Positions 1 through 64,000 of a DNA stretch of 64,000 nt are shown here, in pieces. The position numbers and the translations under genes were made by a program. Each line of letters opens with the position of its first letter. The first letter of the stretch is position 1. Source of the DNA: Acetobacter oeni (GTDB lineage: Bacteria; Pseudomonadota; Alphaproteobacteria; Acetobacterales; Acetobacteraceae); contig NZ_WOTA01000008.1 in NCBI RefSeq assembly GCF_011516825.1, positions 1 through 64,000 on the forward strand. Reading direction: 5' to 3'. The notes beneath the pieces are model-generated. The model ran no database searches. It was not told where the DNA came from and saw nothing but the letters and a program-made list of their open reading frames with translations.

Positions 1-107
1 CGAAGGATGTCGAGACAACAATCTCGTCATCCTGCGCATGGTTGATGATTGCCCATATCCGCAGAGTTCTGCGAAAAATCAATCAAACCGCTTTCTGATT
101 CAGGCTC

Positions 108-1001
108 TCAGGCTTCGAGAGAAGCTGTCGTTTCATCAAACAGATCATCAACCGCCATCCTGGAAGGGATGATTTTCTGCTCGAATGCCCAGTCGATGGC
201 CAGTTGCAATCCTTTCCGGTTAGCCTCCAGGCCAATCGGCGGAAACGGATCGGGCACGCCGCCTTCCGTCAGATTGCGGCTTTCCACAATCATTCGAAAA
301 ATCTCGCGGACAATATCCGGTCTCTGACGTGAAATATCCTGATGCACAACAAACATATGGTTTATCGGTACAACGTGTTCACGCTCATACCACGCCTGCG
401 CGGCATTTTTCGCATCCGGGATCAGGAGCTGCACGCGCGGGTCTTTAGGCAGGTCGACGCCCTGAAGCGTTGCCACCAGTTCGCCGTCCAGCATCATCTG
501 GCCAATGTCCGAGCCTTTGGGCAGGCGGACACAGTTCGGGGGATCGGTGTATTCCGCCAGATGACCATCTCCCGTTGTCATCCACGTGACTTTGTCGAGA
601 TCGACGCCGTACTCATGTTGCAGGATACCCCGCACCCAAAGGCCGGTTGTCTGAGCGTAGGTCCGGACTCCCACGCGTTTTCCCTCGATATCTTTCGGCT
701 TCAGATCGAACAGTTCTTTATTGAAGCCGGCGCAATGATGCTGGAAGCGGCCGGAAATCGGTGCGGGCAGAAGAACAAAGGGTTTTCCGTACGCTTTCGC
801 CTGCAGATAGGTTACGATTGCCAGTTCGCCGCAATCGTAGGCGCCTTCACGCAGCATTGCCTTGAAGCCATTATGCGCTTCTTTCGGTCCGCAGAAATCG
901 AGATCGACAATTTCCGAGGTAACACGGCCATCTTTCATGGCTTTTGTGACCGGATAATCCGCAAGATTGGTTTTTAATCTGGTTGTATCGGCGCCTGTCA
1001 T
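108..1001 (-). CDS. 4,5-dihydroxyphthalate decarboxylase family protein (copy 1)
   Basis: This 297-residue cytosolic-looking protein has no signal peptide. It shares blocks with the second copy at 10832-11806: a D-C/V-C/G-ELA segment near residue 55, PKDxEGKxVGVRxY near 102-116, TTGxW just after, and a C-terminal LxxDELF/DDLF-like segment. Those blocks are typical of the 4,5-dihydroxyphthalate decarboxylase (Pht5/OphC) family, which has a periplasmic-binding-protein fold but includes decarboxylases. The ATG follows GGAGA at good spacing. It is the last gene seen in a minus-strand run starting at ligJ, 26 bases after the TPP enzyme. The substrate here is unknown; decarboxylation of an aromatic or unsaturated polycarboxylic acid is inferred from family and neighbours. 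A solute-binding role is possible but less likely without a leader. Confidence 0.7.
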   Translation of the reverse strand: MTGADTTRLKTNLADYPVTKAMKDGRVTSEIVDLDFCGPKEAHNGFKAMLREGAYDCGELAIVTYLQAKAYGKPFVLLPAPISGRFQHHCAGFNKELFDLKPKDIEGKRVGVRTYAQTTGLWVRGILQHEYGVDLDKVTWMTTGDGHLAEYTDPPNCVRLPKGSDIGQMMLDGELVATLQGVDLPKDPRVQLLIPDAKNAAQAWYEREHVVPINHMFVVHQDISRQRPDIVREIFRMIVESRNLTEGGVPDPFPPIGLEANRKGLQLAIDWAFEQKIIPSRMAVDDLFDETTASLEA

Positions 1002-1027
1002 GGCGATATCTCCGTGTTCAGCAGGGT

Positions 1028-2578
1028 TCAGTAGAGTTTGACCTCGATCAGCGACGGACCCGGTGTTGCATTACAGCGGAGGATTTCGGCATGCAGAGCG
1101 CCGGCGTCTTCCACTCTTACGGCCGGGACGCCCATGCTTCCGGCCATCGCCAGCCAGTCGATCGTCGGCCGGTCAATATCGATCATCGCCATGGCCTGTG
1201 CGCCCGGAGTCCCTGCTCCCATGTTGGCGTATTCGGCTTTCAGGATCGCATACTGATTGTTGGCAAAAATAACGGTCGTGATATTCAGGCCCTCCCGGGC
1301 CTGCGTCCACAGAGACTGGATCGTATACATGGCGCTTCCGTCACCAACGATACATATCACTCTGCGATCCGGGCAGGCGAGAGCCGCACCGGTGGCAACC
1401 GGGGTGCCATATCCTATCGAGCCGCCCATGTTGTTAATAAGGTCGTGTGGCTTCGCGCCCATTGTGTGACTCATCGTCTCACGTCCCGTCGTCAGGGATT
1501 CATCGACGATGATGCCGTTTTCCGGAATAGCGGCGGACAGAGCCTGCGCGATGCTGAGCGGGGTAAGCGCGCCGGTCGGAGCTGCCGTATCTATTGGTGG
1601 CTGGATGACCGGCGCCACGTTTCTTATGCCCAGCGCATCTGCCAGCATACCGAGTCCGATTGCGCTGTCTTCATCTGCTTTAATCAGAGAATGAACGACA
1701 GTGTCGTCTTTTTTCAGAAGACTCGGTTTATCGGGGTAACTGAAGAATGCAATGGGCTCGGTGGTTTCAACCGTAATGATGTGACGGATCCCGGCCAGAA
1801 AATTCTCTGCCTGCGCCACCGCATAGGGAATGCGCTCAAGCGGCGTACGTCCCGCTCCCCGTTCGATGCGGCTGCTGAAGAACTGCGTCGCAAGCCGGCA
1901 TCCGGTCGCCGCCGCAATTCGTCCCGCGGCCACAAGCGCCGGTCCACGTGTTGCCTTACCCCCCAGAATCATCATGGCGGGTTCGCCACTTTTCAGAACC
2001 TGCACCACGGCTTCTATCCGGCCATGATCGGGGACTGGAGGCGGCTTCCTCTCAGAGGAAGGTGGAACCACTGGTTCCCCCGCATCCTGCCAGGAGGCAT
2101 CCCCGGGAAGGATCAGCGTTGCAATTTTCCCCGGGTGGCCAGAGGCCTGGGCGACAGCGGACGCGGCATCCCAGGCAATCGACTGCGACGAATCAACGCG
2201 GCGTACCCACTGACTGAGCGGACGGGCCAGTCCTTCGATATCGGATTTCAGCGGCGGATCATACTTCAGGTGAGCTGAGGAGTGCTCTCCGATAATATTC
2301 ACCATACCGGAAGATGCCCGACGTGCATTATGGATATTGGCAAGGCCATTTGCCAGACCCGGGCCGAGGTGCAGCAGTGTCGAGGCTGGTCTGTCACGCA
2401 TCCGATACCAGCCATCGGCAGCACCGGTCGCGACGCCTTCGAACAGACAGAGCACACTGCGCATCTTCGGATTGTCGAGCGCCGCGAGGAAGTGCATTTC
2501 GGAAGTGCCCGGATTTGCAAAGCAAATATCGACTCCTTCCCGCACCAGCGTTGCAACCAGGCTTTCTGCGCCGTTCAT
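1028..2578 (-). CDS. Thiamine-diphosphate-dependent enzyme, acetolactate synthase-like
   Basis: This 516-residue protein has the three-domain layout of the acetolactate synthase/benzoylformate decarboxylase superfamily. The N-terminal Pyr domain has the catalytic Glu in FEGVATGAADG near residue 50. A middle domain follows, then a C-terminal PP domain with the GDG...NN cofactor motif (GDGSAMYTIQ to ANN near 415-445). A second ATG six bases upstream (2584) would leave no room for the AAGGA ribosome site, so 2578 is preferred. It lies between the aldolase and decarboxylase-family genes and probably acts on a 2-oxo acid of the same pathway, by decarboxylation or carboligation. It is not the housekeeping IlvB, because no small subunit is adjacent and the context is catabolic. 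The exact reaction cannot be read from the sequence. Confidence 0.8.
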   Translation of the reverse strand: MNGAESLVATLVREGVDICFANPGTSEMHFLAALDNPKMRSVLCLFEGVATGAADGWYRMRDRPASTLLHLGPGLANGLANIHNARRASSGMVNIIGEHSSAHLKYDPPLKSDIEGLARPLSQWVRRVDSSQSIAWDAASAVAQASGHPGKIATLILPGDASWQDAGEPVVPPSSERKPPPVPDHGRIEAVVQVLKSGEPAMMILGGKATRGPALVAAGRIAAATGCRLATQFFSSRIERGAGRTPLERIPYAVAQAENFLAGIRHIITVETTEPIAFFSYPDKPSLLKKDDTVVHSLIKADEDSAIGLGMLADALGIRNVAPVIQPPIDTAAPTGALTPLSIAQALSAAIPENGIIVDESLTTGRETMSHTMGAKPHDLINNMGGSIGYGTPVATGAALACPDRRVICIVGDGSAMYTIQSLWTQAREGLNITTVIFANNQYAILKAEYANMGAGTPGAQAMAMIDIDRPTIDWLAMAGSMGVPAVRVEDAGALHAEILRCNATPGPSLIEVKLY

Positions 2579-2640
2579 GATCATTCCTTCATGACATTCG
2601 AAGTGGCGACGGATCTGTCATCCTTCCCGCCAGTCCGTGT

Positions 2641-3501
2641 TCAGTACCCTGCCAGTTCCCGTCCTTTGCCGACGACGCCATAACTGCGGGATGGCGCGGA
2701 CATGAGGAAGCGGTATCCTTCCTGCAACAGGCGGTCGAGATTGGATGCCGTCGTATGCGGGTTTCCAAGCGGAACAGAATATTTTCTGCAGATGTCAGCT
2801 ATCTTTCTCATGGCGTCGATCACTACCGGGTGTTCATACTGCCGGGCATAGCCGAGTTCCTGACTCAGATCACCTTCTCCGATCAGAATGAAACCAATAC
2901 CGGGAACATTGGCGAGAATATCATCTAGATTACTGATCGCCTCGGTACTCTCGCACATAAGTCCGACAAGAATTTCACCTTCCGGCGCCAGAGGCCATAC
3001 ATCAGCTTTTGCGTAATAATCCGGCTGACTGAGCCCCCAGTATCGGGCGGCTGTTGCCGGACCGTCACCGCGTATCCCTTTTGGTTCATAGAGAGGGGCA
3101 TTTTTTGGTCTTGCATAGCGACACGAACCGACTGCGTTATAGGCCTGTTCTACTGTCGCTACATGCGGCCATATAACGCCGTAGACGCCCCGGTCCAGCA
3201 CCTGTTTGGCAAAAGCCTGATTCATTTCAGCCCCGTTCGCCGGTATGCGCGCGAGGGGGGTCACGCCGGGGGCAACCGAACCGGATTCGACGATCGCTTT
3301 CCGGTTCAGCATGAACTGAAGAGCGTTACCCAGAGCGGTGACATCGTATGGATTATGCTCCATTTCAAAAACGATACTGTCATACGGGGCATCCGCCATC
3401 TCGATTGCTGCCTGCGTATCGAGTTTGGCGAAAGCGGAAAAGGCTGGCTTACCCTGTTCCCAGGCGCGGATGATACCGTTAAGGCGTTGTGTCTGTGTCA
3501 T
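2641..3501 (-). CDS. HpcH/HpaI-family class II aldolase
   Basis: This 286-residue TIM-barrel protein belongs to the HpcH/HpaI aldolase/citrate lyase family. The likely metal ligands are the Glu in LMCESTEA and the Asp in GEGDLSQ. A family His lies in FEMEHNP, and the substrate-carboxylate Arg may be in LARIPAN. Members cleave 4-hydroxy-2-oxo acids to pyruvate (or oxaloacetate) plus an aldehyde or keto acid using a divalent metal. The ATG has GAGGA upstream and starts three bases after the MFS gene's stop, so the two are co-transcribed. Beside a LigJ-type hydratase, the natural guess is cleavage of 4-carboxy-4-hydroxy-2-oxoadipate, a step normally done by the unrelated LigK/RraA-type aldolase. 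That substitution is inference. Confidence 0.82.
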   Translation of the reverse strand: MTQTQRLNGIIRAWEQGKPAFSAFAKLDTQAAIEMADAPYDSIVFEMEHNPYDVTALGNALQFMLNRKAIVESGSVAPGVTPLARIPANGAEMNQAFAKQVLDRGVYGVIWPHVATVEQAYNAVGSCRYARPKNAPLYEPKGIRGDGPATAARYWGLSQPDYYAKADVWPLAPEGEILVGLMCESTEAISNLDDILANVPGIGFILIGEGDLSQELGYARQYEHPVVIDAMRKIADICRKYSVPLGNPHTTASNLDRLLQEGYRFLMSAPSRSYGVVGKGRELAGY

Positions 3502-3504
3502 GAT

Positions 3505-4851
3505 TTATCCTCGATGAACAAGGCTGGTTTCAAGATGCAGTGGCATACGGGGTGGTTCGTCATTTTCATCCGGCAGAACCGGTGCCCAGCGCCGCCTCAG
3601 AAGAACCAGGCAGGTCACGGCACCCACGACCAGGAAAACGAAGATCACTTCCATCGGAGCGCGATAACCCCCGCTCCATTCCAGCAGCCACCCGGACAGG
3701 AGCGGGGCAACGATCCCGGCGAGACTGGTCGAGACATTCTGGATGCCGGTTACAAGCCCGACAGCGGGCGCCGGAATCAGCGTCAGGCGGCACAGAGCCA
3801 GATGGTTGGCTGTGGCGAGTCCAAGACCGGACAGTGACACGACGTTCCAGAACAGGGCTTCGTTGACAGAATGGGAGACTGCACCAAGAAGTTCCGTGCA
3901 GGCGAGAGCAAAACCGGCAATGACGAATGCCTTTCGCACGATCACGGCATCATGCCCGCGGCGGATCAGCACATCGGCCGCCCATCCGGACGCCAGCGCC
4001 ACCAGCGCGATGCCTCCAAAGCTGAAGAACGAATAAATACCCATCGTGCGAAGAGAAAGACCACGCTGTTCCACGAGATAGGCGGGCATCCATGTCATGC
4101 AGTAAAAAACAAAGTAATTATAACAGAAATTTATGATAATGGTTCCCCAGACAAGCGGACTGGAAAGCACATTGCTCAGTGGTATGGCCTTAGCGGCTGC
4201 TTTTGCCGCCGCGTCGCGTCCGCGACTGTCGTTCCGGGCAAGCAGCAACCACGGCACAAGCCACAGCAGGCCCACAAAGCCGCACAACAGGAACATGAGT
4301 CGCCAGCTGTTCAGAACAATCAGCCACGCAGCGAGAGGCGCACCGATTGCGGGGCCTATCTTGGTTCCGATCATATAGATACCGACAGCAAAACCGCTTC
4401 TGTCCTCCGTGAAGTTTGCACGGATCCAGCGATAACTGGCTGGTACAACGACAGACTCTCCGACGCCAGTGAGAATTCGCATAATTATCAGGCCGGAGAA
4501 TGTCGACATCAGCCCGGTGCAGGCAGAAGCGACACACCACACGGCGAACATGATCGCGTAAGGAAACTTGACGCCATAGCGATCGACGAGCCAGCCCATC
4601 GGGATCTGCAGGAGCGCGTAGGACCAGAAAAACGCGGAAGCTAGGGCTCCCCGGCCAATATCAGTAAGATGAAACTGAACGCGAAATGAGCCCACGGCCA
4701 GTACAGAGGCGATACTTGTCCGGTCGATGAAAGCAATTACGGCACCCACAGATAAAAGAGCGAGAACAGACCAGCGCCTGAGCTCCATGGTCTCGGTTGC
4801 GGCCGTGCGGGCTGACGCCCTGACTTCGGCCGGAGCAGACTGAACAGACAT
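3505..4851 (-). CDS. MFS transporter, anion/organic-acid symporter type
   Basis: This 448-residue, roughly twelve-helix major facilitator protein resembles the anion:cation symporter group that carries phthalate, glucarate and hydroxyphenylacetate-type acids. Visible marks are AFIDRTSIASVL in helix 1, GWLVDRYGVK in the loop between helices 2 and 3, and RILTGVGESVVVPASYRWI. The open frame extends upstream to 5079, but that stretch is antisense to the amidohydrolase gene's 3' end. The ATG at 4851 has AAAGG upstream and gives a normal family length. It sits between the amidohydrolase and the aldolase, so it very likely imports the cluster's growth substrate, a di- or tricarboxylate or aromatic acid, across the inner membrane. 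Confidence 0.85.
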   Translation of the reverse strand: MSVQSAPAEVRASARTAATETMELRRWSVLALLSVGAVIAFIDRTSIASVLAVGSFRVQFHLTDIGRGALASAFFWSYALLQIPMGWLVDRYGVKFPYAIMFAVWCVASACTGLMSTFSGLIIMRILTGVGESVVVPASYRWIRANFTEDRSGFAVGIYMIGTKIGPAIGAPLAAWLIVLNSWRLMFLLCGFVGLLWLVPWLLLARNDSRGRDAAAKAAAKAIPLSNVLSSPLVWGTIIINFCYNYFVFYCMTWMPAYLVEQRGLSLRTMGIYSFFSFGGIALVALASGWAADVLIRRGHDAVIVRKAFVIAGFALACTELLGAVSHSVNEALFWNVVSLSGLGLATANHLALCRLTLIPAPAVGLVTGIQNVSTSLAGIVAPLLSGWLLEWSGGYRAPMEVIFVFLVVGAVTCLVLLRRRWAPVLPDENDEPPRMPLHLETSLVHRG

Positions 4852-4906
4852 AGACACGACCTTTCTTCGTAAAACGCACAGTGATGAGCGTTTATGTTTG
4901 CCCGGA

Positions 4907-5761
4907 TCAGCCCCGGAGCCGTGGGTAGAGTCCCTCGGCCGTCTTTGCGAAGATCCATTCCCGTTCGATTTCCGACAGGCCGGACAGGCGCTCCTCTGCC
5001 ATGCCAAGAATTTCGGAAAGTGTTCCTGGCGACGTGGGAAAATTGGATCCCCAGGCCAGTCTCTGCGCACCGAACACATCCACGATTTTGCGAAACAGCG
5101 TGTCCGGCGCCGCCTTACCTTTAATGGAATCCCCCATGATACGAGGGGTAAGTTTCAGAAAGATCGAACTGATTGGAGCAAGGTCGAACAGACTCTGCGC
5201 TGCCGTATAGGGGGGACCATCCGTCACATCCGGGCGACCGAGATGATCGAGAATGATCGGGACATTCGGGAATCTCTCGGCAAGGATTCTTACCTGCGGC
5301 AGTCCGACGGGCCCGGTCTGGATGCACATTGACAGCCCCAGCTCTCCGCACAGATCCCAGGCAGGAAATGAACGGGGATCATCGAGTTCGCTCGGATCGA
5401 ATTCTTTCGTGCTGCCGCCGGTAAAAAGACGCAATCCGCCGAGACCGCGCTTCACCCATTTACGAATTTCTTCCACCGCATCCGGCTGAAGAACATCCAC
5501 GGAACCGACCGCAACCAGACGATCAGGATATTGCGCACAGGAGTCGACAACATAGCTGTTGTCAAAACCATATGTCGTTGATGAATGCACAACGGCGGCT
5601 TTTGCGACACCGGCTTCATCCATCGCGGTAATCAGCGTTTCCACAGTGCAGGGCCGCTCCTGCGACCAGTCAGACCGCTTGCCAAACAGGGGTGCCGGCG
5701 GGTAACGCTTCTCATCGTCCGAAATAATATGGGGATGAATGTCAATATAGTGATGAGGCAT
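4907..5761 (-). CDS. Amidohydrolase-superfamily hydrolase, LigI-like (lactonase?)
   Basis: This 284-residue protein is of the amidohydrolase-2 / COG3618 type. It begins with a metal-site-like HxH (His9, His11 in DIHPHI), has a mid-barrel His in ILDHLGRPD, and ends with the WGSNFP strand. Many relatives have Asp in place of that Asn. 2-pyrone-4,6-dicarboxylate lactonase (LigI), which makes the substrate of LigJ, belongs to this family and has similar length; with ligJ immediately upstream, lactone hydrolysis is an attractive but unproven role. The ATG is preceded by AGAGGAAA. It is 85 bases downstream of ligJ and 55 bases ahead of the MFS gene. Other possibilities are a sugar-lactone hydrolase or a decarboxylase. 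Confidence 0.72.
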   Translation of the reverse strand: MPHHYIDIHPHIISDDEKRYPPAPLFGKRSDWSQERPCTVETLITAMDEAGVAKAAVVHSSTTYGFDNSYVVDSCAQYPDRLVAVGSVDVLQPDAVEEIRKWVKRGLGGLRLFTGGSTKEFDPSELDDPRSFPAWDLCGELGLSMCIQTGPVGLPQVRILAERFPNVPIILDHLGRPDVTDGPPYTAAQSLFDLAPISSIFLKLTPRIMGDSIKGKAAPDTLFRKIVDVFGAQRLAWGSNFPTSPGTLSEILGMAEERLSGLSEIEREWIFAKTAEGLYPRLRG

Positions 5762-5846
5762 GGAATCTGTTTCCTCTCGGCCGGTTCTTCCGCCGGTTTT
5801 CTGCTGAGAGCAGGCCGGCCAGGCCTGCAGATCACTCCGCTAACGC

Positions 5847-6872
5847 TCAGAGGCCGCGCGCCTTAAGTTTCGCATCAAGACGGGGATAGACACGCCGCGC
5901 ATTGGTTTCGAAAATTTTGTGTCGCTCGGCGTCGGTCAGTTCGACGCACGCATCCAGATAACGTCTGGTATCATCGAAATACTGTCCGTTATCAGGATCT
6001 TTGCCACGCACGGCGCCGATCATCTCTGACCCGAAGAGGACATTATCGACCGGGATGACTCTGGTCAGTAACTCGACCCCCGGCTGGTGATAGACACAGG
6101 TATCGAAGAAGATATTGTTGAGCAGACCTTCGAGGGGGCGCGCGACCATCTCCAGTGACATGCCGCGATATCGTCCCCAGTGATAAGGGACCGCACCGCC
6201 GCCATGTGGAATTACAAAGCGCAGGGTTGGGAAATCTTTGAAGAGATCGGACTGAAGAACCTGCATGAAGACCGACGTATCCGCATTCAGATAGTGGGCT
6301 CCGGTTCCATGAAAATTGGGGTTGCAGGATGCGGCCACATGGATCATTGCCGGCACGTCGAGATCAACAAGTGCTTCGTACAGCGGATACCATTCCCGGT
6401 CTGTCACCGGCTTTCCGGTCCAGTAACCTCCTGACGGATCAGGATTAAGATTACAACCGACGAAGCCAAGCTCTTCAATGCAGCGTCTCAGTTCCGGAAT
6501 ACTGTGGGCCGGGGGGGCGCCCGGAGACTGCGGGAGCTGGCAAACCGGCACGAAATTGTCGGGGTAGAGTTCTGACACCCGGTAGACATTATTATTCGAT
6601 ACTTCAGCCCATTCGAGGCTGGTGCGCTCGTTCCCGAGATGATGTGACATCAGTCCGGCTATTGGCGAAAACAGTGTCAGATCAATGCCACGCTCTTTCT
6701 GAAGCCTGAGCTGTCCACTCTCCAGCGCATCACGAATCTGGTCATCGGTCAGGATCGCATCTTTTTTATCCGGCCCGTTCAGCGGGTCATCGGCCGTTTC
6801 GACCTGCCTTGCCCGCCAGTCGCGAAAGGATTTCGGTACTGTTGTAAAATGACCGTGGCAATCAATAATCAT
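5847..6872 (-). CDS. ligJ: 4-oxalomesaconate hydratase
   Basis: This 341-residue amidohydrolase-fold lyase has the same length as the LigJ enzymes of protocatechuate/gallate 4,5-cleavage. The metal-site pattern matches that family: His6 and His8 (CHGHF), His178 (MIHVA), a catalytic-site His223 (IPHGGG), and Glu283 in FGSEMIG, where most amidohydrolases have Asp. LigJ adds water to 4-oxalomesaconate to give 4-carboxy-4-hydroxy-2-oxoadipate, which an aldolase splits to pyruvate and oxaloacetate. The ATG follows GGAGA. It is the first gene of the catabolic run, separated from the upstream porin gene by a terminator. Family assignment is strong; activity on exactly this substrate is inferred. Confidence 0.85.
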   Translation of the reverse strand: MIIDCHGHFTTVPKSFRDWRARQVETADDPLNGPDKKDAILTDDQIRDALESGQLRLQKERGIDLTLFSPIAGLMSHHLGNERTSLEWAEVSNNNVYRVSELYPDNFVPVCQLPQSPGAPPAHSIPELRRCIEELGFVGCNLNPDPSGGYWTGKPVTDREWYPLYEALVDLDVPAMIHVAASCNPNFHGTGAHYLNADTSVFMQVLQSDLFKDFPTLRFVIPHGGGAVPYHWGRYRGMSLEMVARPLEGLLNNIFFDTCVYHQPGVELLTRVIPVDNVLFGSEMIGAVRGKDPDNGQYFDDTRRYLDACVELTDAERHKIFETNARRVYPRLDAKLKARGL

Positions 6873-7170
6873 GATATCTCCGGGGCGGGATTTCGACTGT
6901 TATTTAACCTGTGAAGATCGTAGAAGACGTGGTATCAAATGGAGAAATCCATTTTGCCGCAGATGCCATAAATACCTTGCCGGAGCAGCAGGGAATCGGG
7001 GACCGGGTGACATTCCCTGACCGGGACTGGTATATGCGGCATCGGATGGTGTTTGAGCGGCAGAAGACGTCCGGTGACTTATGGCCGACAAGAGTTGATC
7101 CCGGAAAAGAAAACCCGCTCCCAAGGGAGCGGGGTGCGGCAGAGGTCTTCCTTATCCGGGGGCCAGCTTC
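6873..7170. other. Spacer between ligJ and the porin gene
   Basis: This stretch of about 300 bases has no convincing gene. It contains the porin gene's terminator at its right side and should hold the promoter and operator for ligJ and the genes after it. A 106-codon plus-strand frame crosses it but has no recognisable protein and runs into the porin 3' end. Confidence 0.6.
7103..7133 (-). terminator. Rho-independent terminator after the OprB-type porin
   Basis: Reading the minus strand, CCCGCTCC and GGAGCGGG form a GC-rich stem with a four-base loop, followed by TTTTCTTTT. It lies about 40 bases past the porin stop and should insulate ligJ and its operon from porin transcription. Confidence 0.85.
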
Positions 7171-8676
7171 TTATATGTGCGCTACAAGAACACATTTAAT
7201 GATCAGCGGGTTTCCTTCCTCACGATTATAAATCGCACTTGGATGAACCGCATAGGTCAGTCCGCCATTGAGGTACAGTCCCGGCAGGATACGGTAAGTA
7301 TAAGCCAGTGTGAAATTGTAGACAGCATTCTGAACCTTATACCCTCTCGACACAAAATAATCCTGATAGGACCGGCTGACCTTGGTTCTGTTGGCAACAA
7401 ATGACAACTGATCCCGCGGGCGCGATCTGAACAGTCCGACGACGTAAATTCTTCCTTCCAGATACTGGGAATAGGAAAATGCGCTTGGGGAAGCATACAT
7501 ATAACTGAACCCGGCATACAAACCTCTGACCGGGTGCGCCGGATCTGATTGCGTGAACTGCTGATCTGCCAGAAAATAGGCGCCGGCGGCCTGTGTTTTT
7601 GTCTTTGGGTCAGCATAGTTTGTAAAGTGTGAGAAATTTCCAATTCCGGCCATACGTATCCAGGTTTTCTTAACTCCTGGTGCAGAGACTTTCCGATAGC
7701 CGACTTCGTTGATAACGAGGGCACCCGATCCGATGTCGTTAAAACGAATTCCGTAGCGGTTCGCGGTCTGTGCTTCATAGTTAAAGCCACCGGGAGAAGT
7801 GCTTCTCTGAATGCCGAACAGATTGTAGAAATGCCCGAAATTAACCCCCACATTTACTCCGGGGGCTCCGATTCCCGCTACACTGAGCCCCAGTTCCGTC
7901 AGAAGCGACGCAGAAGGACCCAGTGAACCTGACGAAACCGAACCGCCAACCAGCGGATTGGCAAACTGATAGTTGTTGGCCAGATATCCAACCTGGAGAT
8001 CGACATGATGGCGAAACAAAGGCTGATCGACATAGGCGGCACACAGGCGCGCCAGCCCGTTCGGGTAACTTCCTACTGTTGAGCCTTCCGTGCACACCTG
8101 GACCTGCGCCAGCCCGTTTTTCATTCCGATATGCCCGAGATCATAGGTCAGAGCCAGATAACTGTTGGATGTATCGACCTCCCGGGTCTGACCAATATAG
8201 CGTTGCACGCCCATGGTCCGGGATGGCTGGTGGAGCAGGTTTCCCGCGAAAGACGCCGAGAGCAAGCCGTTAAAACCGATACCCCAATCCGCGAGAGTGG
8301 ACCGGAACCCCCCTATGTTACCCAACAGGGTATCACTCACGGTGGGCACATTCACGACCCCGCGGAGGCGCAGCGCGTCAATCCGTGCTTCCTCGGCTGT
8401 TGCGGGTTTCGTTTTTACGGGAATCCCCATAACACCCGGATCCCCCTGCTGTGAAGGAACCGGCGACTCAGCGGGTTTCAGTATCAAAGGCCGCGGCGAG
8501 CTTGCCGCCGTGATTACCGGGAGGGGATACTGGCTGTCATCGCCGGCCCATGCCGCACCTGCCGGTTGCCCTAAAGAGAACCAGGTACCGGCAGCGATGA
8601 TGCCAGCGGTCTGCATCCATCGACCGGGATACACGCTAACGCCAAAACAGTTTAACATACATGATTGTTCAGACAC
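7171..8676 (-). CDS. OprB-type carbohydrate-selective outer-membrane porin
   Basis: This is a 501-residue outer-membrane beta-barrel. After a leader (hydrophobic stretch IIAAGTWF, Ala-rich cleavage region) and a Pro-rich linker, it has the OprB-like start LLGNIGGFRSTLADWGIGFNG and repeated amphipathic strands with many Tyr/Phe/Asn. A GTG at 8676 with GAGGAG nine bases upstream fits better than the ATGs at 8760 and 8658, which lack ribosome sites. OprB-type porins admit sugars and small polar solutes; acetic acid bacteria carry several. Its place beside the catabolic operon and opposite the LysR gene suggests outer-membrane uptake for the same substrate, but it may equally serve sugars. The C-terminus does not end in the usual Phe, which is slightly atypical. 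Confidence 0.8.
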   Translation of the reverse strand: MSEQSCMLNCFGVSVYPGRWMQTAGIIAAGTWFSLGQPAGAAWAGDDSQYPLPVITAASSPRPLILKPAESPVPSQQGDPGVMGIPVKTKPATAEEARIDALRLRGVVNVPTVSDTLLGNIGGFRSTLADWGIGFNGLLSASFAGNLLHQPSRTMGVQRYIGQTREVDTSNSYLALTYDLGHIGMKNGLAQVQVCTEGSTVGSYPNGLARLCAAYVDQPLFRHHVDLQVGYLANNYQFANPLVGGSVSSGSLGPSASLLTELGLSVAGIGAPGVNVGVNFGHFYNLFGIQRSTSPGGFNYEAQTANRYGIRFNDIGSGALVINEVGYRKVSAPGVKKTWIRMAGIGNFSHFTNYADPKTKTQAAGAYFLADQQFTQSDPAHPVRGLYAGFSYMYASPSAFSYSQYLEGRIYVVGLFRSRPRDQLSFVANRTKVSRSYQDYFVSRGYKVQNAVYNFTLAYTYRILPGLYLNGGLTYAVHPSAIYNREEGNPLIIKCVLVAHI

Positions 8677-8946
8677 GATATTTTTCTCCTCATGCAACGC
8701 CGGGGCCCTGGCGGGCTTCTTACTTTCTGGCGGCATGGTGCCGGCGGCTTTGCACCGCATGATCTGTGTTCATCGACATAAGCAGATTGCACTCTGACAT
8801 GGGAAAGTCTGCTCTAGGTTTCGTGACATTCCTGATTGATTTGATGGCATGACCAGGCCGATAATGCCGGGTGTTCTGTCGCGGACCTCTTTATTATCTG
8901 CCGTGGAATGTGAGCGGGCATCTTTCTGTCGCTCTTTGTCTGCTTA

Positions 8947-8982
8947 CCGGATGAGGAAGCAGGTCTTCCTGCTCCGATCCGG
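8947..8982. repeat. Interrupted palindrome, possible hairpin or operator
   Basis: The outer arms are CCGGAT (8947-8952) and ATCCGG (8977-8982); the inner arms are AGCAGG (8958-8963) and CCTGCT (8968-8973) around a TCTT loop. There is no T-run, so it is not a classical terminator. Confidence 0.6.
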
Positions 8983-9335
8983 CATCATGAGCCCGCTGCT
9001 ACAGGTCGGAATGAAATAATACGCTGACCAGGAAAGGAAGCTGCCTCCTCCGCGGAGGAACCGAATTTTCAGATTTTTTAAGTTACTTCGAAAACATAAT
9101 CGCTGAATTCCAGGGTGCATCAAATAATAATTTTATTATAAGCCCCGGATGAAAATAAAATTTCAGTATAATTTGCAGTAAACCCCGCTTATCGAAAAAA
9201 CCGGGTAATCATTCATCCGCATATTCATTATTAAATTAATCTTATGACATTTTTTGAATTCCTTACATTGTATTATTTTAATTTGTGAACATCCATATGA
9301 TTTTATAAATTTATTTAACAGAAGAAACTTTTACC

Positions 9336-9368
9336 CACATCCGGAGTTTCCTGAAAAATCCGGATGTG
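9336..9368. repeat. Perfect 10-bp inverted repeat upstream of the LysR gene
   Basis: CACATCCGGA (9336-9345) pairs exactly with TCCGGATGTG (9359-9368) across a 13-base spacer. It lies about 200 bases before the LysR start and just upstream of a TATAAT-like sequence, so an operator role is plausible. Confidence 0.6.
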
Positions 9369-9571
9369 TACGCCTTATATAATGAGTGCGCTTTCTTTTT
9401 TATCGGTCAGTCTCCGGTTCTGCCAAAGCCACCGACACGAAGCCCTGTTCCGGAAGAGACGGCAAATGGTTTCCTCGTCTTTTTCTGTAATCGCCTGAGA
9501 ATCGCACGCGTTATTGTGTCTGGTTTTCCCCCGGCCACTCTGTTTAAGTAGCAAAAAATAAGGAAAAACAC

Positions 9572-10813
9572 ATGCAGGTCGACAGTCGCTTTATGCAGGC
9601 TGACACAATCAGCCTGCGACAGCTCAGATTATTCGAGGGAGTGGGGCGCCTGAAAAGCATCCGTCGTGCTTCGGAAGAATGTAATCTGTCGCAACCGGCG
9701 GTGACGCAATCGATTGCGAAGCTGGAGTCGCATATCGGCGTTACGCTGCTTGATCGCGACACGAACGGCAGTTATCTCAACCAGTCCGGTTTTATCCTGC
9801 ATCGTCGGACAACGCGTTTTTTCGAACAGATTGAGCAGGCTATCACGGAGCTGGGCTGTCCGGGCGACCGGGCGGGTGCCAGAGCGGTTGCGCGACGCCT
9901 GACAAAATCACAGATACGCAGTCTGCTTTTGGTAGCGGAGCGCGTGCCTTTTGCAGATGCCGCCAGGATACAGGGACTTTCGGCCGCCTCGTTACAGCGG
10001 ACTTCCCGCGACCTTGAACGCAATGTCGGCAAGCAGCTTTATTCTCGTACGCCATCCGGGGTCATCGCCACTCCGGAAGGAGATACGTTCGGACGCAGGA
10101 TCAGGCTCGCCATACAGGAAATCGATCTGGGCCTGAAAGAAATTGACACGGCTCGTGGTATTGCCAGCACCAGTATCGCAATCGGGGCCATGCCGTGCGG
10201 CGGCAGCGTTATGCTTGCGTCGGTACTTGACCGGTTCGTCAGGGAGTTTCCTCAGGCCAGCGTAAAAGTGACCAGTTCCCAGTCATCGGATATGCTGGCC
10301 CGCCTGCTCTGCGGGGATGTCGATATTGCGCTCGGACTGATTCCCGAAACGCTGGAAGAAGAAATACAGGCACAACCTCTCGTCAGAACCCCTTATGAAA
10401 TCGTCGCGCGGCGAGGACATCCTCTGCTCCACAAAGGCTCTGTGACGATTGACGATCTGGCTGCGTGTGACTGGATTGCCGGCACGCCCTCATCGAACCG
10501 GCGAGCGGTATTCGATCAGCTTTTCGCGGGTCACGAGGGGCCACGGGCACCTATCACAACATGTTCGATGCCGGTCGTCCGCCATCTTCTGACAGTCGGG
10601 GACCGGCTGACACTGATGACATCTTATGAACGCACCTATGAAGGTGAGACATTGATGCCGGTTCCCGTGCCGGTTTCAGGACCGGTTCCGGCCATAGGCG
10701 TGATGATACGCCGCAACTGGCTTCCAACCAGGCTGCACACAAACTTCATTGAACTGCTGCATCGGGGCATGACGCATATTCAGCCACCCCGTCTGGTTGC
10801 TCAGACAGCCTGA
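9572..10813 (+). CDS. LysR-family regulator with two tandem winged-HTH domains
   Basis: This 413-residue transcription factor is about 100 residues longer than a normal LysR protein. The first winged helix-turn-helix spans about 14-90 (recognition region SIRRASEECNLSQPAVTQSI, 29-48). A second, more diverged one spans about 108-190 (FADAARIQGLSAASLQRTS, 127-145, then LERNVGKQLYSR). A normal LysR effector-binding domain follows from about 198 (IAIGAMP...). The ATG is preceded by AAGGA. It is divergent from the porin/catabolic genes and convergent with decarboxylase copy 2, so it is the probable local regulator, sensing the pathway substrate or an intermediate. Whether both HTH domains bind DNA cannot be seen. 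Confidence 0.88.
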   Translation: MQVDSRFMQADTISLRQLRLFEGVGRLKSIRRASEECNLSQPAVTQSIAKLESHIGVTLLDRDTNGSYLNQSGFILHRRTTRFFEQIEQAITELGCPGDRAGARAVARRLTKSQIRSLLLVAERVPFADAARIQGLSAASLQRTSRDLERNVGKQLYSRTPSGVIATPEGDTFGRRIRLAIQEIDLGLKEIDTARGIASTSIAIGAMPCGGSVMLASVLDRFVREFPQASVKVTSSQSSDMLARLLCGDVDIALGLIPETLEEEIQAQPLVRTPYEIVARRGHPLLHKGSVTIDDLAACDWIAGTPSSNRRAVFDQLFAGHEGPRAPITTCSMPVVRHLLTVGDRLTLMTSYERTYEGETLMPVPVPVSGPVPAIGVMIRRNWLPTRLHTNFIELLHRGMTHIQPPRLVAQTA

Positions 10814-10831
10814 ACAACCAGACATCCGCTT

Positions 10832-11806
10832 TCAGACCGGGTTAAGATCAAGAAACAGCTCATCAAGCGGCATCAGGCGAGGTGTCAGCTCCTGAGCAAA
10901 AGCCGTGCGGGCAAGCGCCTCCATGGTGGGGCGATTCACTTCGAATCCATAGGGAAGCGGATCAGCCCCGACGATTTTGCGCAATCCGGCATACCGCTTG
11001 TCGGACGCTGTCGTCGCGGTGCCGTCTTCGAGCCTTGCCAGCCATTCGTTCTTGGCGGTCGAGAAGGCTTTGAAGAGCGAAGCGGCGACCCATGGATGCT
11101 CTTTCAGGATTGATTCTTTCACGACTATTGTTCCATGCATCGGATAGATATGCGTCCGCGCGTACCAGTCGGCTTCCAGCTCCTCTGCGTTCGGGAACAG
11201 ATCCGGGTAGTCGTTTTCCACTTCCTTCCATCCCCCGGTCGGAGACCCCGTCCGGCCGATACCGGCATTTCCTTCGAATCCTGCAGCGAGTTTTCCGGCC
11301 GCCATCATCCCTGCCAGGGTGTCCCCTTCTGCGACATGCACGACATTTGATGGAAGTCTGAGCTGCTGCACGTGTTCCTCGTCGTCGACGACCCAGGTGA
11401 CTTTGCCACTGTCGAGACCGAACTCTTCAATGAGAACACTTCGTGTCCACACACCGGTCGTGACGGAGTAGGCGCGGACGCCCACTTTTTTGCCTTCGAG
11501 ATCCTTCGGAACCACAACGCCCGAATCCGGGTGCACCAGAAGGCCGGAGTGATGAAAACGCCTTGTCACAAAAACAGGCAATGCGACAAGCGGAATCCCG
11601 TAAGAGCGGGCGATAATATAGGTTGTCGGTGCAAGCTCGCACACATCGAATTCCAGCTGGCGGACCATCCGGCGGAAGGCTCCGATCTGCGGCTGCACTG
11701 TCACGAATTCCGCATCCACACCCTCGATCGGAATGGAACCGTTCCGAATAGCCGAGGTATGCGGAAATTCAGCGATGGCGATTTTCAGTCTGAGATCGTT
11801 CGGCAA
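10832..11806 (-). CDS. 4,5-dihydroxyphthalate decarboxylase family protein (copy 2)
   Basis: This 324-residue paralogue of the protein at 108-1001 shares FDVCELAPTTY, RRFHHS, PKDLEGKKVGVRAYSVTTG and a C-terminal PLDELF block. It has no signal peptide. The start is a TTG at 11806 with AGGAG upstream; no ATG fits as well. It stands alone at the 3' end of the LysR gene, with 18 bases between the two stops, on the opposite side of the regulator from the main operon. The copies are clearly diverged, so they probably act on different substrates or steps. Relatives include phthalate-pathway decarboxylases; the true substrate here is unknown. Confidence 0.72.
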   Translation of the reverse strand: MPNDLRLKIAIAEFPHTSAIRNGSIPIEGVDAEFVTVQPQIGAFRRMVRQLEFDVCELAPTTYIIARSYGIPLVALPVFVTRRFHHSGLLVHPDSGVVVPKDLEGKKVGVRAYSVTTGVWTRSVLIEEFGLDSGKVTWVVDDEEHVQQLRLPSNVVHVAEGDTLAGMMAAGKLAAGFEGNAGIGRTGSPTGGWKEVENDYPDLFPNAEELEADWYARTHIYPMHGTIVVKESILKEHPWVAASLFKAFSTAKNEWLARLEDGTATTASDKRYAGLRKIVGADPLPYGFEVNRPTMEALARTAFAQELTPRLMPLDELFLDLNPV

Positions 11807-12193
11807 CGGATTTTACTCCTGTGAGTCGGCGGTAATGCCGTGTTTCACTGTCAGTAAGCCACGGCCTGTCATGCCCGACCCGATAAGAAAATGCGCTGAA
11901 AGGATAGGAGTTCAGCAGAACGAAGCGGCTCTGAATTTCAGAAAAAGACGGAGCGGCCACATCCGATTGATTTTTTTCATTGCTTCGGGCGGCAGCCGGT
12001 CGTGGCGTCGCAATAAATCCCGGATGCCTGTGGAGATACACACTGTCTCGTCGGCTGACATTCCGGAAAACTGCCTCTGCCGTAAACATCTGTTCGCATG
12101 CACTGCTCTGTCGCAGTGCAAAACGGGAAAAATCCGGTCGCCGTCAGAGTATGTCCGACGCAGATACGGGCTTTTCCCTGTAGTCTGTTCTGG
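11807..12193. other. Intergenic stretch without recognisable content
   Basis: These nearly 390 bases lie between the TTG-started decarboxylase-family gene and the 3' end of the aldehyde dehydrogenase. It must hold the promoter of the former. Open frames on both strands here have no protein-like features, and I see no clear terminator. Confidence 0.5.
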
Positions 12194-13726
12194 TCAGTGT
12201 TTTGCGATCTTTCCATCAATCATACGGTTGATTCCCAGTGGATTACCGTCTCTGAGCGCGCGAGCAAGCAGCGCCTGTGGCAGGTCCTGATAACAGACAG
12301 GGCGCAGGAAACGTCGGATCGCAAGAGTGCCGACTGACGTGGTGCGACTGTCCGAGGTTGCCGGGAAAGGGCCTCCATGCACCATTGCATCCGCGACCTC
12401 GACGCCGGTGCCGAAGCCGTTCACCAGAATACGTCCGGCCTTTTCCTCAAGCACGGGCAATAACGTCGTGACGACAGGGTGGTCAGGCTCGTCCATGTGC
12501 AGTGCAATCGTGAGCTGCCCTTCAAGATGCGCGAGTACATCACTGAATGCCCCGGCATCCGGCACACGGACCAGCAGAGAAGATGGCCCGAACACTTCAT
12601 CCTGCAGATGGCCGTCTTCCAGGAACCCGGCAAGATCCGTCTCGAACAGGGCCGCCTGTGCGTCATGGGGGCCGGACGGCGCGTCGCCACGGGCGAGGGT
12701 TCGGACGCCCGCATGCGATGCGAGCCTGCTCACGCCCCTGTCATAAGCCGCATGAATGCCGGGGGTAAGCATCGTCTGTGGCATGGCTCCTTCGATACTG
12801 GCCGTAGCGCCCGCGATAAATGCGTCCAGTCCCGGGCCGTCCGTTCCGAGCACCAGTCCCGGATTGGTACAGAACTGCCCGGCGCCGATCTGCAGGGACG
12901 TTGCGAATGCCTGTCCAATGGCCGAGCCACGGCTGGCGAGCGCTGCGGGGAACAGCAGAACCGGGTTGATCGAACTCATTTCAGCATAGACTGGGATCGG
13001 CTCGGGCCGGCCTGCGGCAGCCTGCATCAGGGCGAGCCCCCCCTGACGCGAGCCGGTAAACGCCACGGCTTTAATGCGCGGATCGGTGACCAGCGCCGCA
13101 CCGAGCTCGATTCCCGTTTCGACGACCATACCGAAGACTCCGGCGGGGAGATCACAACGGGTGATCGCCGCGCGGATCGCTGTGGCCACTATTTCCGATG
13201 TCCCGGGATGAGCCGGATGGGCTTTGACGATCACCGGGCAACCGGCGGCCAGAGCTGACGCTGTGTCGCCTCCGGCAACTGAAAAAGCCAGCGGGAAATT
13301 CGAGGCTCCGAACACGGCCACCGGGCCGGTACCGATGTTGCGCAGCCGGAGATCGACACGCGGCAGAGGCTGGCGGTCTGGCCGGGCCGGGTCGATCCGG
13401 GCGTCCAGAAAGTCGCCGTCGCGCACGACGCGGGCAAACAGCCGCAGTTGTCCGCAGGTCCGGGCACGCTCACCTTCGACCCGCGTCCGGGGCAGACCGG
13501 TCTCGACCATCACCCGTTCAATCAGCGCCTCGCCCGATTCCATAATTTCGGCGGCGACAGCTTCGAGAAAGGCTGCTCGTGTCTCCAGCGACGTGTTGCG
13601 GTAGATGCGGAAAGCTGCCGTTGCCTCGGCACAGAGACGGTCGATATCGGCTTCGTCTGACAGGGCGATACCCGGATCAATCGGTTTACCGGTTTTAGGA
13701 TCGGTAGCGTGGATGAGATCGGTCAT
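12194..13726 (-). CDS. Aldehyde dehydrogenase, 2,5-dioxovalerate (ketoglutarate semialdehyde) type
   Basis: This 510-residue NAD(P)-dependent aldehyde dehydrogenase belongs to the subgroup that oxidises alpha-ketoglutarate semialdehyde to 2-oxoglutarate at the end of pentose, glucarate and hydroxyproline catabolism. Visible are the cofactor region [16 protein letters not shown], Lys in [17 protein letters not shown], the catalytic Glu in YAEMSSINP and the catalytic Cys in [10 protein letters not shown]. The ATG is preceded by GGGAG. It is monocistronic, with long spacers on both sides and no sugar-acid dehydratase next to it. The family call is firm; the substrate is inferred from subgroup features. 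Confidence 0.85.
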
Positions 13727-14011
13727 AAATTATGCTCCCGTTCGGGAAAGGGGCAATAAGCGGGAAGAAATAAGGAGAATGCCCGCAACGTGACAGGACT
13801 GCGGCGGAGCCATTGTCTCCCTGCCTTCTGTCTTGTCCGTAAAAACCGGTCAGAGCGACCCCGTAACCATCGATTTTATCGAGGCTGTCGTTAAATCAAT
13901 CCACTGTCGGATTATGCCTCGTTCGGTGAACCGGAAATGTAAGGTATCTAACGAGTTCAGTCGGCCGAATTCGCCGACCGTATGAAATGAAGAGGGCGGG
14001 CAGAGACCGGA

Positions 14012-15130
14012 TCAGACCGCTCCGAACCGCTCCGCCATCTCTGCCAGCGGCCATCGCGGACGCGGACGCATCGCGCGGTTATCGGGAAGAGGCAGGCTAC
14101 GCCGGCCGGCTTCGCGGCAGATTTCGAGGGCGGCCCATCCGACCATGACGGCGTTATCCGTGCAGAGCCGGAGCGGCGGGGCGACGAATGGCAGGCCGTG
14201 GCTGCCGGCAAGGGCTGTAAGGCGGCTCCGCAATGTGGCATTGGCCGCCACACCGCCTGCCGCGACGAGTGCCGTGGGGCGTTCCATCATCGCCAGAGCA
14301 TGAATAATCCGGTCTTCGATGACATCCGCGACGGCCTGCTGAAAGCTGGCGGCGAGGTCGGCGGCGACCTGGCGTGGCAAGGGCGCCGACCCGTAAGGTT
14401 CGAGCTGTCGGGCGATGGCGGTTTTCAGACCGGAGAAAGAGAAGTCGCAGCCGGCGCGGCCTTTCAGGGGACGGGGCAGAGCGAAGGCAGCGGGGTTTCC
14501 TTCCCTTGCGAGTCTCTCCAGGGCCGGGCCGCCGGGCCACCCGAGGCCGAGCATTTTGGCGACTTTATCGAAGGCTTCGCCGGCGGCATCGTCGATTGTG
14601 CCGCCGAGACGACGGTAGTGTCCGATACCTTCCACGGCGAGGCACTGACAATGGCCACCGGAGACAAGTAGCAGCAGATAAGGGAAGGTCAGATGCCCAT
14701 CAAAAACACCAGGCAGCCTTGCCGAGAGCGCATGTGCTTCAATGTGATTGACGGCGATAAACGGCTTTCCGAGCGCGATGGCCAGGCCTTTTCCGAAGCT
14801 GGCGCCAACGATCAGGCCACCGATCAGGCCGGGGCCGGTGCTGGCGGCGACGGCGGCGAGATCGCTCCGCGCGAGGCCGGACGATTCCAGGGTTTTTCTT
14901 GCCAGATCGGGCAACAATGCCAGATGCGCCCTTGCGGCAATTTCGGGCACGACGCCCCCGAATGCGACATGATCTTCCTGGGAGACCAGGCGTTCGGCGA
15001 GGACGGTTCCGTCCGGGGCAAGGATGGCGCAGGCGGTCTCGTCGCAGGAGGACTCGATGGCCAGGAGGGGACCTGCGGGAGTCGCTGCCGGCACGGGATA
15101 CGCGTTGCCATCGAGGCTGTCTGGCGTCAT
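14012..15130 (-). CDS. tsaD: tRNA N6-adenosine threonylcarbamoyltransferase TsaD
   Basis: This 372-residue Kae1/TsaD ATPase transfers threonylcarbamoyl to A37 of ANN-decoding tRNAs with TsaB and TsaE. Key marks are LAIESSCDETACA at the N-terminus, the metal-binding VNHIEAHALS, LVSGGH, LGGTIDDAAGEAFDKVAKMLGLGWPGGP (split across the nucleotide site), FSGLKTA, and AAGGVAANATLR. It is about 20 residues longer than usual at the N-terminus. The ATG follows AAGGAAAGGTGA. It is divergent from hemC with only 41 bases between the start codons, an arrangement common in alphaproteobacteria. Confidence 0.96.
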   Translation of the reverse strand: MTPDSLDGNAYPVPAATPAGPLLAIESSCDETACAILAPDGTVLAERLVSQEDHVAFGGVVPEIAARAHLALLPDLARKTLESSGLARSDLAAVAASTGPGLIGGLIVGASFGKGLAIALGKPFIAVNHIEAHALSARLPGVFDGHLTFPYLLLLVSGGHCQCLAVEGIGHYRRLGGTIDDAAGEAFDKVAKMLGLGWPGGPALERLAREGNPAAFALPRPLKGRAGCDFSFSGLKTAIARQLEPYGSAPLPRQVAADLAASFQQAVADVIEDRIIHALAMMERPTALVAAGGVAANATLRSRLTALAGSHGLPFVAPPLRLCTDNAVMVGWAALEICREAGRRSLPLPDNRAMRPRPRWPLAEMAERFGAV

Positions 15131-15171
15131 GTCACCTTTCCTTCATCCTGCGCTGGTAATAAAGACGCCAC

Positions 15172-16245
15172 ATGGTTTCCGCACAGCCAACCTCACCGTC
15201 CCCGTCCGCAGCGCTGCAGAAAATTGCGGCGCAGGCGGCAGCCCGCAAAAAGGCCGCTGTTCCGCAGCACCGGCGGCAGCAACTGCCGCTCCGCGTGGGC
15301 ACGCGGGGCTCCCCGCTGGCCTTATGGCAGACGCGAGCCTTTCTGACACGCCTGACCCGGTTTTGTCCCGTTCTGCGGGACATGAATGCTTTCCAGGAGC
15401 ATCTGATCAACACCACGGGCGATCAGATTCAGAACCGGGCGCTGGCGGAGATCGGCGGCAAGGGTCTGTTCGCCAAGGAAATTCACGAGGCGCTTCTGGA
15501 CGGGCGGATCGATTTCGCGGTCCACAGTCTGAAAGACCTGGAGACGACGCTGCCGGAGGGGCTGGTTCTGGCCTGCACGATGCGGCGCGAGGATGCGCGG
15601 GACGCGCTGATTCTCGGGCCGGGGCTGACACCGGGCAACGATCCGGCTGATCCTTATTCCGCCCTGCCCTATGGCGCGCTGGTCGGCTGTGCCTCGGTGC
15701 GTCGTCAGGCGCAGATGCTGCATGTGCGACCCGATCTGCGTTTCGGGCTGCTGCGCGGCAATGTGCAGACGCGGCTGGACAAGCTGGCGGCCCGTCAGTG
15801 CGACGCGACTTTGCTGGCGCTGGCCGGCCTGCGGCGTCTCGGAATGGAAGACCGGGCTTCGATCGTGATCGATCCGAACGTGATGGTACCGTCCGCCGGG
15901 CAGGGCATCGTTGGCGTGACGGTGCGCGAAAGCGATATTGAGCTTCGTGAACTGCTGTCGGCGATTGAAGACTATGAAGCGCGGGCGGTTTCGACGGCGG
16001 AGCGGGCTCTGCTGGCGGAGCTTGACGGGTCCTGCCGGACCCCGATCGGGGGGTATGCCCGCCTGCTGACTCCGGTGGCGGGACCGAAGAGTGAACTACA
16101 TCTGACGGGCCTTGTTGCCTCTGAAGACGGGACGTTTCTGCTGAAGCGTGAGATCGTCGGGCCGGCCAGGGATGCGGAGCGGATGGGTCGCGAACTGGCA
16201 CGCAGTCTGCGCGCGGACAGTCCGACCGATATTTTCACGGACTGA
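15172..16245 (+). CDS. hemC: Porphobilinogen deaminase (hydroxymethylbilane synthase)
   Basis: The enzyme polymerises four porphobilinogen units to hydroxymethylbilane in cytosolic haem synthesis. The core begins near residue 39 with LPLRVGTRGSPLALWQTR. Then come GGKGLFAKEIHEALLDG, DFAVHSLKD, RGNVQTRLDKL, PSAGQGIVGV and the dipyrromethane-cofactor Cys in LDGSCRTPIGGYA. At 357 residues it is longer than the roughly 310 usual because of an Ala/Lys/Gln-rich N-terminal extension with no helix-turn or signal features. No better start is visible downstream, although the ATG's ribosome site is weak. hemD follows directly. Confidence 0.96.
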   Translation: MVSAQPTSPSPSAALQKIAAQAAARKKAAVPQHRRQQLPLRVGTRGSPLALWQTRAFLTRLTRFCPVLRDMNAFQEHLINTTGDQIQNRALAEIGGKGLFAKEIHEALLDGRIDFAVHSLKDLETTLPEGLVLACTMRREDARDALILGPGLTPGNDPADPYSALPYGALVGCASVRRQAQMLHVRPDLRFGLLRGNVQTRLDKLAARQCDATLLALAGLRRLGMEDRASIVIDPNVMVPSAGQGIVGVTVRESDIELRELLSAIEDYEARAVSTAERALLAELDGSCRTPIGGYARLLTPVAGPKSELHLTGLVASEDGTFLLKREIVGPARDAERMGRELARSLRADSPTDIFTD

Positions 16246-16280
16246 AAATGGTCTGCGGGGCGGACCGGAGCGGAGGTGTC

Positions 16281-17015
16281 GTGAGCGATCCTGTTCTGTC
16301 GTCCCGCTTCCGCAGAGGGGTGCTGATCGCCCGGCCTGAGCCGGGTCTGTCCGAGACGGTCAGAGCTGTTCAGGCCCTGGGATGGATTCCGTTTGCGGCA
16401 CCGGCGCTGGCGATCAGCCCGGGGACTGTGCCCCGGCAAAGCGGGATCGTGGCGGCTCTGGTGACCAGTTCTCAGGCGATTCCGGCGCTTATCGATGCTG
16501 TGGATATGCATGTTCCGGTTTTTGCGGTGGGTGACGCGACGGCGAAGCGGGTACGGGAGGCAGGCTTCCGGTCGGTGGAAAGTGCGGGCGGTGATGCACG
16601 GAAGCTGGCTGAGCTGGTGCGGACGCGTCTTGTCCCGTCTGCGACTCCGGTGGTGCTGCTCTCCGGCAGCCGGCAGGGACTGGAACTGGCGGCGGCTCTG
16701 CGGCAGGCAGGTTTTAAGGTACGGCGGTGGATTGCTTATACGGCGTCTGCCGTGCGCACGCTTCCCGTTGATGTTTTGCGGGCGCTGGAGGCCGATGAAA
16801 TCGGCGTGGTGCTGGCTTATTCCGCGCGAAGCGGCGCGGCGACGACGGCGGCCATTCGTGCGGGCGGTTACAGTTGCGACCAGATACGCGGAGTTGCGAT
16901 TTCAGAGAATGCGGCTCGGGCGCTGGGAAAAAACGGGATTGTTTCTGTCGTGACCGCAACGCACCCGGACGCGGAGAGCGTTCTGGATGCGCTGGGGCCT
17001 GCACCGCGAGACTGA
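16281..17015 (+). CDS. hemD: Uroporphyrinogen-III synthase
   Basis: This 244-residue protein follows hemC and has the two-lobed HemD pattern: RGVLIARPEPGLSETVRAVQALGW at the start (first lobe), VFAVGDATAKRVREAGF, VVLLSGSRQGLELAAALRQAGF and a C-terminal ISENAARAL segment. HemD sequences are poorly conserved, so position after hemC is a large part of the evidence. It cyclises hydroxymethylbilane with inversion of ring D. The GTG at 16281 has GGAGG a few bases upstream; an in-frame ATG at 16248, three bases after the hemC stop codon, is an alternative with a weaker site. Its stop is four bases from the convergent gntK stop. Confidence 0.9.
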   Translation: MSDPVLSSRFRRGVLIARPEPGLSETVRAVQALGWIPFAAPALAISPGTVPRQSGIVAALVTSSQAIPALIDAVDMHVPVFAVGDATAKRVREAGFRSVESAGGDARKLAELVRTRLVPSATPVVLLSGSRQGLELAAALRQAGFKVRRWIAYTASAVRTLPVDVLRALEADEIGVVLAYSARSGAATTAAIRAGGYSCDQIRGVAISENAARALGKNGIVSVVTATHPDAESVLDALGPAPRD

Positions 17016-17019
17016 AGCC

Positions 17020-17601
17020 TCAGAGTTCGTGGTGTTTTCTCTGGTCTGCTTTCAGGGCCTCCAGGGCGCGTGCGATTTCTTCGGCGGGCGTCTCGCAAAC
17101 GTCCATCTCTATGGCGTGCTCATCGCGACCGGGCATTTCGAGCGTTTCCAGTTGGCTGCCCAGCAGGCTGGGCGGCATATAATGGTCTGTCCGCAGCGCC
17201 ATCCGCTGTGCGAGGATGTCTTTTGGAACGCGCAGGAAAAGAAAGGTGATGTCCGTTTTGTGCGCCCGGAGGCGATCACGGTAGATACGTTTCAGAGCCG
17301 AACAGGAGAGGACGCCGCCGGTACCGGCCGTGGCGCAGGAATCGAGCCAGGCGCGGCATTTATCCAGCCAGGGCCAGCGATCCTCATCCGTCAGCGGAAT
17401 ACCGGCTTCCATTTTTTCGACATTCGCGCGCGGGTGCAGACCGTCGCCTTCCTGAAACGGCCAGCCAAGAACATTATGCAGGCCGGTCGCCATCGTGGTC
17501 TTCCCGGACCCTGAGACGCCCATAACGACCACCACACGCGGGCGCAGATGGAGTTCGGCTTTGACAGATGTGACGGCATCCTGCCGCGGCATATCAGACA
17601 T
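17020..17601 (-). CDS. gntK: Gluconokinase
   Basis: This 193-residue P-loop kinase of the GntK/thermoresistant gluconokinase type phosphorylates gluconate to 6-phosphogluconate. It shows VVMGVSGSGKTTMA (Walker A), FQEGDGLHP, the Trp-rich DRWPWLDKCRAWL and a CSALKRIYRDRLR segment. It is last in the minus-strand pentose-phosphate operon; its ATG overlaps the end of rpiA (ATGTCTGA), so translation is probably coupled. A GTG 12 bases upstream is possible. Gluconate made by periplasmic glucose oxidation is a main substrate of acetic acid bacteria, so this kinase feeds the pathway encoded just upstream. Confidence 0.94.
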   Translation of the reverse strand: MSDMPRQDAVTSVKAELHLRPRVVVVMGVSGSGKTTMATGLHNVLGWPFQEGDGLHPRANVEKMEAGIPLTDEDRWPWLDKCRAWLDSCATAGTGGVLSCSALKRIYRDRLRAHKTDITFLFLRVPKDILAQRMALRTDHYMPPSLLGSQLETLEMPGRDEHAIEMDVCETPAEEIARALEALKADQRKHHEL

Positions 17602-18322
17602 TACTTGCACCACCAGTGACGGTCAGATGAGCGAGACCTTTCGGCCCGCATATGACGGCTTCCGCCGCGAGCCCGGTGAACAGGCCGGAATCCACGACGC
17701 CGACGACGCGACGAATGGCGTCTTCAATAGCGGGAGGATCGGAGATCGTGCCGAAATTACAGTCGAGGATCAGATTTCCGCCATCGCTGACGAAGAACTG
17801 GCCGGTCGGCGTGCGGCGCGGGGAAACGCGCGCGCCGAGAGCGCCGAGATGGCGTTCGGTGCTTTCCCAGCCAAAGGGCGTGGCTTCGACGGGAACGAGG
17901 GTGTGCTCACCGAGATGGTCGACGAGTTTGCTTTCATCAGCCACGATGATGAACTTTTTCGAAGCCGCCGCGACGATCTTTTCGCGCAGCAGGGCGCCTC
18001 CCAGTCCCTTGATAAGGTTGAGCGTTCCCCGCTCGACTTCGTCCGCGCCGTCGATGGCGAGATCGACTGATTCGTGCTGAGCGAAACTCGTCAGGGGAAT
18101 CCCGAGACTGAGCGCCAGCTTTTCCGTGGCGACCGAAGTCGGTATTCCCAGGAAGCGCAATCCCTCGCGATGCCGGCGTCCGAGGGCCTGGACCAGAAAA
18201 ACGGCTGTGGTGCCGGTGCCCAAGCCGACGATCATGCCCTCCTGCACCATGTCGGCCGCGAATTCCGCCGCCTGTTTTTTATATTCCTGTGCCTGATCGT
18301 TTATGACCGTCGCAGAACTCAT
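17594..18322 (-). CDS. rpiA: Ribose-5-phosphate isomerase A
   Basis: This 242-residue RpiA interconverts ribose 5-phosphate and ribulose 5-phosphate. Recognisable are GLGTGTTAVFLV (phosphate loop), IDGADEVE with the catalytic acids, LIKGLGGALLREKIVA and ADESKLVDHLG. The length is slightly above the typical 220. The ATG is preceded by AAGGAAAAAG. It sits between pgl (11 bases upstream) and gntK (overlapping), in the order expected for a pentose-phosphate operon. Confidence 0.96.
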   Translation of the reverse strand: MSSATVINDQAQEYKKQAAEFAADMVQEGMIVGLGTGTTAVFLVQALGRRHREGLRFLGIPTSVATEKLALSLGIPLTSFAQHESVDLAIDGADEVERGTLNLIKGLGGALLREKIVAAASKKFIIVADESKLVDHLGEHTLVPVEATPFGWESTERHLGALGARVSPRRTPTGQFFVSDGGNLILDCNFGTISDPPAIEDAIRRVVGVVDSGLFTGLAAEAVICGPKGLAHLTVTGGASNV

Positions 18323-18333
18323 CTTCTTTTTCC

Positions 18334-19065
18334 TTATGCTGCGGCATCTTTATCAACGATCCACTCGATCCGGCCTTCCGAGGTGATATGGCTGGCTGGC
18401 TCGGCGGGATCGCCTTTCCGGACGCGTGCACAAACCGCTGCCTTGGCGGCGCCGGTGACCAGAAACAGCACATAGCGGCTGGAGGCAATCGCGGGATAGG
18501 TCAGAGTCAGGCGTGTATGTGGCGCGTCATCGGGGGTGCAGGCCGCGACCCAGCGGGTTTTTTCCTGAAGAACAGGCTGGCGCGGAAATAGCGAAGCGGT
18601 ATGTCCGTTTTCGCCGAGACCCAGCAGGACGACATCGAAAAGCGGCTTGTCCTTCCGGAGGGTTGCCGCGCCGTACTGTGCTTTCAGGACCGTCTCGTAG
18701 GCGCGGGCGGCGGCGTCCGGATCGCCCTGATCGGGCATCGGGTGAATATTTTCCGGCGGGACGTCCACCTGGGAGAACAGAATTTTCTGAAGCATCCCGC
18801 GATTGCTGTCGGGGGAATCGGCCGGGACGAACCGATCGTCACCGAAGAAGAACTGCGTGCGTGTCCAGGGAAAGCGGGTGGCGTAGTCGGGCTGCGCCAT
18901 CATGGCGTAGAGACGCTTCGGAGTGGAGCCGCCGGAGAGGGCGATACGGAATACATCCGTGGCACGGAGTGCTTCTTCAAGAAGGAAATCCGCGGCATGG
19001 CGGGCAACGGCTTCGCTGTCGGAGAGGACGATCTCCTTTGCGGAGACGACATCATGACCGTTCAC
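18334..19065 (-). CDS. pgl: 6-Phosphogluconolactonase
   Basis: This 243-residue DevB/SOL-type 6-phosphogluconolactonase hydrolyses the lactone made by glucose-6-phosphate dehydrogenase. Visible are IALSGGSTPKRLYA, FFFGDDRFVPADSPDSN, and LLGLGENGHTASLFP containing the catalytic His. The start is a GTG in a GTGA overlap with the stop of the upstream HAD gene, with GGGAGA at good spacing. No glucose-6-phosphate dehydrogenase gene is present in this window, so it must be elsewhere. Confidence 0.95.
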   Translation of the reverse strand: MNGHDVVSAKEIVLSDSEAVARHAADFLLEEALRATDVFRIALSGGSTPKRLYAMMAQPDYATRFPWTRTQFFFGDDRFVPADSPDSNRGMLQKILFSQVDVPPENIHPMPDQGDPDAAARAYETVLKAQYGAATLRKDKPLFDVVLLGLGENGHTASLFPRQPVLQEKTRWVAACTPDDAPHTRLTLTYPAIASSRYVLFLVTGAAKAAVCARVRKGDPAEPASHITSEGRIEWIVDKDAAA

Positions 19066-19898
19066 TGGCTGTCTCCCAGGACATACCGTTCGATGGCGAT
19101 GGCAAAGCCTTCATCCTCACACGATTCCGTCACATGGCTGGCTTTAGCCTTAACTGTGTCGTTTGCCTGCCCCATGGCCACCGAAAGTCCGGAGACCTCG
19201 AACATTGGCACATCATTCGGCTGATCGCCCAGCGTGGCAATCTGTGAGGCGGGGATATCAAGCAGTCGTGACAATGTCCGGACGACGCCGCCTTTATTGG
19301 CATCCCGGTGCGTGACGTCGAGGTAGTAGGGCTGCGAGAGGGCCGCGAAAGCGCTGTTGCCGAGTGCTTTCCGCGTTTCCGCTTCCAGGCGCTTCATGGC
19401 GTCCTGGTCATCGCTGACGCCAGTGATTTTGACGATATTGTCCGTAATGGAATCGATATCCGCGCGAACGGTCGGGTCGAATTTCACTGTCCAGCGTTCG
19501 CGGGCGACATGGGGATGACTGATATCAGGGACAATCCAGTCGTTGCCGCGATAGAGCCAGACATCGATACCGGCTTTATGCATCAGGGCCGTTGTCTTTT
19601 TCACACAGTCCGGTGACAGGGTCAGCGACCGGACGACGGAAGAATCCGGATTGACCATCAGACCGCCATTGAATCCGGCGATCGGGGTATCGATTTCAAG
19701 CGGCCCGATCAGCATGTCCATGCCGCGCGGCGGACGGCCGGAGGTGATGGCAAACCGGATGCCGCGTTCCCGAAGGACGCGAACTGCTTTGATGGCCCGT
19801 GCCGTCAGCACTTTTTCCCGCGTAACGAGGGTACCGTCCACATCCGCCAGCACCAGACGGATGCTGACGCTGTCGGGCTGTTTCGCGGCAGCGGTCAT
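19062..19898 (-). CDS. Cof-type HAD phosphatase (paralogue 1)
   Basis: This 278-residue haloacid-dehalogenase-fold phosphatase with a large C2B cap is of the Cof/YidA type. Motif I is VLADVDGTLV, motif II is in FAITSGRPP, motif III Lys is in DANKGGVVRTL, and motif IV is LGDQPNDVPMF. It is about a third identical by eye to its neighbour at 19901-20776. Its stop overlaps the start of pgl. The ATG at 19898 sits behind GGTGA; a GTG at 19904 overlapping the previous stop is an alternative. Family members dephosphorylate sugar phosphates or flavin/pyridoxal phosphates. Tight coupling to gnd and pgl suggests a pentose-phosphate metabolite or damaged by-product as substrate, which is inference. Confidence 0.88.
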   Translation of the reverse strand: MTAAAKQPDSVSIRLVLADVDGTLVTREKVLTARAIKAVRVLRERGIRFAITSGRPPRGMDMLIGPLEIDTPIAGFNGGLMVNPDSSVVRSLTLSPDCVKKTTALMHKAGIDVWLYRGNDWIVPDISHPHVARERWTVKFDPTVRADIDSITDNIVKITGVSDDQDAMKRLEAETRKALGNSAFAALSQPYYLDVTHRDANKGGVVRTLSRLLDIPASQIATLGDQPNDVPMFEVSGLSVAMGQANDTVKAKASHVTESCEDEGFAIAIERYVLGDSQ

Positions 19899-19900
19899 TG

Positions 19901-20776
19901 TCACTTCACCGGGGTAAGGGTTGCGGGAACACGCGGCAGCACGAACTGTTCGATTGCTCTGGCCCAGCCATCCTGCTCGTTGGTAACGGTCTGCACATGC
20001 GCGTAGGAGGCAACCTCATCGGTCGCGTTGCCCATGGCGATGGCGAGTCCGGCAATGCTCAGCATGGGGATATCGTTCCGCATATCGCCAAGGCAGGCGA
20101 TTTCGTGCACCGGGATATTGAAGAGGCGCCCCATTTCCCGAAGCGCGTGTCCCTTATTGGCTTCGAGCGGTGTGATATCCAGGTAATAGGGCGCGGACCG
20201 GGCAACGCTGGCGCGGCCTTCCAGCATCTGACCGATTTCGCCTTCCAGGCGCTCCAGCAGATCATAATCGGCGCTGGAGCCTGTCACTTTTCCGACTTTC
20301 CCTTCCCAGGGCGTAAAGTCTTTTGTCTCATGCGGCGTCGTGCGGATCACACGCGCTTCGTGCGGGACGTAACCGATGCTGGCATCCCGGACTATCCAGT
20401 CATTGCCGCAGAAGAGCCATGGATCGATTTCATGCACATCGAACATGTCGATTGCATCGCGTACCGCTCCGGCATCGAGGCTGAGGGAGGAGATCAGGTG
20501 TCCGTCGGCATCGAAAATCGCGGCCCCGTTGAGTCCGGCGTAAGGGGTTCTGATCTTCAGCGCATCGAAATACATCGAGATGCCGTGAGGTGCGCGGCTG
20601 CTGACGAGGCAGACCGGCACGCCCGTCGCGTTCAGCTTTGCTATGGCGTCCAGGCTCGCATGCGTGACCTGTTTTTCAGGAGTCAGCAATGTGCCGTCCA
20701 TGTCCGTGACGACAAGGCGAACCGTGTCGGTCGGGGCCGGCTTGGCGTCGTGCCTGGCAATATCGTCAGTTTTCAC
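19901..20776 (-). CDS. Cof-type HAD phosphatase (paralogue 2)
   Basis: This 291-residue relative of the preceding entry has motif I VVTDMDGTLL, motif II CLVSSRAPHG, Lys in EANKGHALREMG and motif IV LGDMRNDIPML, so all catalytic positions are present. Both copies share the cap signature GNDWIV, supporting tandem duplication followed by divergence. The start is GTG with GGGAG upstream, 40 bases after the gnd stop; the 3' end overlaps the next gene. The substrate is unknown; the shared operon points to sugar-phosphate metabolism. Confidence 0.88.
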   Translation of the reverse strand: MKTDDIARHDAKPAPTDTVRLVVTDMDGTLLTPEKQVTHASLDAIAKLNATGVPVCLVSSRAPHGISMYFDALKIRTPYAGLNGAAIFDADGHLISSLSLDAGAVRDAIDMFDVHEIDPWLFCGNDWIVRDASIGYVPHEARVIRTTPHETKDFTPWEGKVGKVTGSSADYDLLERLEGEIGQMLEGRASVARSAPYYLDITPLEANKGHALREMGRLFNIPVHEIACLGDMRNDIPMLSIAGLAIAMGNATDEVASYAHVQTVTNEQDGWARAIEQFVLPRVPATLTPVK

Positions 20777-20816
20777 ACCTGAATCTCCCGAAAGGCTGAA
20801 CGGCGCCCGTTTATGA

Positions 20817-21815
20817 TCAGTTCTTCTGTTCGACGTGCCCGCCGAACCCGAAGCGCATGGCGGACAGCACTTTTTCGGCGTAGTTATTACCGGTGCGCGA
20901 GCGGAAGCGTGTGAACAGGGCGGCGGTCATGACCGGCACCGGCACGGACTCCTCGATCGCGGCTTCGATGGTCCAGCGACCTTCACCGGAATCCTGAACC
21001 TGTCCGGTAAATTCGGACAGTTCCCCGTTTTTCGCCATGGCTTCGGCTGTCAGATCAAGCAGCCAGGAGGAGACGACGCTGCCGCGGCGCCAGACTTCGG
21101 CGATGTCGGCCATGTTGAGCGGGAAGCGCTGATCCTCCGGAAGCAGCGGAGAATCCTTGCTTTTCATGACGTCGAAACCTTCGGCGAAGGCCTGCATCAT
21201 CCCATATTCGATGCCGTTATGGACCATTTTCACGAAATGACCGGAACCGGCGGGGCCACAATGGAGGTATCCCTGTTCGGCGCGGGGATCGAGACCGGGG
21301 TGATCGCGGCCAGGGGTGACGGGCACGTCGCCTTTGCCGGGGGCGAGAGCGTTCAGGATGGGATCAATATGCTTCGCGGCCTCGGGTGTGCCGCCATACA
21401 TCATGCAGTAGCCACGTTCGAGACCCCAGACGCCTCCCGAGGTGCCGACATCGACATAGTCGATGCCTTTTCCGGCCAGTTGGGCGGCGCGGCGGACATC
21501 GTCCTTATAATAGGAGTTGCCGCCGTCGATCAGGATATCGCCTTTGCCGAGGAGATCACTGAAATCGGTTACGGCTTTTTCGGTGATTTCGCCCGCCGGG
21601 AGCATCAGCCAGACGATCTTTTTCGGTCCCTGCAGTTTCGAGGCGAGATCGGCCTCGCTTGCCGCTGCGGAGGCCCGACCGTTTTCGCCATGGGCGACGA
21701 TTTTCTGAATGGCGGACGGGTCGCGGTCATAGACCACGACATCATGTCCGTGCCGGGTCAGTCTGACAGCGATGTTGCCGCCCATACGGCCAAGGCCGAC
21801 GATACCGATCTGCAT
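20817..21815 (-). CDS. gnd: 6-Phosphogluconate dehydrogenase, decarboxylating (short form)
   Basis: This 332-residue enzyme oxidatively decarboxylates 6-phosphogluconate to ribulose 5-phosphate. It has the N-terminal Rossmann motif [10 protein letters not shown] and an Asp after strand 2 (VVYDRD), which would favour NAD over [29 protein letters not shown] and [13 protein letters not shown] carry the substrate and catalytic residues. At about 330 residues it is the short type found in acetic acid bacteria and some Gram-positives, not the 470-residue E. coli type. The ATG has AAGGA upstream. It follows tal-pgi by 17 bases. Confidence 0.95.
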
Positions 21816-21832
21816 GGTTTTCTATCCTTTTT

Positions 21833-24688
21833 TCAGATTGCAGCGCGGATCGCGGAGGCGAGCTTTGCCAGGCCTGTTTTCAGATCACCTTTGATATGAA
21901 CGCGCAGAGCGCGGCGACCGCGTTCAGCGAGGACATCGAAATCGCCACGCGCCTGCGCCGCTTTCACCACACCGAAGCTGTAGCGCTCTCCCGGAACGGG
22001 CAGATCGTGCGCGTCATCGGCTGTGATCTGCAGGAACACACCGCTGTCAGGGCCGCCTTTATAGGCCTGCCCGGTTGAGTGCAGGAACCGTGGTCCGAAT
22101 TCTGCTGCTGTCGCAACGGTTTTTGCGTCCCGGATGGCCAGCCGCGTATGCTGAATCCACTCGATTGTGGCCCGGTCACGCTCGATATAAGCGAGCAGCC
22201 CGACATAATCTCCAGCCTTCACGCGGTCGAAATGCGCTTTCAGGATGATCTGCGCGGTTTCTCCCCGGAGAGCCGCCACATTTTTCTTATCCGCGAAGAA
22301 GGCAAGATCGCCATCGGTCGCGAACGGCGCTTCCGGCGGGAGGTGTCCGGTTTCGTTATAGGCTGCTGTCAGCTTCTTTGTTTCGATCTTGCTGGCCTCG
22401 ACATCCGGCTGATCGAACGGATTGATCTTCAGGTAAGCACCGGCAACGGCCGTCGCGATCTCCCAGCGGAAGAACTCCTGCGCGATCTGGCGGCGGTCAT
22501 GCAGATTGATGGTAACGACCGGCTCACCCGCGTCGATCAGCGTACGGACGGCTTCGTCCTGCTCATGCGAATGCTCGCTGGCCAGACGGAAATAAACGAA
22601 GAGACGGTCCTTGCCGTAATGCTTTGGCCCGGCCAGCGTCTCTTCGTCGATGGGAATCAGACCCTTGCCGAGTTTACCAGTGGATTCAGCGATCAACTGT
22701 TCCGCCCAGGCGCCGAAATCAGCGACCTGTTTCGTTGCGATGATGGTGATTTTGTCGCGGCCGAATTCCGTCGCGCCGACGCCGAAAACCGTGCCGAGCA
22801 GCACGCCCGGGTTGATCGCGGGCGGCACGCTGCTGTCGCAGGCACGAACGCCGTGCAGCGCGTCTTCAAGAAACAGCTTCAGCGGCACGCCGGACGCGGC
22901 GGCCGGCACCATGCCGAAATTGGACAGGACGGAATAACGACCGCCGATCTGCTTCTCACCGGAAAAAACTTTCCAGAACCCGTCTTTTTTGGCCAGCGCT
23001 TCCAGCTTCGAGCCTGGATCGGTCACGGCGACGAAATGCTGGCCTGCTTTTTCGCCCAGCGCCTTCTTCGCCACATCGAAGAAATACGCGAGCATGATGT
23101 TCGGCTCCAGCGTGCTGCCGGATTTCGATGAGACGATGAACAGCGTGTGGGCCGGGTCAATTTTCTTCTCGAATGTCCGGACCTGCTGCGGATCGGTGCT
23201 GTCCAGGACATAGAGATGCGCAAAACCTTCGTGTTTTCCGAAGGTTTCCGCAAGGACTTCCGGGCCGAGGCTTGAGCCGCCCATGCCGAGCAGCAGGATC
23301 TGCTTAAAGCCGCGCGCTTTCACCTCCGACTGGAAAGCTTCCAGTTCTTTCAGGTGATCATAACGGTCATCGACGATGTCCAGCCATTTCAGCCATTTCG
23401 CCTCATCCCTGCCTGTCCAGACGGATGCATCACGCGCCCAGAGCTTGCGGATCGTGCCGGCTTTGCGCCATGTATCGAGGCCTTTTTTCACGGCTTCACC
23501 GAAGGCCGCGGGCAGGGCAAGTTTTGTTTCCGGCAGCTTCTTTCCAAGGATAGCGTTTTCCTTGGTGCCCACGGAACCGAGCAGACTATCGAATGCCTCG
23601 GCGAAGGATGCGACGCCTTCATCGACGAGTGTGCGGGTGACGCCGTCGAGATCGAGCCCGAGGCGCTTTGCCTCTTTCATGACATGCGCGGCGTCTTCGA
23701 CGTTTTCGGCCAGGGAGGCGCGGCGTTTGCCGTGATCGCGGTAAGCGTCCAGCGTCGCGGGCGGGATTGTATTGACGGTTTCCGGGCCGATCAGTTCCTC
23801 GACGTAAAGCACGTCGCTGTAGGCCTTGTCCTTGGTGCCCGTGGAGGCCCAGAGCAGACGCTGCGGCTGGGCGCCGGCGGCTTTCAGTTTTGCCCAGCGG
23901 TCGCTTTTCATCACGCCCAGCCAGTACTGGTAGGCCATTTTCGCGTTGGCGATGGCGACCTTACCGCGAATGGCGGTCAGAGCTTTGCTCTCCGCGTCAC
24001 CCGCTTTCACACGGCGGTCGATTTCCGCGTCGATCTTGCCATCGATACGGCTGACGAAGAAGGAGGCGACGGAGGCTATGCCTGCGACGGAGTGACCGGC
24101 CTTTGCGCGGTCCTCAAGTCCGGAGAGCCAGCCTTCGACGACTTTTTTGTAGGCGTCGAGCGAGAACAGCAATGTGACATTGATGTTGATCCCGTCCGCA
24201 ATCGACTTTCTGATCGCCGGAACGCCTTCCTCAGTGCCGGGAATCTTGATCATGAGATTGGGTTCGGCGACGGCTTTCCAGAGGCGCGCGGCTTCGTGTT
24301 CGGTGGCCTGCGTGTCGCGGGCCAGGTAGGGAGACACTTCGAGGCTGACATAGCCGTCGAGCGCTTTCGTCTCATCGAAAACCGGCTTCAGAAGTTTAGC
24401 GACTTCCTGAATGTCGGTGATGGCGAGGCGCTCGTAAAGCTGGCCGGCGGAGACGATGTCATGCGCCAGAATGTCTTTCATCTGTGCGTCGTAATCCGTG
24501 CCTTCGCCCATGGCTTTCTGAAAGATCGCGGGATTGGACGTGACGCCTTTTACACCGTCTTCGGTGATGAGTTTCGCCATGGACCCGTCACGCGTATAGC
24601 CGCGCCGCACGAAATCCAGCCAGGGAGACTGATCGAACTGTTCAAGATCACGCAGCGGACTTTTTGCAGTGCTCGACGTGGCGTTCAT
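21833..24688 (-). CDS. tal-pgi: Bifunctional transaldolase / glucose-6-phosphate isomerase
   Basis: This 951-residue fusion carries two enzymes. Residues about 10-370 are transaldolase (GVTSNPAIFQKA near the start, Schiff-base Lys in LMIKIPGTEEG, VASFFVSRIDGKID). Residues about 400-951 are phosphoglucose isomerase (LLLGMGGSSLGPEVLAETFG, FIVSSKSGSTLEPN and a C-terminal sugar-phosphate site). The ATG at 24688 has GAGGAG upstream; an ATG 30 bases earlier lacks one. This fusion is known from Gluconobacter and relatives and is a good taxonomic marker. It links fructose 6-phosphate recycling to the non-oxidative pentose-phosphate branch. It is second in the operon, 94 bases after tkt. Confidence 0.97.
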   Translation of the reverse strand: MNATSSTAKSPLRDLEQFDQSPWLDFVRRGYTRDGSMAKLITEDGVKGVTSNPAIFQKAMGEGTDYDAQMKDILAHDIVSAGQLYERLAITDIQEVAKLLKPVFDETKALDGYVSLEVSPYLARDTQATEHEAARLWKAVAEPNLMIKIPGTEEGVPAIRKSIADGININVTLLFSLDAYKKVVEGWLSGLEDRAKAGHSVAGIASVASFFVSRIDGKIDAEIDRRVKAGDAESKALTAIRGKVAIANAKMAYQYWLGVMKSDRWAKLKAAGAQPQRLLWASTGTKDKAYSDVLYVEELIGPETVNTIPPATLDAYRDHGKRRASLAENVEDAAHVMKEAKRLGLDLDGVTRTLVDEGVASFAEAFDSLLGSVGTKENAILGKKLPETKLALPAAFGEAVKKGLDTWRKAGTIRKLWARDASVWTGRDEAKWLKWLDIVDDRYDHLKELEAFQSEVKARGFKQILLLGMGGSSLGPEVLAETFGKHEGFAHLYVLDSTDPQQVRTFEKKIDPAHTLFIVSSKSGSTLEPNIMLAYFFDVAKKALGEKAGQHFVAVTDPGSKLEALAKKDGFWKVFSGEKQIGGRYSVLSNFGMVPAAASGVPLKLFLEDALHGVRACDSSVPPAINPGVLLGTVFGVGATEFGRDKITIIATKQVADFGAWAEQLIAESTGKLGKGLIPIDEETLAGPKHYGKDRLFVYFRLASEHSHEQDEAVRTLIDAGEPVVTINLHDRRQIAQEFFRWEIATAVAGAYLKINPFDQPDVEASKIETKKLTAAYNETGHLPPEAPFATDGDLAFFADKKNVAALRGETAQIILKAHFDRVKAGDYVGLLAYIERDRATIEWIQHTRLAIRDAKTVATAAEFGPRFLHSTGQAYKGGPDSGVFLQITADDAHDLPVPGERYSFGVVKAAQARGDFDVLAERGRRALRVHIKGDLKTGLAKLASAIRAAI

Positions 24689-24782
24689 GGCAACTCTCCT
24701 CTTTCTCAGCATCAGCAACGATACTGAAACACTTCAATCGAAAAGCTCCGTGCCGCAATGGCACAGGGCGTCATATCAGATG

Positions 24783-26909
24783 TCAGACACCCGCCTGTTT
24801 TTTCGCGGCAGCCACAACCGCGTCGACCGTGAATCCGAATTTCTTCATCAGTTCCGGCGCGGGCGCCGATGAGCCGAAGCCATACATGCCGATCGCCTCG
24901 CCGGTCAGACCGACGTAGCGATGCCAGCCAACGGTCGATGCGGCTTCGATCGAAACACGGCCTGTCACGTCCGGCGGCAGGACTTCGTCACGATAGGACT
25001 GCGGTTGTTCCTCGAACAGTTCCCAGCAGGGCATGGACACGACACGGGCGGCGATCCCGTCCGCGATGAGTTTTTCGTAAGCCTCGACGGCCAGCCCCAG
25101 TTCGCTGCCGGTCGCCATCAGGATGACGGCCGGTTTTTTCCCGCTGTCGCCGAGAATATAGGCGCCTTTCGCGAGACCGCTGGCCGGAGCGTATTTGTCA
25201 CGGTCGAGCGTGGGCAGGTTCTGGCGGCTCAGTGCCAGCGCGACCGGGCGATCCTTAAACGGGATCAGCGTGCGCCAGGCTTCCGCCACCTCGTTGGCGT
25301 CGCCGGGGCGCATGGTGATCATGCCGGGTGTCGCGCGAAGCTGCACGAGTTGCTCGACGGGCTGGTGGGTCGGACCGTCCTCACCCACGCCGACGGAGTC
25401 ATGCGTGAAAATGAAGATCGACGGGATTTCCATCAGAGCCGAAAGCCGGATCGGGGCCTTCATGTAATCGGAGAAGATCAGGAAGCCGGCGCCGTAGGGA
25501 CGCAGGCCGGACAATACGATGCCGTTGACGATGGAGCCCATCGCGTGTTCGCGGACACCGAAATGCAGGTTACGTCCCGCGTAGCTGCCGTTCCACTCGG
25601 CGGGCTGGAAAGCGCCACCATCTTTAATAAGCGTCTTGGTGGAAGGCGCCAGATCAGCCGCCCCACCCAGGAGCCAGGGTAGTTTTTTCGCGACGGCGTT
25701 GAGCACTTCGCCTGAGCTGGCGCGGGAGGCCACGCCTTTCGGGTCGGTCTTGTAGGTCGGGATTTCGGAATCCCAGCCTTCGGGCAGGCCGCCGGAGAGG
25801 ATCAGTTCGATCTCTTTCGCGAGATCCGGATACTCCTTTTTGTAGGCGGCAAAGAGTTCGTTCCACTTTGCGTGGGCCTCTTTCCCGCGCGCGCCGAGCT
25901 TCTCCTGAAAACGCTCCATGACGCCGTCAGGAACGTAGAAGCTTTTATCTTCCGGCCAGCCGTAAGCGCGCTTGGTCTCGCGGATCTCTTCCGCACCGAG
26001 CGGCTCGCCGTGCGCGGCGGCGGTGCCTGCCTTGTGCGGGGCGCCCCAGGCGATGATCGAATGAACGAGGATGAAGGTCGGGCGGGTTTTTTCCGCCTTT
26101 GCCTGCTCAAGCAGCTTCAGAAAGCCTGCCGTGTCGTTCGCGTCTTTCAGGACGAGAACCTGCCAGCCATAGGCTTCGAAACGCTTCGCCACGTTCTCGG
26201 TGAAGGCGATGTCGGTCGAGCCTTCGATGGAGATGCGGTTGGCATCGTAGATCCAGGTAAGGTTGTCAAGCTTCAGATGCGCCGCGGTGGAGGCGGCTTC
26301 GCTGGACACGCCCTCCATCATGTCGCCATCGCCACAGATCGTATAGATATGATAGTCGAACAGCGGATAACCGGGCTTATCAAAACGGGCGGACATCCAT
26401 TTTTGCGCGATGGCCATGCCGACCGAGTTACCGCAACCCTGACCGAGCGGGCCGGTGGTAGTCTCCACGCCGGTTGTATGACGGTATTCCGGATGCCCGG
26501 GGGTTTTCGAACTGAGCTGACGAAACTGCTCGAGATCACCGATACTCAGCGAGGGTTTGCCGGTGGGTTTGCCGTCTTTCACGTCGCGGATGCCGCTGAG
26601 GAAGATCAGCGAGTAGAGCAGCATGGACGCGTGGCCGACGGAAAGCACGAACCGGTCACGCCCCGGCCAGACAGGATCGGCGGGATCGCAGATCAGGGCG
26701 TCCTGCCACAGGGTATAGGCGACAGGGGCGAGGGCCATGGCGGTGCCGGGGTGGCCTGAATTCGCCTTTTGCACCGCGTCCATCGACAGGGTGCGGATCG
26801 TGTTGATGGCTGTCCGGTCAATGTCGTTTGACGCTGCGCCACCTGTCTCGGGCGCATGAACCGCTCCGGCGCACCCTGGACCGAACTCACTGGCATGAAG
26901 AAAACGCAT
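24783..26909 (-). CDS. tkt: Transketolase
   Basis: This 708-residue thiamine-diphosphate enzyme transfers two-carbon ketol units between pentose and other sugar phosphates. Marks are AVQKANSGHPGTAMALAPVAY, the cofactor motif GDGDMMEGVSSEAAS...DANRISIEG, and the transketolase signature THDSVGVGEDGPTHQPVEQL. The first 25 or so residues are a Gly/Ala-rich extension ahead of the usual start; the ATG has AGAGGAA upstream. It is the first gene of the pentose-phosphate run, with a 207-base leader after purD where the operon promoter is expected. Confidence 0.96.
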   Translation of the reverse strand: MRFLHASEFGPGCAGAVHAPETGGAASNDIDRTAINTIRTLSMDAVQKANSGHPGTAMALAPVAYTLWQDALICDPADPVWPGRDRFVLSVGHASMLLYSLIFLSGIRDVKDGKPTGKPSLSIGDLEQFRQLSSKTPGHPEYRHTTGVETTTGPLGQGCGNSVGMAIAQKWMSARFDKPGYPLFDYHIYTICGDGDMMEGVSSEAASTAAHLKLDNLTWIYDANRISIEGSTDIAFTENVAKRFEAYGWQVLVLKDANDTAGFLKLLEQAKAEKTRPTFILVHSIIAWGAPHKAGTAAAHGEPLGAEEIRETKRAYGWPEDKSFYVPDGVMERFQEKLGARGKEAHAKWNELFAAYKKEYPDLAKEIELILSGGLPEGWDSEIPTYKTDPKGVASRASSGEVLNAVAKKLPWLLGGAADLAPSTKTLIKDGGAFQPAEWNGSYAGRNLHFGVREHAMGSIVNGIVLSGLRPYGAGFLIFSDYMKAPIRLSALMEIPSIFIFTHDSVGVGEDGPTHQPVEQLVQLRATPGMITMRPGDANEVAEAWRTLIPFKDRPVALALSRQNLPTLDRDKYAPASGLAKGAYILGDSGKKPAVILMATGSELGLAVEAYEKLIADGIAARVVSMPCWELFEEQPQSYRDEVLPPDVTGRVSIEAASTVGWHRYVGLTGEAIGMYGFGSSAPAPELMKKFGFTVDAVVAAAKKQAGV

Positions 26910-27116
26910 TACAACCGATTCCTCTGTAACAGGCCTTCAGCGGGTTCCTGTCTTTTCGGGACCGGAAACACCACAGACTTAAAAACTTGGCTTACATTCC
27001 CACGGCGCCGATCGACCGGCAAGGCGAGGCGCGAAAACGGGGAATTCGTTTGCTGGCCGCGTGAACACAAGCACATTTGCGGCGGACGGTTGCGCCGATC
27101 ACGGGCTTGTGAGGTT

Positions 27117-28400
27117 TTACCGGCCTTCTTCGGCAAGGGCGCGGGCACCGATATCGGTGCGCCACACGGCATCGTCCCATCGGATGGCCTCCACGCCCCG
27201 ATAAGCGCGGACCAGAGCGTCCCGCAATGTGGGCGCGGTGGCACAGACGGTCAGGACCCGTCCCCCGGACGCGACCAGATCGCCTTTTGCGTTGCGTGCG
27301 GTGCCGGCCTGGAACACGCGGACACCGGGAATGGCTTCGGCCTCTTCGAGACCTTCGATGGTGCCACCTTTGATATAGCTGCCCGGATAACCGCGCGCGG
27401 CCATGACCACGGCGGCCGAGGCCTCGTCCGAGAAGCTGATCGTCACCTCCGGGAGAGACCCTTTTGCGAGAGCGGTAAGCGCGGGCAGGAGATCGGTGTT
27501 CAGGCGCATCAGCAGCGCCTGGGCTTCCGGATCGCCGAAGCGAACATTGTATTCGATCAGTTTCGGGCCGTCGGTGGTGAGCATGAGGCCGGCGAAGATG
27601 ACACCGTGAAACGGCGTGCCGCGCCGGACCATTTCCTTCAGCATCGGACGGACCATCAGGTCGAGCGCGTGGTCCTGGGCGGCGCGATCGAATCTCGCGG
27701 GGGGCGAGATGGCGCCCATGCCACCAGTGTTCGGGCCGGTATCGCCGTCACCGATGCGCTTGTGGTCCTGGGCGGCGCCGATAAGCACGGCGGTTTCGCC
27801 GGAGCAGAACGCGAACAGGGAGACCTCCTCGCCGACCAGACATTCTTCAATGACCACCGAGCGCCCGGCGTCGCCCAGTTTATCGGAGGTCATCAGATCG
27901 CTGATCGCCGTTTCGGCTTCGGTAACGGTCTGCGCGACGACGACGCCTTTTCCGGCTGCCAGGCCGTCCGCCTTGACCACGATCGGGGCGCCGCGGCGGC
28001 GGACCATGGCCATGGCGTGGGCGGGATCGTCGAAGCGTTCCCATCGGGCAGTGGGGATGCCGGCGGCGTCGCAGATTTCTTTTGTGAAGGTTTTGCTGCC
28101 TTCCAGAGCGGCGGCGGCCTGTGTCGGGCCGGCGCAGGCGATACCGGCTTCCGCGCAGGCATCGGCGAGGCCGGCGACGAGCGGGGCTTCCGGACCAGGG
28201 ACGACAAGGTCGATGGCTTCCTGGCGGGCGAATGCGATCAGTGCGGAGACATCGCCGGAGGCGATGGCGACATTGGTGCCGCACAGGGCCGTGCCGGGAT
28301 TGCCGGGCGCGATAAAGAGCTGTGTGAGGTCCGGCGAAGCGGCCAGGGCCGCTGCCAGGGCGTGTTCGCGTCCACCCGATCCAACCAGCAGAACCCGCAT
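27117..28400 (-). CDS. purD: Phosphoribosylamine-glycine ligase
   Basis: This 427-residue ATP-grasp enzyme catalyses the second step of purine synthesis. It starts MRVLLVGSGGREHALA, with GPEAPLVAGLADA, VVKADGLAAGKGVVVA (ATP-grasp loop), TGGMGAISP and EYNVRFGDPEAQALL. The ATG at 28400 has AAGGGTGA upstream. The frame stays open another 1.2 kb upstream, but that part is antisense to xseA and is not coding. It is divergent from xseA with a 120-base shared promoter region. Confidence 0.97.
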   Translation of the reverse strand: MRVLLVGSGGREHALAAALAASPDLTQLFIAPGNPGTALCGTNVAIASGDVSALIAFARQEAIDLVVPGPEAPLVAGLADACAEAGIACAGPTQAAAALEGSKTFTKEICDAAGIPTARWERFDDPAHAMAMVRRRGAPIVVKADGLAAGKGVVVAQTVTEAETAISDLMTSDKLGDAGRSVVIEECLVGEEVSLFAFCSGETAVLIGAAQDHKRIGDGDTGPNTGGMGAISPPARFDRAAQDHALDLMVRPMLKEMVRRGTPFHGVIFAGLMLTTDGPKLIEYNVRFGDPEAQALLMRLNTDLLPALTALAKGSLPEVTISFSDEASAAVVMAARGYPGSYIKGGTIEGLEEAEAIPGVRVFQAGTARNAKGDLVASGGRVLTVCATAPTLRDALVRAYRGVEAIRWDDAVWRTDIGARALAEEGR

Positions 28401-28520
28401 CGTTTCACCCTTTCCGCACTGTCCGGCACAGCGTCGCCATTCTGATGTCGCACCCTGCGCGGGGCTGCCTTTCCGGAGCCTCTTGTTGAGACTGCTGCGT
28501 CTGTAGCATAGGGTCAGGCC

Positions 28521-29981
28521 ATGGACGATGCCCCCCCTCCCGCGCCTTTCGGCAATGTTCCCGAATACTCGGTTGCTGAAATCTCCGGCGCGATCAAACG
28601 GACGCTTGAAAGCACGTTCGGGCGCATTCGCGTGCGGGGCGAGATCACGGAGTTCAAGCGCTACAGTTCCGGCCATCTTTATTTTTCGCTGAAGGACGAG
28701 GGCGGCAAGATTTCCGGTGTGGTCTGGCGCGGCTCCGTCTCGCGGCTCGGACTGGTGCCGGAGAACGGTCTGGAGATCATCGCGACCGGGCGGATTTCCT
28801 CTTATGGCGAGCGGTCGAGCTATCAGCTGATCGTCGAGAAGATGGAATATGCCGGCGAGGGCGCGCTGCTGGCGCGGATCGAGCGGCTGCGGTTGCGGCT
28901 GATGGAAGAGGGCCTGTTCGACCGCGAGCGGAAGAAGCGGATTCCGCGTCTGCCGAAGGTGGTCGGGATTGTCACCTCGCTCCAGGGCGCGGTGCTGCAC
29001 GATATTCGCACGACGATTGCGCGGCGGTTTCCCCGGCATCTGCTGATCTGGCCGGTGGCGGTGCAGGGCGAAGGAGCGGCGGCGCAGATCGCGGCGGCCA
29101 TTCAGGGCTTCAGCCAGCTCGGAGTGTCCGGCCCGGGCGCGTCTCTGCCCCGGCCGGATGTGCTGATCGTGGCGCGGGGCGGCGGCTCGCTGGAAGACCT
29201 GATGGCGTTCAACGATGAGAGCGTTCTGCGGGCTGTTGCGGCCTGCCCCATTCCGCTGATTTCGGCTGTCGGGCATGAGACCGACACGACGCTGATCGAC
29301 TATGTGTCCGATATGCGCGCTCCTACGCCGACGGCGGCGGCGGAGCTGGCCGTGCCGGTGCGCGATGAACTGCTCGCGGATCTTGCACACCGTTCGGCGC
29401 GGATGGGAAATGCGCTGACCCGGATCTGGCAGACGGCGCGGCTGCGGCTGGACCGGGCCGCGTCCGGTCTGCCGGATCTGCCGTCGCTTCTCGATACGGC
29501 CCGGATGCGGCTGGACGACCGGGCGCACCGGCTGGAACTGGCGTTGCCCGCGCTGCTGGAGCGGCGGCGGACGGCGCTGATGGTAGCCGAGCGGCACATG
29601 CCGACGCCGCAGAGTATGATTGCCGAGCGGCGGGCGCGGCTGGCTTTACGGGCGGCGGCGCTCGATGCGGCGGCGGTGGCGGCCCTCCGGGCGACGGAGG
29701 CCAGGCTCGGGCGCAGCCGGCTCTCCCCTGCCCCGCTTCAGGCTCTGTGCCGGGAGCGGCAGGCGCGGCTGACGGGTCTGGGCGGGCTGCTTGACTCCGT
29801 TTCACCTCAGGCGGTTCTTGAACGTGGCTATGTGCTCGTGAGGGATGCCGCCGGCGAGCCGGTCACACGGGCGAAGAAACTCCCGGCGGGAGCCCGCGTC
29901 ACGCTTGTATTTGCCGATGGCGACAGGGCCGCGCGTATTGAGGGTCGCAAAGATACACCGCAAGGACACCTGGACCTGTGA
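28521..29981 (+). CDS. xseA: Exodeoxyribonuclease VII large subunit
   Basis: This 486-residue catalytic subunit of ExoVII degrades single-stranded DNA together with XseB. An N-terminal OB-fold (RIRVRGEITEFKRYSSGHLYF broken over 36-60) is followed by the nuclease core PRLPKVVGIVTSLQGAVLHD, DVLIVARGGGSLEDLMAFND, SAVGHETDTTLIDYVSDMRAPTPTAAAE (split), a long Arg/Leu-rich coiled coil, and a C-terminal LERGYVLVRD segment. No xseB is next to it. Its stop overlaps the following small gene (GTGA). Confidence 0.96.
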   Translation: MDDAPPPAPFGNVPEYSVAEISGAIKRTLESTFGRIRVRGEITEFKRYSSGHLYFSLKDEGGKISGVVWRGSVSRLGLVPENGLEIIATGRISSYGERSSYQLIVEKMEYAGEGALLARIERLRLRLMEEGLFDRERKKRIPRLPKVVGIVTSLQGAVLHDIRTTIARRFPRHLLIWPVAVQGEGAAAQIAAAIQGFSQLGVSGPGASLPRPDVLIVARGGGSLEDLMAFNDESVLRAVAACPIPLISAVGHETDTTLIDYVSDMRAPTPTAAAELAVPVRDELLADLAHRSARMGNALTRIWQTARLRLDRAASGLPDLPSLLDTARMRLDDRAHRLELALPALLERRRTALMVAERHMPTPQSMIAERRARLALRAAALDAAAVAALRATEARLGRSRLSPAPLQALCRERQARLTGLGGLLDSVSPQAVLERGYVLVRDAAGEPVTRAKKLPAGARVTLVFADGDRAARIEGRKDTPQGHLDL

Positions 29982-30265
29982 AAAAGAATTTTCTGGAGTC
30001 GAAGCTCGAGAGCCTGAAAGCCCCGGCGATGGATACGAAGCTCGACCGGCATCCGGCCGCGAAGCTGGTTGTCATCGGGCTGATCGTTCTCGCGGCGCTT
30101 GGCATGCTCGTCTATATCGTGACGTCTCTGATCTCGGCCTATCACGCGTCCACGCAACCGGGCGCGATCCGGAACCAGACGCAAAGTCTGGATTGCCGGA
30201 TGATCTCTTCCGATAAGCCGGGCGGCGATCCGGCACGGTGCGCGACGGACCGACCAACCCGGTAA
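29978..30265 (+). CDS. Small single-span membrane protein of unknown function
   Basis: This 95-residue protein starts with GTG in a GTGA overlap with the xseA stop, so it is probably translated by coupling. It has a charged N-terminus of about 28 residues, one hydrophobic helix (LVVIGLIVLAALGMLVYIV, about 30-48) and a polar C-terminal tail with two Cys and several Pro/Asp. I do not recognise the family. Position alone suggests no function; conservation after xseA in relatives would be the best support that it is real. Confidence 0.6.
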   Translation: MKKNFLESKLESLKAPAMDTKLDRHPAAKLVVIGLIVLAALGMLVYIVTSLISAYHASTQPGAIRNQTQSLDCRMISSDKPGGDPARCATDRPTR

Positions 30266-30671
30266 ACAGGTCTGCGTCTGTCTCCGGCTCGCCTGATGCC
30301 GGGACACAGCGCCGCCCGGTTTGTATCGGGTGCGACCTGTAACAGGAGCGACCGGTGATCCGGTCCGAAGGTTTTCTTCTTCCGCGCAAAACCCGGAGCT
30401 GAACGGCACGTTGCTGTCCTGCTTACGACGGGACACCGCGTGAATTATCCGATGTCTGGCGGCGGGTATGACCTTGTTCTGTCCGCGCCGGGTGGTTTCA
30501 TATTTCGAAAACGTAACGCTTTGTGTCCCTGAAGACACAGTTATGCCGGATACGCCTGGGACGGCCCGACAACAAATACACATCAACTCATGGTGATGAT
30601 ATTAAACACGGAATTATGTGGTTTGATTAAAAAATCAACCATGAAATTTCGTGGATTATGGAGCCATCACC
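30266..30671. promoter_or_regulatory. Leader region of the TonB-dependent receptor
   Basis: No gene is seen in these 400 bases. The right half becomes A+T rich and contains small inverted repeats: TGTGTC/GACACA at 30522-30539 and GGTTtGATT/AATCAACC around an AAAA loop at 30620-30640, close to the start codon. I looked for a cobalamin-riboswitch-like core and did not find one. Confidence 0.5.
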
Positions 30672-33293
30672 GTGCCATCACTCATTGCGCCAGCCACGAT
30701 CTTTGTCCGTGCCCGCCGCAGAAAATCCGTTCTGAGAGGCGGTTTGCGGCACACGTTGCTGGCTGCCTCCATCCTGCCGTTCTCGCCGGTCGTGCAGGCT
30801 ATGGCCGCCGACGAAACAGGCAGCGCCACGGTGCGGCCGGCTGTCTCCGTCCGGCACCATCGGGTGCCGGTCAGCGCGAAAGCGCGGCCGGCAGCGACCC
30901 TCGCGCGGGTGCGGCCGGCGAGCGCGACCGCAGTAAATGCGTCGTCCACTGCCGGTTTGCCGCCGCGCTCCATTGATGCGGCCTCTGACGCCGGCGAGAC
31001 CGTTATTGTGACCGGCACGCGCGAAACCGGCAAAAAGGCGCGGGACAGCGTAGCGCCGATCGATATTATTTCGGCGAAACAGCTTTCGCAAACCGGGCAG
31101 CCGAATGTGCTCCAGGCGCTGGCTCAGGTGCTGCCGTCCCTGACGATTCCGACAGGCGGCTTCGATACCGGCGCTCTGACGCGCTCCTTCAGTCTGCGTG
31201 GGCTCAGCCCGAATGAGACCCTTGTTCTGGTGGACGGCAAACGCCGCCACACGACGGCGAATCTTTACGCGGATGGCGGCCCGCAGCAGGGCTCGACACC
31301 TGTCGATGTCAGTCTGATTCCGATGTCCGCGATCGACCATGTGGAAATCCTGCGTGACGGTGCGTCCGCGCAGTATGGTTCAGATGCCGTCGCGGGCGTG
31401 GTCAATATCATTCTCAAAAAGCAGGATCACGGGTTCAGCGCCCAGTCGATCACCGGCATCAACGCTGCGGAAGACGGTTTTCAGCAGGGCGTGGATCTGG
31501 ACGGTGGCGCGAAGCTCGGTGATCGCGGCTATGTGCATGTGAGCGGCGAATTTTTCCACCAGGATCACACCTATCGTAGCGCGCCGGATGCCAGAACCGG
31601 GACGAAGGTGAACAAGGTGCTCGGGCAGCCGGAAGAGACGCGCGAAAGCGTGGCGGTCAAGGCGGGCTATCACATCACGGAGGATATCGAACTCTACGGG
31701 CTTGCCACCTACGCACATCGTCATGCGGAGTCTTTCCAGAATTATCGGCTGGCCAGCTCTCTCGCGAACTATCCGGCCTACGCGGCCATTTACCCGGATG
31801 GCTACTCTCCGCTGGAAACCCTGGACGAGAATGACTGGGAGGTCACGGCGGGTGTCAGGGGCATCTTTCGTGGCTGGAACTGGGATCTGTCCTCGGTTTA
31901 CGGCCGGGATTACGACCAGATCGGTCTGAAGCAGTCCGCCAATCTGGCGCTTTCGACCGCGACGGGCCAGACGCCCACTCGCTTTCCGAACGTGCAGGGA
32001 TTCAGCAACTCGCAGTGGAGCAACACTTTCGATCTGAGCCGGGCGTTTCACGTTTCGGGCTGGCCGCACAGCATCAACGTGGCCGGCGGTGCGACCTATC
32101 GCTATGAGAGCTATTCGGTCGGCACCGGCGAGCCGGATTCGACTTACGGCAGCGGGTCCGACGCTCTGGCCGGTATCAACGCGGGCAATGCCAGCAATTC
32201 CAGCCGCGATGTGGTTGGCGGTTATATCGATGTCGCCACGCATCTCATGAAAAACTGGCAGCTCGATCTCGCGGGCCGGTTTGAGCATTACACCGATGTC
32301 GGCGATACGGAGACCGGAAAAGTCTCGACCCGTTATGACGCTTTCAAATGGCTGGCTTTCCGCGCCACGATTTCGAACGGCTTTCATGCCCCGACACTGG
32401 CGCAGGAGCATTACAGCTCGCTGACTCTGTCCCCCACGGCGGCGCGGGGTCTGATTGCCGCGAACTCCCCCGGCGCGCTGGCAAACGGCGCGTCCCAGCT
32501 CAAGCCGGAACGCTCTACCAACGCAACGGGCGGGGTTATCATCGAGCCGGTCAAAAACCTGCACATCACTGCCGACGTGTATCAGATCAATCTGCGCGAT
32601 CAGATCCTGCCGGGCGGCAACATCACCGGAGACCAGGCGCGTTCCGCGCTGGGGCTGAACGGCTTTACCCTGCCAGCGGGATCGGAGAGCTGGTCGGCTT
32701 CCTCGCTGTCCGCGAACTGGTTTGCCAATGTGGCCAGCACGCGCACGCAGGGCGTGGACATTACCGCGACCTACCCGACTCAGCTTGGCAGTATCGGTAT
32801 CATCAACTGGGATGTTGCGATCAACCTGAACCGGACCCGTCTTTCGCATCAAACCATGAACAGTCAGACCGGCCTGCCGCTGCTGAGTGCCCAGAGCGTG
32901 GCCTACATCACCACGGCCTACCCGCGCAGCAAGATGATCTGGGGCGGCCGGTTCACCAGCGGCAAATGGACGGTTGGCGTGCATGAGATCCGTTATGGCC
33001 AGACGACCTCCGAGCTGACCTATTATGGCGGCACGGGCAATACGAGTTCGCTGTCCAGCACGATCTTTCGCGAGTTTCGCAACACACCGAAATTCGTCAC
33101 CAATCTGGACATCACCTACCGGGTGAACCGGAACTGGTCGTTCACGCTCGGCGCGAATAATATCTTCGACGCACGGCCGAGCCGGGTGCCGGACGGCAAC
33201 CGTTATCTGGGCGCTCCGGAATATTACATGAGCACGTCTCAGCTCGATATGAATGGCGGGTTCTATTATCTGCGGGCCAATCTCACTTTGTGA
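30672..33293 (+). CDS. TonB-dependent outer-membrane receptor
   Basis: This 873-residue ligand-gated outer-membrane channel is powered by TonB-ExbB-ExbD. It has a signal peptide with a hydrophobic core LLAASILPFSPVVQAMA, a linker, a TonB-box-like ETVIVTGTRE, then the plug domain (IDIISAKQL, SLRGLSPNETLVLVDGKRRH, VEILRDGASAQYGSDAVAGVVNI split over about 200-260). A 22-strand-type barrel ends in YYLRANLTL. The GTG at 30672 with GGAG upstream is preferred to one at 30651 without a site. The plug resembles catecholate/carbohydrate-type receptors; the substrate (iron chelate, sugar, other) is not deducible, and no uptake genes are adjacent. Confidence 0.92.
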   Translation: MPSLIAPATIFVRARRRKSVLRGGLRHTLLAASILPFSPVVQAMAADETGSATVRPAVSVRHHRVPVSAKARPAATLARVRPASATAVNASSTAGLPPRSIDAASDAGETVIVTGTRETGKKARDSVAPIDIISAKQLSQTGQPNVLQALAQVLPSLTIPTGGFDTGALTRSFSLRGLSPNETLVLVDGKRRHTTANLYADGGPQQGSTPVDVSLIPMSAIDHVEILRDGASAQYGSDAVAGVVNIILKKQDHGFSAQSITGINAAEDGFQQGVDLDGGAKLGDRGYVHVSGEFFHQDHTYRSAPDARTGTKVNKVLGQPEETRESVAVKAGYHITEDIELYGLATYAHRHAESFQNYRLASSLANYPAYAAIYPDGYSPLETLDENDWEVTAGVRGIFRGWNWDLSSVYGRDYDQIGLKQSANLALSTATGQTPTRFPNVQGFSNSQWSNTFDLSRAFHVSGWPHSINVAGGATYRYESYSVGTGEPDSTYGSGSDALAGINAGNASNSSRDVVGGYIDVATHLMKNWQLDLAGRFEHYTDVGDTETGKVSTRYDAFKWLAFRATISNGFHAPTLAQEHYSSLTLSPTAARGLIAANSPGALANGASQLKPERSTNATGGVIIEPVKNLHITADVYQINLRDQILPGGNITGDQARSALGLNGFTLPAGSESWSASSLSANWFANVASTRTQGVDITATYPTQLGSIGIINWDVAINLNRTRLSHQTMNSQTGLPLLSAQSVAYITTAYPRSKMIWGGRFTSGKWTVGVHEIRYGQTTSELTYYGGTGNTSSLSSTIFREFRNTPKFVTNLDITYRVNRNWSFTLGANNIFDARPSRVPDGNRYLGAPEYYMSTSQLDMNGGFYYLRANLTL

Positions 33294-33605
33294 GAGCGGC
33301 TCTGTCCGGCGTGTGTCCACCGTGCAGACAGATGCCGGATGCGGGGAGTTTTGCAGGATTTTATCCGGAGCGGACGATGTATTACCCGGTTGGTCCCGGT
33401 TCAGGCAGCTTCCCGCCCTGTCTCCGCACCGCATAATTTGCGCTGATTTTTCTGAAAACGGACCGCGATGACTGCCTGCCCCGATCTTCACTTTTTCTGC
33501 GATCCGCTGACGCTCCGTGACCCCGGCGCCAGTTACGGCGTTGCGGCTGGTGGAGACCAGGATCACGCCGCACCTTGCGGGTGATCCGTACGGTGCGGGG
33601 ACCTC
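33294..33605. promoter_or_regulatory. Spacer before the PQQ sugar dehydrogenase-like gene
   Basis: No gene is supported here. It carries the hairpin at 33560-33587 close to the start codon and presumably the gene's promoter. I see no clear terminator for the TonB receptor. Confidence 0.5.
33560..33587 (+). promoter_or_regulatory. Hairpin just upstream of the ribosome-binding site
   Basis: GGATCAC-g-CCGC and GCGG-GTGATCC form an 11-bp stem with one bulged G and a five-base loop, ending 18 bases before the ATG at 33606. It is not followed by a T-run. It could stabilise or control the mRNA leader. Confidence 0.5.
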
Positions 33606-34892
33606 ATGCTGGCAAAAAAACATCTCGTCCGCTTTACGGGGCCAGGACGTCTGCGCTCTGTTCTGATTTTTCTGTTTCTGGCAGTGTTTATTCTGGCAGT
33701 TTTTCCGGGTCTGCCCGCGGGACAGGTTCGTGCCCGGCCTGATTCCTACATACCGCACGGGGCCTGTGATGCTTTTCCCCGGGCCGATCTTCTGACACCT
33801 GACGGGCTGTGTGTCGGCGTCCTCGCCACCGGACTGGGGTTTCCGCGTGGCGTCGCGGTAAAGGACGACACCATTTATATCGCCGATATGGGCGGCTGGC
33901 AGCCTGGTCAGGGTCGTCTGCTGGCTCTGGGTCAGAACGGACATGCGGCACCGAGGGTTCTGCTCAGTGGGCTGGATCGCCCCGACGGGCTGGTGTTCGG
34001 CGCAGACGGTCAGCTCTATATGGGATTGCCGGGCCATGTCGTGCGCGTCGGCCTCCATCCGGACGGCACGGCGGAGATGCAGCAGGTTCTGACGGGTCTG
34101 CCCGTTACAGGACGGAATATTCTGACTGTCATGGCACCAGATCCGCGCGGAGATCTGTATGTCAGTGCCGGGTCTTCCACAAATAACTGCGAATCAGAAA
34201 CGGGAAAAGCGCCCGATACCACCCGGCGTTGTCCGGAACTGGACGAGCCGGTTCCGCGCGCCGCGATCCTCCGGTTCCGGCCTGGCACCACGACGCAGGC
34301 AGCCGGGCGGGGCGATGTGATGGCGACGGGTCTTCGCAATCCGGTGGCAATGACGGTGATGCCGGGGGGCACCCTTCTGGCCGCCGTCAATGCCCGTGAC
34401 AATATCGACAGTGCCGATCCCGATCTTTCCGGTAATGATCTGCCGCACGATACGTATCACGTCATTCAGCGCGGCCGTGATTACGGCTGGCCCTATTGCT
34501 ACGATAAAGGACGCGCGGCACCGGAATATCCGGCGCATATCTGTGCGGCCACGACCTGGCCCGATCTGTTATTGCCCGCTCATTCCGCTCCTCTGGGCAT
34601 GATTTTTTACAACGGGACCACGCTGCCGGGTCTGAGGGATCACGTTCTCATCGCGTATCACGGGTATCGGGATCAGGGTCATCGCGTGGTCAGTCTGGCG
34701 ATCAGGCCGAACGGGAAGCCTGCCGGAGACCCGCAGCCGCTCGTATGGGGCTGGCAGGATCTCCCGGACGGGGCCGGGCCTGCGGGCTCGCCGGCGGGAC
34801 TTGCTGTGATGGCGGATGGCAGTGTGCTGATCACGGAGGATCATAACGGGGCATTGCTGCGGCTGGCGGCGGAGCGACCTTCCGGCCGGTAA
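33606..34892 (+). CDS. PQQ-dependent sugar (sorbosone) dehydrogenase-like beta-propeller
   Basis: This 428-residue exported protein has an N-terminal hydrophobic segment (VLIFLFLAVFILAVFPG) that may be a signal anchor. A six-bladed propeller of the soluble glucose/L-sorbosone dehydrogenase family follows: GLGFPRGVAV, GLDRPDGLVFGADGQLY, MATGLRNPVAM, RGRDYGWPYCYDKG and a final ADGSVLITEDHNGALLRL. Family members use pyrroloquinoline quinone in the periplasm to oxidise aldoses or sorbosone. The conserved His/Arg/Asn positions look mostly kept, but true PQQ binding cannot be shown by reading. It stands alone; its stop is one base from the convergent Bcr/CflA stop. Confidence 0.82.
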   Translation: MLAKKHLVRFTGPGRLRSVLIFLFLAVFILAVFPGLPAGQVRARPDSYIPHGACDAFPRADLLTPDGLCVGVLATGLGFPRGVAVKDDTIYIADMGGWQPGQGRLLALGQNGHAAPRVLLSGLDRPDGLVFGADGQLYMGLPGHVVRVGLHPDGTAEMQQVLTGLPVTGRNILTVMAPDPRGDLYVSAGSSTNNCESETGKAPDTTRRCPELDEPVPRAAILRFRPGTTTQAAGRGDVMATGLRNPVAMTVMPGGTLLAAVNARDNIDSADPDLSGNDLPHDTYHVIQRGRDYGWPYCYDKGRAAPEYPAHICAATTWPDLLLPAHSAPLGMIFYNGTTLPGLRDHVLIAYHGYRDQGHRVVSLAIRPNGKPAGDPQPLVWGWQDLPDGAGPAGSPAGLAVMADGSVLITEDHNGALLRLAAERPSGR

Positions 34893-34893
34893 G

Positions 34894-36102
34894 CTATCGC
34901 GGTGTATGAAAGGCCAGCCGGAAGCAGCAGACCGTGCCGCCGAGACAGGTCAGCAGCAGAACCAGTCCCATTGGCACGGCGCCGGCTGAATGGCTGATCC
35001 CGACCAGCGGCGCCGCGATCGCGCCGACAAGGAGGGGCAATGCGCCAAGCAGGCCGCTGGCGCTTCCCGCTCTGTGTCCCTGATGCTCTATGGCGAGCAC
35101 GAAGGTCGATGTCAGGACAATCCCGATGCAGATCATGTAAAGAAAAATCGCGATGACCAGCAGAGCGAGCGGTCCTCTGATCAGTCCCAGAACGGTAATC
35201 AGGACGCTTACCGTCGTTATGGTCAGCACGGCGTAACGCAGGATCTGTCTGATTGAGTCCGGGCCGGAGGCGCGACCGACCAGCCAGCTTCCCGCGACCA
35301 TCGCCAGTCCGTTTATCCCGAAAAGGATGCTGAAAACCTGCGGGCTGACTCCGTAGAGTGTCTGGTAAATAAACGGCGTGCCCGCGACATATGCGAAACT
35401 GCCGCCGTGGATCAGTCCGACCGTCAGGGCGTAACCGGTGAATTCGCGATCGCTGAACAGGCTGTAAAACGTGCCGAGTGTGGTGCGGGACGAATGGACG
35501 TGCCGGCGCGACGGATCGAGTGTTTCATGCAGTCTGAGCAGGGTCAGCGCCGATGCGATCAGACCGACAGCGGCGAGAAACAGGAACAGCGTGCGCCAGG
35601 TTGCGGACGGGGCGAGAAGGATGGCGCCACCGATCATCGGGGCGACCATGGGCGCGATGGCTGTGATGATCATCAGCCGGGAGAAGAATCGTGCCAGTGC
35701 GGTACCGGAAAACACATCGCGGACAATGGCGCGGGACAGGACGAGACCGGCCGAAGCGGTCAGTCCCTGCATGAAGCGGGCGATGATGAAGGTGCCGATC
35801 CCCGGCGCGGCGGCACAGAACAGCGATGACAGGGTGAACAGGCCCATCGCGATAACCAGCGGTCCCTTACGGCCTTTGGCGTCACTGAAGGGGCCGACGG
35901 CCAGTTGTCCGGCGGCAAGACCGAGCAGCGCGCCGGTCAGACTGAACTGGACGGCAGTCTGACCAGCGTGAAAATCATGCGCGATGCCCGGAAAACCAGG
36001 CAGATAAAGGTCGATATTGAGCGGGCCTAGACAGGCCAGCAGACAGAGGATGAGAAAGAGATCGCGTCTGGTGGCTGGCGGGGCTGTCGGAACGGTGTGC
36101 AT
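34894..36102 (-). CDS. Bcr/CflA-family drug-resistance MFS exporter
   Basis: This 402-residue transporter with about twelve helices is of the Bcr/CflA (DHA1) type, which exports drugs such as bicyclomycin or chloramphenicol by proton antiport. Marks are NIDLYLPGFPGIAHDF, GPFSDAKGRKGPL (the loop between helices 2 and 3), RFMQGLTASAGLVLSRAIVRD split over the antiporter helix, and a C-terminal GSASGLLGALPLLVG. The ATG has only a weak ribosome site. It lies downstream of hemH on the same strand with a 110-base gap, so it may be read separately. The substrate is unknown. Confidence 0.88.
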   Translation of the reverse strand: MHTVPTAPPATRRDLFLILCLLACLGPLNIDLYLPGFPGIAHDFHAGQTAVQFSLTGALLGLAAGQLAVGPFSDAKGRKGPLVIAMGLFTLSSLFCAAAPGIGTFIIARFMQGLTASAGLVLSRAIVRDVFSGTALARFFSRLMIITAIAPMVAPMIGGAILLAPSATWRTLFLFLAAVGLIASALTLLRLHETLDPSRRHVHSSRTTLGTFYSLFSDREFTGYALTVGLIHGGSFAYVAGTPFIYQTLYGVSPQVFSILFGINGLAMVAGSWLVGRASGPDSIRQILRYAVLTITTVSVLITVLGLIRGPLALLVIAIFLYMICIGIVLTSTFVLAIEHQGHRAGSASGLLGALPLLVGAIAAPLVGISHSAGAVPMGLVLLLTCLGGTVCCFRLAFHTPR

Positions 36103-36212
36103 TGGCCGGCACTCTGAAAGGACCGGCGCGGGGAGCGGCGGCGGCTGGTCTGTTCACCTGGAAAGCAGACCGGACGCAAGCGGAAAGTTGTCCGGACGAG
36201 ACCGGTCCGGCC

Positions 36213-37247
36213 TCAGGCGGCCCAGCCCTGAATCTCCGACCGGGCCAGCGTCTCCAGGAGGTCGATTGCTTCCCGACTGCCGTTCAGACAGGGGATGAGG
36301 GTAAGCTCCTCCCCTCCGGCCGCGAGAAACTCGCTACGCACTTCGTTGCCGATTTCATCGAGTGTTTCGATGCAGTCCGCCATGAAGCCCGGCATGATGA
36401 CCGCGATCCGCTTAACGCCCTTCTCGGGCAGACCGGCGATGAACGGGGCTGTGTACGGCTCCAGCCATTTCGCCGGCCCGAAACGTGACTGGAAGGTCAG
36501 CGGCATATCCTGTTCTGTCATGCCCATGGCTGTCCGCAGTGCAGCGACAGTCCGCTCGCAGTCCTGACGATACGGGTCGCCTTTGGCGACGTATTCGTTC
36601 GGCAGGCCGTGAAACGATGTGACGATCATTTGTGGCGGGGCGGACAGAGAAGACAGCGCCTGCCGTGCAGTCTCCGCGAGCGCCCTGATATAGGCGGGAT
36701 GATCGGCGAAGGCGGGCAGCGTGCGGACAGCGGGCTGACGTCGCAGTTTCATCAGAAAGCGAAAGAGCTGATCGTTCGCGGTGGCGGTCGTTGTCGCGCT
36801 GTACTGAGGATAGAGCGGCATGAACAGGATACGGTCGCAGCCTGCGGTCATCAGTTCCCCGACCGCCTGCGCAACGGAGGGTTTTCCATAGCGCATGCCC
36901 CAGACGACGCTGATGTTTTCGGCGCTGAATCGTTTTGCCAACTGGTCGGACTGCTCGCGTGTCCAGGTGCGGAGCGGACTCTCGTTGCGATCCGTGTTCC
37001 AGATCCGGCGATAGGCCGCGCCGCTTTTGCGAGGGCGCACTGTGAGCACCACGCCCTGCAGGATGGGCTGCCACACCGCAGGCGATGCCTCTATGACACG
37101 CTGGTCGGACAGGAACTCGGACAGATACCGGCGCACGCCGGAAAAACCGGTGTCGTCAGGAGTTCCGAGATTGGCCAGGAGAATACCGACGCGGCCCTGT
37201 CCCATGGGGGCAGGCTCTGATGCGCCTGAAATATGCAGGAAGCTCAT
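36213..37247 (-). CDS. hemH: Ferrochelatase
   Basis: This 344-residue ferrochelatase inserts ferrous iron into protoporphyrin IX, the last step of haem b synthesis, at the inner face of the membrane. Visible are VGILLANLGTPDD, VWGMRYGKPSV, LFMPLYPQYSATTTATAND, the catalytic His in SFHGLPNEYVAKGDPY, and the C-terminal FMADCIETLDEIGNE. The ATG has AGGAC upstream. Haem supply matters for the quinohaemoprotein dehydrogenases and oxidases of acetic acid bacteria; hemC and hemD lie 20 kb away. Confidence 0.96.
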   Translation of the reverse strand: MSFLHISGASEPAPMGQGRVGILLANLGTPDDTGFSGVRRYLSEFLSDQRVIEASPAVWQPILQGVVLTVRPRKSGAAYRRIWNTDRNESPLRTWTREQSDQLAKRFSAENISVVWGMRYGKPSVAQAVGELMTAGCDRILFMPLYPQYSATTTATANDQLFRFLMKLRRQPAVRTLPAFADHPAYIRALAETARQALSSLSAPPQMIVTSFHGLPNEYVAKGDPYRQDCERTVAALRTAMGMTEQDMPLTFQSRFGPAKWLEPYTAPFIAGLPEKGVKRIAVIMPGFMADCIETLDEIGNEVRSEFLAAGGEELTLIPCLNGSREAIDLLETLARSEIQGWAA

Positions 37248-37617
37248 GCCGTCCTGCTTACAGGATTCGTATCACCCGTAAAATCCGGTGAATGGCCCGC
37301 CCGGGGAAATGGTCTGCCGCCAGCCGGGGTCAGATGGAAAAAATTTTGCGTCTGTGTCAGCGCTGGCGTATGCGCACCGGAACATATCGCGGCGCAGCGC
37401 GGCGCGCGGATAAATGCCCCAGGAACACGGTTATTCCGGCCACGACGGCCAGAAGCCCCGTTTCGACAATATTCAGGTGCGGCACGTATGACGCGATGTC
37501 GTTGAAGAAAGACACTTCGCAGCTCCCACGTTTCAGCACACAACCGCGCATGACGCACGATGGCAGGCTGTTCGCTTTTGAGTAGGGCACGCCGCATCAA
37601 GGGATGCAAGCCTGAAA
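37248..37617. other. Spacer upstream of hemH
   Basis: These 370 bases contain the hemH promoter region and one weakly supported minus-strand small frame (37357-37551). Nothing else is recognisable. Confidence 0.5.
37357..37551 (-). CDS. Possible 64-residue single-span membrane peptide
   Basis: This minus-strand frame from an ATG at 37551 encodes a short polar N-terminus, one clear hydrophobic helix (ETGLLAVVAGITVFLGHL) and an Arg-rich tail, a pattern typical of small membrane proteins with the positive end inside. The ribosome site is weak and I do not recognise a family. It could be a chance frame; the helix plus flanking charge is the only argument in its favour. Confidence 0.35.
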   Translation of the reverse strand: MRGCVLKRGSCEVSFFNDIASYVPHLNIVETGLLAVVAGITVFLGHLSARRAAPRYVPVRIRQR

Positions 37618-38256
37618 TCATACAGGACGGCGGCTGGCCACCACGGTTAACTGAGGGTGGTCGTTCAGGGCGGGCAGAACGAGGTGGCTGCTTTCACCGG
37701 GTGACAGGGCGCCGAGCTGCGTCAGGAACGGGCTTATCAGATCCAGCGGATAAGTGCGGCCGGCCATCAGGACGGAAAGTCCTGTTTCCGGTTGCGGCGC
37801 CGGAATTTGCAGCCCGCTGCTTTTATCACGCAGGGAAATGCCATTCCCGGGGAAAAAAATCCGGGCGGTCCGGGCCGGGATCGGCGCATAACATTCCCAT
37901 CCCTCGTGACGGCTGCGATCGAACTGCACTTCGCCGTCGGGCTGACTTGAGAAAAAGCAATTCCGTGAATCGACGTAAGGACCGGTCCGATCCGTGATTT
38001 TCAGCGCGATTGCGGCACCTTTCAGCGTGACCGGTTCAATCTGCGGCAGGGGCATCGGCGCTGTTGTCCGTTTCACCAGCACGAAAGGGACGTCGGCACG
38101 TTGCGGATCAATGTCGAGGATCAGGCCGGGCTTTCCGTCCGGGCACGTGTCGGGTGCCAGAGCGACGATGCGATCATGGTGAGGATCATTGTGCAGGAAC
38201 CGGCCGAAATAATCCATCAGCCAGATTTCACGATCGGAGTTCTGTTCCTGCCTCAA
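37618..38256 (-). CDS. Protein of unknown function overlapping mutY
   Basis: This 212-residue protein is not recognised. It has no membrane segment or signal peptide; it is rich in Pro and Asp, with a segment RNCFFSSQPDGEVQF and a beta-strand-like pattern throughout, ending in a hydrophobic LDLISPFLTQLGAL region and VVASRRPV. The likely start is a TTG whose last bases form the mutY stop (TTGA) with GGGAGAAGG just upstream; an ATG at 38217 would give 199 residues but lacks a ribosome site. Coupling to mutY suggests co-expression, not necessarily a DNA-repair role. Confidence 0.65.
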   Translation of the reverse strand: MRQEQNSDREIWLMDYFGRFLHNDPHHDRIVALAPDTCPDGKPGLILDIDPQRADVPFVLVKRTTAPMPLPQIEPVTLKGAAIALKITDRTGPYVDSRNCFFSSQPDGEVQFDRSRHEGWECYAPIPARTARIFFPGNGISLRDKSSGLQIPAPQPETGLSVLMAGRTYPLDLISPFLTQLGALSPGESSHLVLPALNDHPQLTVVASRRPV

Positions 38257-39419
38257 GCACCTTCTCCCTCTGTCAGTTTTACATTCCGCATGGTCCCTGA
38301 TTTTTTTGATGGCGGATCGCCATCCCGGCCGGCGGCGCCGATAAAATCCAGCCCTGTCTCCACGCATTTCCTCATAAGCGACGAGAGTGCATTTTTCTGA
38401 AGCTCGTCGGCCCGCACCAGGAAACCATCACGGTCGTCGGGATTGGGCATGACGGGGAGTCTTGCCGCGTACACCGCAACAGAAAGCGAGAAATGGGTGA
38501 AAACGTGTTTAATTTCTCCCGCGGCTTCCCATCTGATCCGTCCGGTTTTTCCGGCGGGCCGGTCAGAGAACGGGGCATGGATGAACGCGTCTTCCCGGTT
38601 CCATAGAGCGCACAGCCATTCTGTTCCCGGCAGTTCAACCGTTCCGCCGAGCAGACCTGATGGCGGGCGTTTCCGCATCAGAAGCCGTCCTGCGTCGTCG
38701 ATGAGAAGAAAATGGACGCCGTAGCGGGCCGGGCGGTCGCCTTTGGGCGCGCGACGCGGCAGCAGGGCCTGGATGCCGGATTTTTGCGCCGCGCAACCGC
38801 CCTGCCAGGGACACAGGACGCAGGCCGGGGAACGCGGCGTGCAGATACCGGCGCCAAGATCGAAAAGGGCCTGCGCGAAATCGGACGGGCGGGCCTGCGC
38901 GGCTTTTTCACGGTTGAGGGTCGCGGCCTGCGTGGCCAGCAGCTTTCGGGAACCGGGCAGCGGGGCTTCGATGGCGAAGACGCGCGCGGTAACTCGCTCG
39001 ACATTGCCGTCCACGGGGATGACAGGAATCCCGAAGGCAATCGCCGCGATGGCAGCCGCCGTATAGGGGCCGATCCCCGGGAGGGCTCGCAGGCTTTCGA
39101 CATCCCGGGGAAAGCCGCCGTTTTCGGCGACGATCCCGGCACAGCGATGCAGATTCCGGGCGCGGGAGTAATAGCCCAGGCCGGCCCAGAGCACCAGGAC
39201 GTCATCGACCGGAGCAGCCGCGAGGGCTTCAAGGGTCGGGAAGCGCTCAAGGAATCTCTGATAATACGGGATGACGGCGGTGACCGTTGTCTGTTGCAGC
39301 ATGATTTCGCTGATCCAGACGTGATAAGGGTCAGCCGGATGGCCTGGCAGCGCGCGCCAGGGGAGCGCGCGGCGGTTCCGGTCGTACCAAGTGAGAAGCG
39401 CGGTTGAACTTAAGGTCAC
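38253..39419 (-). CDS. mutY: Adenine DNA glycosylase MutY
   Basis: This 388-residue DNA-repair glycosylase removes adenine mispaired with 8-oxoguanine. It has LPWRALPGHPADPYHVWISEIMLQQTTV broken across the N-terminus, LWAGLGYYSRARNLH, the helix-hairpin-helix LPGIGPYTAAAIAAIAFG ending in the catalytic Asp region (VDGNVERV), the iron-sulfur Cys cluster (CTPRSPACVLCPWQGGC) and a C-terminal NUDIX-like domain that reads 8-oxoG. The GTG start is only 11 bases from the divergent dciA start and has no ribosome site, which is unusual. The downstream unknown gene overlaps its stop. Confidence 0.95.
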   Translation of the reverse strand: MTLSSTALLTWYDRNRRALPWRALPGHPADPYHVWISEIMLQQTTVTAVIPYYQRFLERFPTLEALAAAPVDDVLVLWAGLGYYSRARNLHRCAGIVAENGGFPRDVESLRALPGIGPYTAAAIAAIAFGIPVIPVDGNVERVTARVFAIEAPLPGSRKLLATQAATLNREKAAQARPSDFAQALFDLGAGICTPRSPACVLCPWQGGCAAQKSGIQALLPRRAPKGDRPARYGVHFLLIDDAGRLLMRKRPPSGLLGGTVELPGTEWLCALWNREDAFIHAPFSDRPAGKTGRIRWEAAGEIKHVFTHFSLSVAVYAARLPVMPNPDDRDGFLVRADELQKNALSSLMRKCVETGLDFIGAAGRDGDPPSKKSGTMRNVKLTEGEGA

Positions 39420-39430
39420 AGGAGCGTGTT

Positions 39431-39928
39431 ATGAAAGCCACGAAGAAAGTCGGCAAGGGTGACGCGGTGAAAACGGAGCCTCCGAAGCGTGCTTTCACGG
39501 CCCGCAGTCTGTCGGCGCTTCTTCCTGCTGTCACGCGGCCTGCGTTCCGGAAGCGGTCCCCGGCGACGGTGACGCTGTTTCTGGAGTGGGGCAGTATCGT
39601 CGGGCCGGCCTATGCGTCCCGCACGCTGCCGAAGAAGCTCACGGCCGGGATGCTGACCATTGCCTGCCGGGGACCGGTTGCGATGGAATTGCAGCACATG
39701 CAGGCCGGTCTGATCGACCGGATCAATACATGGTGCGGTCCGAACACTGTCGTACGGCTCCGGCTGACGCAGGATTTTCAGGCTCCGGCGGACTCGGGCA
39801 GGACAAAACGGGTAAAACCGGCAGCGGTTGCCCCGGTGTCTCTGCCGGACATGCCCGAGGGACCATTACGGAGCGCGCTTGAGGCGCTGGGGAGCCGGAT
39901 CAGCGAACGCGGCGGGCGACGACGGTGA
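39431..39928 (+). CDS. dciA: DUF721 / DciA-family protein
   Basis: This 165-residue protein has the DUF721 domain in its centre (FLEWGSIVGPAYASRTLPKKL, LTIACRGPVAMELQHM, LIDRINTWCG). DciA is the bacterial DnaB replicative-helicase loader or operator in species without DnaC. The start at the ATG with AGGAG six bases upstream is preferred to one 27 bases earlier. A basic N-terminal stretch and a Pro/Ala/Gly-Arg-rich tail flank the domain. Divergence from mutY is common in alphaproteobacteria; the thioredoxin-fold gene often found after dciA is absent here. Confidence 0.85.
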   Translation: MKATKKVGKGDAVKTEPPKRAFTARSLSALLPAVTRPAFRKRSPATVTLFLEWGSIVGPAYASRTLPKKLTAGMLTIACRGPVAMELQHMQAGLIDRINTWCGPNTVVRLRLTQDFQAPADSGRTKRVKPAAVAPVSLPDMPEGPLRSALEALGSRISERGGRRR

Positions 39929-40498
39929 AGGCGGCCCGGTGCCGAGGCATCGGGTTCAAGAGATCTTCCCGAAACGCATGGCAGGCATACAGATAATGTC
40001 GAATTTTTGACATTGCCGGACATGAAAAAGCCAGAGATGACACGCAACTTTTCCGACCGGGAACTATTTTACGGTTTGGTCATGGAGACATGCGAGATCA
40101 GCACGCTTTCAGGACCCGGCGCAGGCCGATTCGTGTAGCCGGTTGTGCCGGCGGGAGTAGATGATGGATTATGATGTGGCTGAATTGCCGGTTTCCGGGC
40201 AGTCGGCCGAGGCTGTGTCGGCACAGGATCCGCTTGTGCGGTCCGATCTCGATTTTCTGGCGCGCTGGGAGCACATGTCGCCCCGCGATACCGGAGCGAT
40301 GCTTCGGGCGAGCCTTTTGCGGCGGACGAGTCCTCATCTGGTGCGGAAGGCCGGGGAGCCGGATGATGCCGGTCGTCAGGATGGCATGGAAGCAGCGAGG
40401 TCCGGCACCAGCAGCCAGGGTCAGTGATCTGTCTGCATCCCGGCTTTCTCTGAAAACACTCCGGCCAGCCAGGGTGAAATCCCGTCGTTCCCGTGCTG
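39929..40498. other. Spacer after dciA
   Basis: These 570 bases contain a small inverted repeat AATGTC/GACATT (39995-40014) around a T-rich loop and one possible small gene at 40161-40427. Nothing else is recognised. Confidence 0.5.
40161..40427 (+). CDS. Small hypothetical protein
   Basis: This 88-residue frame with a GGGAG-like site before the first ATG (a second ATG follows directly) encodes an acidic N-terminal half (AQDPLVRSDLDFLARWEHMS), an Arg-rich middle and a Gly/Ser-rich end. There is no signal peptide, membrane helix or known domain. It lies alone in a plus-strand spacer. The ribosome site and the codon pattern of the first 60 residues look plausible, but it may be spurious. Confidence 0.4.
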   Translation: MMDYDVAELPVSGQSAEAVSAQDPLVRSDLDFLARWEHMSPRDTGAMLRASLLRRTSPHLVRKAGEPDDAGRQDGMEAARSGTSSQGQ

Positions 40499-41644
40499 TC
40501 AGTTCTCTTTCCGGTAAGGCGAGAACGCGAGCAGGGCTTCGGCATCAGCCATCACCGCAGGCCGTTCCTCTTCGAGAAATGTCGCCACGGCATTGCGAAA
40601 CCCGGTATTTCTGATGAAATGCGCTGAGAATGTCAGCGCGGGAAGATAGCCCCGCTGGATTTTATGTTCGCCCTGCGCTCCTGCCTCGACGCGGGCCAGG
40701 CCGTGTTCGATAGCGAAATCGATGGCGCGATAATAGCACAGTTCGAAGTGCAGGAACGGCCATTCTCCCACACAGCCCCAGTTCCGGCCATACAGCGTAT
40801 CGCCACCGAGAAGATTGAGGGCGCCTGCGACGGGTGTGCCATGATGTTCAGCGACCATGAGGACGACTTTGTCGCCCAGTCTTTCCGACAGCAGAGAGAA
40901 GAACGGGCGGGTCAGGTAGGCCTGACCCCATTTTCGGTCGACTGTCGCGTGGTAAAATCTGAAAAAAGCATCCCACAGAGCTTCGGTGATTTCCCGGCCT
41001 CGATAAGTCCTGTAGTCAAGGCCGCAGGCATTGGCATCGCGGCGCTCACGCCGGAGCACCTTACGTTTGCGGGAGGAGAGCGCCTCCAGGAACGCATCGA
41101 AGCTGTCATAGCCGTGATTATGCCAGTGATACTGCATCCCGAGGCGCGGCAGCCAGCCCCGGTCGGAAAGACTTTCATACTCCTGGCTGGTGCAGAACGT
41201 GACGTGAGCAGAGGACAGGTCGAGTTGCTCGCAGACCTGCGCCAGAGCCTGAATCAGGGCGCCCCGGGTGTCGGCGGGTGCATCGGGACGGACCAGCAGT
41301 CTCGCGCCCGGAACCGGGGAGAACGGGACGGCAATCTGGAGTTTCGGATAGTAGGTGCCGCCCGCATTTTCGAATGCCTGTGCCCAGCCACGGTCGAAGA
41401 CATATTCGCCGTAGGAGTGGGACTTCAGATAGGCCGGTGCAACCGCGACGATCCGACTGTCGGAATCGCGCAGTTCGACATATTGCGGCAGCCAGCCGGT
41501 GCGGGGCGTGGCCGACCCGCTGTCTTCGACGGCTGAGAGAAAGGCGTGACTAATGAACGGATTGTCTGCTCCCGCGCAGGCATCCCAGTCTTCGACCGGG
41601 ATATCGGCAATTTTCGTATGAAGCGAGACCGCCCATCCGGACAT
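40499..41644 (-). CDS. FemAB/GNAT-like protein of the COG3146 (peptidogalycan biosynthesis) family
   Basis: This 381-residue cytosolic protein matches the COG3146 family: DNPFISHAFLSAVEDSGSA, AVAPAYLKSHSYGEYVFDRGWAQAFE (split), YPKLQIAVPFSPVPGARLLVR, SSRKRKVLRRERR, FYHATVDRKWGQAYLTRPFF, and ARVEAGAQGEHKIQRGYLP. These are double-GNAT-fold proteins of unproven function, suggested to transfer aminoacyl or acyl groups. The start overlaps the RidA stop (TGATG), so the pair is co-translated, an arrangement I regard as frequent in alphaproteobacteria. Confidence 0.85.
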   Translation of the reverse strand: MSGWAVSLHTKIADIPVEDWDACAGADNPFISHAFLSAVEDSGSATPRTGWLPQYVELRDSDSRIVAVAPAYLKSHSYGEYVFDRGWAQAFENAGGTYYPKLQIAVPFSPVPGARLLVRPDAPADTRGALIQALAQVCEQLDLSSAHVTFCTSQEYESLSDRGWLPRLGMQYHWHNHGYDSFDAFLEALSSRKRKVLRRERRDANACGLDYRTYRGREITEALWDAFFRFYHATVDRKWGQAYLTRPFFSLLSERLGDKVVLMVAEHHGTPVAGALNLLGGDTLYGRNWGCVGEWPFLHFELCYYRAIDFAIEHGLARVEAGAQGEHKIQRGYLPALTFSAHFIRNTGFRNAVATFLEEERPAVMADAEALLAFSPYRKEN

Positions 41645-42108
41645 CAGCTGACCTCGAACATCCCTTCGACTTCGACTGGCGCATCGAGGGGCAAAGACGG
41701 GACGCCGACAGTGGAGCGGGCATGGCGACCGGCATCACCGAAGACATCGACGGCGAGATCGGATGCGCCATTCATGACCGTGGCGTGCGCGGTGAATTCG
41801 GGCGTGCAGGCGATGAAGCCGCCCAGACGGACGACACGAGTAACTTTCGAGAGGTCGCCCACGGCTGTTTTCAGCTGTGCGAGGAGATTGATCAGGCAGT
41901 AGCGGGCGGCTTCCGTGCCGGTTTCCAGCGCAACCGCGTCACCGAGTTTACCGGTGGCGAGGAGCTTGCCATCTTTCAGGGGAAGCTGGCCGGAGATGAC
42001 GATGAGTGAGCCGGATCGGGTCCAGGGAAGGTAATTGGCGACGGGCGTTGCCGGTGTCGGCAGAGTGATCCCGAGGGAAGCGAGGCGGGATTCCGGGGTT
42101 TCGGACAT
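41644..42108 (-). CDS. RidA family protein (YjgF-like)
   Basis: This 154-residue RidA/Rid-family protein shows LGITLPTPATPVANYLPW, SLIVISGQLPLKDGKL, GKLGDAVALETGTEAARYCLINLLAQLK (split) and VEVEGMFEVS at the end. RidA proteins hydrolyse reactive enamine/imine intermediates to keto acids. This longer version is of the COG0251 subgroup found in alphaproteobacteria, and it may lack the Arg of classical RidA, so its activity is uncertain. AAGGAT precedes the ATG. It is upstream of and overlaps the FemAB-like gene. Confidence 0.85.
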   Translation of the reverse strand: MSETPESRLASLGITLPTPATPVANYLPWTRSGSLIVISGQLPLKDGKLLATGKLGDAVALETGTEAARYCLINLLAQLKTAVGDLSKVTRVVRLGGFIACTPEFTAHATVMNGASDLAVDVFGDAGRHARSTVGVPSLPLDAPVEVEGMFEVS

Positions 42109-42435
42109 CGGTCGATCCTTGAGTCAGATGAGCGGAAATGAGGGAACAGGGTGCCTGCCTGGGTGGTTCGGGGCAAGGGTGAAGCAGGATTTTCTGCCGG
42201 GGATTCCGGCCCGTTTTTGCAGCGAGAACGTGTCGGATTCCGGATGAGGCAACAGCCGGGCGTACGTGAAGTTTTCCGTAGCAGAGGCAGACATGGAAAA
42301 TGGTCTCTGCGATCCGCAGGGATGCCTGAAGCGAAAGAGCCGTTCGTCCAGGCCAATGATAACCCGTCCTGCCGGCTGGTGATGTCTGTCTGGCGAGATC
42401 CGGACTATGTCTTTATCTGCTGTCGGATAAGAAAC
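42109..42435. other. Intergenic stretch with no clear content
   Basis: These roughly 325 bases lie between RidA and the HIT gene, both on the minus strand. I see no gene, terminator or repeat; it must hold the promoter of the RidA-FemAB pair. Confidence 0.45.
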
Positions 42436-42804
42436 TTACGGTGAGACGAGAGCGCCGAGACGACGACCGCCGAGAAGATGGACGTGGAAATGCGGGACTT
42501 CCTGGCCGGAATCGGGGCCGACATTGCTGATCAGGCGGTAACCGGGTTCGTCGAGACCAAGAGCTGTGGCGACGTGGCCAACGGTGCGGGTAAAGCCGGT
42601 TATTTCATCCTCTGAAGCCCTGGCGCTGAAGTCCACGAAGGACACGTAAGGCTTTTTGGGAATGACGAGAACGTGGACCGGGGCTTTCGAGCCGATATCG
42701 TGGAAGGCAAGAGCCCATTCGTTTTCGAAGACTTTTTTGCAGGGGATTTCCCCGCGCAGAATTTTCGCGAAAATGTTTTCGGGATCGTATGCGCTCACCG
42801 CCAT
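42436..42804 (-). CDS. HIT-family nucleotide-binding hydrolase (HinT type)
   Basis: This 122-residue histidine-triad protein has the N-terminal NIFAKILRGEIPCKKVFENE, a substrate-loop VHVLVIPKKPYVS and the triad PHFHVHLLGGRRLG. HinT-like enzymes hydrolyse phosphoramidates of AMP and other purine nucleotides. The ATG is preceded by AGGAG. It is the last gene after hisE, an association often seen in this bacterial group; no histidine-pathway role is known. Confidence 0.93.
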   Translation of the reverse strand: MAVSAYDPENIFAKILRGEIPCKKVFENEWALAFHDIGSKAPVHVLVIPKKPYVSFVDFSARASEDEITGFTRTVGHVATALGLDEPGYRLISNVGPDSGQEVPHFHVHLLGGRRLGALVSP

Positions 42805-42878
42805 TGTCTGCTCCTGAATGATTTTTAACTCAGGGCGAAGGGAGGATCGGAAACCTACTGCCCTGACAAATAATTTTC

Positions 42879-43370
42879 TCAGCTTTTATGACGCGGCCGG
42901 GAGGCTTTTTCAGCGATACCGCTTATGCCCTGCCGCCGCTCCAGCTCGGCCCAGACCTGCGCGGGGGTGACGTCGGCATCCACCCACAAAACGATAAGAT
43001 GATAGAGAACATCAGCACTTTCTCCAACCAGCTCATGTTGGCGTCCGGCAACGGCCTCGATGAGACATTCGACGGCTTCCTCGCCGAATTTCTGGGCGAT
43101 CTTTCCGGTGCCACGGGACAGGAGGCGGGCTGAATGACTGAGGGAGGGGTCCGTACCGCGACGACTGGTGACGACATCGAACAGACGGTCAAGAATTGAG
43201 GCGTTTACGTTCTCTTCAGGGATGGGTGCGACCGGGTGTGTCGCCGCGCTCTTTTTACCCGCCGGTTTCTGCGCGGCGGCTTTCTCTGTTTTTTTCGATT
43301 TCCCGGCGGCTTTACCCTGGACGGGCTTGCCTGTTTCGGCGGAGGACTTTTTCGTGGAGGTGCTGGGCAT
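42879..43370 (-). CDS. hisE: Phosphoribosyl-ATP pyrophosphatase
   Basis: This 163-residue protein has a HisE core from about residue 55 ([13 protein letters not shown]) through [20 protein letters not shown] and [18 protein letters not shown], the alpha-helical MazG-like fold that converts PR-ATP to PR-AMP. The first 50 residues are a low-complexity Lys/Ala/Ser-rich extension not needed for activity. The ATG at 43370 is chosen; a TTG two codons upstream is possible. It follows hisF by 44 bases. Confidence 0.94.
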
Positions 43371-43414
43371 GGTCAATCCGGTCAGAGGCGGGGCAGGACA
43401 TCAGATATCATAAG

Positions 43415-44176
43415 TCAGGAGACCGGACGAACCGGCAGGCCGGCGGCGGCGAGAGCGTGTTTCACTTCCGGCACGGTAAACTGGCCGAAGTGAAACACGC
43501 TCGCGGCCAGAAGGCCAGTGGCGCCGGCCCGGGCGCCTTCGACGAAGTGCTCCAGGGTGCCAACGCCGCCGGAGGCGATGACGGGCAGACGGACGGCGGC
43601 GTTGACGGCACGCAGGAGATCGAGATCGAAGCCGGACCGGGTGCCATCGCGGTCCATGGAAGTGAGGAGAATTTCGCCGGCGCCGCGTTCCGCGACGTTG
43701 CGGCACCAGTCGAGCACGTCGATGCCGGTGGGAGTCCGGCCTCCGTGCGTGAAGACTTCCCATCCGCCTTTACCGTCCGAGCGGGCATCCACGCCAACGA
43801 CGACGCACTGGCTGCCGAATTTACCGGCGGCTTCATTGATCAGTTCGGGGCGCTTCACGGCGGCGGAGTTCATGGCACATTTATCCGCGCCGGCGAGCAG
43901 AAGACGCCGCATATCAGCGGTTGTGCGGACGCCGCCGCCGACGGTGAGTGGCAGGAATATCCGCTCGGCGGTGCGGCTGACCACATCCAGTATAGTGTCG
44001 CGATTTTCGTGGCTGGCGGTGATGTCAAGAAAAGTGAGTTCGTCGGCTCCGGCAGCATCATAGACGGCGGCCTGTTCAACGGGATCACCGGCGTCGCGCA
44101 GGGAGACGAAGTTGACGCCTTTCACCACGCGGCCGTTTTTCACGTCCAGGCACGGGATCACCCTGAGTTTCAGCAT
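43415..44176 (-). CDS. hisF: Imidazole glycerol phosphate synthase subunit HisF
   Basis: This 253-residue TIM-barrel cyclase subunit, with HisH, makes imidazole glycerol phosphate and [27 protein letters not shown] includes the catalytic Asp; [34 protein letters not shown] and [18 protein letters not shown] (with the second catalytic Asp) follow. Its ATG overlaps the stop of the upstream hisA fusion gene (TGATG). Confidence 0.97.
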
Positions 44177-45549
44177 CAGGCCAGAACCCTGAGCGCATCG
44201 GCGGGGGAGATTCGGCCGTCGTAAAGGGCGCGACCGACAACGACGCCTTCGATACCGGCCACATCATCCGCGACCTGCTTCAGGGCGACGAGATGATCGA
44301 GTGAGCCGACGCCGCCGCTGGCGATGACGGGGACGGAGACGGTTTGCGCGAGTTGAGCGGTTTGCGCGAGGTCAAGCCCTTCGAGCATGCCGTCCCGGGT
44401 GATTTCAGTGAAGATGATTGCGGCCACGCCGGCGTCCTGCATCCGGAGGCCCAGTTCGGTGGCCTGCATATCGGAGACTTCAGCCCAGCCTTCTGTCGCG
44501 ACATGGCCTTGCCGGGCATCGATCCCCGCGACGATGCGGCCGGGGAAAGCGCGGCAGGCCTCGCGCACGAGTTCGGGGTTCTTCACGGCGACGGAGCCGA
44601 GGATAACCCGACTGACGCCGGCTTCGAGCCAGGCGGCGATGCCGTCCATATCGCGCAGGCCGCCGCCGAGCTGGACGGGGACTGTCGCGTTGGCAACGAT
44701 CTGGCGGACGGCTTCCGTATTGGCCGATCGCCCCGCGAAGGCGCCGTTGAGATCGACGACGTGGAGGCGCCGGAATCCGGCCCCGCACCAGGCGCGGGCC
44801 TGGGCGCCGGGATCGTTGGAATAGACGGTGGCATCGTCCATTTCCCCCCGGCGGAGGCGCACGCAGGCGCCATCCTTGAGGTCGATCGCCGGATAAAGGG
44901 TCAGGGAGCGGGTGGTCCGGGACGGGGCAGTCTGGGATTCGGGCATGGTTTCCGGGTCTTTGTTCTCGGGTCGCGTGTCCGGCGCGTAATGCGTAATGCG
45001 ACTCTGGTCCTGGAGACGTCTGACGAAATACAGGCCGCGCCGGATGTGGCCATCCACAAGCGCGTAAGCCGGATGGGTACCCCACAGTTCGAAGCCCCGG
45101 CTTCGGAACAGGGCGATTGCGGCGGCCTGGCTTTCGCGGACATCGAGATTGAGGAACTGATAGCCCATAGCGCGGGCGCATTGCAGAATTTCGTCAAGCA
45201 GGAGACGTCCGAGGCCGAGCCTGCGGGCGTAGGGCGCGACATGGAAGTGCATGAGGCTGGCGTTCATCGCCTGGGCCTCATTATTGCGCGGCGGACGAAC
45301 GAGCTGGGCGGAGCCGACGATAGTGCCGTTTTGCCGGACGACGAAGAGGGTTCGCTCGGGAACAAGCATGACGCCGCGGAAGTAGCGCTCCAGCGCGGTG
45401 CGGCCCTGCGGTCTGACCCAGCCGAAGCCGCCGCCGTCGAGAATGGCGGCATCCGTGGCTTCGCACAGGGCGTGGATGTCGTCCTCTGTGAGAGACTGCA
45501 CACGTTCGGAGGTGAGATCGGCGGCGCTGCTGTCGGGTGTGAAATTCAT
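44176..45549 (-). CDS. hisA: GNAT N-acetyltransferase fused to HisA (ProFAR isomerase)
   Basis: This single 457-residue frame encodes two proteins that are usually separate. Residues about 15-180 are a GNAT acetyltransferase ([36 protein letters not shown] with the acetyl-CoA loop, [20 protein letters not shown]). After a polar linker at about 180-215, residues about 216-457 are HisA ([16 protein letters not shown] with the catalytic Asp, [29 protein letters not shown] with the second Asp, [11 protein letters not shown]). Met202 (ATG at 44946) could give free HisA but lacks a good ribosome site. It overlaps hisH (ATGA) and hisF. Confidence 0.93.
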
Positions 45550-46202
45550 GTGTCTTCCCCTGCCCTTTCAGGCTTCCAGCGGAGGAAGTTCGCCAGGATG
45601 CGCAGACCGGTGGCCTGACTTTTTTCGACGTGAAACTGGGTGCCGGCCCGGTTGTCCCGGACTACGATGGCCGGGACCGGGCCACCGTAATCCGTTGTGG
45701 CCACCAGTTCATCGGGGCTGGCGCCGGACAGGGCGTAGGAATGGACGAAATAACCGTGAGGGTGTGATCCCAGCCCTTCCGTCAGCGGATGCGGGCGGGA
45801 GAAAACGAGTTCATTCCAGCCCATTTGCGGCAGACGAAGACCGGGAACATCCATCGGCGCGATCTCGCCGCTGACCCAGCCAAAGCCCGGGGTTGTGCCG
45901 TGTTCGAGGCCGCGTTCGGCCATGAGTTGCATGCCGACGCAGATGCCGAGAAACGGTGTGCCGCCTGCGGCGGCCGCATCGATGGCTTCGCGCAGGCCAG
46001 GCACGGCGGCGAGGCCCCGGGCGCAGTCGGCGAAGGCGCCCTGCCCCGGCAGGACGATCCGGTCGGCGGCAAGGACGGCGGCAGGATCGTTTGTGATGGT
46101 GACCGAAACGGGCAGGCCCGCGAGTTCCGCCGCGCGTTCCAGCGCCCGGGCGGCGGAGGCCAGATTACCGCCGTCGTAATCGATGACGACGACCGACTGC
46201 AT
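45546..46202 (-). CDS. hisH: Imidazole glycerol phosphate synthase subunit HisH
   Basis: This 218-residue class I glutamine amidotransferase supplies ammonia to HisF. VVVIDYDGGNLASAARAL begins the protein; IVLPGQGAFADC, the nucleophile Cys in LGICVGMQLMAERGLEH and the C-terminal GTQFHVEKSQATGL carrying His/Glu complete the triad. The ATG at 46202 gives the normal family start; a TTG at 46235 overlapping the stop of the preceding gene, behind GGCGGAA, is an alternative that would add 11 residues. Confidence 0.95.
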   Translation of the reverse strand: MQSVVVIDYDGGNLASAARALERAAELAGLPVSVTITNDPAAVLAADRIVLPGQGAFADCARGLAAVPGLREAIDAAAAGGTPFLGICVGMQLMAERGLEHGTTPGFGWVSGEIAPMDVPGLRLPQMGWNELVFSRPHPLTEGLGSHPHGYFVHSYALSGASPDELVATTDYGGPVPAIVVRDNRAGTQFHVEKSQATGLRILANFLRWKPERAGEDT

Positions 46203-46231
46203 GGTGATGTCGCTGCGTAGGGCCTGACTGC

Positions 46232-46705
46232 TCAAAACACGGTTCCGCCAGCCGGGCGACCGTAAGCAGCGGCAAACGGGTCGGGCACGCCGCTATGGCC
46301 TGTCGGGGAAACCGGAGCGGCACCCGTGCCGGTGCTGCGGCCGGTCTGATCCATGTAGCGCAGAAGGGCGGCGGCGGCGTTCGGTCCTGCGACGACGCCA
46401 TCCGGGGTGAAACCGTGCACCTTCATCTCCCATTCGATCAGCTCATCGGCAAATACGGCGAGCGCCAGACGGCCGGAGGCAACGACGGGCAGCCACAGCC
46501 ATGTTCCTGACACGGCGCCCACCGCGAGTATCAGCAGGGCGCCGGCCACCATTCCGACGACACGCCCTCCGAGAGCGGCTAGTCCGATCCAGCCGAAGAA
46601 CAGCACGAGCCAGGCAGTGTGCTGACGCACCAGCACGGGCAGCCCGTCATTCTGTCTTCGCCGAGGGGTGACCGGACCGGGCAGCCAGACCGAGTATATC
46701 TTCAC
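46232..46705 (-). CDS. DUF2628-like membrane protein
   Basis: This 157-residue protein starts with [10 protein letters not shown] after a GTG in a GTGA overlap with the hisB stop (GGGGAT upstream). It has two or three hydrophobic helices ([49 protein letters not shown]) and a polar, Pro/Gly-rich C-terminus. The N-terminus and helix layout fit the DUF2628 family, which is also found between hisB and hisH in other alphaproteobacteria. Function is unknown; a histidine-pathway role is only suggested by place. Confidence 0.7.
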
Positions 46706-47298
46706 AGGATCCCCTTTGTGGACGGAATCGCGCCTGCCGCGCGGGGATCGTATTCGACGGCCATGCGAAGAGCGCGAGCTGTGGCCTTGAACGCGCTTTC
46801 GGCGATGTGGTGGCAATTACGTCCGGTTTTTTTTGTGACGTGGAGGGTCATCATCGCGGCCATGGCGAAAGCCCGGAAGAATTCTTCGAACAGTTCGGTG
46901 TCCATTTCCCCGACTGTTGAGGCCGGAAATTCGACGGACCAGGCGAGAAACGGCCGGCCCGAGAGGTCGACGACGACTTCGGCGAGGGCTTCGTCGAGCG
47001 GCACAAGAGCGGAACCGAACCGCCGCACGCCGCGCTTATCTCCGAGCGCTCTGCCGATTGCCTGACCCAGAGCGATGCCGGTATCTTCGACGGTGTGATG
47101 AAAATCGATATGGAGATCGCCTTTCGCGACGATGTCGAGATCGATCATGCCGTGCTTCGCCAGCGCGGTCAGCATATGGTCGAAGAAACCGATGCCGGTA
47201 TCGACGGAGGCGGCTCCGGTTCCGTCGAGACTGACGGTGACGCTGATATCGGTCTCGCCGGTGACCCGTTGCAGTGAGGCGATGCGCGGTTCGTTCAT
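46702..47298 (-). CDS. hisB: Imidazoleglycerol-phosphate dehydratase
   Basis: This 198-residue monofunctional HisB has the repeated manganese-binding His motifs: [36 protein letters not shown] (split) and the later [22 protein letters not shown]-type segment. It dehydrates imidazole glycerol phosphate. It is the first gene of the histidine run hisB-DUF2628-hisH-hisA-hisF-hisE, followed by a HIT gene. The spacer of about 200 bases upstream is shared with the divergent astB. Confidence 0.96.
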
Positions 47299-47499
47299 GC
47301 GGCGACTTTTACAGGATGACTGCGGCCAATGCCATCGGGGTTTAGGTTAATTCATGTGACCGGAATAGTCGGATCTGCGGTACGTGCATGCGGGTGACAT
47401 GTCTATCGTGCGTCTGTTCCCTGTCTCCTGTATGGGAGGGCTCACGGGAGCACCGTGACACTTTATTAATACGTGGCGCCACAGGACGGAGGCCGCTTT

Positions 47500-48780
47500 A
47501 TGCGCGAGATCAACTTCGACGGTCTGGTCGGACCCAGCCATAATTATGCCGGGCTGTCCTTCGGAAACCGGGCTTCGGCCAGCCATGCCGGCGAGGTTTC
47601 ACGCCCCAGGGTCGCTGCCTTGCAGGGTCTGGGCAAGATGCGGCGCATGATGGAGCTGGGACTGCGGCAGGGCGTTCTGCTGCCGCATGAGCGCCCGCTG
47701 ACCGGCTGGCTGCGACAATTCGGTTTCAGCGGAACGGATGACGCTGTCTGCGCGGCGGCGTGGCGTAACGAACCCGGTCTGCTGCGGACGGCTCTGTCCG
47801 CTTCTCCGATGTGGACGGCCAATGCCGCCACGGTTTCTCCGGCGCCGGATACGGCGGATGGTCGCTGCCATATATCGGCGGCAAATCTGTGCACCATGCT
47901 GCACCGGAGCATTGAAGCACCTGAGACGACGCGGCAACTTGGCCTTCTTTTCGCCGACACGGACCGTTTCGCGCTTCATCCTGCGTTACCGGCCGGGATC
48001 GGTGATGAGGGCGCGGCCAACATGATGCGGCTTTGCCCGCATCACGGTGCGCCTGGTCTTGAGATTCTTGTCTATGGCGAGACGCGTCCGGATGGTTTTC
48101 CCGCCCGCCAGTCGCGCATTGCAAGCGCGGCTGTGGCCCGCCGCCATGGTCTGGCGGCTGAACGCACTTTGCTGGCTCGCCAGAGCGATGCGGCGATACA
48201 GGCCGGCGCGTTTCACAATGATGTGGTGGCTGTCGCGAATGAATCCGTTCTGCTGGTGCATGAGCAGGCTTTTGCCGATCAGGGGCAGGTTTACGATGCC
48301 ATCCTCCGGCATGTGTCGTCCGCGACGATTCTTGAGGTGCCGGCTTCTCTTGTCAGTCTTGAAGATGCGATCCGCAGTTATCTGTTCAATGCGCAGCTTA
48401 TTACGCTTCCGGAAGGCGGAATGGCGCTCATTGTTCCGGATGAATGTCGCAGGACGGGCGCTGTCGCGGCGTGGCTGGATGCGGCGACCTCCGGAAACGG
48501 ACCGGTTCGTCGGGTTGAAAGCATGAATCTGCGGGAATCGATGCAGAACGGGGGCGGGCCTGCGTGCCTCCGTCTTCGGATCGTGTTGGATGATGTTGCC
48601 GAAGCGGCGCTTGACCAGCGGTTTTTGCTCGATGAAGCGAAGCTGGAGGGCATTGCGACTGTGATTGACGACCGCTGGCCGGAGCGGATCAGCCCGGACG
48701 ATCTCGGGCATGCGGATTTGTGGGAAGACTGCCGCAACGCCCGACGCGAGTTGCTGGATTTTCTGGGATTTGCGGCGTGA
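47500..48780 (+). CDS. astB: N-succinylarginine dihydrolase
   Basis: This 426-residue AstB is the second enzyme of the arginine succinyltransferase pathway; it converts succinylarginine to succinylornithine, CO2 and two ammonia. It starts REINFDGLVGPSHNYAGLSFGN, with ANAATVSPAPDTADGR carrying the active-site region, FHNDVVAVANESVLLVHE around the catalytic His, and NGGGPACLRLRIVL with the Cys near the end. The ATG at 47500 with GGAGG upstream is preferred to one 27 bases earlier. astA overlaps the 3' end. Confidence 0.95.
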   Translation: MREINFDGLVGPSHNYAGLSFGNRASASHAGEVSRPRVAALQGLGKMRRMMELGLRQGVLLPHERPLTGWLRQFGFSGTDDAVCAAAWRNEPGLLRTALSASPMWTANAATVSPAPDTADGRCHISAANLCTMLHRSIEAPETTRQLGLLFADTDRFALHPALPAGIGDEGAANMMRLCPHHGAPGLEILVYGETRPDGFPARQSRIASAAVARRHGLAAERTLLARQSDAAIQAGAFHNDVVAVANESVLLVHEQAFADQGQVYDAILRHVSSATILEVPASLVSLEDAIRSYLFNAQLITLPEGGMALIVPDECRRTGAVAAWLDAATSGNGPVRRVESMNLRESMQNGGGPACLRLRIVLDDVAEAALDQRFLLDEAKLEGIATVIDDRWPERISPDDLGHADLWEDCRNARRELLDFLGFAA

Positions 48781-49874
48781 AGGATGCGATTTTTTTGCGT
48801 GACGGAATGACCCCGGCTTCTGTGCCCGACTGTGGCGCAGACCTGTATGATCCATGGATCGTGCGGGTTGCGCGTCTGGACGATCTGGATCGTCTGTTCG
48901 CTCTTGCCGCCCATACCGGGGGCGGTCTTCTCAACCTGCCCTGTGACAGGTCGGCACTGAGAAAGCGTCTTGAGTGGTCGGAAAACTCCGTCGACAGCGA
49001 CCTCAGCGCGCCGGACAATGAACTTTATTTTCTTGTGCTCGAAAATGAATCCAACGGAACGATAGCGGGCTCCGCCTGTATTTTTTCGCGTATCGGGACG
49101 CCGTGGCCATTTTACAGCTATAAAATTGCGACTCACACCCATGTTTCGAGAGAGCTTGGCCGCACGTTCTCCTCACGTCTTCTTCACTTGGTGAATGATT
49201 TTGACGGCGCGTCTGAAGTCGGCGGACTGTTTCTGCACCCTGACTATCGGACCGGCGGGCTCGGCTCTCTGCTTGCCCGCAGCCGTTATCTGTTTATCGC
49301 CCGGCACCGGCGCCGTTTTGCGGACCGGATTATTGCCGATCTGCGCGGATATGCTGGTGCGGAAGGCCCACCATTCTGGAATGCTGTCGGGCGTATCTTC
49401 TTCGGTCGCGATTTCGCTGAGGCCGATCATTATAACGCGCTCCATGGAAATCAGTTTATTTCTGACCTGATGCCGCGTTATCCGATTTATATCGATCTCC
49501 TTCCCAAAACCGCGCAGGCCATGATCGGGCGCACGCATGACCTTGCCATTCCGGCGCGAAAAATGCTGGAAATGGAAGGTTTCGTCTACGATGGCTATAT
49601 CGACATCTTTGATGGTGGCCCCACGCTTTCTGCCATTACCGATCATTTAAGGACGCTGCGTCTGAGTCAGCACGCCGTCATTGGCACAGAGGCAACTAAC
49701 TTCAGTCATATCGATATAAATCAGGAAGTGGTTCTGATTGCGACCGGCTATCTGCAAGCCTTTCGTGTCTGGCGTGACTGTGTGACCGGACGCAAAAGCC
49801 AGATTGTTCTGCGGAACAGAACCGATATCAGCAGCGGAATGGAAGTGCTGTATATTTGCAGGAACCCGGCATAA
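48777..49874 (+). CDS. astA: Arginine N-succinyltransferase
   Basis: This 365-residue AstA starts at a GTG overlapping the astB stop (GTGA) and succinylates arginine using succinyl-CoA. It matches the family through the double-GNAT fold: RVARLDDLDRLFALAAHTGGG, LFLHPDYRTGGLGSLLARSR, ADRIIADLRGYAG, PPFWNAVGRIFFGRDFAEAD, DLMPRYPIYIDLLP and EGFVYDGYIDIFDGGPTL. A 20-residue longer N-terminus than E. coli AstA is present. astC, astD and astE are not in this window, so the pathway is incomplete locally. Confidence 0.93.
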   Translation: MKDAIFLRDGMTPASVPDCGADLYDPWIVRVARLDDLDRLFALAAHTGGGLLNLPCDRSALRKRLEWSENSVDSDLSAPDNELYFLVLENESNGTIAGSACIFSRIGTPWPFYSYKIATHTHVSRELGRTFSSRLLHLVNDFDGASEVGGLFLHPDYRTGGLGSLLARSRYLFIARHRRRFADRIIADLRGYAGAEGPPFWNAVGRIFFGRDFAEADHYNALHGNQFISDLMPRYPIYIDLLPKTAQAMIGRTHDLAIPARKMLEMEGFVYDGYIDIFDGGPTLSAITDHLRTLRLSQHAVIGTEATNFSHIDINQEVVLIATGYLQAFRVWRDCVTGRKSQIVLRNRTDISSGMEVLYICRNPA

Positions 49875-49890
49875 CGTCTCTGTCTGATTT

Positions 49891-52308
49891 TCAGGCGTTA
49901 ATATCTTGCACGACAGTTATGTGATCTTTTCTGGCTGTTTTCGATTCATTTTCAGCCATTCGTGATGCATCTGTTTCAGGCATCGGGCGACCAAGCAGGA
50001 AGCCCTGCATTTCATCACAACCATGTCCCTGCAGAAGAGAAAGCTGCGCTCCTGTTTCAATACCTTCTGCTGTCACACGAAGCTTTAACTTGTGACTCAT
50101 GACGATGATGGATTCAACGATGGTCCAGGCGTTCGGATCATTGGTGATTTTATTGATGAATGTTCTGTCCACCTTGACCTTATCAAACGGAAAATTGTGG
50201 AGGTAGGCGAGGCTGGAATAGCCTGTTCCAAAATCATCAAGCGCCACACGCACACCGCGTTTACGCAGATCTGTCACAAGAGCCAGAGCTTTTTCCATGT
50301 CTTCCATCAGAAGACTTTCGGTCACCTCCAGTTCGAGGCGACATGGCTCGAGTCCGGTCTCTTTAAGAACCGAACTGACCATTTCCACAAGATCAATACG
50401 CTGAAACTGCGTCGGCGACAGATTTACCGCTATACTGATATCAGATGACCAGGTTGCAGCAACTGTGCATGCCTTACGCAAAACCCATTCGCCAAGCGGA
50501 ACGATGAGTCCTGTTTCCTCCGCCAGCGGGATAAACCGGTCAGGGGGGATCATTCCCCGTTCCGGGTGTGGCCAGCGGGCCAGAGCTTCAAAGGCCGTTA
50601 TTTTTCCGGCACTGCTAAAAAGTGGCTGATAATAGATTGTCAGTTCGCCACGACTCAGCGCACCCCGAAGGTCGAGCTCCAGGTCGTGTCTTTCCCGAAG
50701 ATCGGCATCCATTCCTGCCGCAAACTCACAAACCTGACCCTTGCCATGCAGTTTGGCCTGATACATGGCAATATCAGCACATTTCAGAAGCATCTGAGCG
50801 CTGTCACCGTCGCGGGGACTTATGGCGACACCGATGCTCACCCCGACATAGGCGTCGTGTCCACTCAGCTTGAACGGCTGCCACAGACACGCGAGCAGGC
50901 GTTTTGCCAGCTGGAGGGCATCGTCTTTCGTTCTGATAGTACGAAGGATGATGATAAATTCATCGCCACCGAGCCGGGCAAGATAATCGGAATCTCTCAG
51001 TTGTTTCTGAAACCGCGCGGCAACCTCTTTGAGAAGGATGTCGCCGGCATGATGCCCTAGCGTGTCATTGACAGCTTTGAATCCATCGAGATCAAGCCCG
51101 AGAATGGCTGACTGCACACCTGACTGGCGGGAGGTCTCAATAACCTGAGATAATACCATTTCCAGACCACGCCTGTTGGGCAGCGACGTGAGAGAATCAT
51201 GCAATGCGAGATAACGAATATGTTCTTCCGCCGCCTTTCGCTCCGTGATGTCACGCACCGCGAGCACAGCCGCCGGCTGCCCGTCCACATAGGCCATCTC
51301 ACGGGTCAGAACCTCTACCGGAATGCGTCGCTTTCCCGGCCCGATCAGCTCAAGCTGCTCGGGCGCGAACAGAGCAGCTGAACCGCCACCGGACAACATC
51401 TGCTGAGACGGGGGCGTAACAAACAGGTCCGGCATGTCACGGTGTCTGAGCGTCGTCAGATCCAGCCCGGTCATTTCCTGTATGCGCTGGTTGGCATCGA
51501 TAATTTCCGTTCCGCGGCAGATAAGCAGACCTTCAAATGTGCCGTCGGCAAGGTGCCTGATGCGCTCCCCTTCCCTCTGCTGGGCGACCGCAACCCGGAC
51601 ATCGAGAAACGATGCAATGCCGACGAGAAAAATGATCGCGATGAACTCAGACAGGGCGATGACACCGATCGGGGAGAAGGACGCGCTATCCGGTGTCTGG
51701 ATGACAGTCATCCATTCGCCAAAAGGCAGCACGGACCCCATTGATCCCAGCGGGAGAACGGTCAGCGTCAGGGCAAGCAGGATACTTGCAAAAAACCGAG
51801 GGCGACTGGCCGCAGGGCTGCCGAGTTCCCAGAAGGCGAACCCGCAGAGGGTTGATCCGAGAACCATGACGCTCAGCACGGCGGAAAGATCGTAAGCCAG
51901 CACAAATGGCTTCACGATTGAAACGAGAATTGTGAAGGCGGAAAATGACAGCCCGAATGCGAGTGCGCAGCCTGCAAGAATGACTGTTTTTATGGTGCGC
52001 TTCGGACAAAGATAAAAATAGGCCGACACACAGGCCATGGCGAACATGACGACAGCCGCGATTGCGGTCGTCGGCTCCGGGATGTGCCATGAAAGATAGG
52101 GATAGCTTGACCAGAGTGTATCAAAAAATGAAGTCAGGCCGGCAATCGTAATCGCGATTCCGAAAAGAATGATTTGTGTCTTCAGCCTGAATCTGGCGCT
52201 GGCGAGAAACCGGATGGCAAACGTGCCGCAGAGAAACGCAAACACGGTCACAGTGAGATGCGACATCGCATGCTGTTCACTGAGAAGGAATGTAAACAGC
52301 CGCTCCAT
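49891..52308 (-). CDS. Membrane-bound PAS-GGDEF-EAL cyclic-di-GMP protein
   Basis: This 805-residue signalling protein has seven or so N-terminal membrane helices (to about residue 240) and a PAS domain (about 255-370). The GGDEF domain has an intact LARLGGDEF and an upstream RDSD inhibitory site. In the EAL domain all expected phosphodiesterase residues are present: FEALARW, AVNLSPTQF, ELEVTESL, DDFGTGYSS, KVDRTFI, AEGIET, QGFLLGRP. It can in principle both make and break cyclic-di-GMP. The ATG at 52308 is used; a GTG at 52323 is possible. Its promoter region carries CACTTAAG direct repeats. Confidence 0.93.
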   Translation of the reverse strand: MERLFTFLLSEQHAMSHLTVTVFAFLCGTFAIRFLASARFRLKTQIILFGIAITIAGLTSFFDTLWSSYPYLSWHIPEPTTAIAAVVMFAMACVSAYFYLCPKRTIKTVILAGCALAFGLSFSAFTILVSIVKPFVLAYDLSAVLSVMVLGSTLCGFAFWELGSPAASRPRFFASILLALTLTVLPLGSMGSVLPFGEWMTVIQTPDSASFSPIGVIALSEFIAIIFLVGIASFLDVRVAVAQQREGERIRHLADGTFEGLLICRGTEIIDANQRIQEMTGLDLTTLRHRDMPDLFVTPPSQQMLSGGGSAALFAPEQLELIGPGKRRIPVEVLTREMAYVDGQPAAVLAVRDITERKAAEEHIRYLALHDSLTSLPNRRGLEMVLSQVIETSRQSGVQSAILGLDLDGFKAVNDTLGHHAGDILLKEVAARFQKQLRDSDYLARLGGDEFIIILRTIRTKDDALQLAKRLLACLWQPFKLSGHDAYVGVSIGVAISPRDGDSAQMLLKCADIAMYQAKLHGKGQVCEFAAGMDADLRERHDLELDLRGALSRGELTIYYQPLFSSAGKITAFEALARWPHPERGMIPPDRFIPLAEETGLIVPLGEWVLRKACTVAATWSSDISIAVNLSPTQFQRIDLVEMVSSVLKETGLEPCRLELEVTESLLMEDMEKALALVTDLRKRGVRVALDDFGTGYSSLAYLHNFPFDKVKVDRTFINKITNDPNAWTIVESIIVMSHKLKLRVTAEGIETGAQLSLLQGHGCDEMQGFLLGRPMPETDASRMAENESKTARKDHITVVQDINA

Positions 52309-52865
52309 GCATCTGTCTTTCACGTGAAATCATGCGCGATCTCACGCACTTAAGGCTCCACTTAAGCAGTCACACGTTAATGAGGTGGTAAAAGAAAATC
52401 CGGCTGTTGCTTTCCGGAAAGCAATCGGGAGATCGTTGCGTTTCAGCTGTCGTCCTTTACGGCACGACTTCACCCGGAGCGGATATGTTCAGGCGCATAT
52501 TTCAAAGCCGACTGCTTCTTTACGTCTGAATACACTGACTGGTCCGGCCCCGAAGATTGCTGCCATTCTTCGGTCAGGCCCGGAGAGGTCTCAATGTTCT
52601 TCGGGCTGTCCGGAGAGCGGCCCTGCTGGCAGCTGTCGGCTTCTTTTTTACGGTCCGGGCAGAGGCTTCCGAACGTACGCGCGCTCTGTGCGTTGAAATG
52701 TCCGGACAAAGACGCCTCGCCTTTGACCGGACGATTTGCTAGGACGTGCGTTCTGTCTGCGGGCAGCGAATTAAAAATCACCGATGCAGCGCGGGTGCCT
52801 CTGCCGGCCCCGGATCGGATGGCCCAGGACCGGCGTTTTACTGGCTGGCCGGGAAGGATGACGAG
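52309..52865. promoter_or_regulatory. Divergent spacer with phased CACTTAAG repeats
   Basis: These about 560 bases separate the GGDEF-EAL gene from the 2OG oxygenase. CACTTAAG occurs at 52347-52354 and again at 52359-52366, start-to-start 12 bases, each containing the palindrome CTTAAG, about 40 bases before the GGDEF-EAL start. Small frames further right have no protein-like features. Confidence 0.55.
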
Positions 52866-53561
52866 ATGATGCAGACCACACAATCCCGTCCGGACAAGGC
52901 CGATGAGGCCGCTGCCTGCGCGACCGCGATCGGACACTTTCTCAGAACGGTCGGCACGGCACGGGAATCTGACGTTCCTTTCCGTCACTGGACGCTGGAC
53001 GATGTGATCCCTGATGCGGGCTGCGAGGCTCTCGTTGCGTGGGAGCCGACGGATGGCTCGGTCGCAGGAGATACCGGAGGACGGCGTGAGACGCGCAACG
53101 GTGCCCGGGTCTTTGTCGAGCCGGAAGCGCGGAGCCGGGATGCCCGGCTGGACGTGATGGCCCGGATGTTTGACAGCCCGGAGGCCCGGTCGGCGATTAC
53201 GGCGCTGTGCGGAGTATCGCTGGACCATACGGCGCTTCGCCTGGAACTCAGTCTGGACACGGATGGCTTCTGGCTGGAGCCACACACGGATATCGGGGCG
53301 AAGAAACTGACCCTGCTGATCCCGCTTTCGATTCATCCAGAAGCAGAGCAATGGGGTACGGATCTGATGAATGCGGACGGCGAGTCGGTTGTTCGCAGTT
53401 CGGGGCGGTTCAATACGGGTACGCTTTTTGTTCCCGGCGATGACACCTGGCACGGATTTGCCCGGCGTCCGATTGAGGGATTGCGTCGCGGACTGATCGT
53501 GAATTTCGTCGATTCAACGTGGCGTGCCACCCGGGAGCTGGCGTTCGGGCCGGCGGTCTGA
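52866..53561 (+). CDS. 2-Oxoglutarate/Fe(II)-dependent oxygenase-like protein
   Basis: This 231-residue protein fits the jelly-roll 2OG-Fe(II) oxygenase fold. The iron ligands are likely the His and Asp of LEPHTDIG near residue 141 and the distal His of DTWHGFARRP, with the 2OG-binding Arg in GLRRGLIVNF. The N-terminal half has a WTLDDVIPDAGCEALVAWEP segment seen in uncharacterised relatives. The ATG at 52866 (a second ATG follows) has GGAAGGA upstream. Substrate and role are unknown; it is not linked to neighbours by overlap. Confidence 0.75.
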   Translation: MMQTTQSRPDKADEAAACATAIGHFLRTVGTARESDVPFRHWTLDDVIPDAGCEALVAWEPTDGSVAGDTGGRRETRNGARVFVEPEARSRDARLDVMARMFDSPEARSAITALCGVSLDHTALRLELSLDTDGFWLEPHTDIGAKKLTLLIPLSIHPEAEQWGTDLMNADGESVVRSSGRFNTGTLFVPGDDTWHGFARRPIEGLRRGLIVNFVDSTWRATRELAFGPAV

Positions 53562-53684
53562 CCGTGTCGCGGAACTCAATTGCCCTCACAGGTCAGAACA
53601 GGCCGCTTCGATCCGGTGCAGCATGCTGACTGACGGCGCTTTTCTTCTTCCCCACCACAATCCTGTTTATGGAGAGCAAGTGTT

Positions 53685-55316
53685 ATGAGCGAACGCGAGG
53701 CGATGGATTTTGATGTCGTCATCGTGGGAGGCGGGCCGGCCGGTCTGGCTGCGGCGATCCGGATGCGGCAACTGGCTCCTGAGGCGACCGTCTGTCTGAT
53801 CGAGAAAGGCAGCGAAATCGGCGCGCATATCGTGTCCGGCGCCGTGATCGAACCGCGCGCGCTTGAGGAACTGCTGCCCGACTGGCGCGATCTGGACTCA
53901 CCGATTCAGACGGCGGTGTCGGAAGAGGAGATGTATTTCCTTACGGAGACGAAGGGACACAGGATTCCGGCTCTGGACCGGGTGATGCCGCATCTGGCGA
54001 ATCACGGAAACTATGTCGTCAGTCTGGGCGAGGTCTGCCGCTGGCTGGCCACCCGGGCCGAGGAAATGGGGGTTGAGATCTATCCCGGTTTTGCCGGAGC
54101 CGAGGTTCTGATCGAGAACAACCGCGTGGTTGGCGTGGCGACGGGCGACATGGGGATCACCCGCGAGGGTGAGCACGGGCCGAATTACGCGCCGGGCATG
54201 GAACTGCGGGCGAAATACACATTGTTCGCCGAAGGATGCCGGGGCTCACTGACCAAACGGGTCATGGCGCATTATGATCTGCGCAAGGGCGTCGATCCGC
54301 AGACTTACGGCCTGGGGGTCAAGGAAGTCTGGGAGATTCCGCCGGAGAAGCATCGGCCAGGCCTGGTGATGCACAGTTTCGGCTGGCCACTGGACGACCG
54401 CACCTATGGCGGGGCCTGGCTGTATCATTTCGGCGAGAATCTGGTGTCCTACGGGTTTGTAACCGGCCTGGACTATGAGAACACCTGGCTGTCACCGTTC
54501 GACGAGATGCAACGTACCAAGCTGCATCCGGTGTTCCGGCCACATTTCGAGGGCGGACGGCGCCTGATTTACGGGGCGCGGGCACTGTCGGAAGGCGGCT
54601 TGCAGTCGATTCCGCGTCTGACCTTCCCGGGCGGGGCTCTGATCGGGGATTCAGCGGGATTTCTGAACACGCCGAAGATCAAGGGCACGCATACGGCGAT
54701 GAAGTCCGGCATGCTTGCGGCTGAGGCTGTGGTTGAGGCTCTGGCGACGGATCGGGTGGAACCGGGGTCTTTCACGCAGCGGGTCCGGACGTCCTGGCTG
54801 TATGAGGAACTGAAATCAGCTCGCAATGTTCGTCCCGCATTCGCGCGCTGGGGCATGAAGGCCGGCGCGCTTTATGCCGGATTTGATGCGATGGTATTGC
54901 GCGGCAAGGCGCCGTGGACCCTGCATTTCCGTCATTCTGATAACGAGACGTTGCAGCCGGCCTCCCTGTCGGAGCCGATCAGCTATCCAAAGCCGGACGG
55001 CACGGTGACATTCGACAAACTGTCCTCGGTGTTCCTGTCGAACACCAATCATGCGGAGGATCAGCCGGTTCATCTGCATGTAGAGAATATGCCGCTCTGG
55101 AAGACGGTGAACTGGGATGTCTTCCGGTCGCCGGAGAGCCGGTACTGTCCGGCGGGTGTATACGAAGTCGCCAGTCAGGAGACTGATCCCCGACTGGTCA
55201 TCAATGCGCAGAACTGCGTGCATTGCAAAACCTGCGACATCAAGGATCCGGCGCAGAATATTGACTGGGTGACGCCGGAAGGCGGCGGCGGTCCGAATTA
55301 CCCGGCCGGGATGTAA
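53685..55316 (+). CDS. Electron transfer flavoprotein-ubiquinone oxidoreductase
   Basis: This 543-residue ETF-QO passes electrons from reduced ETF to ubiquinone at the inner membrane. The N-terminus carries the FAD motif VVIVGGGPAGLAAAIR, followed by GAHIVSGAVIEPRAL; GVKEVWEIPPEKHRPGLV and the hydrophobic quinone-side loop lie in the middle. The C-terminus holds the [4Fe-4S] cysteines (CPAGVYEV, NCVHCKTCDIKDP) and ends WVTPEGGGGPNYPAGM. Its place directly ahead of etfBA supports one functional unit fed by acyl-CoA or dimethylglycine-type dehydrogenases located elsewhere. Confidence 0.97.
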   Translation: MSEREAMDFDVVIVGGGPAGLAAAIRMRQLAPEATVCLIEKGSEIGAHIVSGAVIEPRALEELLPDWRDLDSPIQTAVSEEEMYFLTETKGHRIPALDRVMPHLANHGNYVVSLGEVCRWLATRAEEMGVEIYPGFAGAEVLIENNRVVGVATGDMGITREGEHGPNYAPGMELRAKYTLFAEGCRGSLTKRVMAHYDLRKGVDPQTYGLGVKEVWEIPPEKHRPGLVMHSFGWPLDDRTYGGAWLYHFGENLVSYGFVTGLDYENTWLSPFDEMQRTKLHPVFRPHFEGGRRLIYGARALSEGGLQSIPRLTFPGGALIGDSAGFLNTPKIKGTHTAMKSGMLAAEAVVEALATDRVEPGSFTQRVRTSWLYEELKSARNVRPAFARWGMKAGALYAGFDAMVLRGKAPWTLHFRHSDNETLQPASLSEPISYPKPDGTVTFDKLSSVFLSNTNHAEDQPVHLHVENMPLWKTVNWDVFRSPESRYCPAGVYEVASQETDPRLVINAQNCVHCKTCDIKDPAQNIDWVTPEGGGGPNYPAGM

Positions 55317-55430
55317 ATTCCGGTCATCTTACGTTAAAGGTAACAGCTAATTCAGGTGGAACGGTAGCCGGGCGTGGATTTCTCTTTGCCTCGCCCGATC
55401 CCACCAGCAACGGGTACTGGCAGGAAAACC

Positions 55431-56180
55431 ATGAAAATTCTCGTCCCGGTGAAGCGCGTCGTCGATTACAACATCAAGGTCCGGGTTAAGTCCGACGGAA
55501 CCGGCGTTGAGACGGCGGGCCTCAAAATGTCGATGAACCCCTTTGATGAAATTACTGTCGAAGAAGCGGTGCGGCTGCGTGAAAAGGGTGCCGCGACGGA
55601 AGTCATCGCGGTGTCCATCGGTGTGCAGCAGGCGCAGGACACGCTGCGCACGGCGCTCGCCATGGGGGCGGATCGCGCCATTCTTGTGCTGAGCGAAGAG
55701 AGCCCCGAGCCGCTTGCCGTAGCAAAAATTCTGAAGGCGCTGGTCGAACGTGAAAAACCGGAACTCGTGTTTCTGGGCAAGCAGGCGATTGACGACGACA
55801 TGAACGCCACCGGTCAGATGCTGGCCGGACTGCTTGGCTGGCCGCAGGGCACCTTTGCCAGCAAGGTCGAACTGGTGGATGGGCGGCTTGAGGTGGCCCG
55901 TGAGATCGATGGCGGAACCGAGACCGTCTCGCTGACTCTGCCGGCGATCGTGACGGCTGATCTGCGCCTGAATGAGCCCCGCTATGCTTCGCTGCCGAAC
56001 ATCATGAAGGCGAAGAAAAAGCCGATGGAAACGTTGCAGGCCGACGATCTTGGTGTGGACACGACACGTCGCCTGACAACGGTATCCGTTTCCGAGCCAC
56101 CGACCCGCAAGGCGGGGGTAAAGCTGAACTCTGTCGCCGAGCTGGTCGAAAAGCTGCGTAACGAAGCGAAGGTGATCTGA
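55431..56180 (+). CDS. etfB: Electron transfer flavoprotein beta subunit
   Basis: This 249-residue ETF beta subunit binds AMP and accepts electrons with EtfA from flavin dehydrogenases. It begins [19 protein letters not shown], with [16 protein letters not shown], the signature [18 protein letters not shown] and a C-terminal [15 protein letters not shown]. The ATG at 55431 with AGGAAA upstream gives normal length; a frame-opening ATG 57 bases earlier is unlikely. etfA starts two bases after the stop. Confidence 0.97.
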
Positions 56181-56182
56181 TC

Positions 56183-57118
56183 ATGACCGTTCTTGTTTTT
56201 GTCGAGACCGAGGCCGGTCAGGTTCGTCAGGCCTCCCGTTCCGCGATTGCCGCCGCCACGAAGCTGGGAGAAGTTCACGCGCTGGTTGCCGGTGATGTGG
56301 CGGCGAGCGATGCCGCCTCGGCAGCCGCGGCGAAAGTACCCGGCGTTGCGAAGGTGCTGAAGGCCGGAGCGGATGTTCTGGCACATGAACTGGCTGAACC
56401 ACTGTCGGATCTGATTGTCGCGCTGGCTGGCGACTATACGCATCTTATCGCGGCATCGTCGGCAGTCGGTAAGAATGTGATGCCACGTGTCGCGGCGCTG
56501 CTTGATGTGCAGCCCGTTCCGGACGTGATGGCCATCGTCGATGCCGACACGTTCATCCGTCCGGTTTATGCCGGTAATGCGCTTGCAACGGTGAGGTCGT
56601 CCGACACGAAGAAGGTACTGACGATCCGGGCGGCAAGCTTTGATCCGGCGCCGGCTGAAGGCGGGGCTGCGCCTGTCGAGGCCGTGGATGTGACCGTGAA
56701 GGATACGACGTCCCGTTTCGTTTCAGCTCACACGCCAGCCAGCGACCGGCCTGAACTCGAGTCTGCCCGTGTGATTGTATCAGGTGGGCGGGGACTGCAG
56801 AGCGCCGAGAATTTTCATAAATATCTTGAGCCTCTGGCTGATAAGCTTGGTGCCGCCATTGGCGCGTCCCGTGTGGCGGTGGATTCGGGCTATGCGCCGA
56901 ATGACTGTCAGGTCGGACAGACCGGCAAGATCGTGGCGCCGGAACTATATATTGCTGTCGGTATTTCGGGGGCGATCCAGCATCTGGCCGGCATGAAGGA
57001 CAGCAAGGTGATTGTTGCGATCAACAAGGACCCGGATGCGCCGATTCTTCAGGTGGCGGATTACAGTCTGGTTGGCGATCTGTTTGAAATCGTGCCTGAG
57101 CTGACGGCCGCGCTTTAA
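56183..57118 (+). CDS. etfA: Electron transfer flavoprotein alpha subunit
   Basis: This 311-residue FAD-binding subunit of ETF starts [18 protein letters not shown], has the N-terminal domain shared with EtfB, and ends in the FAD domain: [34 protein letters not shown] (split), [21 protein letters not shown] (split), [31 protein letters not shown] (split) and FEIVPEL. The Arg and Thr/Ser contacts of the cofactor are present. It forms an operon with etfB. Confidence 0.97.
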
Positions 57119-57403
57119 TTTTATTGCGGATTCTTCAGACCCGCCTACATCGCGTCCGGTTATACCGATGCGCGCTTTCCGGCGATGAGCGTTCGGGATG
57201 CGCGCATTTTTTGTTTCGTCTCTCTCACCATAGGAACCCGCTGTATTCCCGGACGAGGCTCCCGATGAAAGTCCGGTCACAGCCGGGTCTGGCGAAAAAC
57301 TGCCGGATCGCGAGCGGCATAAGCTCAGACTCTCCGCTGCGGATGCTCCCGTTAACGGATGAGTGATAAATAAGCGGCAACCTGGATCATCCCCGAGACC
57401 AGG

Positions 57404-59773
57404 ATGGCCTTTTCCATGTACGACGTTCTGCGCGATTATGATCCCGGCATGATTCTTGGCGCCGCAGGCCTGTGCACTGTGTCGATGCTGATTGTCATCA
57501 GAATGTTATGTCGCGCGGCTGTCGTAAGAGGCGCGCCCAGAACAAAGCGCATTCTGCTGGCTGCCGCCGTGGCCGGAAACGGGATATGGGCGACCCATTT
57601 CCTTGCCATGCTTGGTTGCCGCTCTTTCCGGAGCGCAACTTACGATCCCGGGCTGACCCTGGTTTCAATGGGGCTGGCGTGCCTTCTGTTCCTCGCGGCC
57701 TGGTGGAATGAGCGGCGCAACACGGGCTCGTCACGGTCGCCACTGACTGCATTTCTTATGACAGCGGCTGTCGGCGGAATGCATTATATCGGAATCGGCG
57801 CGACGGGCGGCGGCGGTCTTTCTGACATGACAGCCGGCCGGGTCCTGCTTTCCCTGGGATCGGGCTTTATGCTGTTTTATGCAGGCTGCCTGCTGCTCAG
57901 GCGGGAGCGCGGAGCACGGAGAAGTCTGGCCGCCCTGCCCTGGGTCGTCGGGGTCTGCTCACTGCACTTTATCGGGATGCCCGCAGGCATGCCTGAACAT
58001 TCCGTCATGCTGCACAACGCGACAGCAGCCAGCGATACGGTTCCTCTGGCAGAACTTGTGGGCGCGGGAACAGTGACGTTCCTTTTGCTCGCGCTTATTT
58101 TTCTCGGCTTTGAATATCGTAGCAGTCTGCGCAGACGCGAGGAAAACACGCGCACCAGGAGTTTTGCCGATGCCGCAATCGAAGGGCTTGTTGTTACAGA
58201 TGGCACTCAGATCATCGATGCCAATGATGCATTCCGAAAGCTGATTTCGTGGACACGCCATGAAACCAGCACCCTGGGCAACTATTTTCCGGAACTGATT
58301 CCAGGAAATAATCTTGAGACACTGATCGCCGAAGAAAAACCCCGGGAAATGTCGCTGATGACAGGCAAGGAAAATCCTGTTCCGGTCGAGGTTTATGCGC
58401 GTGATGCAAAGTGGAACGGTCGTATCCGGACCATTCTGGCTATCGTCGATTTACGGGCACGTAAAGAATCTGAAGCGGCGCTGAAGGCGGTTTTTTTTCG
58501 GGACACTCTTACGGGCATTGGGAACCGTCCATTCTTCGTTTCAAAACTGACGGAATTTCTGTATCATCCGGACAAACGTAAGCGGATCGCGGCCTTCCTG
58601 ATTGACGTCGACTGGTTTAAGAACATTAACGAAATCAGCGGCCATACCGCAGGCGATGCCGTTTTGGCGCATATTGCTCAGGGAATTTCCCGGTTTGCCC
58701 CGAAAGACGCCGTAACGGCGCGCATTACCGGCGACGAATTCGCCATCGCGTTTCCTGCTGACGGGCATGACATTCCGGTATTTGCGGCGCAGCTGAGTGA
58801 TGAACTCAAAACACCCCTATACAATACGCATGGCATCATACCGGTTTCTGTCAGTATCGGATTTGCGGTATCCGACCGTGAAACGCCGGACGGTGAAGCT
58901 TTTCTGCATTGTCTGGAAGTTGCGCTTCTCGCGGCCAAAGAAGCCGGCCGCGGCAATGTGCGTGAGTACGATCATAACTTTGATACATCGTTGCAGGATC
59001 GGTTCCGAACAGAGCGGGAAATCCGGCTTGCCATCGATAACAACGAGTTTTTTCTCGAATACCAGCCGATCATGTGCACAAGGAGTCACCGGCTGACCGG
59101 TTATGAAGCGCTGATCCGCTGGGAGCATCCGCAGCGCGGGCGTATTCCTCCCGATCGGTTCATTGGCATTGCCGAAGAGTGCGGCCTGATTGCGGAAATT
59201 GGCGAGTGGGTGGTCCGACGCGCCTGCGCCGATGCTGCGCTCTGGAAAAATGGTCTGAGCGTCTCGGTCAATGTCTCTCCGCTACAGTTCGCGACATCAG
59301 ATCTGCCTGCGGTCATAACGGCAGCCATCCGGGATGCCAGGCTTGATCCGAAACGACTGAGCATTGAAATCACGGAGATTACACTTCTTCAGCATGCTGA
59401 TCAGAACAAAGAGATTCTCCGCAATCTGCGGAAGCTGGGGGTCGGAATTGTCATGGATGATTTCGGCACCGGTTATTCCAGTCTGAGTTATCTCCGTGAT
59501 TTCCAGTTTGATAAAGTCAAAATAGCCCGCTCTTTCATCCGCGATATGCTTCAGCAGCCTCACTCTGCTGCCATTGTGGATGCCATTCTGTTGCTGGGTA
59601 AAGGTCTCGAAGTTGATATCGTTGCTGAAGGCATAGAGACTTCTGAACAATTACATTATCTCGAAGAGCGCTCATGCACATTTGTGCAGGGTTATTTTAT
59701 CGGACGACCAGATCGGGAAATTGCTGAATTTCCGGCCGGCGGCCTGCTCAGTGAAGTAGAAGAGGCAGTCTGA
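57404..59773 (+). CDS. MHYT-sensor GGDEF-EAL cyclic-di-GMP protein
   Basis: This 789-residue membrane protein carries an MHYT sensor: motifs ATHF (63-66), MHYI (126-129) and SLHF (186-189) lie at helix ends and are thought to bind a metal that senses oxygen, CO or NO. After a PAS-like linker (about 250-350), the GGDEF domain is altered (RITGDEFAIAF) and lacks the RxxD inhibitory site. The EAL domain is intact (YEALIRW, SVNVSPLQF, SIEITEI, DDFGTGYSS, KIARSFI, AEGIET, QGYFIGRP), so a phosphodiesterase is likely. It stands alone after etfA. Confidence 0.93.
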   Translation: MAFSMYDVLRDYDPGMILGAAGLCTVSMLIVIRMLCRAAVVRGAPRTKRILLAAAVAGNGIWATHFLAMLGCRSFRSATYDPGLTLVSMGLACLLFLAAWWNERRNTGSSRSPLTAFLMTAAVGGMHYIGIGATGGGGLSDMTAGRVLLSLGSGFMLFYAGCLLLRRERGARRSLAALPWVVGVCSLHFIGMPAGMPEHSVMLHNATAASDTVPLAELVGAGTVTFLLLALIFLGFEYRSSLRRREENTRTRSFADAAIEGLVVTDGTQIIDANDAFRKLISWTRHETSTLGNYFPELIPGNNLETLIAEEKPREMSLMTGKENPVPVEVYARDAKWNGRIRTILAIVDLRARKESEAALKAVFFRDTLTGIGNRPFFVSKLTEFLYHPDKRKRIAAFLIDVDWFKNINEISGHTAGDAVLAHIAQGISRFAPKDAVTARITGDEFAIAFPADGHDIPVFAAQLSDELKTPLYNTHGIIPVSVSIGFAVSDRETPDGEAFLHCLEVALLAAKEAGRGNVREYDHNFDTSLQDRFRTEREIRLAIDNNEFFLEYQPIMCTRSHRLTGYEALIRWEHPQRGRIPPDRFIGIAEECGLIAEIGEWVVRRACADAALWKNGLSVSVNVSPLQFATSDLPAVITAAIRDARLDPKRLSIEITEITLLQHADQNKEILRNLRKLGVGIVMDDFGTGYSSLSYLRDFQFDKVKIARSFIRDMLQQPHSAAIVDAILLLGKGLEVDIVAEGIETSEQLHYLEERSCTFVQGYFIGRPDREIAEFPAGGLLSEVEEAV

Positions 59774-59778
59774 AAATG

Positions 59779-59816
59779 GATATCCTCTTATTTTAGTGAT
59801 AAAATAAGAGGATATC
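59779..59816. terminator. Perfect 17-bp hairpin between convergent genes
   Basis: GATATCCTCTTATTTTA and its exact complement flank a GTGA loop six bases after the MHYT gene stop and 35 bases from the convergent sulfate-binding-protein stop. It has no separate T-run, but the stem is very stable and is likely a two-way terminator or mRNA end stabiliser. Confidence 0.7.
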
Positions 59817-59850
59817 TCAGCACGTTACAGAAAAAATCAAATTAGCTGAT

Positions 59851-60885
59851 TTATTTATAAAGCTGATCGAATATACCGCCATCAGAGAAATGCGTCTTCT
59901 GAACAGAGTCCCATCCCCCCAGACTTGCGATATCAAATGTTTCCATTGTCGGAAAAACATCTTTATGCCGTGCAAGAATCGCTGAATCACTCGGTCTGAA
60001 GTGGTGTCTGGCACCAATTTCCTGTCCCTGTGGGGTAAACAGAAAATCGACATAGGCCTGAGCGACAGCTTCAGTTCCATGCGCCTGAACATTTTTATCG
60101 ACAACAGCGACGGGGGGCTCTGCCAGAATACTGACTGACGGCAAAACGATATCAAACTGGTCCGGCCCGATATCCCGTGCCGCCATCAGTGCTTCATTTT
60201 CCCATGCAATCAGCACATCACCAAGATGGCGCTGCACAAAAGAGTTTGTCGCACCCCGCGCGCCCGTATCAAGCACAGGGACGTGTTTGAAGAGTGTCTT
60301 CAGGTAAGTTTTAGCTGCGTCTTCGGAATTATTATTTGCCCGCAGAGCCCAGCCCCATGCAGCAAGGTAATTCCACCGCGCCCCGCCGGAGGTTTTGGGG
60401 TTGGGCGTGATCACCTGTACATCGTCCCGGATCAGATCCGGCCAGTCGTGGATATTTTTCGGGTTTCCCTTGCGAACCAGAAAGACGATCGTGCTTGTGA
60501 ATGGCGTGGAATTATGTGGCAGTCGCTTCTGCCAGTCAGTGGACAGCAACCCATGCCGGGCAAGAATATCGATGTCATATGCCAGACCGAGCGTCACCAC
60601 ATCAGCCGGCGCTCCTTCCAGAACGGAACGGGCCTGCGCACCGGAGCCACCATGGGATGTCCTGACCAGTGCGCGATCGTCGGGATGCTGTTTTGTCCAG
60701 TCCGCTGAAAAGACGCGGTTGATTTCGGTGTAAAGTTCACGCGTCGGATCGTAGGAAACATTCAGGAGTGTGTAAGTCGCGGCACGGGCCGACCGGGGCT
60801 GCATGCCGGCGAGAGTGGCTGTACCCGCCATTATGGCTCCGGACAGGAGCGAACGGCGGGAGAGACGAAAACTATTGAGAGACAT
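59851..60885 (-). CDS. Sulfate/thiosulfate ABC transporter substrate-binding protein
   Basis: This 344-residue periplasmic protein has a twin-Arg-like leader (LSRRSLLSGAIMAGTATLAG...ARA). Family marks are LLNVSYDPTRELYTEIN, TSHGGSGAQARSVLEGAPADVVTLG (split), the anion loop PKTSGGARWNYLAAW and LDTGARGATNSFVQR. It binds sulfate or thiosulfate for a CysUWA permease, but no permease or ATPase gene is present in the window. It follows the porin gene by 20 bases in what looks like a two-gene operon. Confidence 0.92.
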   Translation of the reverse strand: MSLNSFRLSRRSLLSGAIMAGTATLAGMQPRSARAATYTLLNVSYDPTRELYTEINRVFSADWTKQHPDDRALVRTSHGGSGAQARSVLEGAPADVVTLGLAYDIDILARHGLLSTDWQKRLPHNSTPFTSTIVFLVRKGNPKNIHDWPDLIRDDVQVITPNPKTSGGARWNYLAAWGWALRANNNSEDAAKTYLKTLFKHVPVLDTGARGATNSFVQRHLGDVLIAWENEALMAARDIGPDQFDIVLPSVSILAEPPVAVVDKNVQAHGTEAVAQAYVDFLFTPQGQEIGARHHFRPSDSAILARHKDVFPTMETFDIASLGGWDSVQKTHFSDGGIFDQLYK

Positions 60886-60905
60886 CGTTATATATTCCGG
60901 TTTAA

Positions 60906-62585
60906 TCAGAAAGTTGCCTGGACACGGCCAACGATTGCGCTTCCGGTCCGACCGAACAAATTAACATTGCCGGAGACGCCTTTAGAGCTTGAGACGATGT
61001 ATCGGGCATAATCGAGCATAAATTTGATGTGCCGGTTCGGATACCAGTTGAAGCCCCCCTGCCAGACTGTCTGCTGATTGCCGTCGATCCCTTTTCCTCC
61101 CTGATTCGGCACATCGTTCAGATTCGTCACGCTCCAGCGACCGCTGACTTCCAGCGCACCCCAGTGATTATGCAGAGGGTCAAAATCATATTCGACCCCG
61201 GGCGTGGTAAAGGCAGCGGTCTTCTCGTTGTAGGCACGGGGATGGCCGAACAGCGTGTAGTTTGCGGCCACGTACCAGCCATCGAACCCGAGTGATGGAA
61301 GGATTGCCCCCATTGACTGCTGATTACGCTGCACGCCGATATGATAGTATTCGCCTTTCAGCAGGAAACGCCTCCACCGAAAGCCAAATTGTGGACCTGC
61401 CGCCCATATCTGCGCGACATTACTCAGCGCTCCGGAGGTGACGAGAGAAGTCTCCCCCAGAGGAACCTCCATATTATCACTGAAAGTATAGTTTCGCCCG
61501 GTTGAATTTTCGTTGACCTTGAACGCTGCCGTTCCGCTGGCACCGACATGCACATCGATGTCTTTCGTCACATAAGGGCGACCGACGAGACGCACCATTC
61601 CGCCTGTCTGACTGTCGGTAATCGTAGTATCTTTCGTTCTGTCGCCGAATTTCTGGCCAGTGAAATAGGCTGCGGCGAGCCAGCGCTTTTCATAATGCTC
61701 TCCTCCGACACTGAATCGCGCGACACCTCCGGCCAGGTTACGCACCAGATCCACGATCGTCGCACGTTCCAGAAATTCGAAAGCATTTGCACGCTCGGCA
61801 CTTTCTTCTTCCATGCGCGGCTGGAAATAACCGACAGTCAGCGTGGTATGATGCAGCCCTGTGTAATTCAGGTTCGCTTCGAACAGACCGACCGTTCCGT
61901 CGACCGAACTTGAGCCGAAATCCGGTGTCACGTTGACGATCCAGTCTTTGTAACGCCAGCTCATATAGATACGCAGACGACGGGCGTTCTCAGTCAGCTT
62001 GTTGAAATTTCCTGCTGCCTCCCCCCCTTTCGGTCCTGCCCCCAGAAAACCACCGATATCTTCCTGCGCGGTCAGACCGATAGAGAAAGCATAAGCTTTA
62101 TCTTCAGACGCGATTGTCGGACGTCCATTGGGAAAGCCGATCTGTATTCCTCCGACCTGGACCGTTTCGTCTTTTGCGGTCGCGGCTCTGAAATCAGACC
62201 ACGACTCGGCAGGCCCTTCCGACGACACAAGGCGGCTGTCGGCAGCGGAGCGCGGACCCTCGGGAGCGATCGGCAGATGATGCGTCGCTTCCTGCTGTGC
62301 GAAAACGGGTGTTGCGTCGGGTGCGCCGGATGAATTCACCTGCCGATGAACGCGACTCCCCGCCACGCGCACACGGGGCTCCGCCTGGCCATCTGTACGC
62401 TCGTATCGTGCAATACGCAGTTGAAGATGCTGAATCTCCCCCTGCATTTCACGCCGCATGGCGGCGAGTTCTTTTCGAAGAGAAACGACTTCCGCATCCT
62501 GAGTCGCGGCATACAGTTCGCATGGAAACGTCATCGTGATCGCGGCAGATGCTGTCAGCATGACCTGTCGGAGAGAGAAAGACAT
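60906..62585 (-). CDS. OprO/OprP-type phosphate/anion porin
   Basis: This 559-residue outer-membrane protein has an N-terminal leader, a short coiled coil (VVSLRKELAAMRREM and LQLRIARYE, about 35-65) and then a 16-strand barrel of the porin O/P family, with GIQIGFPNGRPTI, TPDFGSSSVDG and the end FGRTGSAIVGRVQATF with terminal Phe. Such porins pass phosphate, pyrophosphate or other anions. Co-expression with a sulfate-binding protein suggests uptake of sulfate or organosulfur anions, which is inference. Confidence 0.87.
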   Translation of the reverse strand: MSFSLRQVMLTASAAITMTFPCELYAATQDAEVVSLRKELAAMRREMQGEIQHLQLRIARYERTDGQAEPRVRVAGSRVHRQVNSSGAPDATPVFAQQEATHHLPIAPEGPRSAADSRLVSSEGPAESWSDFRAATAKDETVQVGGIQIGFPNGRPTIASEDKAYAFSIGLTAQEDIGGFLGAGPKGGEAAGNFNKLTENARRLRIYMSWRYKDWIVNVTPDFGSSSVDGTVGLFEANLNYTGLHHTTLTVGYFQPRMEEESAERANAFEFLERATIVDLVRNLAGGVARFSVGGEHYEKRWLAAAYFTGQKFGDRTKDTTITDSQTGGMVRLVGRPYVTKDIDVHVGASGTAAFKVNENSTGRNYTFSDNMEVPLGETSLVTSGALSNVAQIWAAGPQFGFRWRRFLLKGEYYHIGVQRNQQSMGAILPSLGFDGWYVAANYTLFGHPRAYNEKTAAFTTPGVEYDFDPLHNHWGALEVSGRWSVTNLNDVPNQGGKGIDGNQQTVWQGGFNWYPNRHIKFMLDYARYIVSSSKGVSGNVNLFGRTGSAIVGRVQATF

Positions 62586-63012
62586 CCGGATTACCCAAAA
62601 TAACTACGTTCCATCGTTGTTATCTACATACGACGTTACGGTACGGTAATCCTCATTGTGATGAATGGCAATTGATGTTCGGATAATTATTATATTACAG
62701 TTTATTTTAGTGAATAATCCTGTGCGACTTCGTCTGGCCAAGCGTGATTGCGTAACAGGGGAAGTCTGTCGCGGCATTGCAGCAGCAACTCGTGTCGTGT
62801 CCGGTCTGAAGGCCGTTACGGGACGCTCCGCCAGGTCTCCCGTCGCACAACAGAGGCGCTCATGTCTCCATCTCGCTGCTCATGACGGCAGATCAGTGTT
62901 GCGAGGAAGCGGCCGTCTTTACTCTGCTTATGCCGTACTCCTGTCATAAAAAAACGCCGGAGAAGCCCCGGCGTTTTCGTACAGACCGCTGAAGTAGAAT
63001 CAACGATGTCGA
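62586..63012. promoter_or_regulatory. Promoter region of the porin operon plus receptor terminator
   Basis: No gene is supported in these 430 bases. The first 130 bases are A+T rich, with TAATATAATAATT-like sequence suited to a leftward promoter for the porin-sulfate-binding operon, and the right end holds the TonB receptor's terminator (62945-62977). The middle GC-rich stretch has a plus-strand frame without protein-like features. Confidence 0.5.
62945..62977 (-). terminator. Rho-independent terminator of the TonB-dependent receptor
   Basis: AAAACGCCGG and CCGGCGTTTT form a ten-base-pair stem with a seven-base loop. On the minus strand the stem is followed by seven Ts, 36 bases past the receptor stop. 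The shape also allows weaker rightward termination. Confidence 0.9.
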
Positions 63013-64000
63013 TCAGAAGTCGACGCTGGCCGATCCCATCACCATGAATGGTGCCGCGACGGAGAAGGTCGTTGAATTACTGCCGGCGATTTTCGCTCCA
63101 TACAGACCGGTGGTGGCGAACGCGTTTGCTGATGTGCCGTTGACGTAGCCGAGATAACGACGGTCCGTAATGTTGCGAAGGTTAAGTTTCAGAGTTGGCG
63201 CCTTCATCGGTCCCCAGTCTTTGAAACGGTAGCCCAGATTTATATTCATCGTGATATAGCTTGGGATATGCTGATCATTCACGAACGTGGAATACTGTCT
63301 GGCGACGTATTTCAGACTGTAGCTTCCAAACAGATGGCCGTCATCATAATCCAGATTGAGACCGAACATGTACGGAGGCGTCTGTGGCGTGAATTTGCCT
63401 TTACTCAACACATACTGCCCCGTGCCGGCCGCGGCGACATTACTGTCAGAGCGGGAATCGATGTATTCAGCGGAGAAATAGGGGCGGATGTGATAGAAAA
63501 TCGGGCGTGTACCGATTTCGAAATCGACACCGTCCGCATGGCTGTTGCCGCCGTTGATACTGCGTGAATAGCTCTGACCGTTTCCGGCATTGACGGTCTG
63601 TGTGTAAAGACGGTTTGTGAAATTATAATGGAAATAGCTGATGGAACTCATCACCGTCGATCCCTGATAGCGCCAGCCAAATTCATCAGAGATTGAAAAT
63701 TCCGGCTTCTGGTCCGGATTTGCCTGAGTGGCATAACCGCCGCGCGCCACGCTGTAAGCGCCTGAATCATACAAAGACGTATTCATTGGGATCCGGAAAT
63801 TGGTCGTCGAGGATGCGAAAAGCTGATTTTCATCGTTGATTTTATAGCGGAAGGCTACTGCGGGAAGCGGCTCCTGCCATGAGCCGTTGATATAAGGGCC
63901 GGTCGATGTGTCCGGCAGAAAATTGTGCCCTTCGCGATTGACGACTGAGTATTTCAGGCCGCCTTCGATATTCAGCCGGCCGTTCAGCAGCGACAGACTG
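63013..64000 (-). CDS. TonB-dependent outer-membrane receptor, 3' part (cut by window edge)
   Basis: Only the C-terminal 329 or so residues of the barrel are visible; the frame stays open to the right edge, so the plug and signal peptide lie outside. Barrel features are alternating strands such as FGLNLDYDDGHLFGSYSLKYV, YIDSRSDSN and the end FSVAAPFMVMGSASVDF with terminal Phe. The pattern YRFKDWGPMKAPTLKLNLRN is common in acetic-acid-bacterium receptors near carbohydrate or siderophore uptake genes. Substrate unknown. It has its own terminator. Confidence 0.9.
   Translation of the reverse strand, partial: SLSLLNGRLNIEGGLKYSVVNREGHNFLPDTSTGPYINGSWQEPLPAVAFRYKINDENQLFASSTTNFRIPMNTSLYDSGAYSVARGGYATQANPDQKPEFSISDEFGWRYQGSTVMSSISYFHYNFTNRLYTQTVNAGNGQSYSRSINGGNSHADGVDFEIGTRPIFYHIRPYFSAEYIDSRSDSNVAAAGTGQYVLSKGKFTPQTPPYMFGLNLDYDDGHLFGSYSLKYVARQYSTFVNDQHIPSYITMNINLGYRFKDWGPMKAPTLKLNLRNITDRRYLGYVNGTSANAFATTGLYGAKIAGSNSTTFSVAAPFMVMGSASVDF

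Follow-up and report, generated by a model that had tools for sequence, protein, structure and literature searches.

The gallate pathway of Pseudomonas putida comprises ring cleavage to 4-oxalomesaconate, a hydratase, and a class II pyruvate aldolase, together with an MFS permease, a porin, and a LysR-type regulator. Its GalB is a PIG-L-type protein and its GalC an RraA-type protein. GalA, GalB, and GalD are the names given for this pathway in PMC5065237. Protocatechuate 4,5-cleavage of the ligABCIJK type occurs within the family in genome G140 (locus L109). Lumichrome and riboflavin catabolism in Nocardioides is attributed, in the account of PMC12746152, to a 25-gene cluster with P450 and amidases.

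The window analyzed here, 64,000 nucleotides of Acetobacter oeni beginning at base 1 of contig C8, carries a locus (Table 1) that we read, with moderate confidence, as a gallate-type meta-cleavage locus with exchanged enzymes, split in this assembly by an insertion sequence (IS). The proposed route would have in common with the P. putida pathway the cleavage to 4-oxalomesaconate, the hydratase, the class II pyruvate aldolase, the MFS permease, the porin, and the LysR-type regulator. It would differ in using a VOC or divergent LigB-type dioxygenase for GalA, LigJ for GalB, and an HpcH/HpaI aldolase for GalC; the locus additionally contains PLH, phtD1, phtD2, and a TPP-dependent enzyme, and no PrpF-type protein is among its identified genes. 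With protocatechuate 4,5-cleavage it shares LigJ, an adjacent amidohydrolase-fold protein, and an aldolase. However, the identified locus genes include no LigAB, GFO/IDH-type LigC, PrpF-type isomerase, or RraA-type LigK, whereas LigC and the isomerase are present in L109, and the place of LigI is held by PLH.

Table 1. Features of the locus in the window
Feature	Position	Strand	Evidence
IS4/5-type insertion element end at contig edge	1..107 (about first 100 bases)	.	own-genome copies
phtD1, 4,5-dihydroxyphthalate-decarboxylase-like protein	108..1001	-	only meaningful PDB relative 9jp7 (remote, E 8e-21)
TPP-dependent enzyme, PRK07586 family, benzoylformate-decarboxylase-like	1028..2584	-	NF005760, 734.9 bits (cut-off 363)
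Class II aldolase of the HpcH/HpaI family, candidate CHA aldolase in place of LigK	2641..3501	-	PF03328, 74.7 bits (cut-off 25)
MFS permease	3505..4851	-	PF07690, 179.8 bits
PLH, amidohydrolase-fold protein, remote LigI (PDC hydrolase) relative	4907..5761	-	profiles, PDB search, model
ligJ, 4-oxalomesaconate hydratase	5847..6872	-	phmmer against 2gwg and 6dxq; residues; tree
OprB-type outer-membrane porin, upstream of ligJ	7171..8760	-	PF04966, 67.2 bits
LysR-type regulator, two HTH_1 stretches, PcaQ-like second half	9572..10813	+	profile searches
phtD2, second 4,5-dihydroxyphthalate-decarboxylase-like protein	10832..11806	-	31% identical to phtD1
Aldehyde dehydrogenase (ALDH)	~12197..13738	-	limits from tblastn match; 89% to A. 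musti neighbor; family Aldedh

A preliminary description of this DNA had recognized six co-directional genes between 108 and 6872, and all six indeed lie on the minus strand and belong to the families named there. Its end point at 6872 is too early, since the OprB, LysR, phtD2, and ALDH genes go with the set, as they do in A. musti, where the porin (80%) occupies the same position. For the MFS gene, we preferred the start at 4851 because a longer ORF reaching 5079 overlaps the neighboring gene; its best NCBIfam match, TIGR00893 (D-galactonate transporter), falls below the cut-off. An Rfam scan of the window gave no matches.

Our comparison set consisted of 80 fetched relatives in stretches of about 20 kb, 70 of them well flanked (at least 7 kb before and at least 9 kb after PLH). 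Genes in the relatives were called by codon-position G+C, and some antisense ORFs remain (clusters 13 and 14 look antisense). The recurring order was phtD2-ligJ-PLH-MFS-[dioxygenase]-aldolase-TPP-phtD1. Since 65 of the 70 well-flanked relatives had LigJ, PLH, the aldolase, phtD1, and phtD2 together in one stretch of this size, the clustering exceeds chance; these genes lay no more than 6.9 kb from PLH in all 80. Among the 80, phtD1 was present in 72, phtD2 in 75, the TPP-dependent enzyme in 60 (it was missing from 15 of the 70 well-flanked relatives), LysR in 25, ALDH in 22 (at least 50% identity), and OprB in only one. A PLH orthologue at E 1e-90 was present in three of 299 genomes of the family, and within this sample the route is thus as unusual for an acetic acid bacterium as the preliminary description had held.

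LigJ matched 2gwg (E 7e-147) and the LigJ structure 6dxq (E 5e-142) over its full length in phmmer searches. H6, H8, H178, Y194, H223, and E283 were kept in all of the 74 or 75 loci read; their counterparts in SYK-6 LigJ (H6, H8, H178, Y194, H223, and E284) are presumably the Zn and catalytic residues. An E284Q mutant is named among the structure-search matches. In a tree restricted to stop-free matches of at least 290 residues and at least 38% identity, the clade of the window LigJ stood beside other LigJ proteins; ten short loci (L002, L003, L004, L007, L008, L010, L011, L014, L015, and L017), which duplicate longer stretches or the window, were dropped. By sequence, LigJ is a 4-oxalomesaconate hydratase, as first proposed.

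The RraA/LigK family (PF03737) had no member in the A. oeni genome in a search in which seven of 14 controls were positive; RraA was also absent from the A. musti genome, and each of the eight other genomes searched had at least one. Because neither A. oeni nor A. musti has an RraA-type LigK, the HpcH/HpaI aldolase probably replaces it, in agreement with the preliminary description. Residues H49, R85, E184, and D211 of the aldolase, which we take to be the metal and catalytic residues of HpcH/HpaI class II aldolases, were kept in 76 of 76 loci.

The locus had been described as lacking a ring-cleavage enzyme, with the sequence left of position 1 suggested as the place to look. In A. musti, whose PLH is 93% identical to that of the window, a VOC/HpaD-like extradiol dioxygenase gene lies directly beside phtD1. 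A 95% copy of this gene is found at the start of A. oeni contig C9 (C9:288-1271), in the same convergent orientation and followed by the same next stretch. The edges of C8 and C9 do not overlap and cannot be joined directly end to end; they match opposite ends of one IS4/5-type element of about 0.9 kb, so that the assembly seems to have been broken there, between phtD1 and the VOC gene. The IS end sequence occurs at 15 places in the genome, the window edge included, and a complete copy (C5:170175-171089) encodes a DDE_Tnp_1/DUF4096 transposase. With 15-17 IS ends in the genome, the C8-C9 join is non-unique and was not read directly; we infer it from these matches. The operon therefore probably does not lack a ring-cleavage gene, which would lie just past the assembled piece, behind the inserted IS; a pathway can thus seem to lack a gene when an IS falls at the edge of a contig.

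Profile searches with the A. musti VOC protein matched PF00903 in two stretches and TIGR02295 at 238 bits, below the cut-off of 321. The A. oeni protein retains the His, His, and Glu and the further His, His, and Tyr of homoprotocatechuate dioxygenase (two of two loci), presumably its metal ligands and catalytic residues. Homoprotocatechuate is nevertheless an unlikely substrate, because W192, R243, and R293 of 1f1r, which we take to be substrate-binding positions of homoprotocatechuate 2,3-dioxygenase, align with Phe, Tyr, and Leu. The VOC protein is a candidate that may open a gallate-type ring. Its gene stands beside four operons of acetic acid bacteria (A. oeni, A. musti, G102, and G621) and next to the MFS genes of L037. 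When 385 genomes of the class were searched, seven other than A. oeni gave matches at E 1e-60, at most 45% identical.

Among the 80 relatives, a divergent LigB-type gene lay inside the operon in 59 and elsewhere in the stretch in three more. Two had a VOC gene, none had both, and 16 had neither, so that 64 carried one or the other. The 61 aligned LigB-type proteins have Gln at the second metal His, which makes their role in ring cleavage uncertain. Of the PF02900 family, the A. oeni genome has a single member, a protein of 278 amino acids on contig C12, presumably a YgiD-type enzyme. It was rejected as the missing enzyme: no operon genes were found in the 3.7 kb fetched around it, and six operon LigB-type proteins gave no tblastn match to it at E 1e-5. 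The LigA domain (PF07746) was absent from the whole genome, in keeping with the preliminary description, in a search that gave two matches in G140 and one in G102 and left 14 standing controls silent. No LigAB, LigC, or LigK gene, named earlier as the mark of an ordinary pathway, was found next door; a different ring-cleavage enzyme was found instead.

Two other Acetobacteraceae genomes, G108 and G091, carry LysR, MFS, VOC, RraA, phtD, and LigJ genes together (the MFS gene of G108 was recognized by eye). This arrangement resembles the window locus in grouping VOC, phtD-like, LigJ, MFS, and LysR genes but differs in its RraA aldolase, its single phtD, and a VOC protein only 26-27% alike; neither PLH nor the TPP-dependent enzyme has a match in that stretch. 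The grouping points to phtD and VOC as habitual companions of LigJ and to HpcH and RraA as alternatives for one position. A LigA domain was found in neither genome. The interval from LysR to LigJ showed no gene of the LigC or LigI type, which fits cleavage of the gallate rather than the protocatechuate kind.

PLH had been called LigI-like. In fold, its model (pLDDT 83) has its closest counterparts among cog3618 and LigI-type structures (TMq 0.74 to 4d8l in Foldseek), and the active-site histidines H9, H11, and H173 were kept in 80 of 80 loci. Similarity to LigI itself is low (about 20% identity, E 6e-8 to 9e-6), and N240 stands in 80 of 80 loci at the place of the catalytic Asp of LigI, D248 (WGSNFP versus WGTDWP); according to their titles, structures 4di8, 4di9, and 4dia carry mutations of D248. 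Because of this Asn, hydrolysis of PDC by PLH is doubtful. A pure gallate route offers PLH no obvious place.

The preliminary description had favored import of 2-pyrone-4,6-dicarboxylate (PDC) or a related tricarboxylic acid, which would need no ring cleavage and leave the dioxygenases accessory. In 11 of the 70 well-flanked relatives, the stretch contains no dioxygenase of either type (13 when counting L080 and L090, which have their LigB-type gene about 10 kb away), a gene for the tripartite tricarboxylate transporter protein TctA is nearby in 11 of the 80, and the fold of PLH points the same way. We nonetheless regard this as unlikely, given the LigB-type gene inside most operons, the missing Asp of PLH, and the VOC gene beside the four acetic-acid-bacterial operons, although the Acidocella MAG L091, close kin in the LigJ tree, is among the 11. 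Moreover, two P. tropica, P. guartelaensis, and Burkholderia sp. Ac-20365 hold both dioxygenase-less and dioxygenase-bearing forms.

phtD1 had no Pfam or NCBIfam match, and the top-scoring PDB relatives of the TPP-dependent enzyme are benzoylformate decarboxylases; together with phtD2, the two probably serve to decarboxylate either the compound on which the cell grows or an intermediate early in the route. The one meaningful PDB relative of phtD1 would also suit a phthalate-like route, in which phtD forms protocatechuate from 4,5-dihydroxyphthalate, a dioxygenase the semialdehyde, and ALDH the 4-oxalomesaconate enol, followed by LigJ and the aldolase. The ALDH gene of the window and of 22 relatives would fit, but that similarity is only remote, an ALDH reaching 50% identity is missing from 58 of the 80 stretches (some cut by contig ends), phthalate dioxygenase is absent among 15 annotated neighborhood proteins, and no dehydrogenase gene was seen between MFS and LigJ in G108; we consider this route improbable. 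The substrate might instead be larger or heterocyclic, with TPP-dependent enzyme, extradiol dioxygenase, pyrone hydrolase, hydratase, and aldolase acting in order. Such a pathway would match the lumichrome route described in PMC12746152, with its decarboxylation by a TPP-dependent enzyme, extradiol ring cleavage, hydrolysis of a pyrone, hydration, and retro-aldol step, although that route is from Nocardioides and serves another substrate. Many loci are also flanked by porins, outer-membrane proteins, and beta-propeller lactonases, as well as by TonB-receptor-like proteins seen by eye. We consider this reading very unlikely, since no Rieske dioxygenase, xanthine-oxidase-type protein, or P450 is among the 15 annotated proteins and the LigJ of the window closely resembles the 4-oxalomesaconate enzyme.

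In the gallate-type reading that we prefer, an aromatic acid would enter through the porin and the MFS permease, and the VOC dioxygenase would open a trihydroxylated, gallate-type ring, giving 4-oxalomesaconate or a closely related compound. PLH may act on the ring-fission product by isomerization, lactone opening, or otherwise; LigJ would hydrate that product, and the HpcH/HpaI aldolase would cleave the aldol to pyruvate and oxaloacetate. The sequences themselves establish which genes are present, their order and conservation, the retained active-site positions of LigJ, the aldolase, and VOC, and the lack of a LigK-family protein; we infer the reactions and the substrate. The lower meta-cleavage logic proposed earlier is supported. 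More tentatively, the locus could represent a widespread, unrecognized aromatic pathway that reaches 4-oxalomesaconate chemistry through enzymes independently recruited at three steps: cleavage by a VOC or Gln-bearing LigB-fold enzyme, a new reaction of an Asp-less LigI fold, and HpcH/HpaI in place of LigK, with paired phtD and TPP-dependent decarboxylations of the natural substrate.

Our literature search for the operon or its substrate found no description, and the operon proteins go by labels like "amidohydrolase," "acetolactate synthase," and "ABC transporter substrate-binding protein," which conceal it. If the proposal is true, dozens of bacterial species would share an operon without a known substrate. 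It may include a gallate dioxygenase of the VOC type, as well as new enzymes for chemistry close to 2-pyrone-4,6-dicarboxylate, a building block for polymers that derives from lignin. The pathway would then provide a test case for repeated enzyme replacement.

The window opens at base 1 of contig C8 in an Acetobacter oeni assembly of 4.1 Mb and 110 contigs, and its first six genes share one strand. They encode a 4,5-dihydroxyphthalate-decarboxylase-like protein (phtD1), a TPP-dependent enzyme, an HpcH/HpaI aldolase, an MFS permease, a remote LigI-like amidohydrolase-fold protein (PLH) and LigJ (4-oxalomesaconate hydratase). The set continues to the right of ligJ. Genes related to the LysR gene were called in 25 relatives; their median length is 420 aa. 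The G+C content of the locus (108-13738) is about 0.56 versus 0.60 in the remaining window, with which a horizontal gain would be compatible.

Coordinates of the genes and elements discussed (contig C8 unless another contig or locus is named)
Feature	Position	Strand	Remarks
Six-gene set	108-6872	minus	phtD1 to ligJ
PLH	4907-5761	minus	
OprB porin	7171-8760		continuation of set to right of ligJ
LysR gene	9572-10813		divergent; 413 aa, two HTH_1 stretches, PcaQ-like second half
phtD2	10832-11806		continuation of set to right
Aldehyde dehydrogenase	~12197-13738		continuation of set to right
VOC gene	C9:288-1271	minus	contig start
IS4/5-type element	C5:170175-171089		~0.9 kb
LigB-type gene	L059:12354-13340		Gln at position 59
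Beta-propeller proteins beside operon	L057:17716-18918, L104:4379-5575, L053:16764-18674, L022:17480-18694		

The preliminary description held that this operon lacks a ring-cleavage enzyme, which is probably incorrect. A 327-aa VOC-family protein of A. musti (HpaD-like extradiol dioxygenase) is encoded convergently, 290 bases past phtD1, and a 95% identical copy, the single match to it in our genome at E 1e-5, lies at the start of contig C9, where the adjoining stretch is the same as in A. musti. The A. musti protein matches an extradiol dioxygenase profile and contains PF00903 in two stretches; against TIGR02295 (HpaD) the VOC protein scores 238 bits, below the cut-off of 321. Counting the edges themselves, the genome has 15 matches to bases 1-100 of C8 and 17 to the first ~110 bases of C9, several of them at contig starts. 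Both edge sequences bound one element on contig C5 that encodes an IS4/5-type DDE transposase. Because they frame this element in a joining orientation, with C9 reversed before C8, we infer the C9-C8 join and an IS that probably sits between phtD1 and the VOC gene; the predicted gap between their stop codons across this join is probably about 107 + 705 + 287 bases, or 1.1 kb. The operon was misread as incomplete owing to an assembly break. This type of element, with its 15 and 17 recognisable ends, accounts for part of the fragmentation into 110 contigs. In the Acetobacteraceae genomes G102 and G621 the orthologous operon likewise has this VOC protein beside it, at 80% identity, and one of 76% occurs in the Granulicella-labelled locus L037; neither dioxygenase type was found within the 18 kb of an Acidocella MAG locus (L091).

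Named genomes were scanned with PLH as the query, which confirmed 116 places, and the best 80 of these were kept as relatives: A. musti at 93%, then Novosphingobium, Sphingobium, Caulobacter, Paraburkholderia and Caballeronia, and further Massilia, Duganella, others and a Granulicella-labelled MAG. The usual gene order, of which variants exist, is phtD2-ligJ-PLH-MFS-[X]-aldolase-TPP-phtD1, X being a divergent LigB-type gene. Counted by preset identity thresholds as the best match anywhere within the stretch, these best 80 of 116 contain PLH (the query) in 80, LigJ and the aldolase in 76 each, phtD2 in 75, phtD1 in 72, MFS in 70, X in 62, TPP in 60, LysR in 25, aldehyde dehydrogenase in 22, TctA in 11, VOC in 2 and OprB in 1. 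Seventy loci are well flanked, with 7 kb or more ahead of the PLH anchor and 9 kb or more behind it, the other 10 being shortened by contig ends. LigJ, PLH, aldolase, phtD1 and phtD2 are all present in 65 of the 70; TPP is absent from 15, and 11 have neither dioxygenase type.

A second operon form (L074, L077, L079-L082, L084, L090, L093-L095) has no internal dioxygenase and carries a TctA transporter gene, mostly together with a second PLH copy; some genomes holding it also have the dioxygenase-bearing form. The operon also occurs on plasmids or megaplasmids, namely L125 (Acidovorax sp. DW039 plasmid), where the gene that takes the LigB-type slot bears the intradiol label protocatechuate 3,4-dioxygenase, and L126 (a Paraburkholderia largidicola replicon). 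Beta-propeller proteins (lactonase PF10282, PD40 and YNCE types) adjoin the operon repeatedly; a periplasmic lactone or ester might be their substrate.

The two dioxygenase types occur together in none of the best 80 of 116 loci. X encodes a LigB-family protein of ~328 aa (PF02900, 48 bits), remote to gallate dioxygenase and LigAB, and lies inside the operon in 59 of its 62 carriers among these 80, the exceptions being L066, L080 and L090, the last a 45-residue piece at an edge. In an alignment of 61 full-length sequences with the canonical LigB of L109 (L109 numbering), His 12, His 125 and His 193 are all kept, and position 59 is Gln in 61/61. We take His 12 and His 59 to be the first and second metal histidines and His 193 the acid-base histidine. 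The alignment is ambiguous at the Glu ligand, with an invariant Glu close by. Since the second metal histidine is Gln throughout, a ring-cleavage function of the putative LigB-type enzyme needs proof. Compared with homoprotocatechuate dioxygenase, the A. oeni VOC protein keeps the ligand positions together with those of the catalytic His and Tyr; W192, R243 and R293, presumably substrate-binding positions of that enzyme, are Phe, Tyr and Leu.

LigJ is clearly identified by sequence, and its catalytic positions are kept in all 74-75 relatives read. In a midpoint-rooted tree of 95 rows, whose bootstrap is not fully settled, the operon LigJ proteins (75 rows, or 76 if L037 is counted) fall into a supported clade that excludes 19 other Acetobacteraceae LigJ, and the LigJ of the window clusters with those of G102, A. 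musti and an Acidocella MAG. A 4-oxalomesaconate hydratase is listed among enzymes encoded by Paraburkholderia genomes in the accessible part of PMC8268980. No RraA-family match, and hence no RraA-type LigK (CHA aldolase), was obtained at E 0.001 in the whole A. oeni genome; A. musti likewise has none, and each of 8 other genomes in the same search has at least one. The HpcH/HpaI active-site positions of the aldolase are kept in 76/76 loci which, with the genome free of RraA, agrees with its proposed replacement of LigK, as a reaction predicted from sequence. Such a replacement is chemically plausible because HMG/CHA aldolase and HpaI are, in the accessible text of PMC5065237, structurally distinct class II pyruvate aldolases, termed evolutionarily convergent in one title cited there.

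PLH had been described as LigI-like, and its likeness to LigI (2-pyrone-4,6-dicarboxylate hydrolase) is remote. When 12 sequences were modelled with AlphaFold2 (pLDDT 83), cog3618 and LigI structures came out as the nearest. The residue equivalent to LigI D248 is Asn in 80/80 loci (best 80 of 116) and in 12/12 second copies, and the titles of LigI crystal structures among the matches name D248A and D248N mutants. A conventional LigI reaction by PLH is therefore doubtful.

Other Acetobacteraceae hold LigJ in contrasting settings. The canonical-looking cluster of G140 comprises GFO/IDH (LigC), LigB, LigA, an amidohydrolase in LigI's place, LigJ, PrpF-family and RraA-family genes. G102 has a window-type operon. 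It also encodes a second LigJ (64%) at another place of its main contig, plus LigA and RraA on a different contig, which suggests that its two LigJ systems serve different substrates. In G108 and G091, LysR, MFS (judged by eye in G108), VOC (26-27% alike), RraA, a phtD-like protein and LigJ lie together, the VOC and RraA frames overlapping in G108. No LigA domain was found in either genome (G091 being 92% complete in 1110 contigs), and the sole PDB relative of the G108 phtD-like protein is 4,5-dihydroxyphthalate decarboxylase. This operon presumably covers the same roles as the gal operon, with VOC for GalA, and suggests that a LigJ-based route genuinely includes phtD proteins. Because no LigC or LigI gene was seen within it, ring cleavage in the A. 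oeni route should, by analogy, give 4-oxalomesaconate directly. Gallate cleavage does so, according to the accessible part of PMC8091115.

On balance we lean slightly towards a gallate-type meta-cleavage route that would end in pyruvate and oxaloacetate, with phtD1, phtD2 and TPP as probable decarboxylation steps. A larger compound is also a possible substrate, and the lumichrome pathway, as far as the accessible text of PMC12746152 describes it, uses the same enzyme types. The literature covered, which included few subscription journals, yielded no account of an HpcH/HpaI-type CHA aldolase, a VOC-type gallate dioxygenase or the operon itself. Within the family the operon is rare: PLH was found at E 1e-90 in 3 of 299 sampled genomes; of the same genus, 7 other genomes were listed and none has it. 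A. musti is an additional carrier from the named collection, outside this sample. In the sampled genomes the route is, as first proposed, unusual in an acetic acid bacterium. The operon is real; its class of chemistry is ordinary, and the combination is new.
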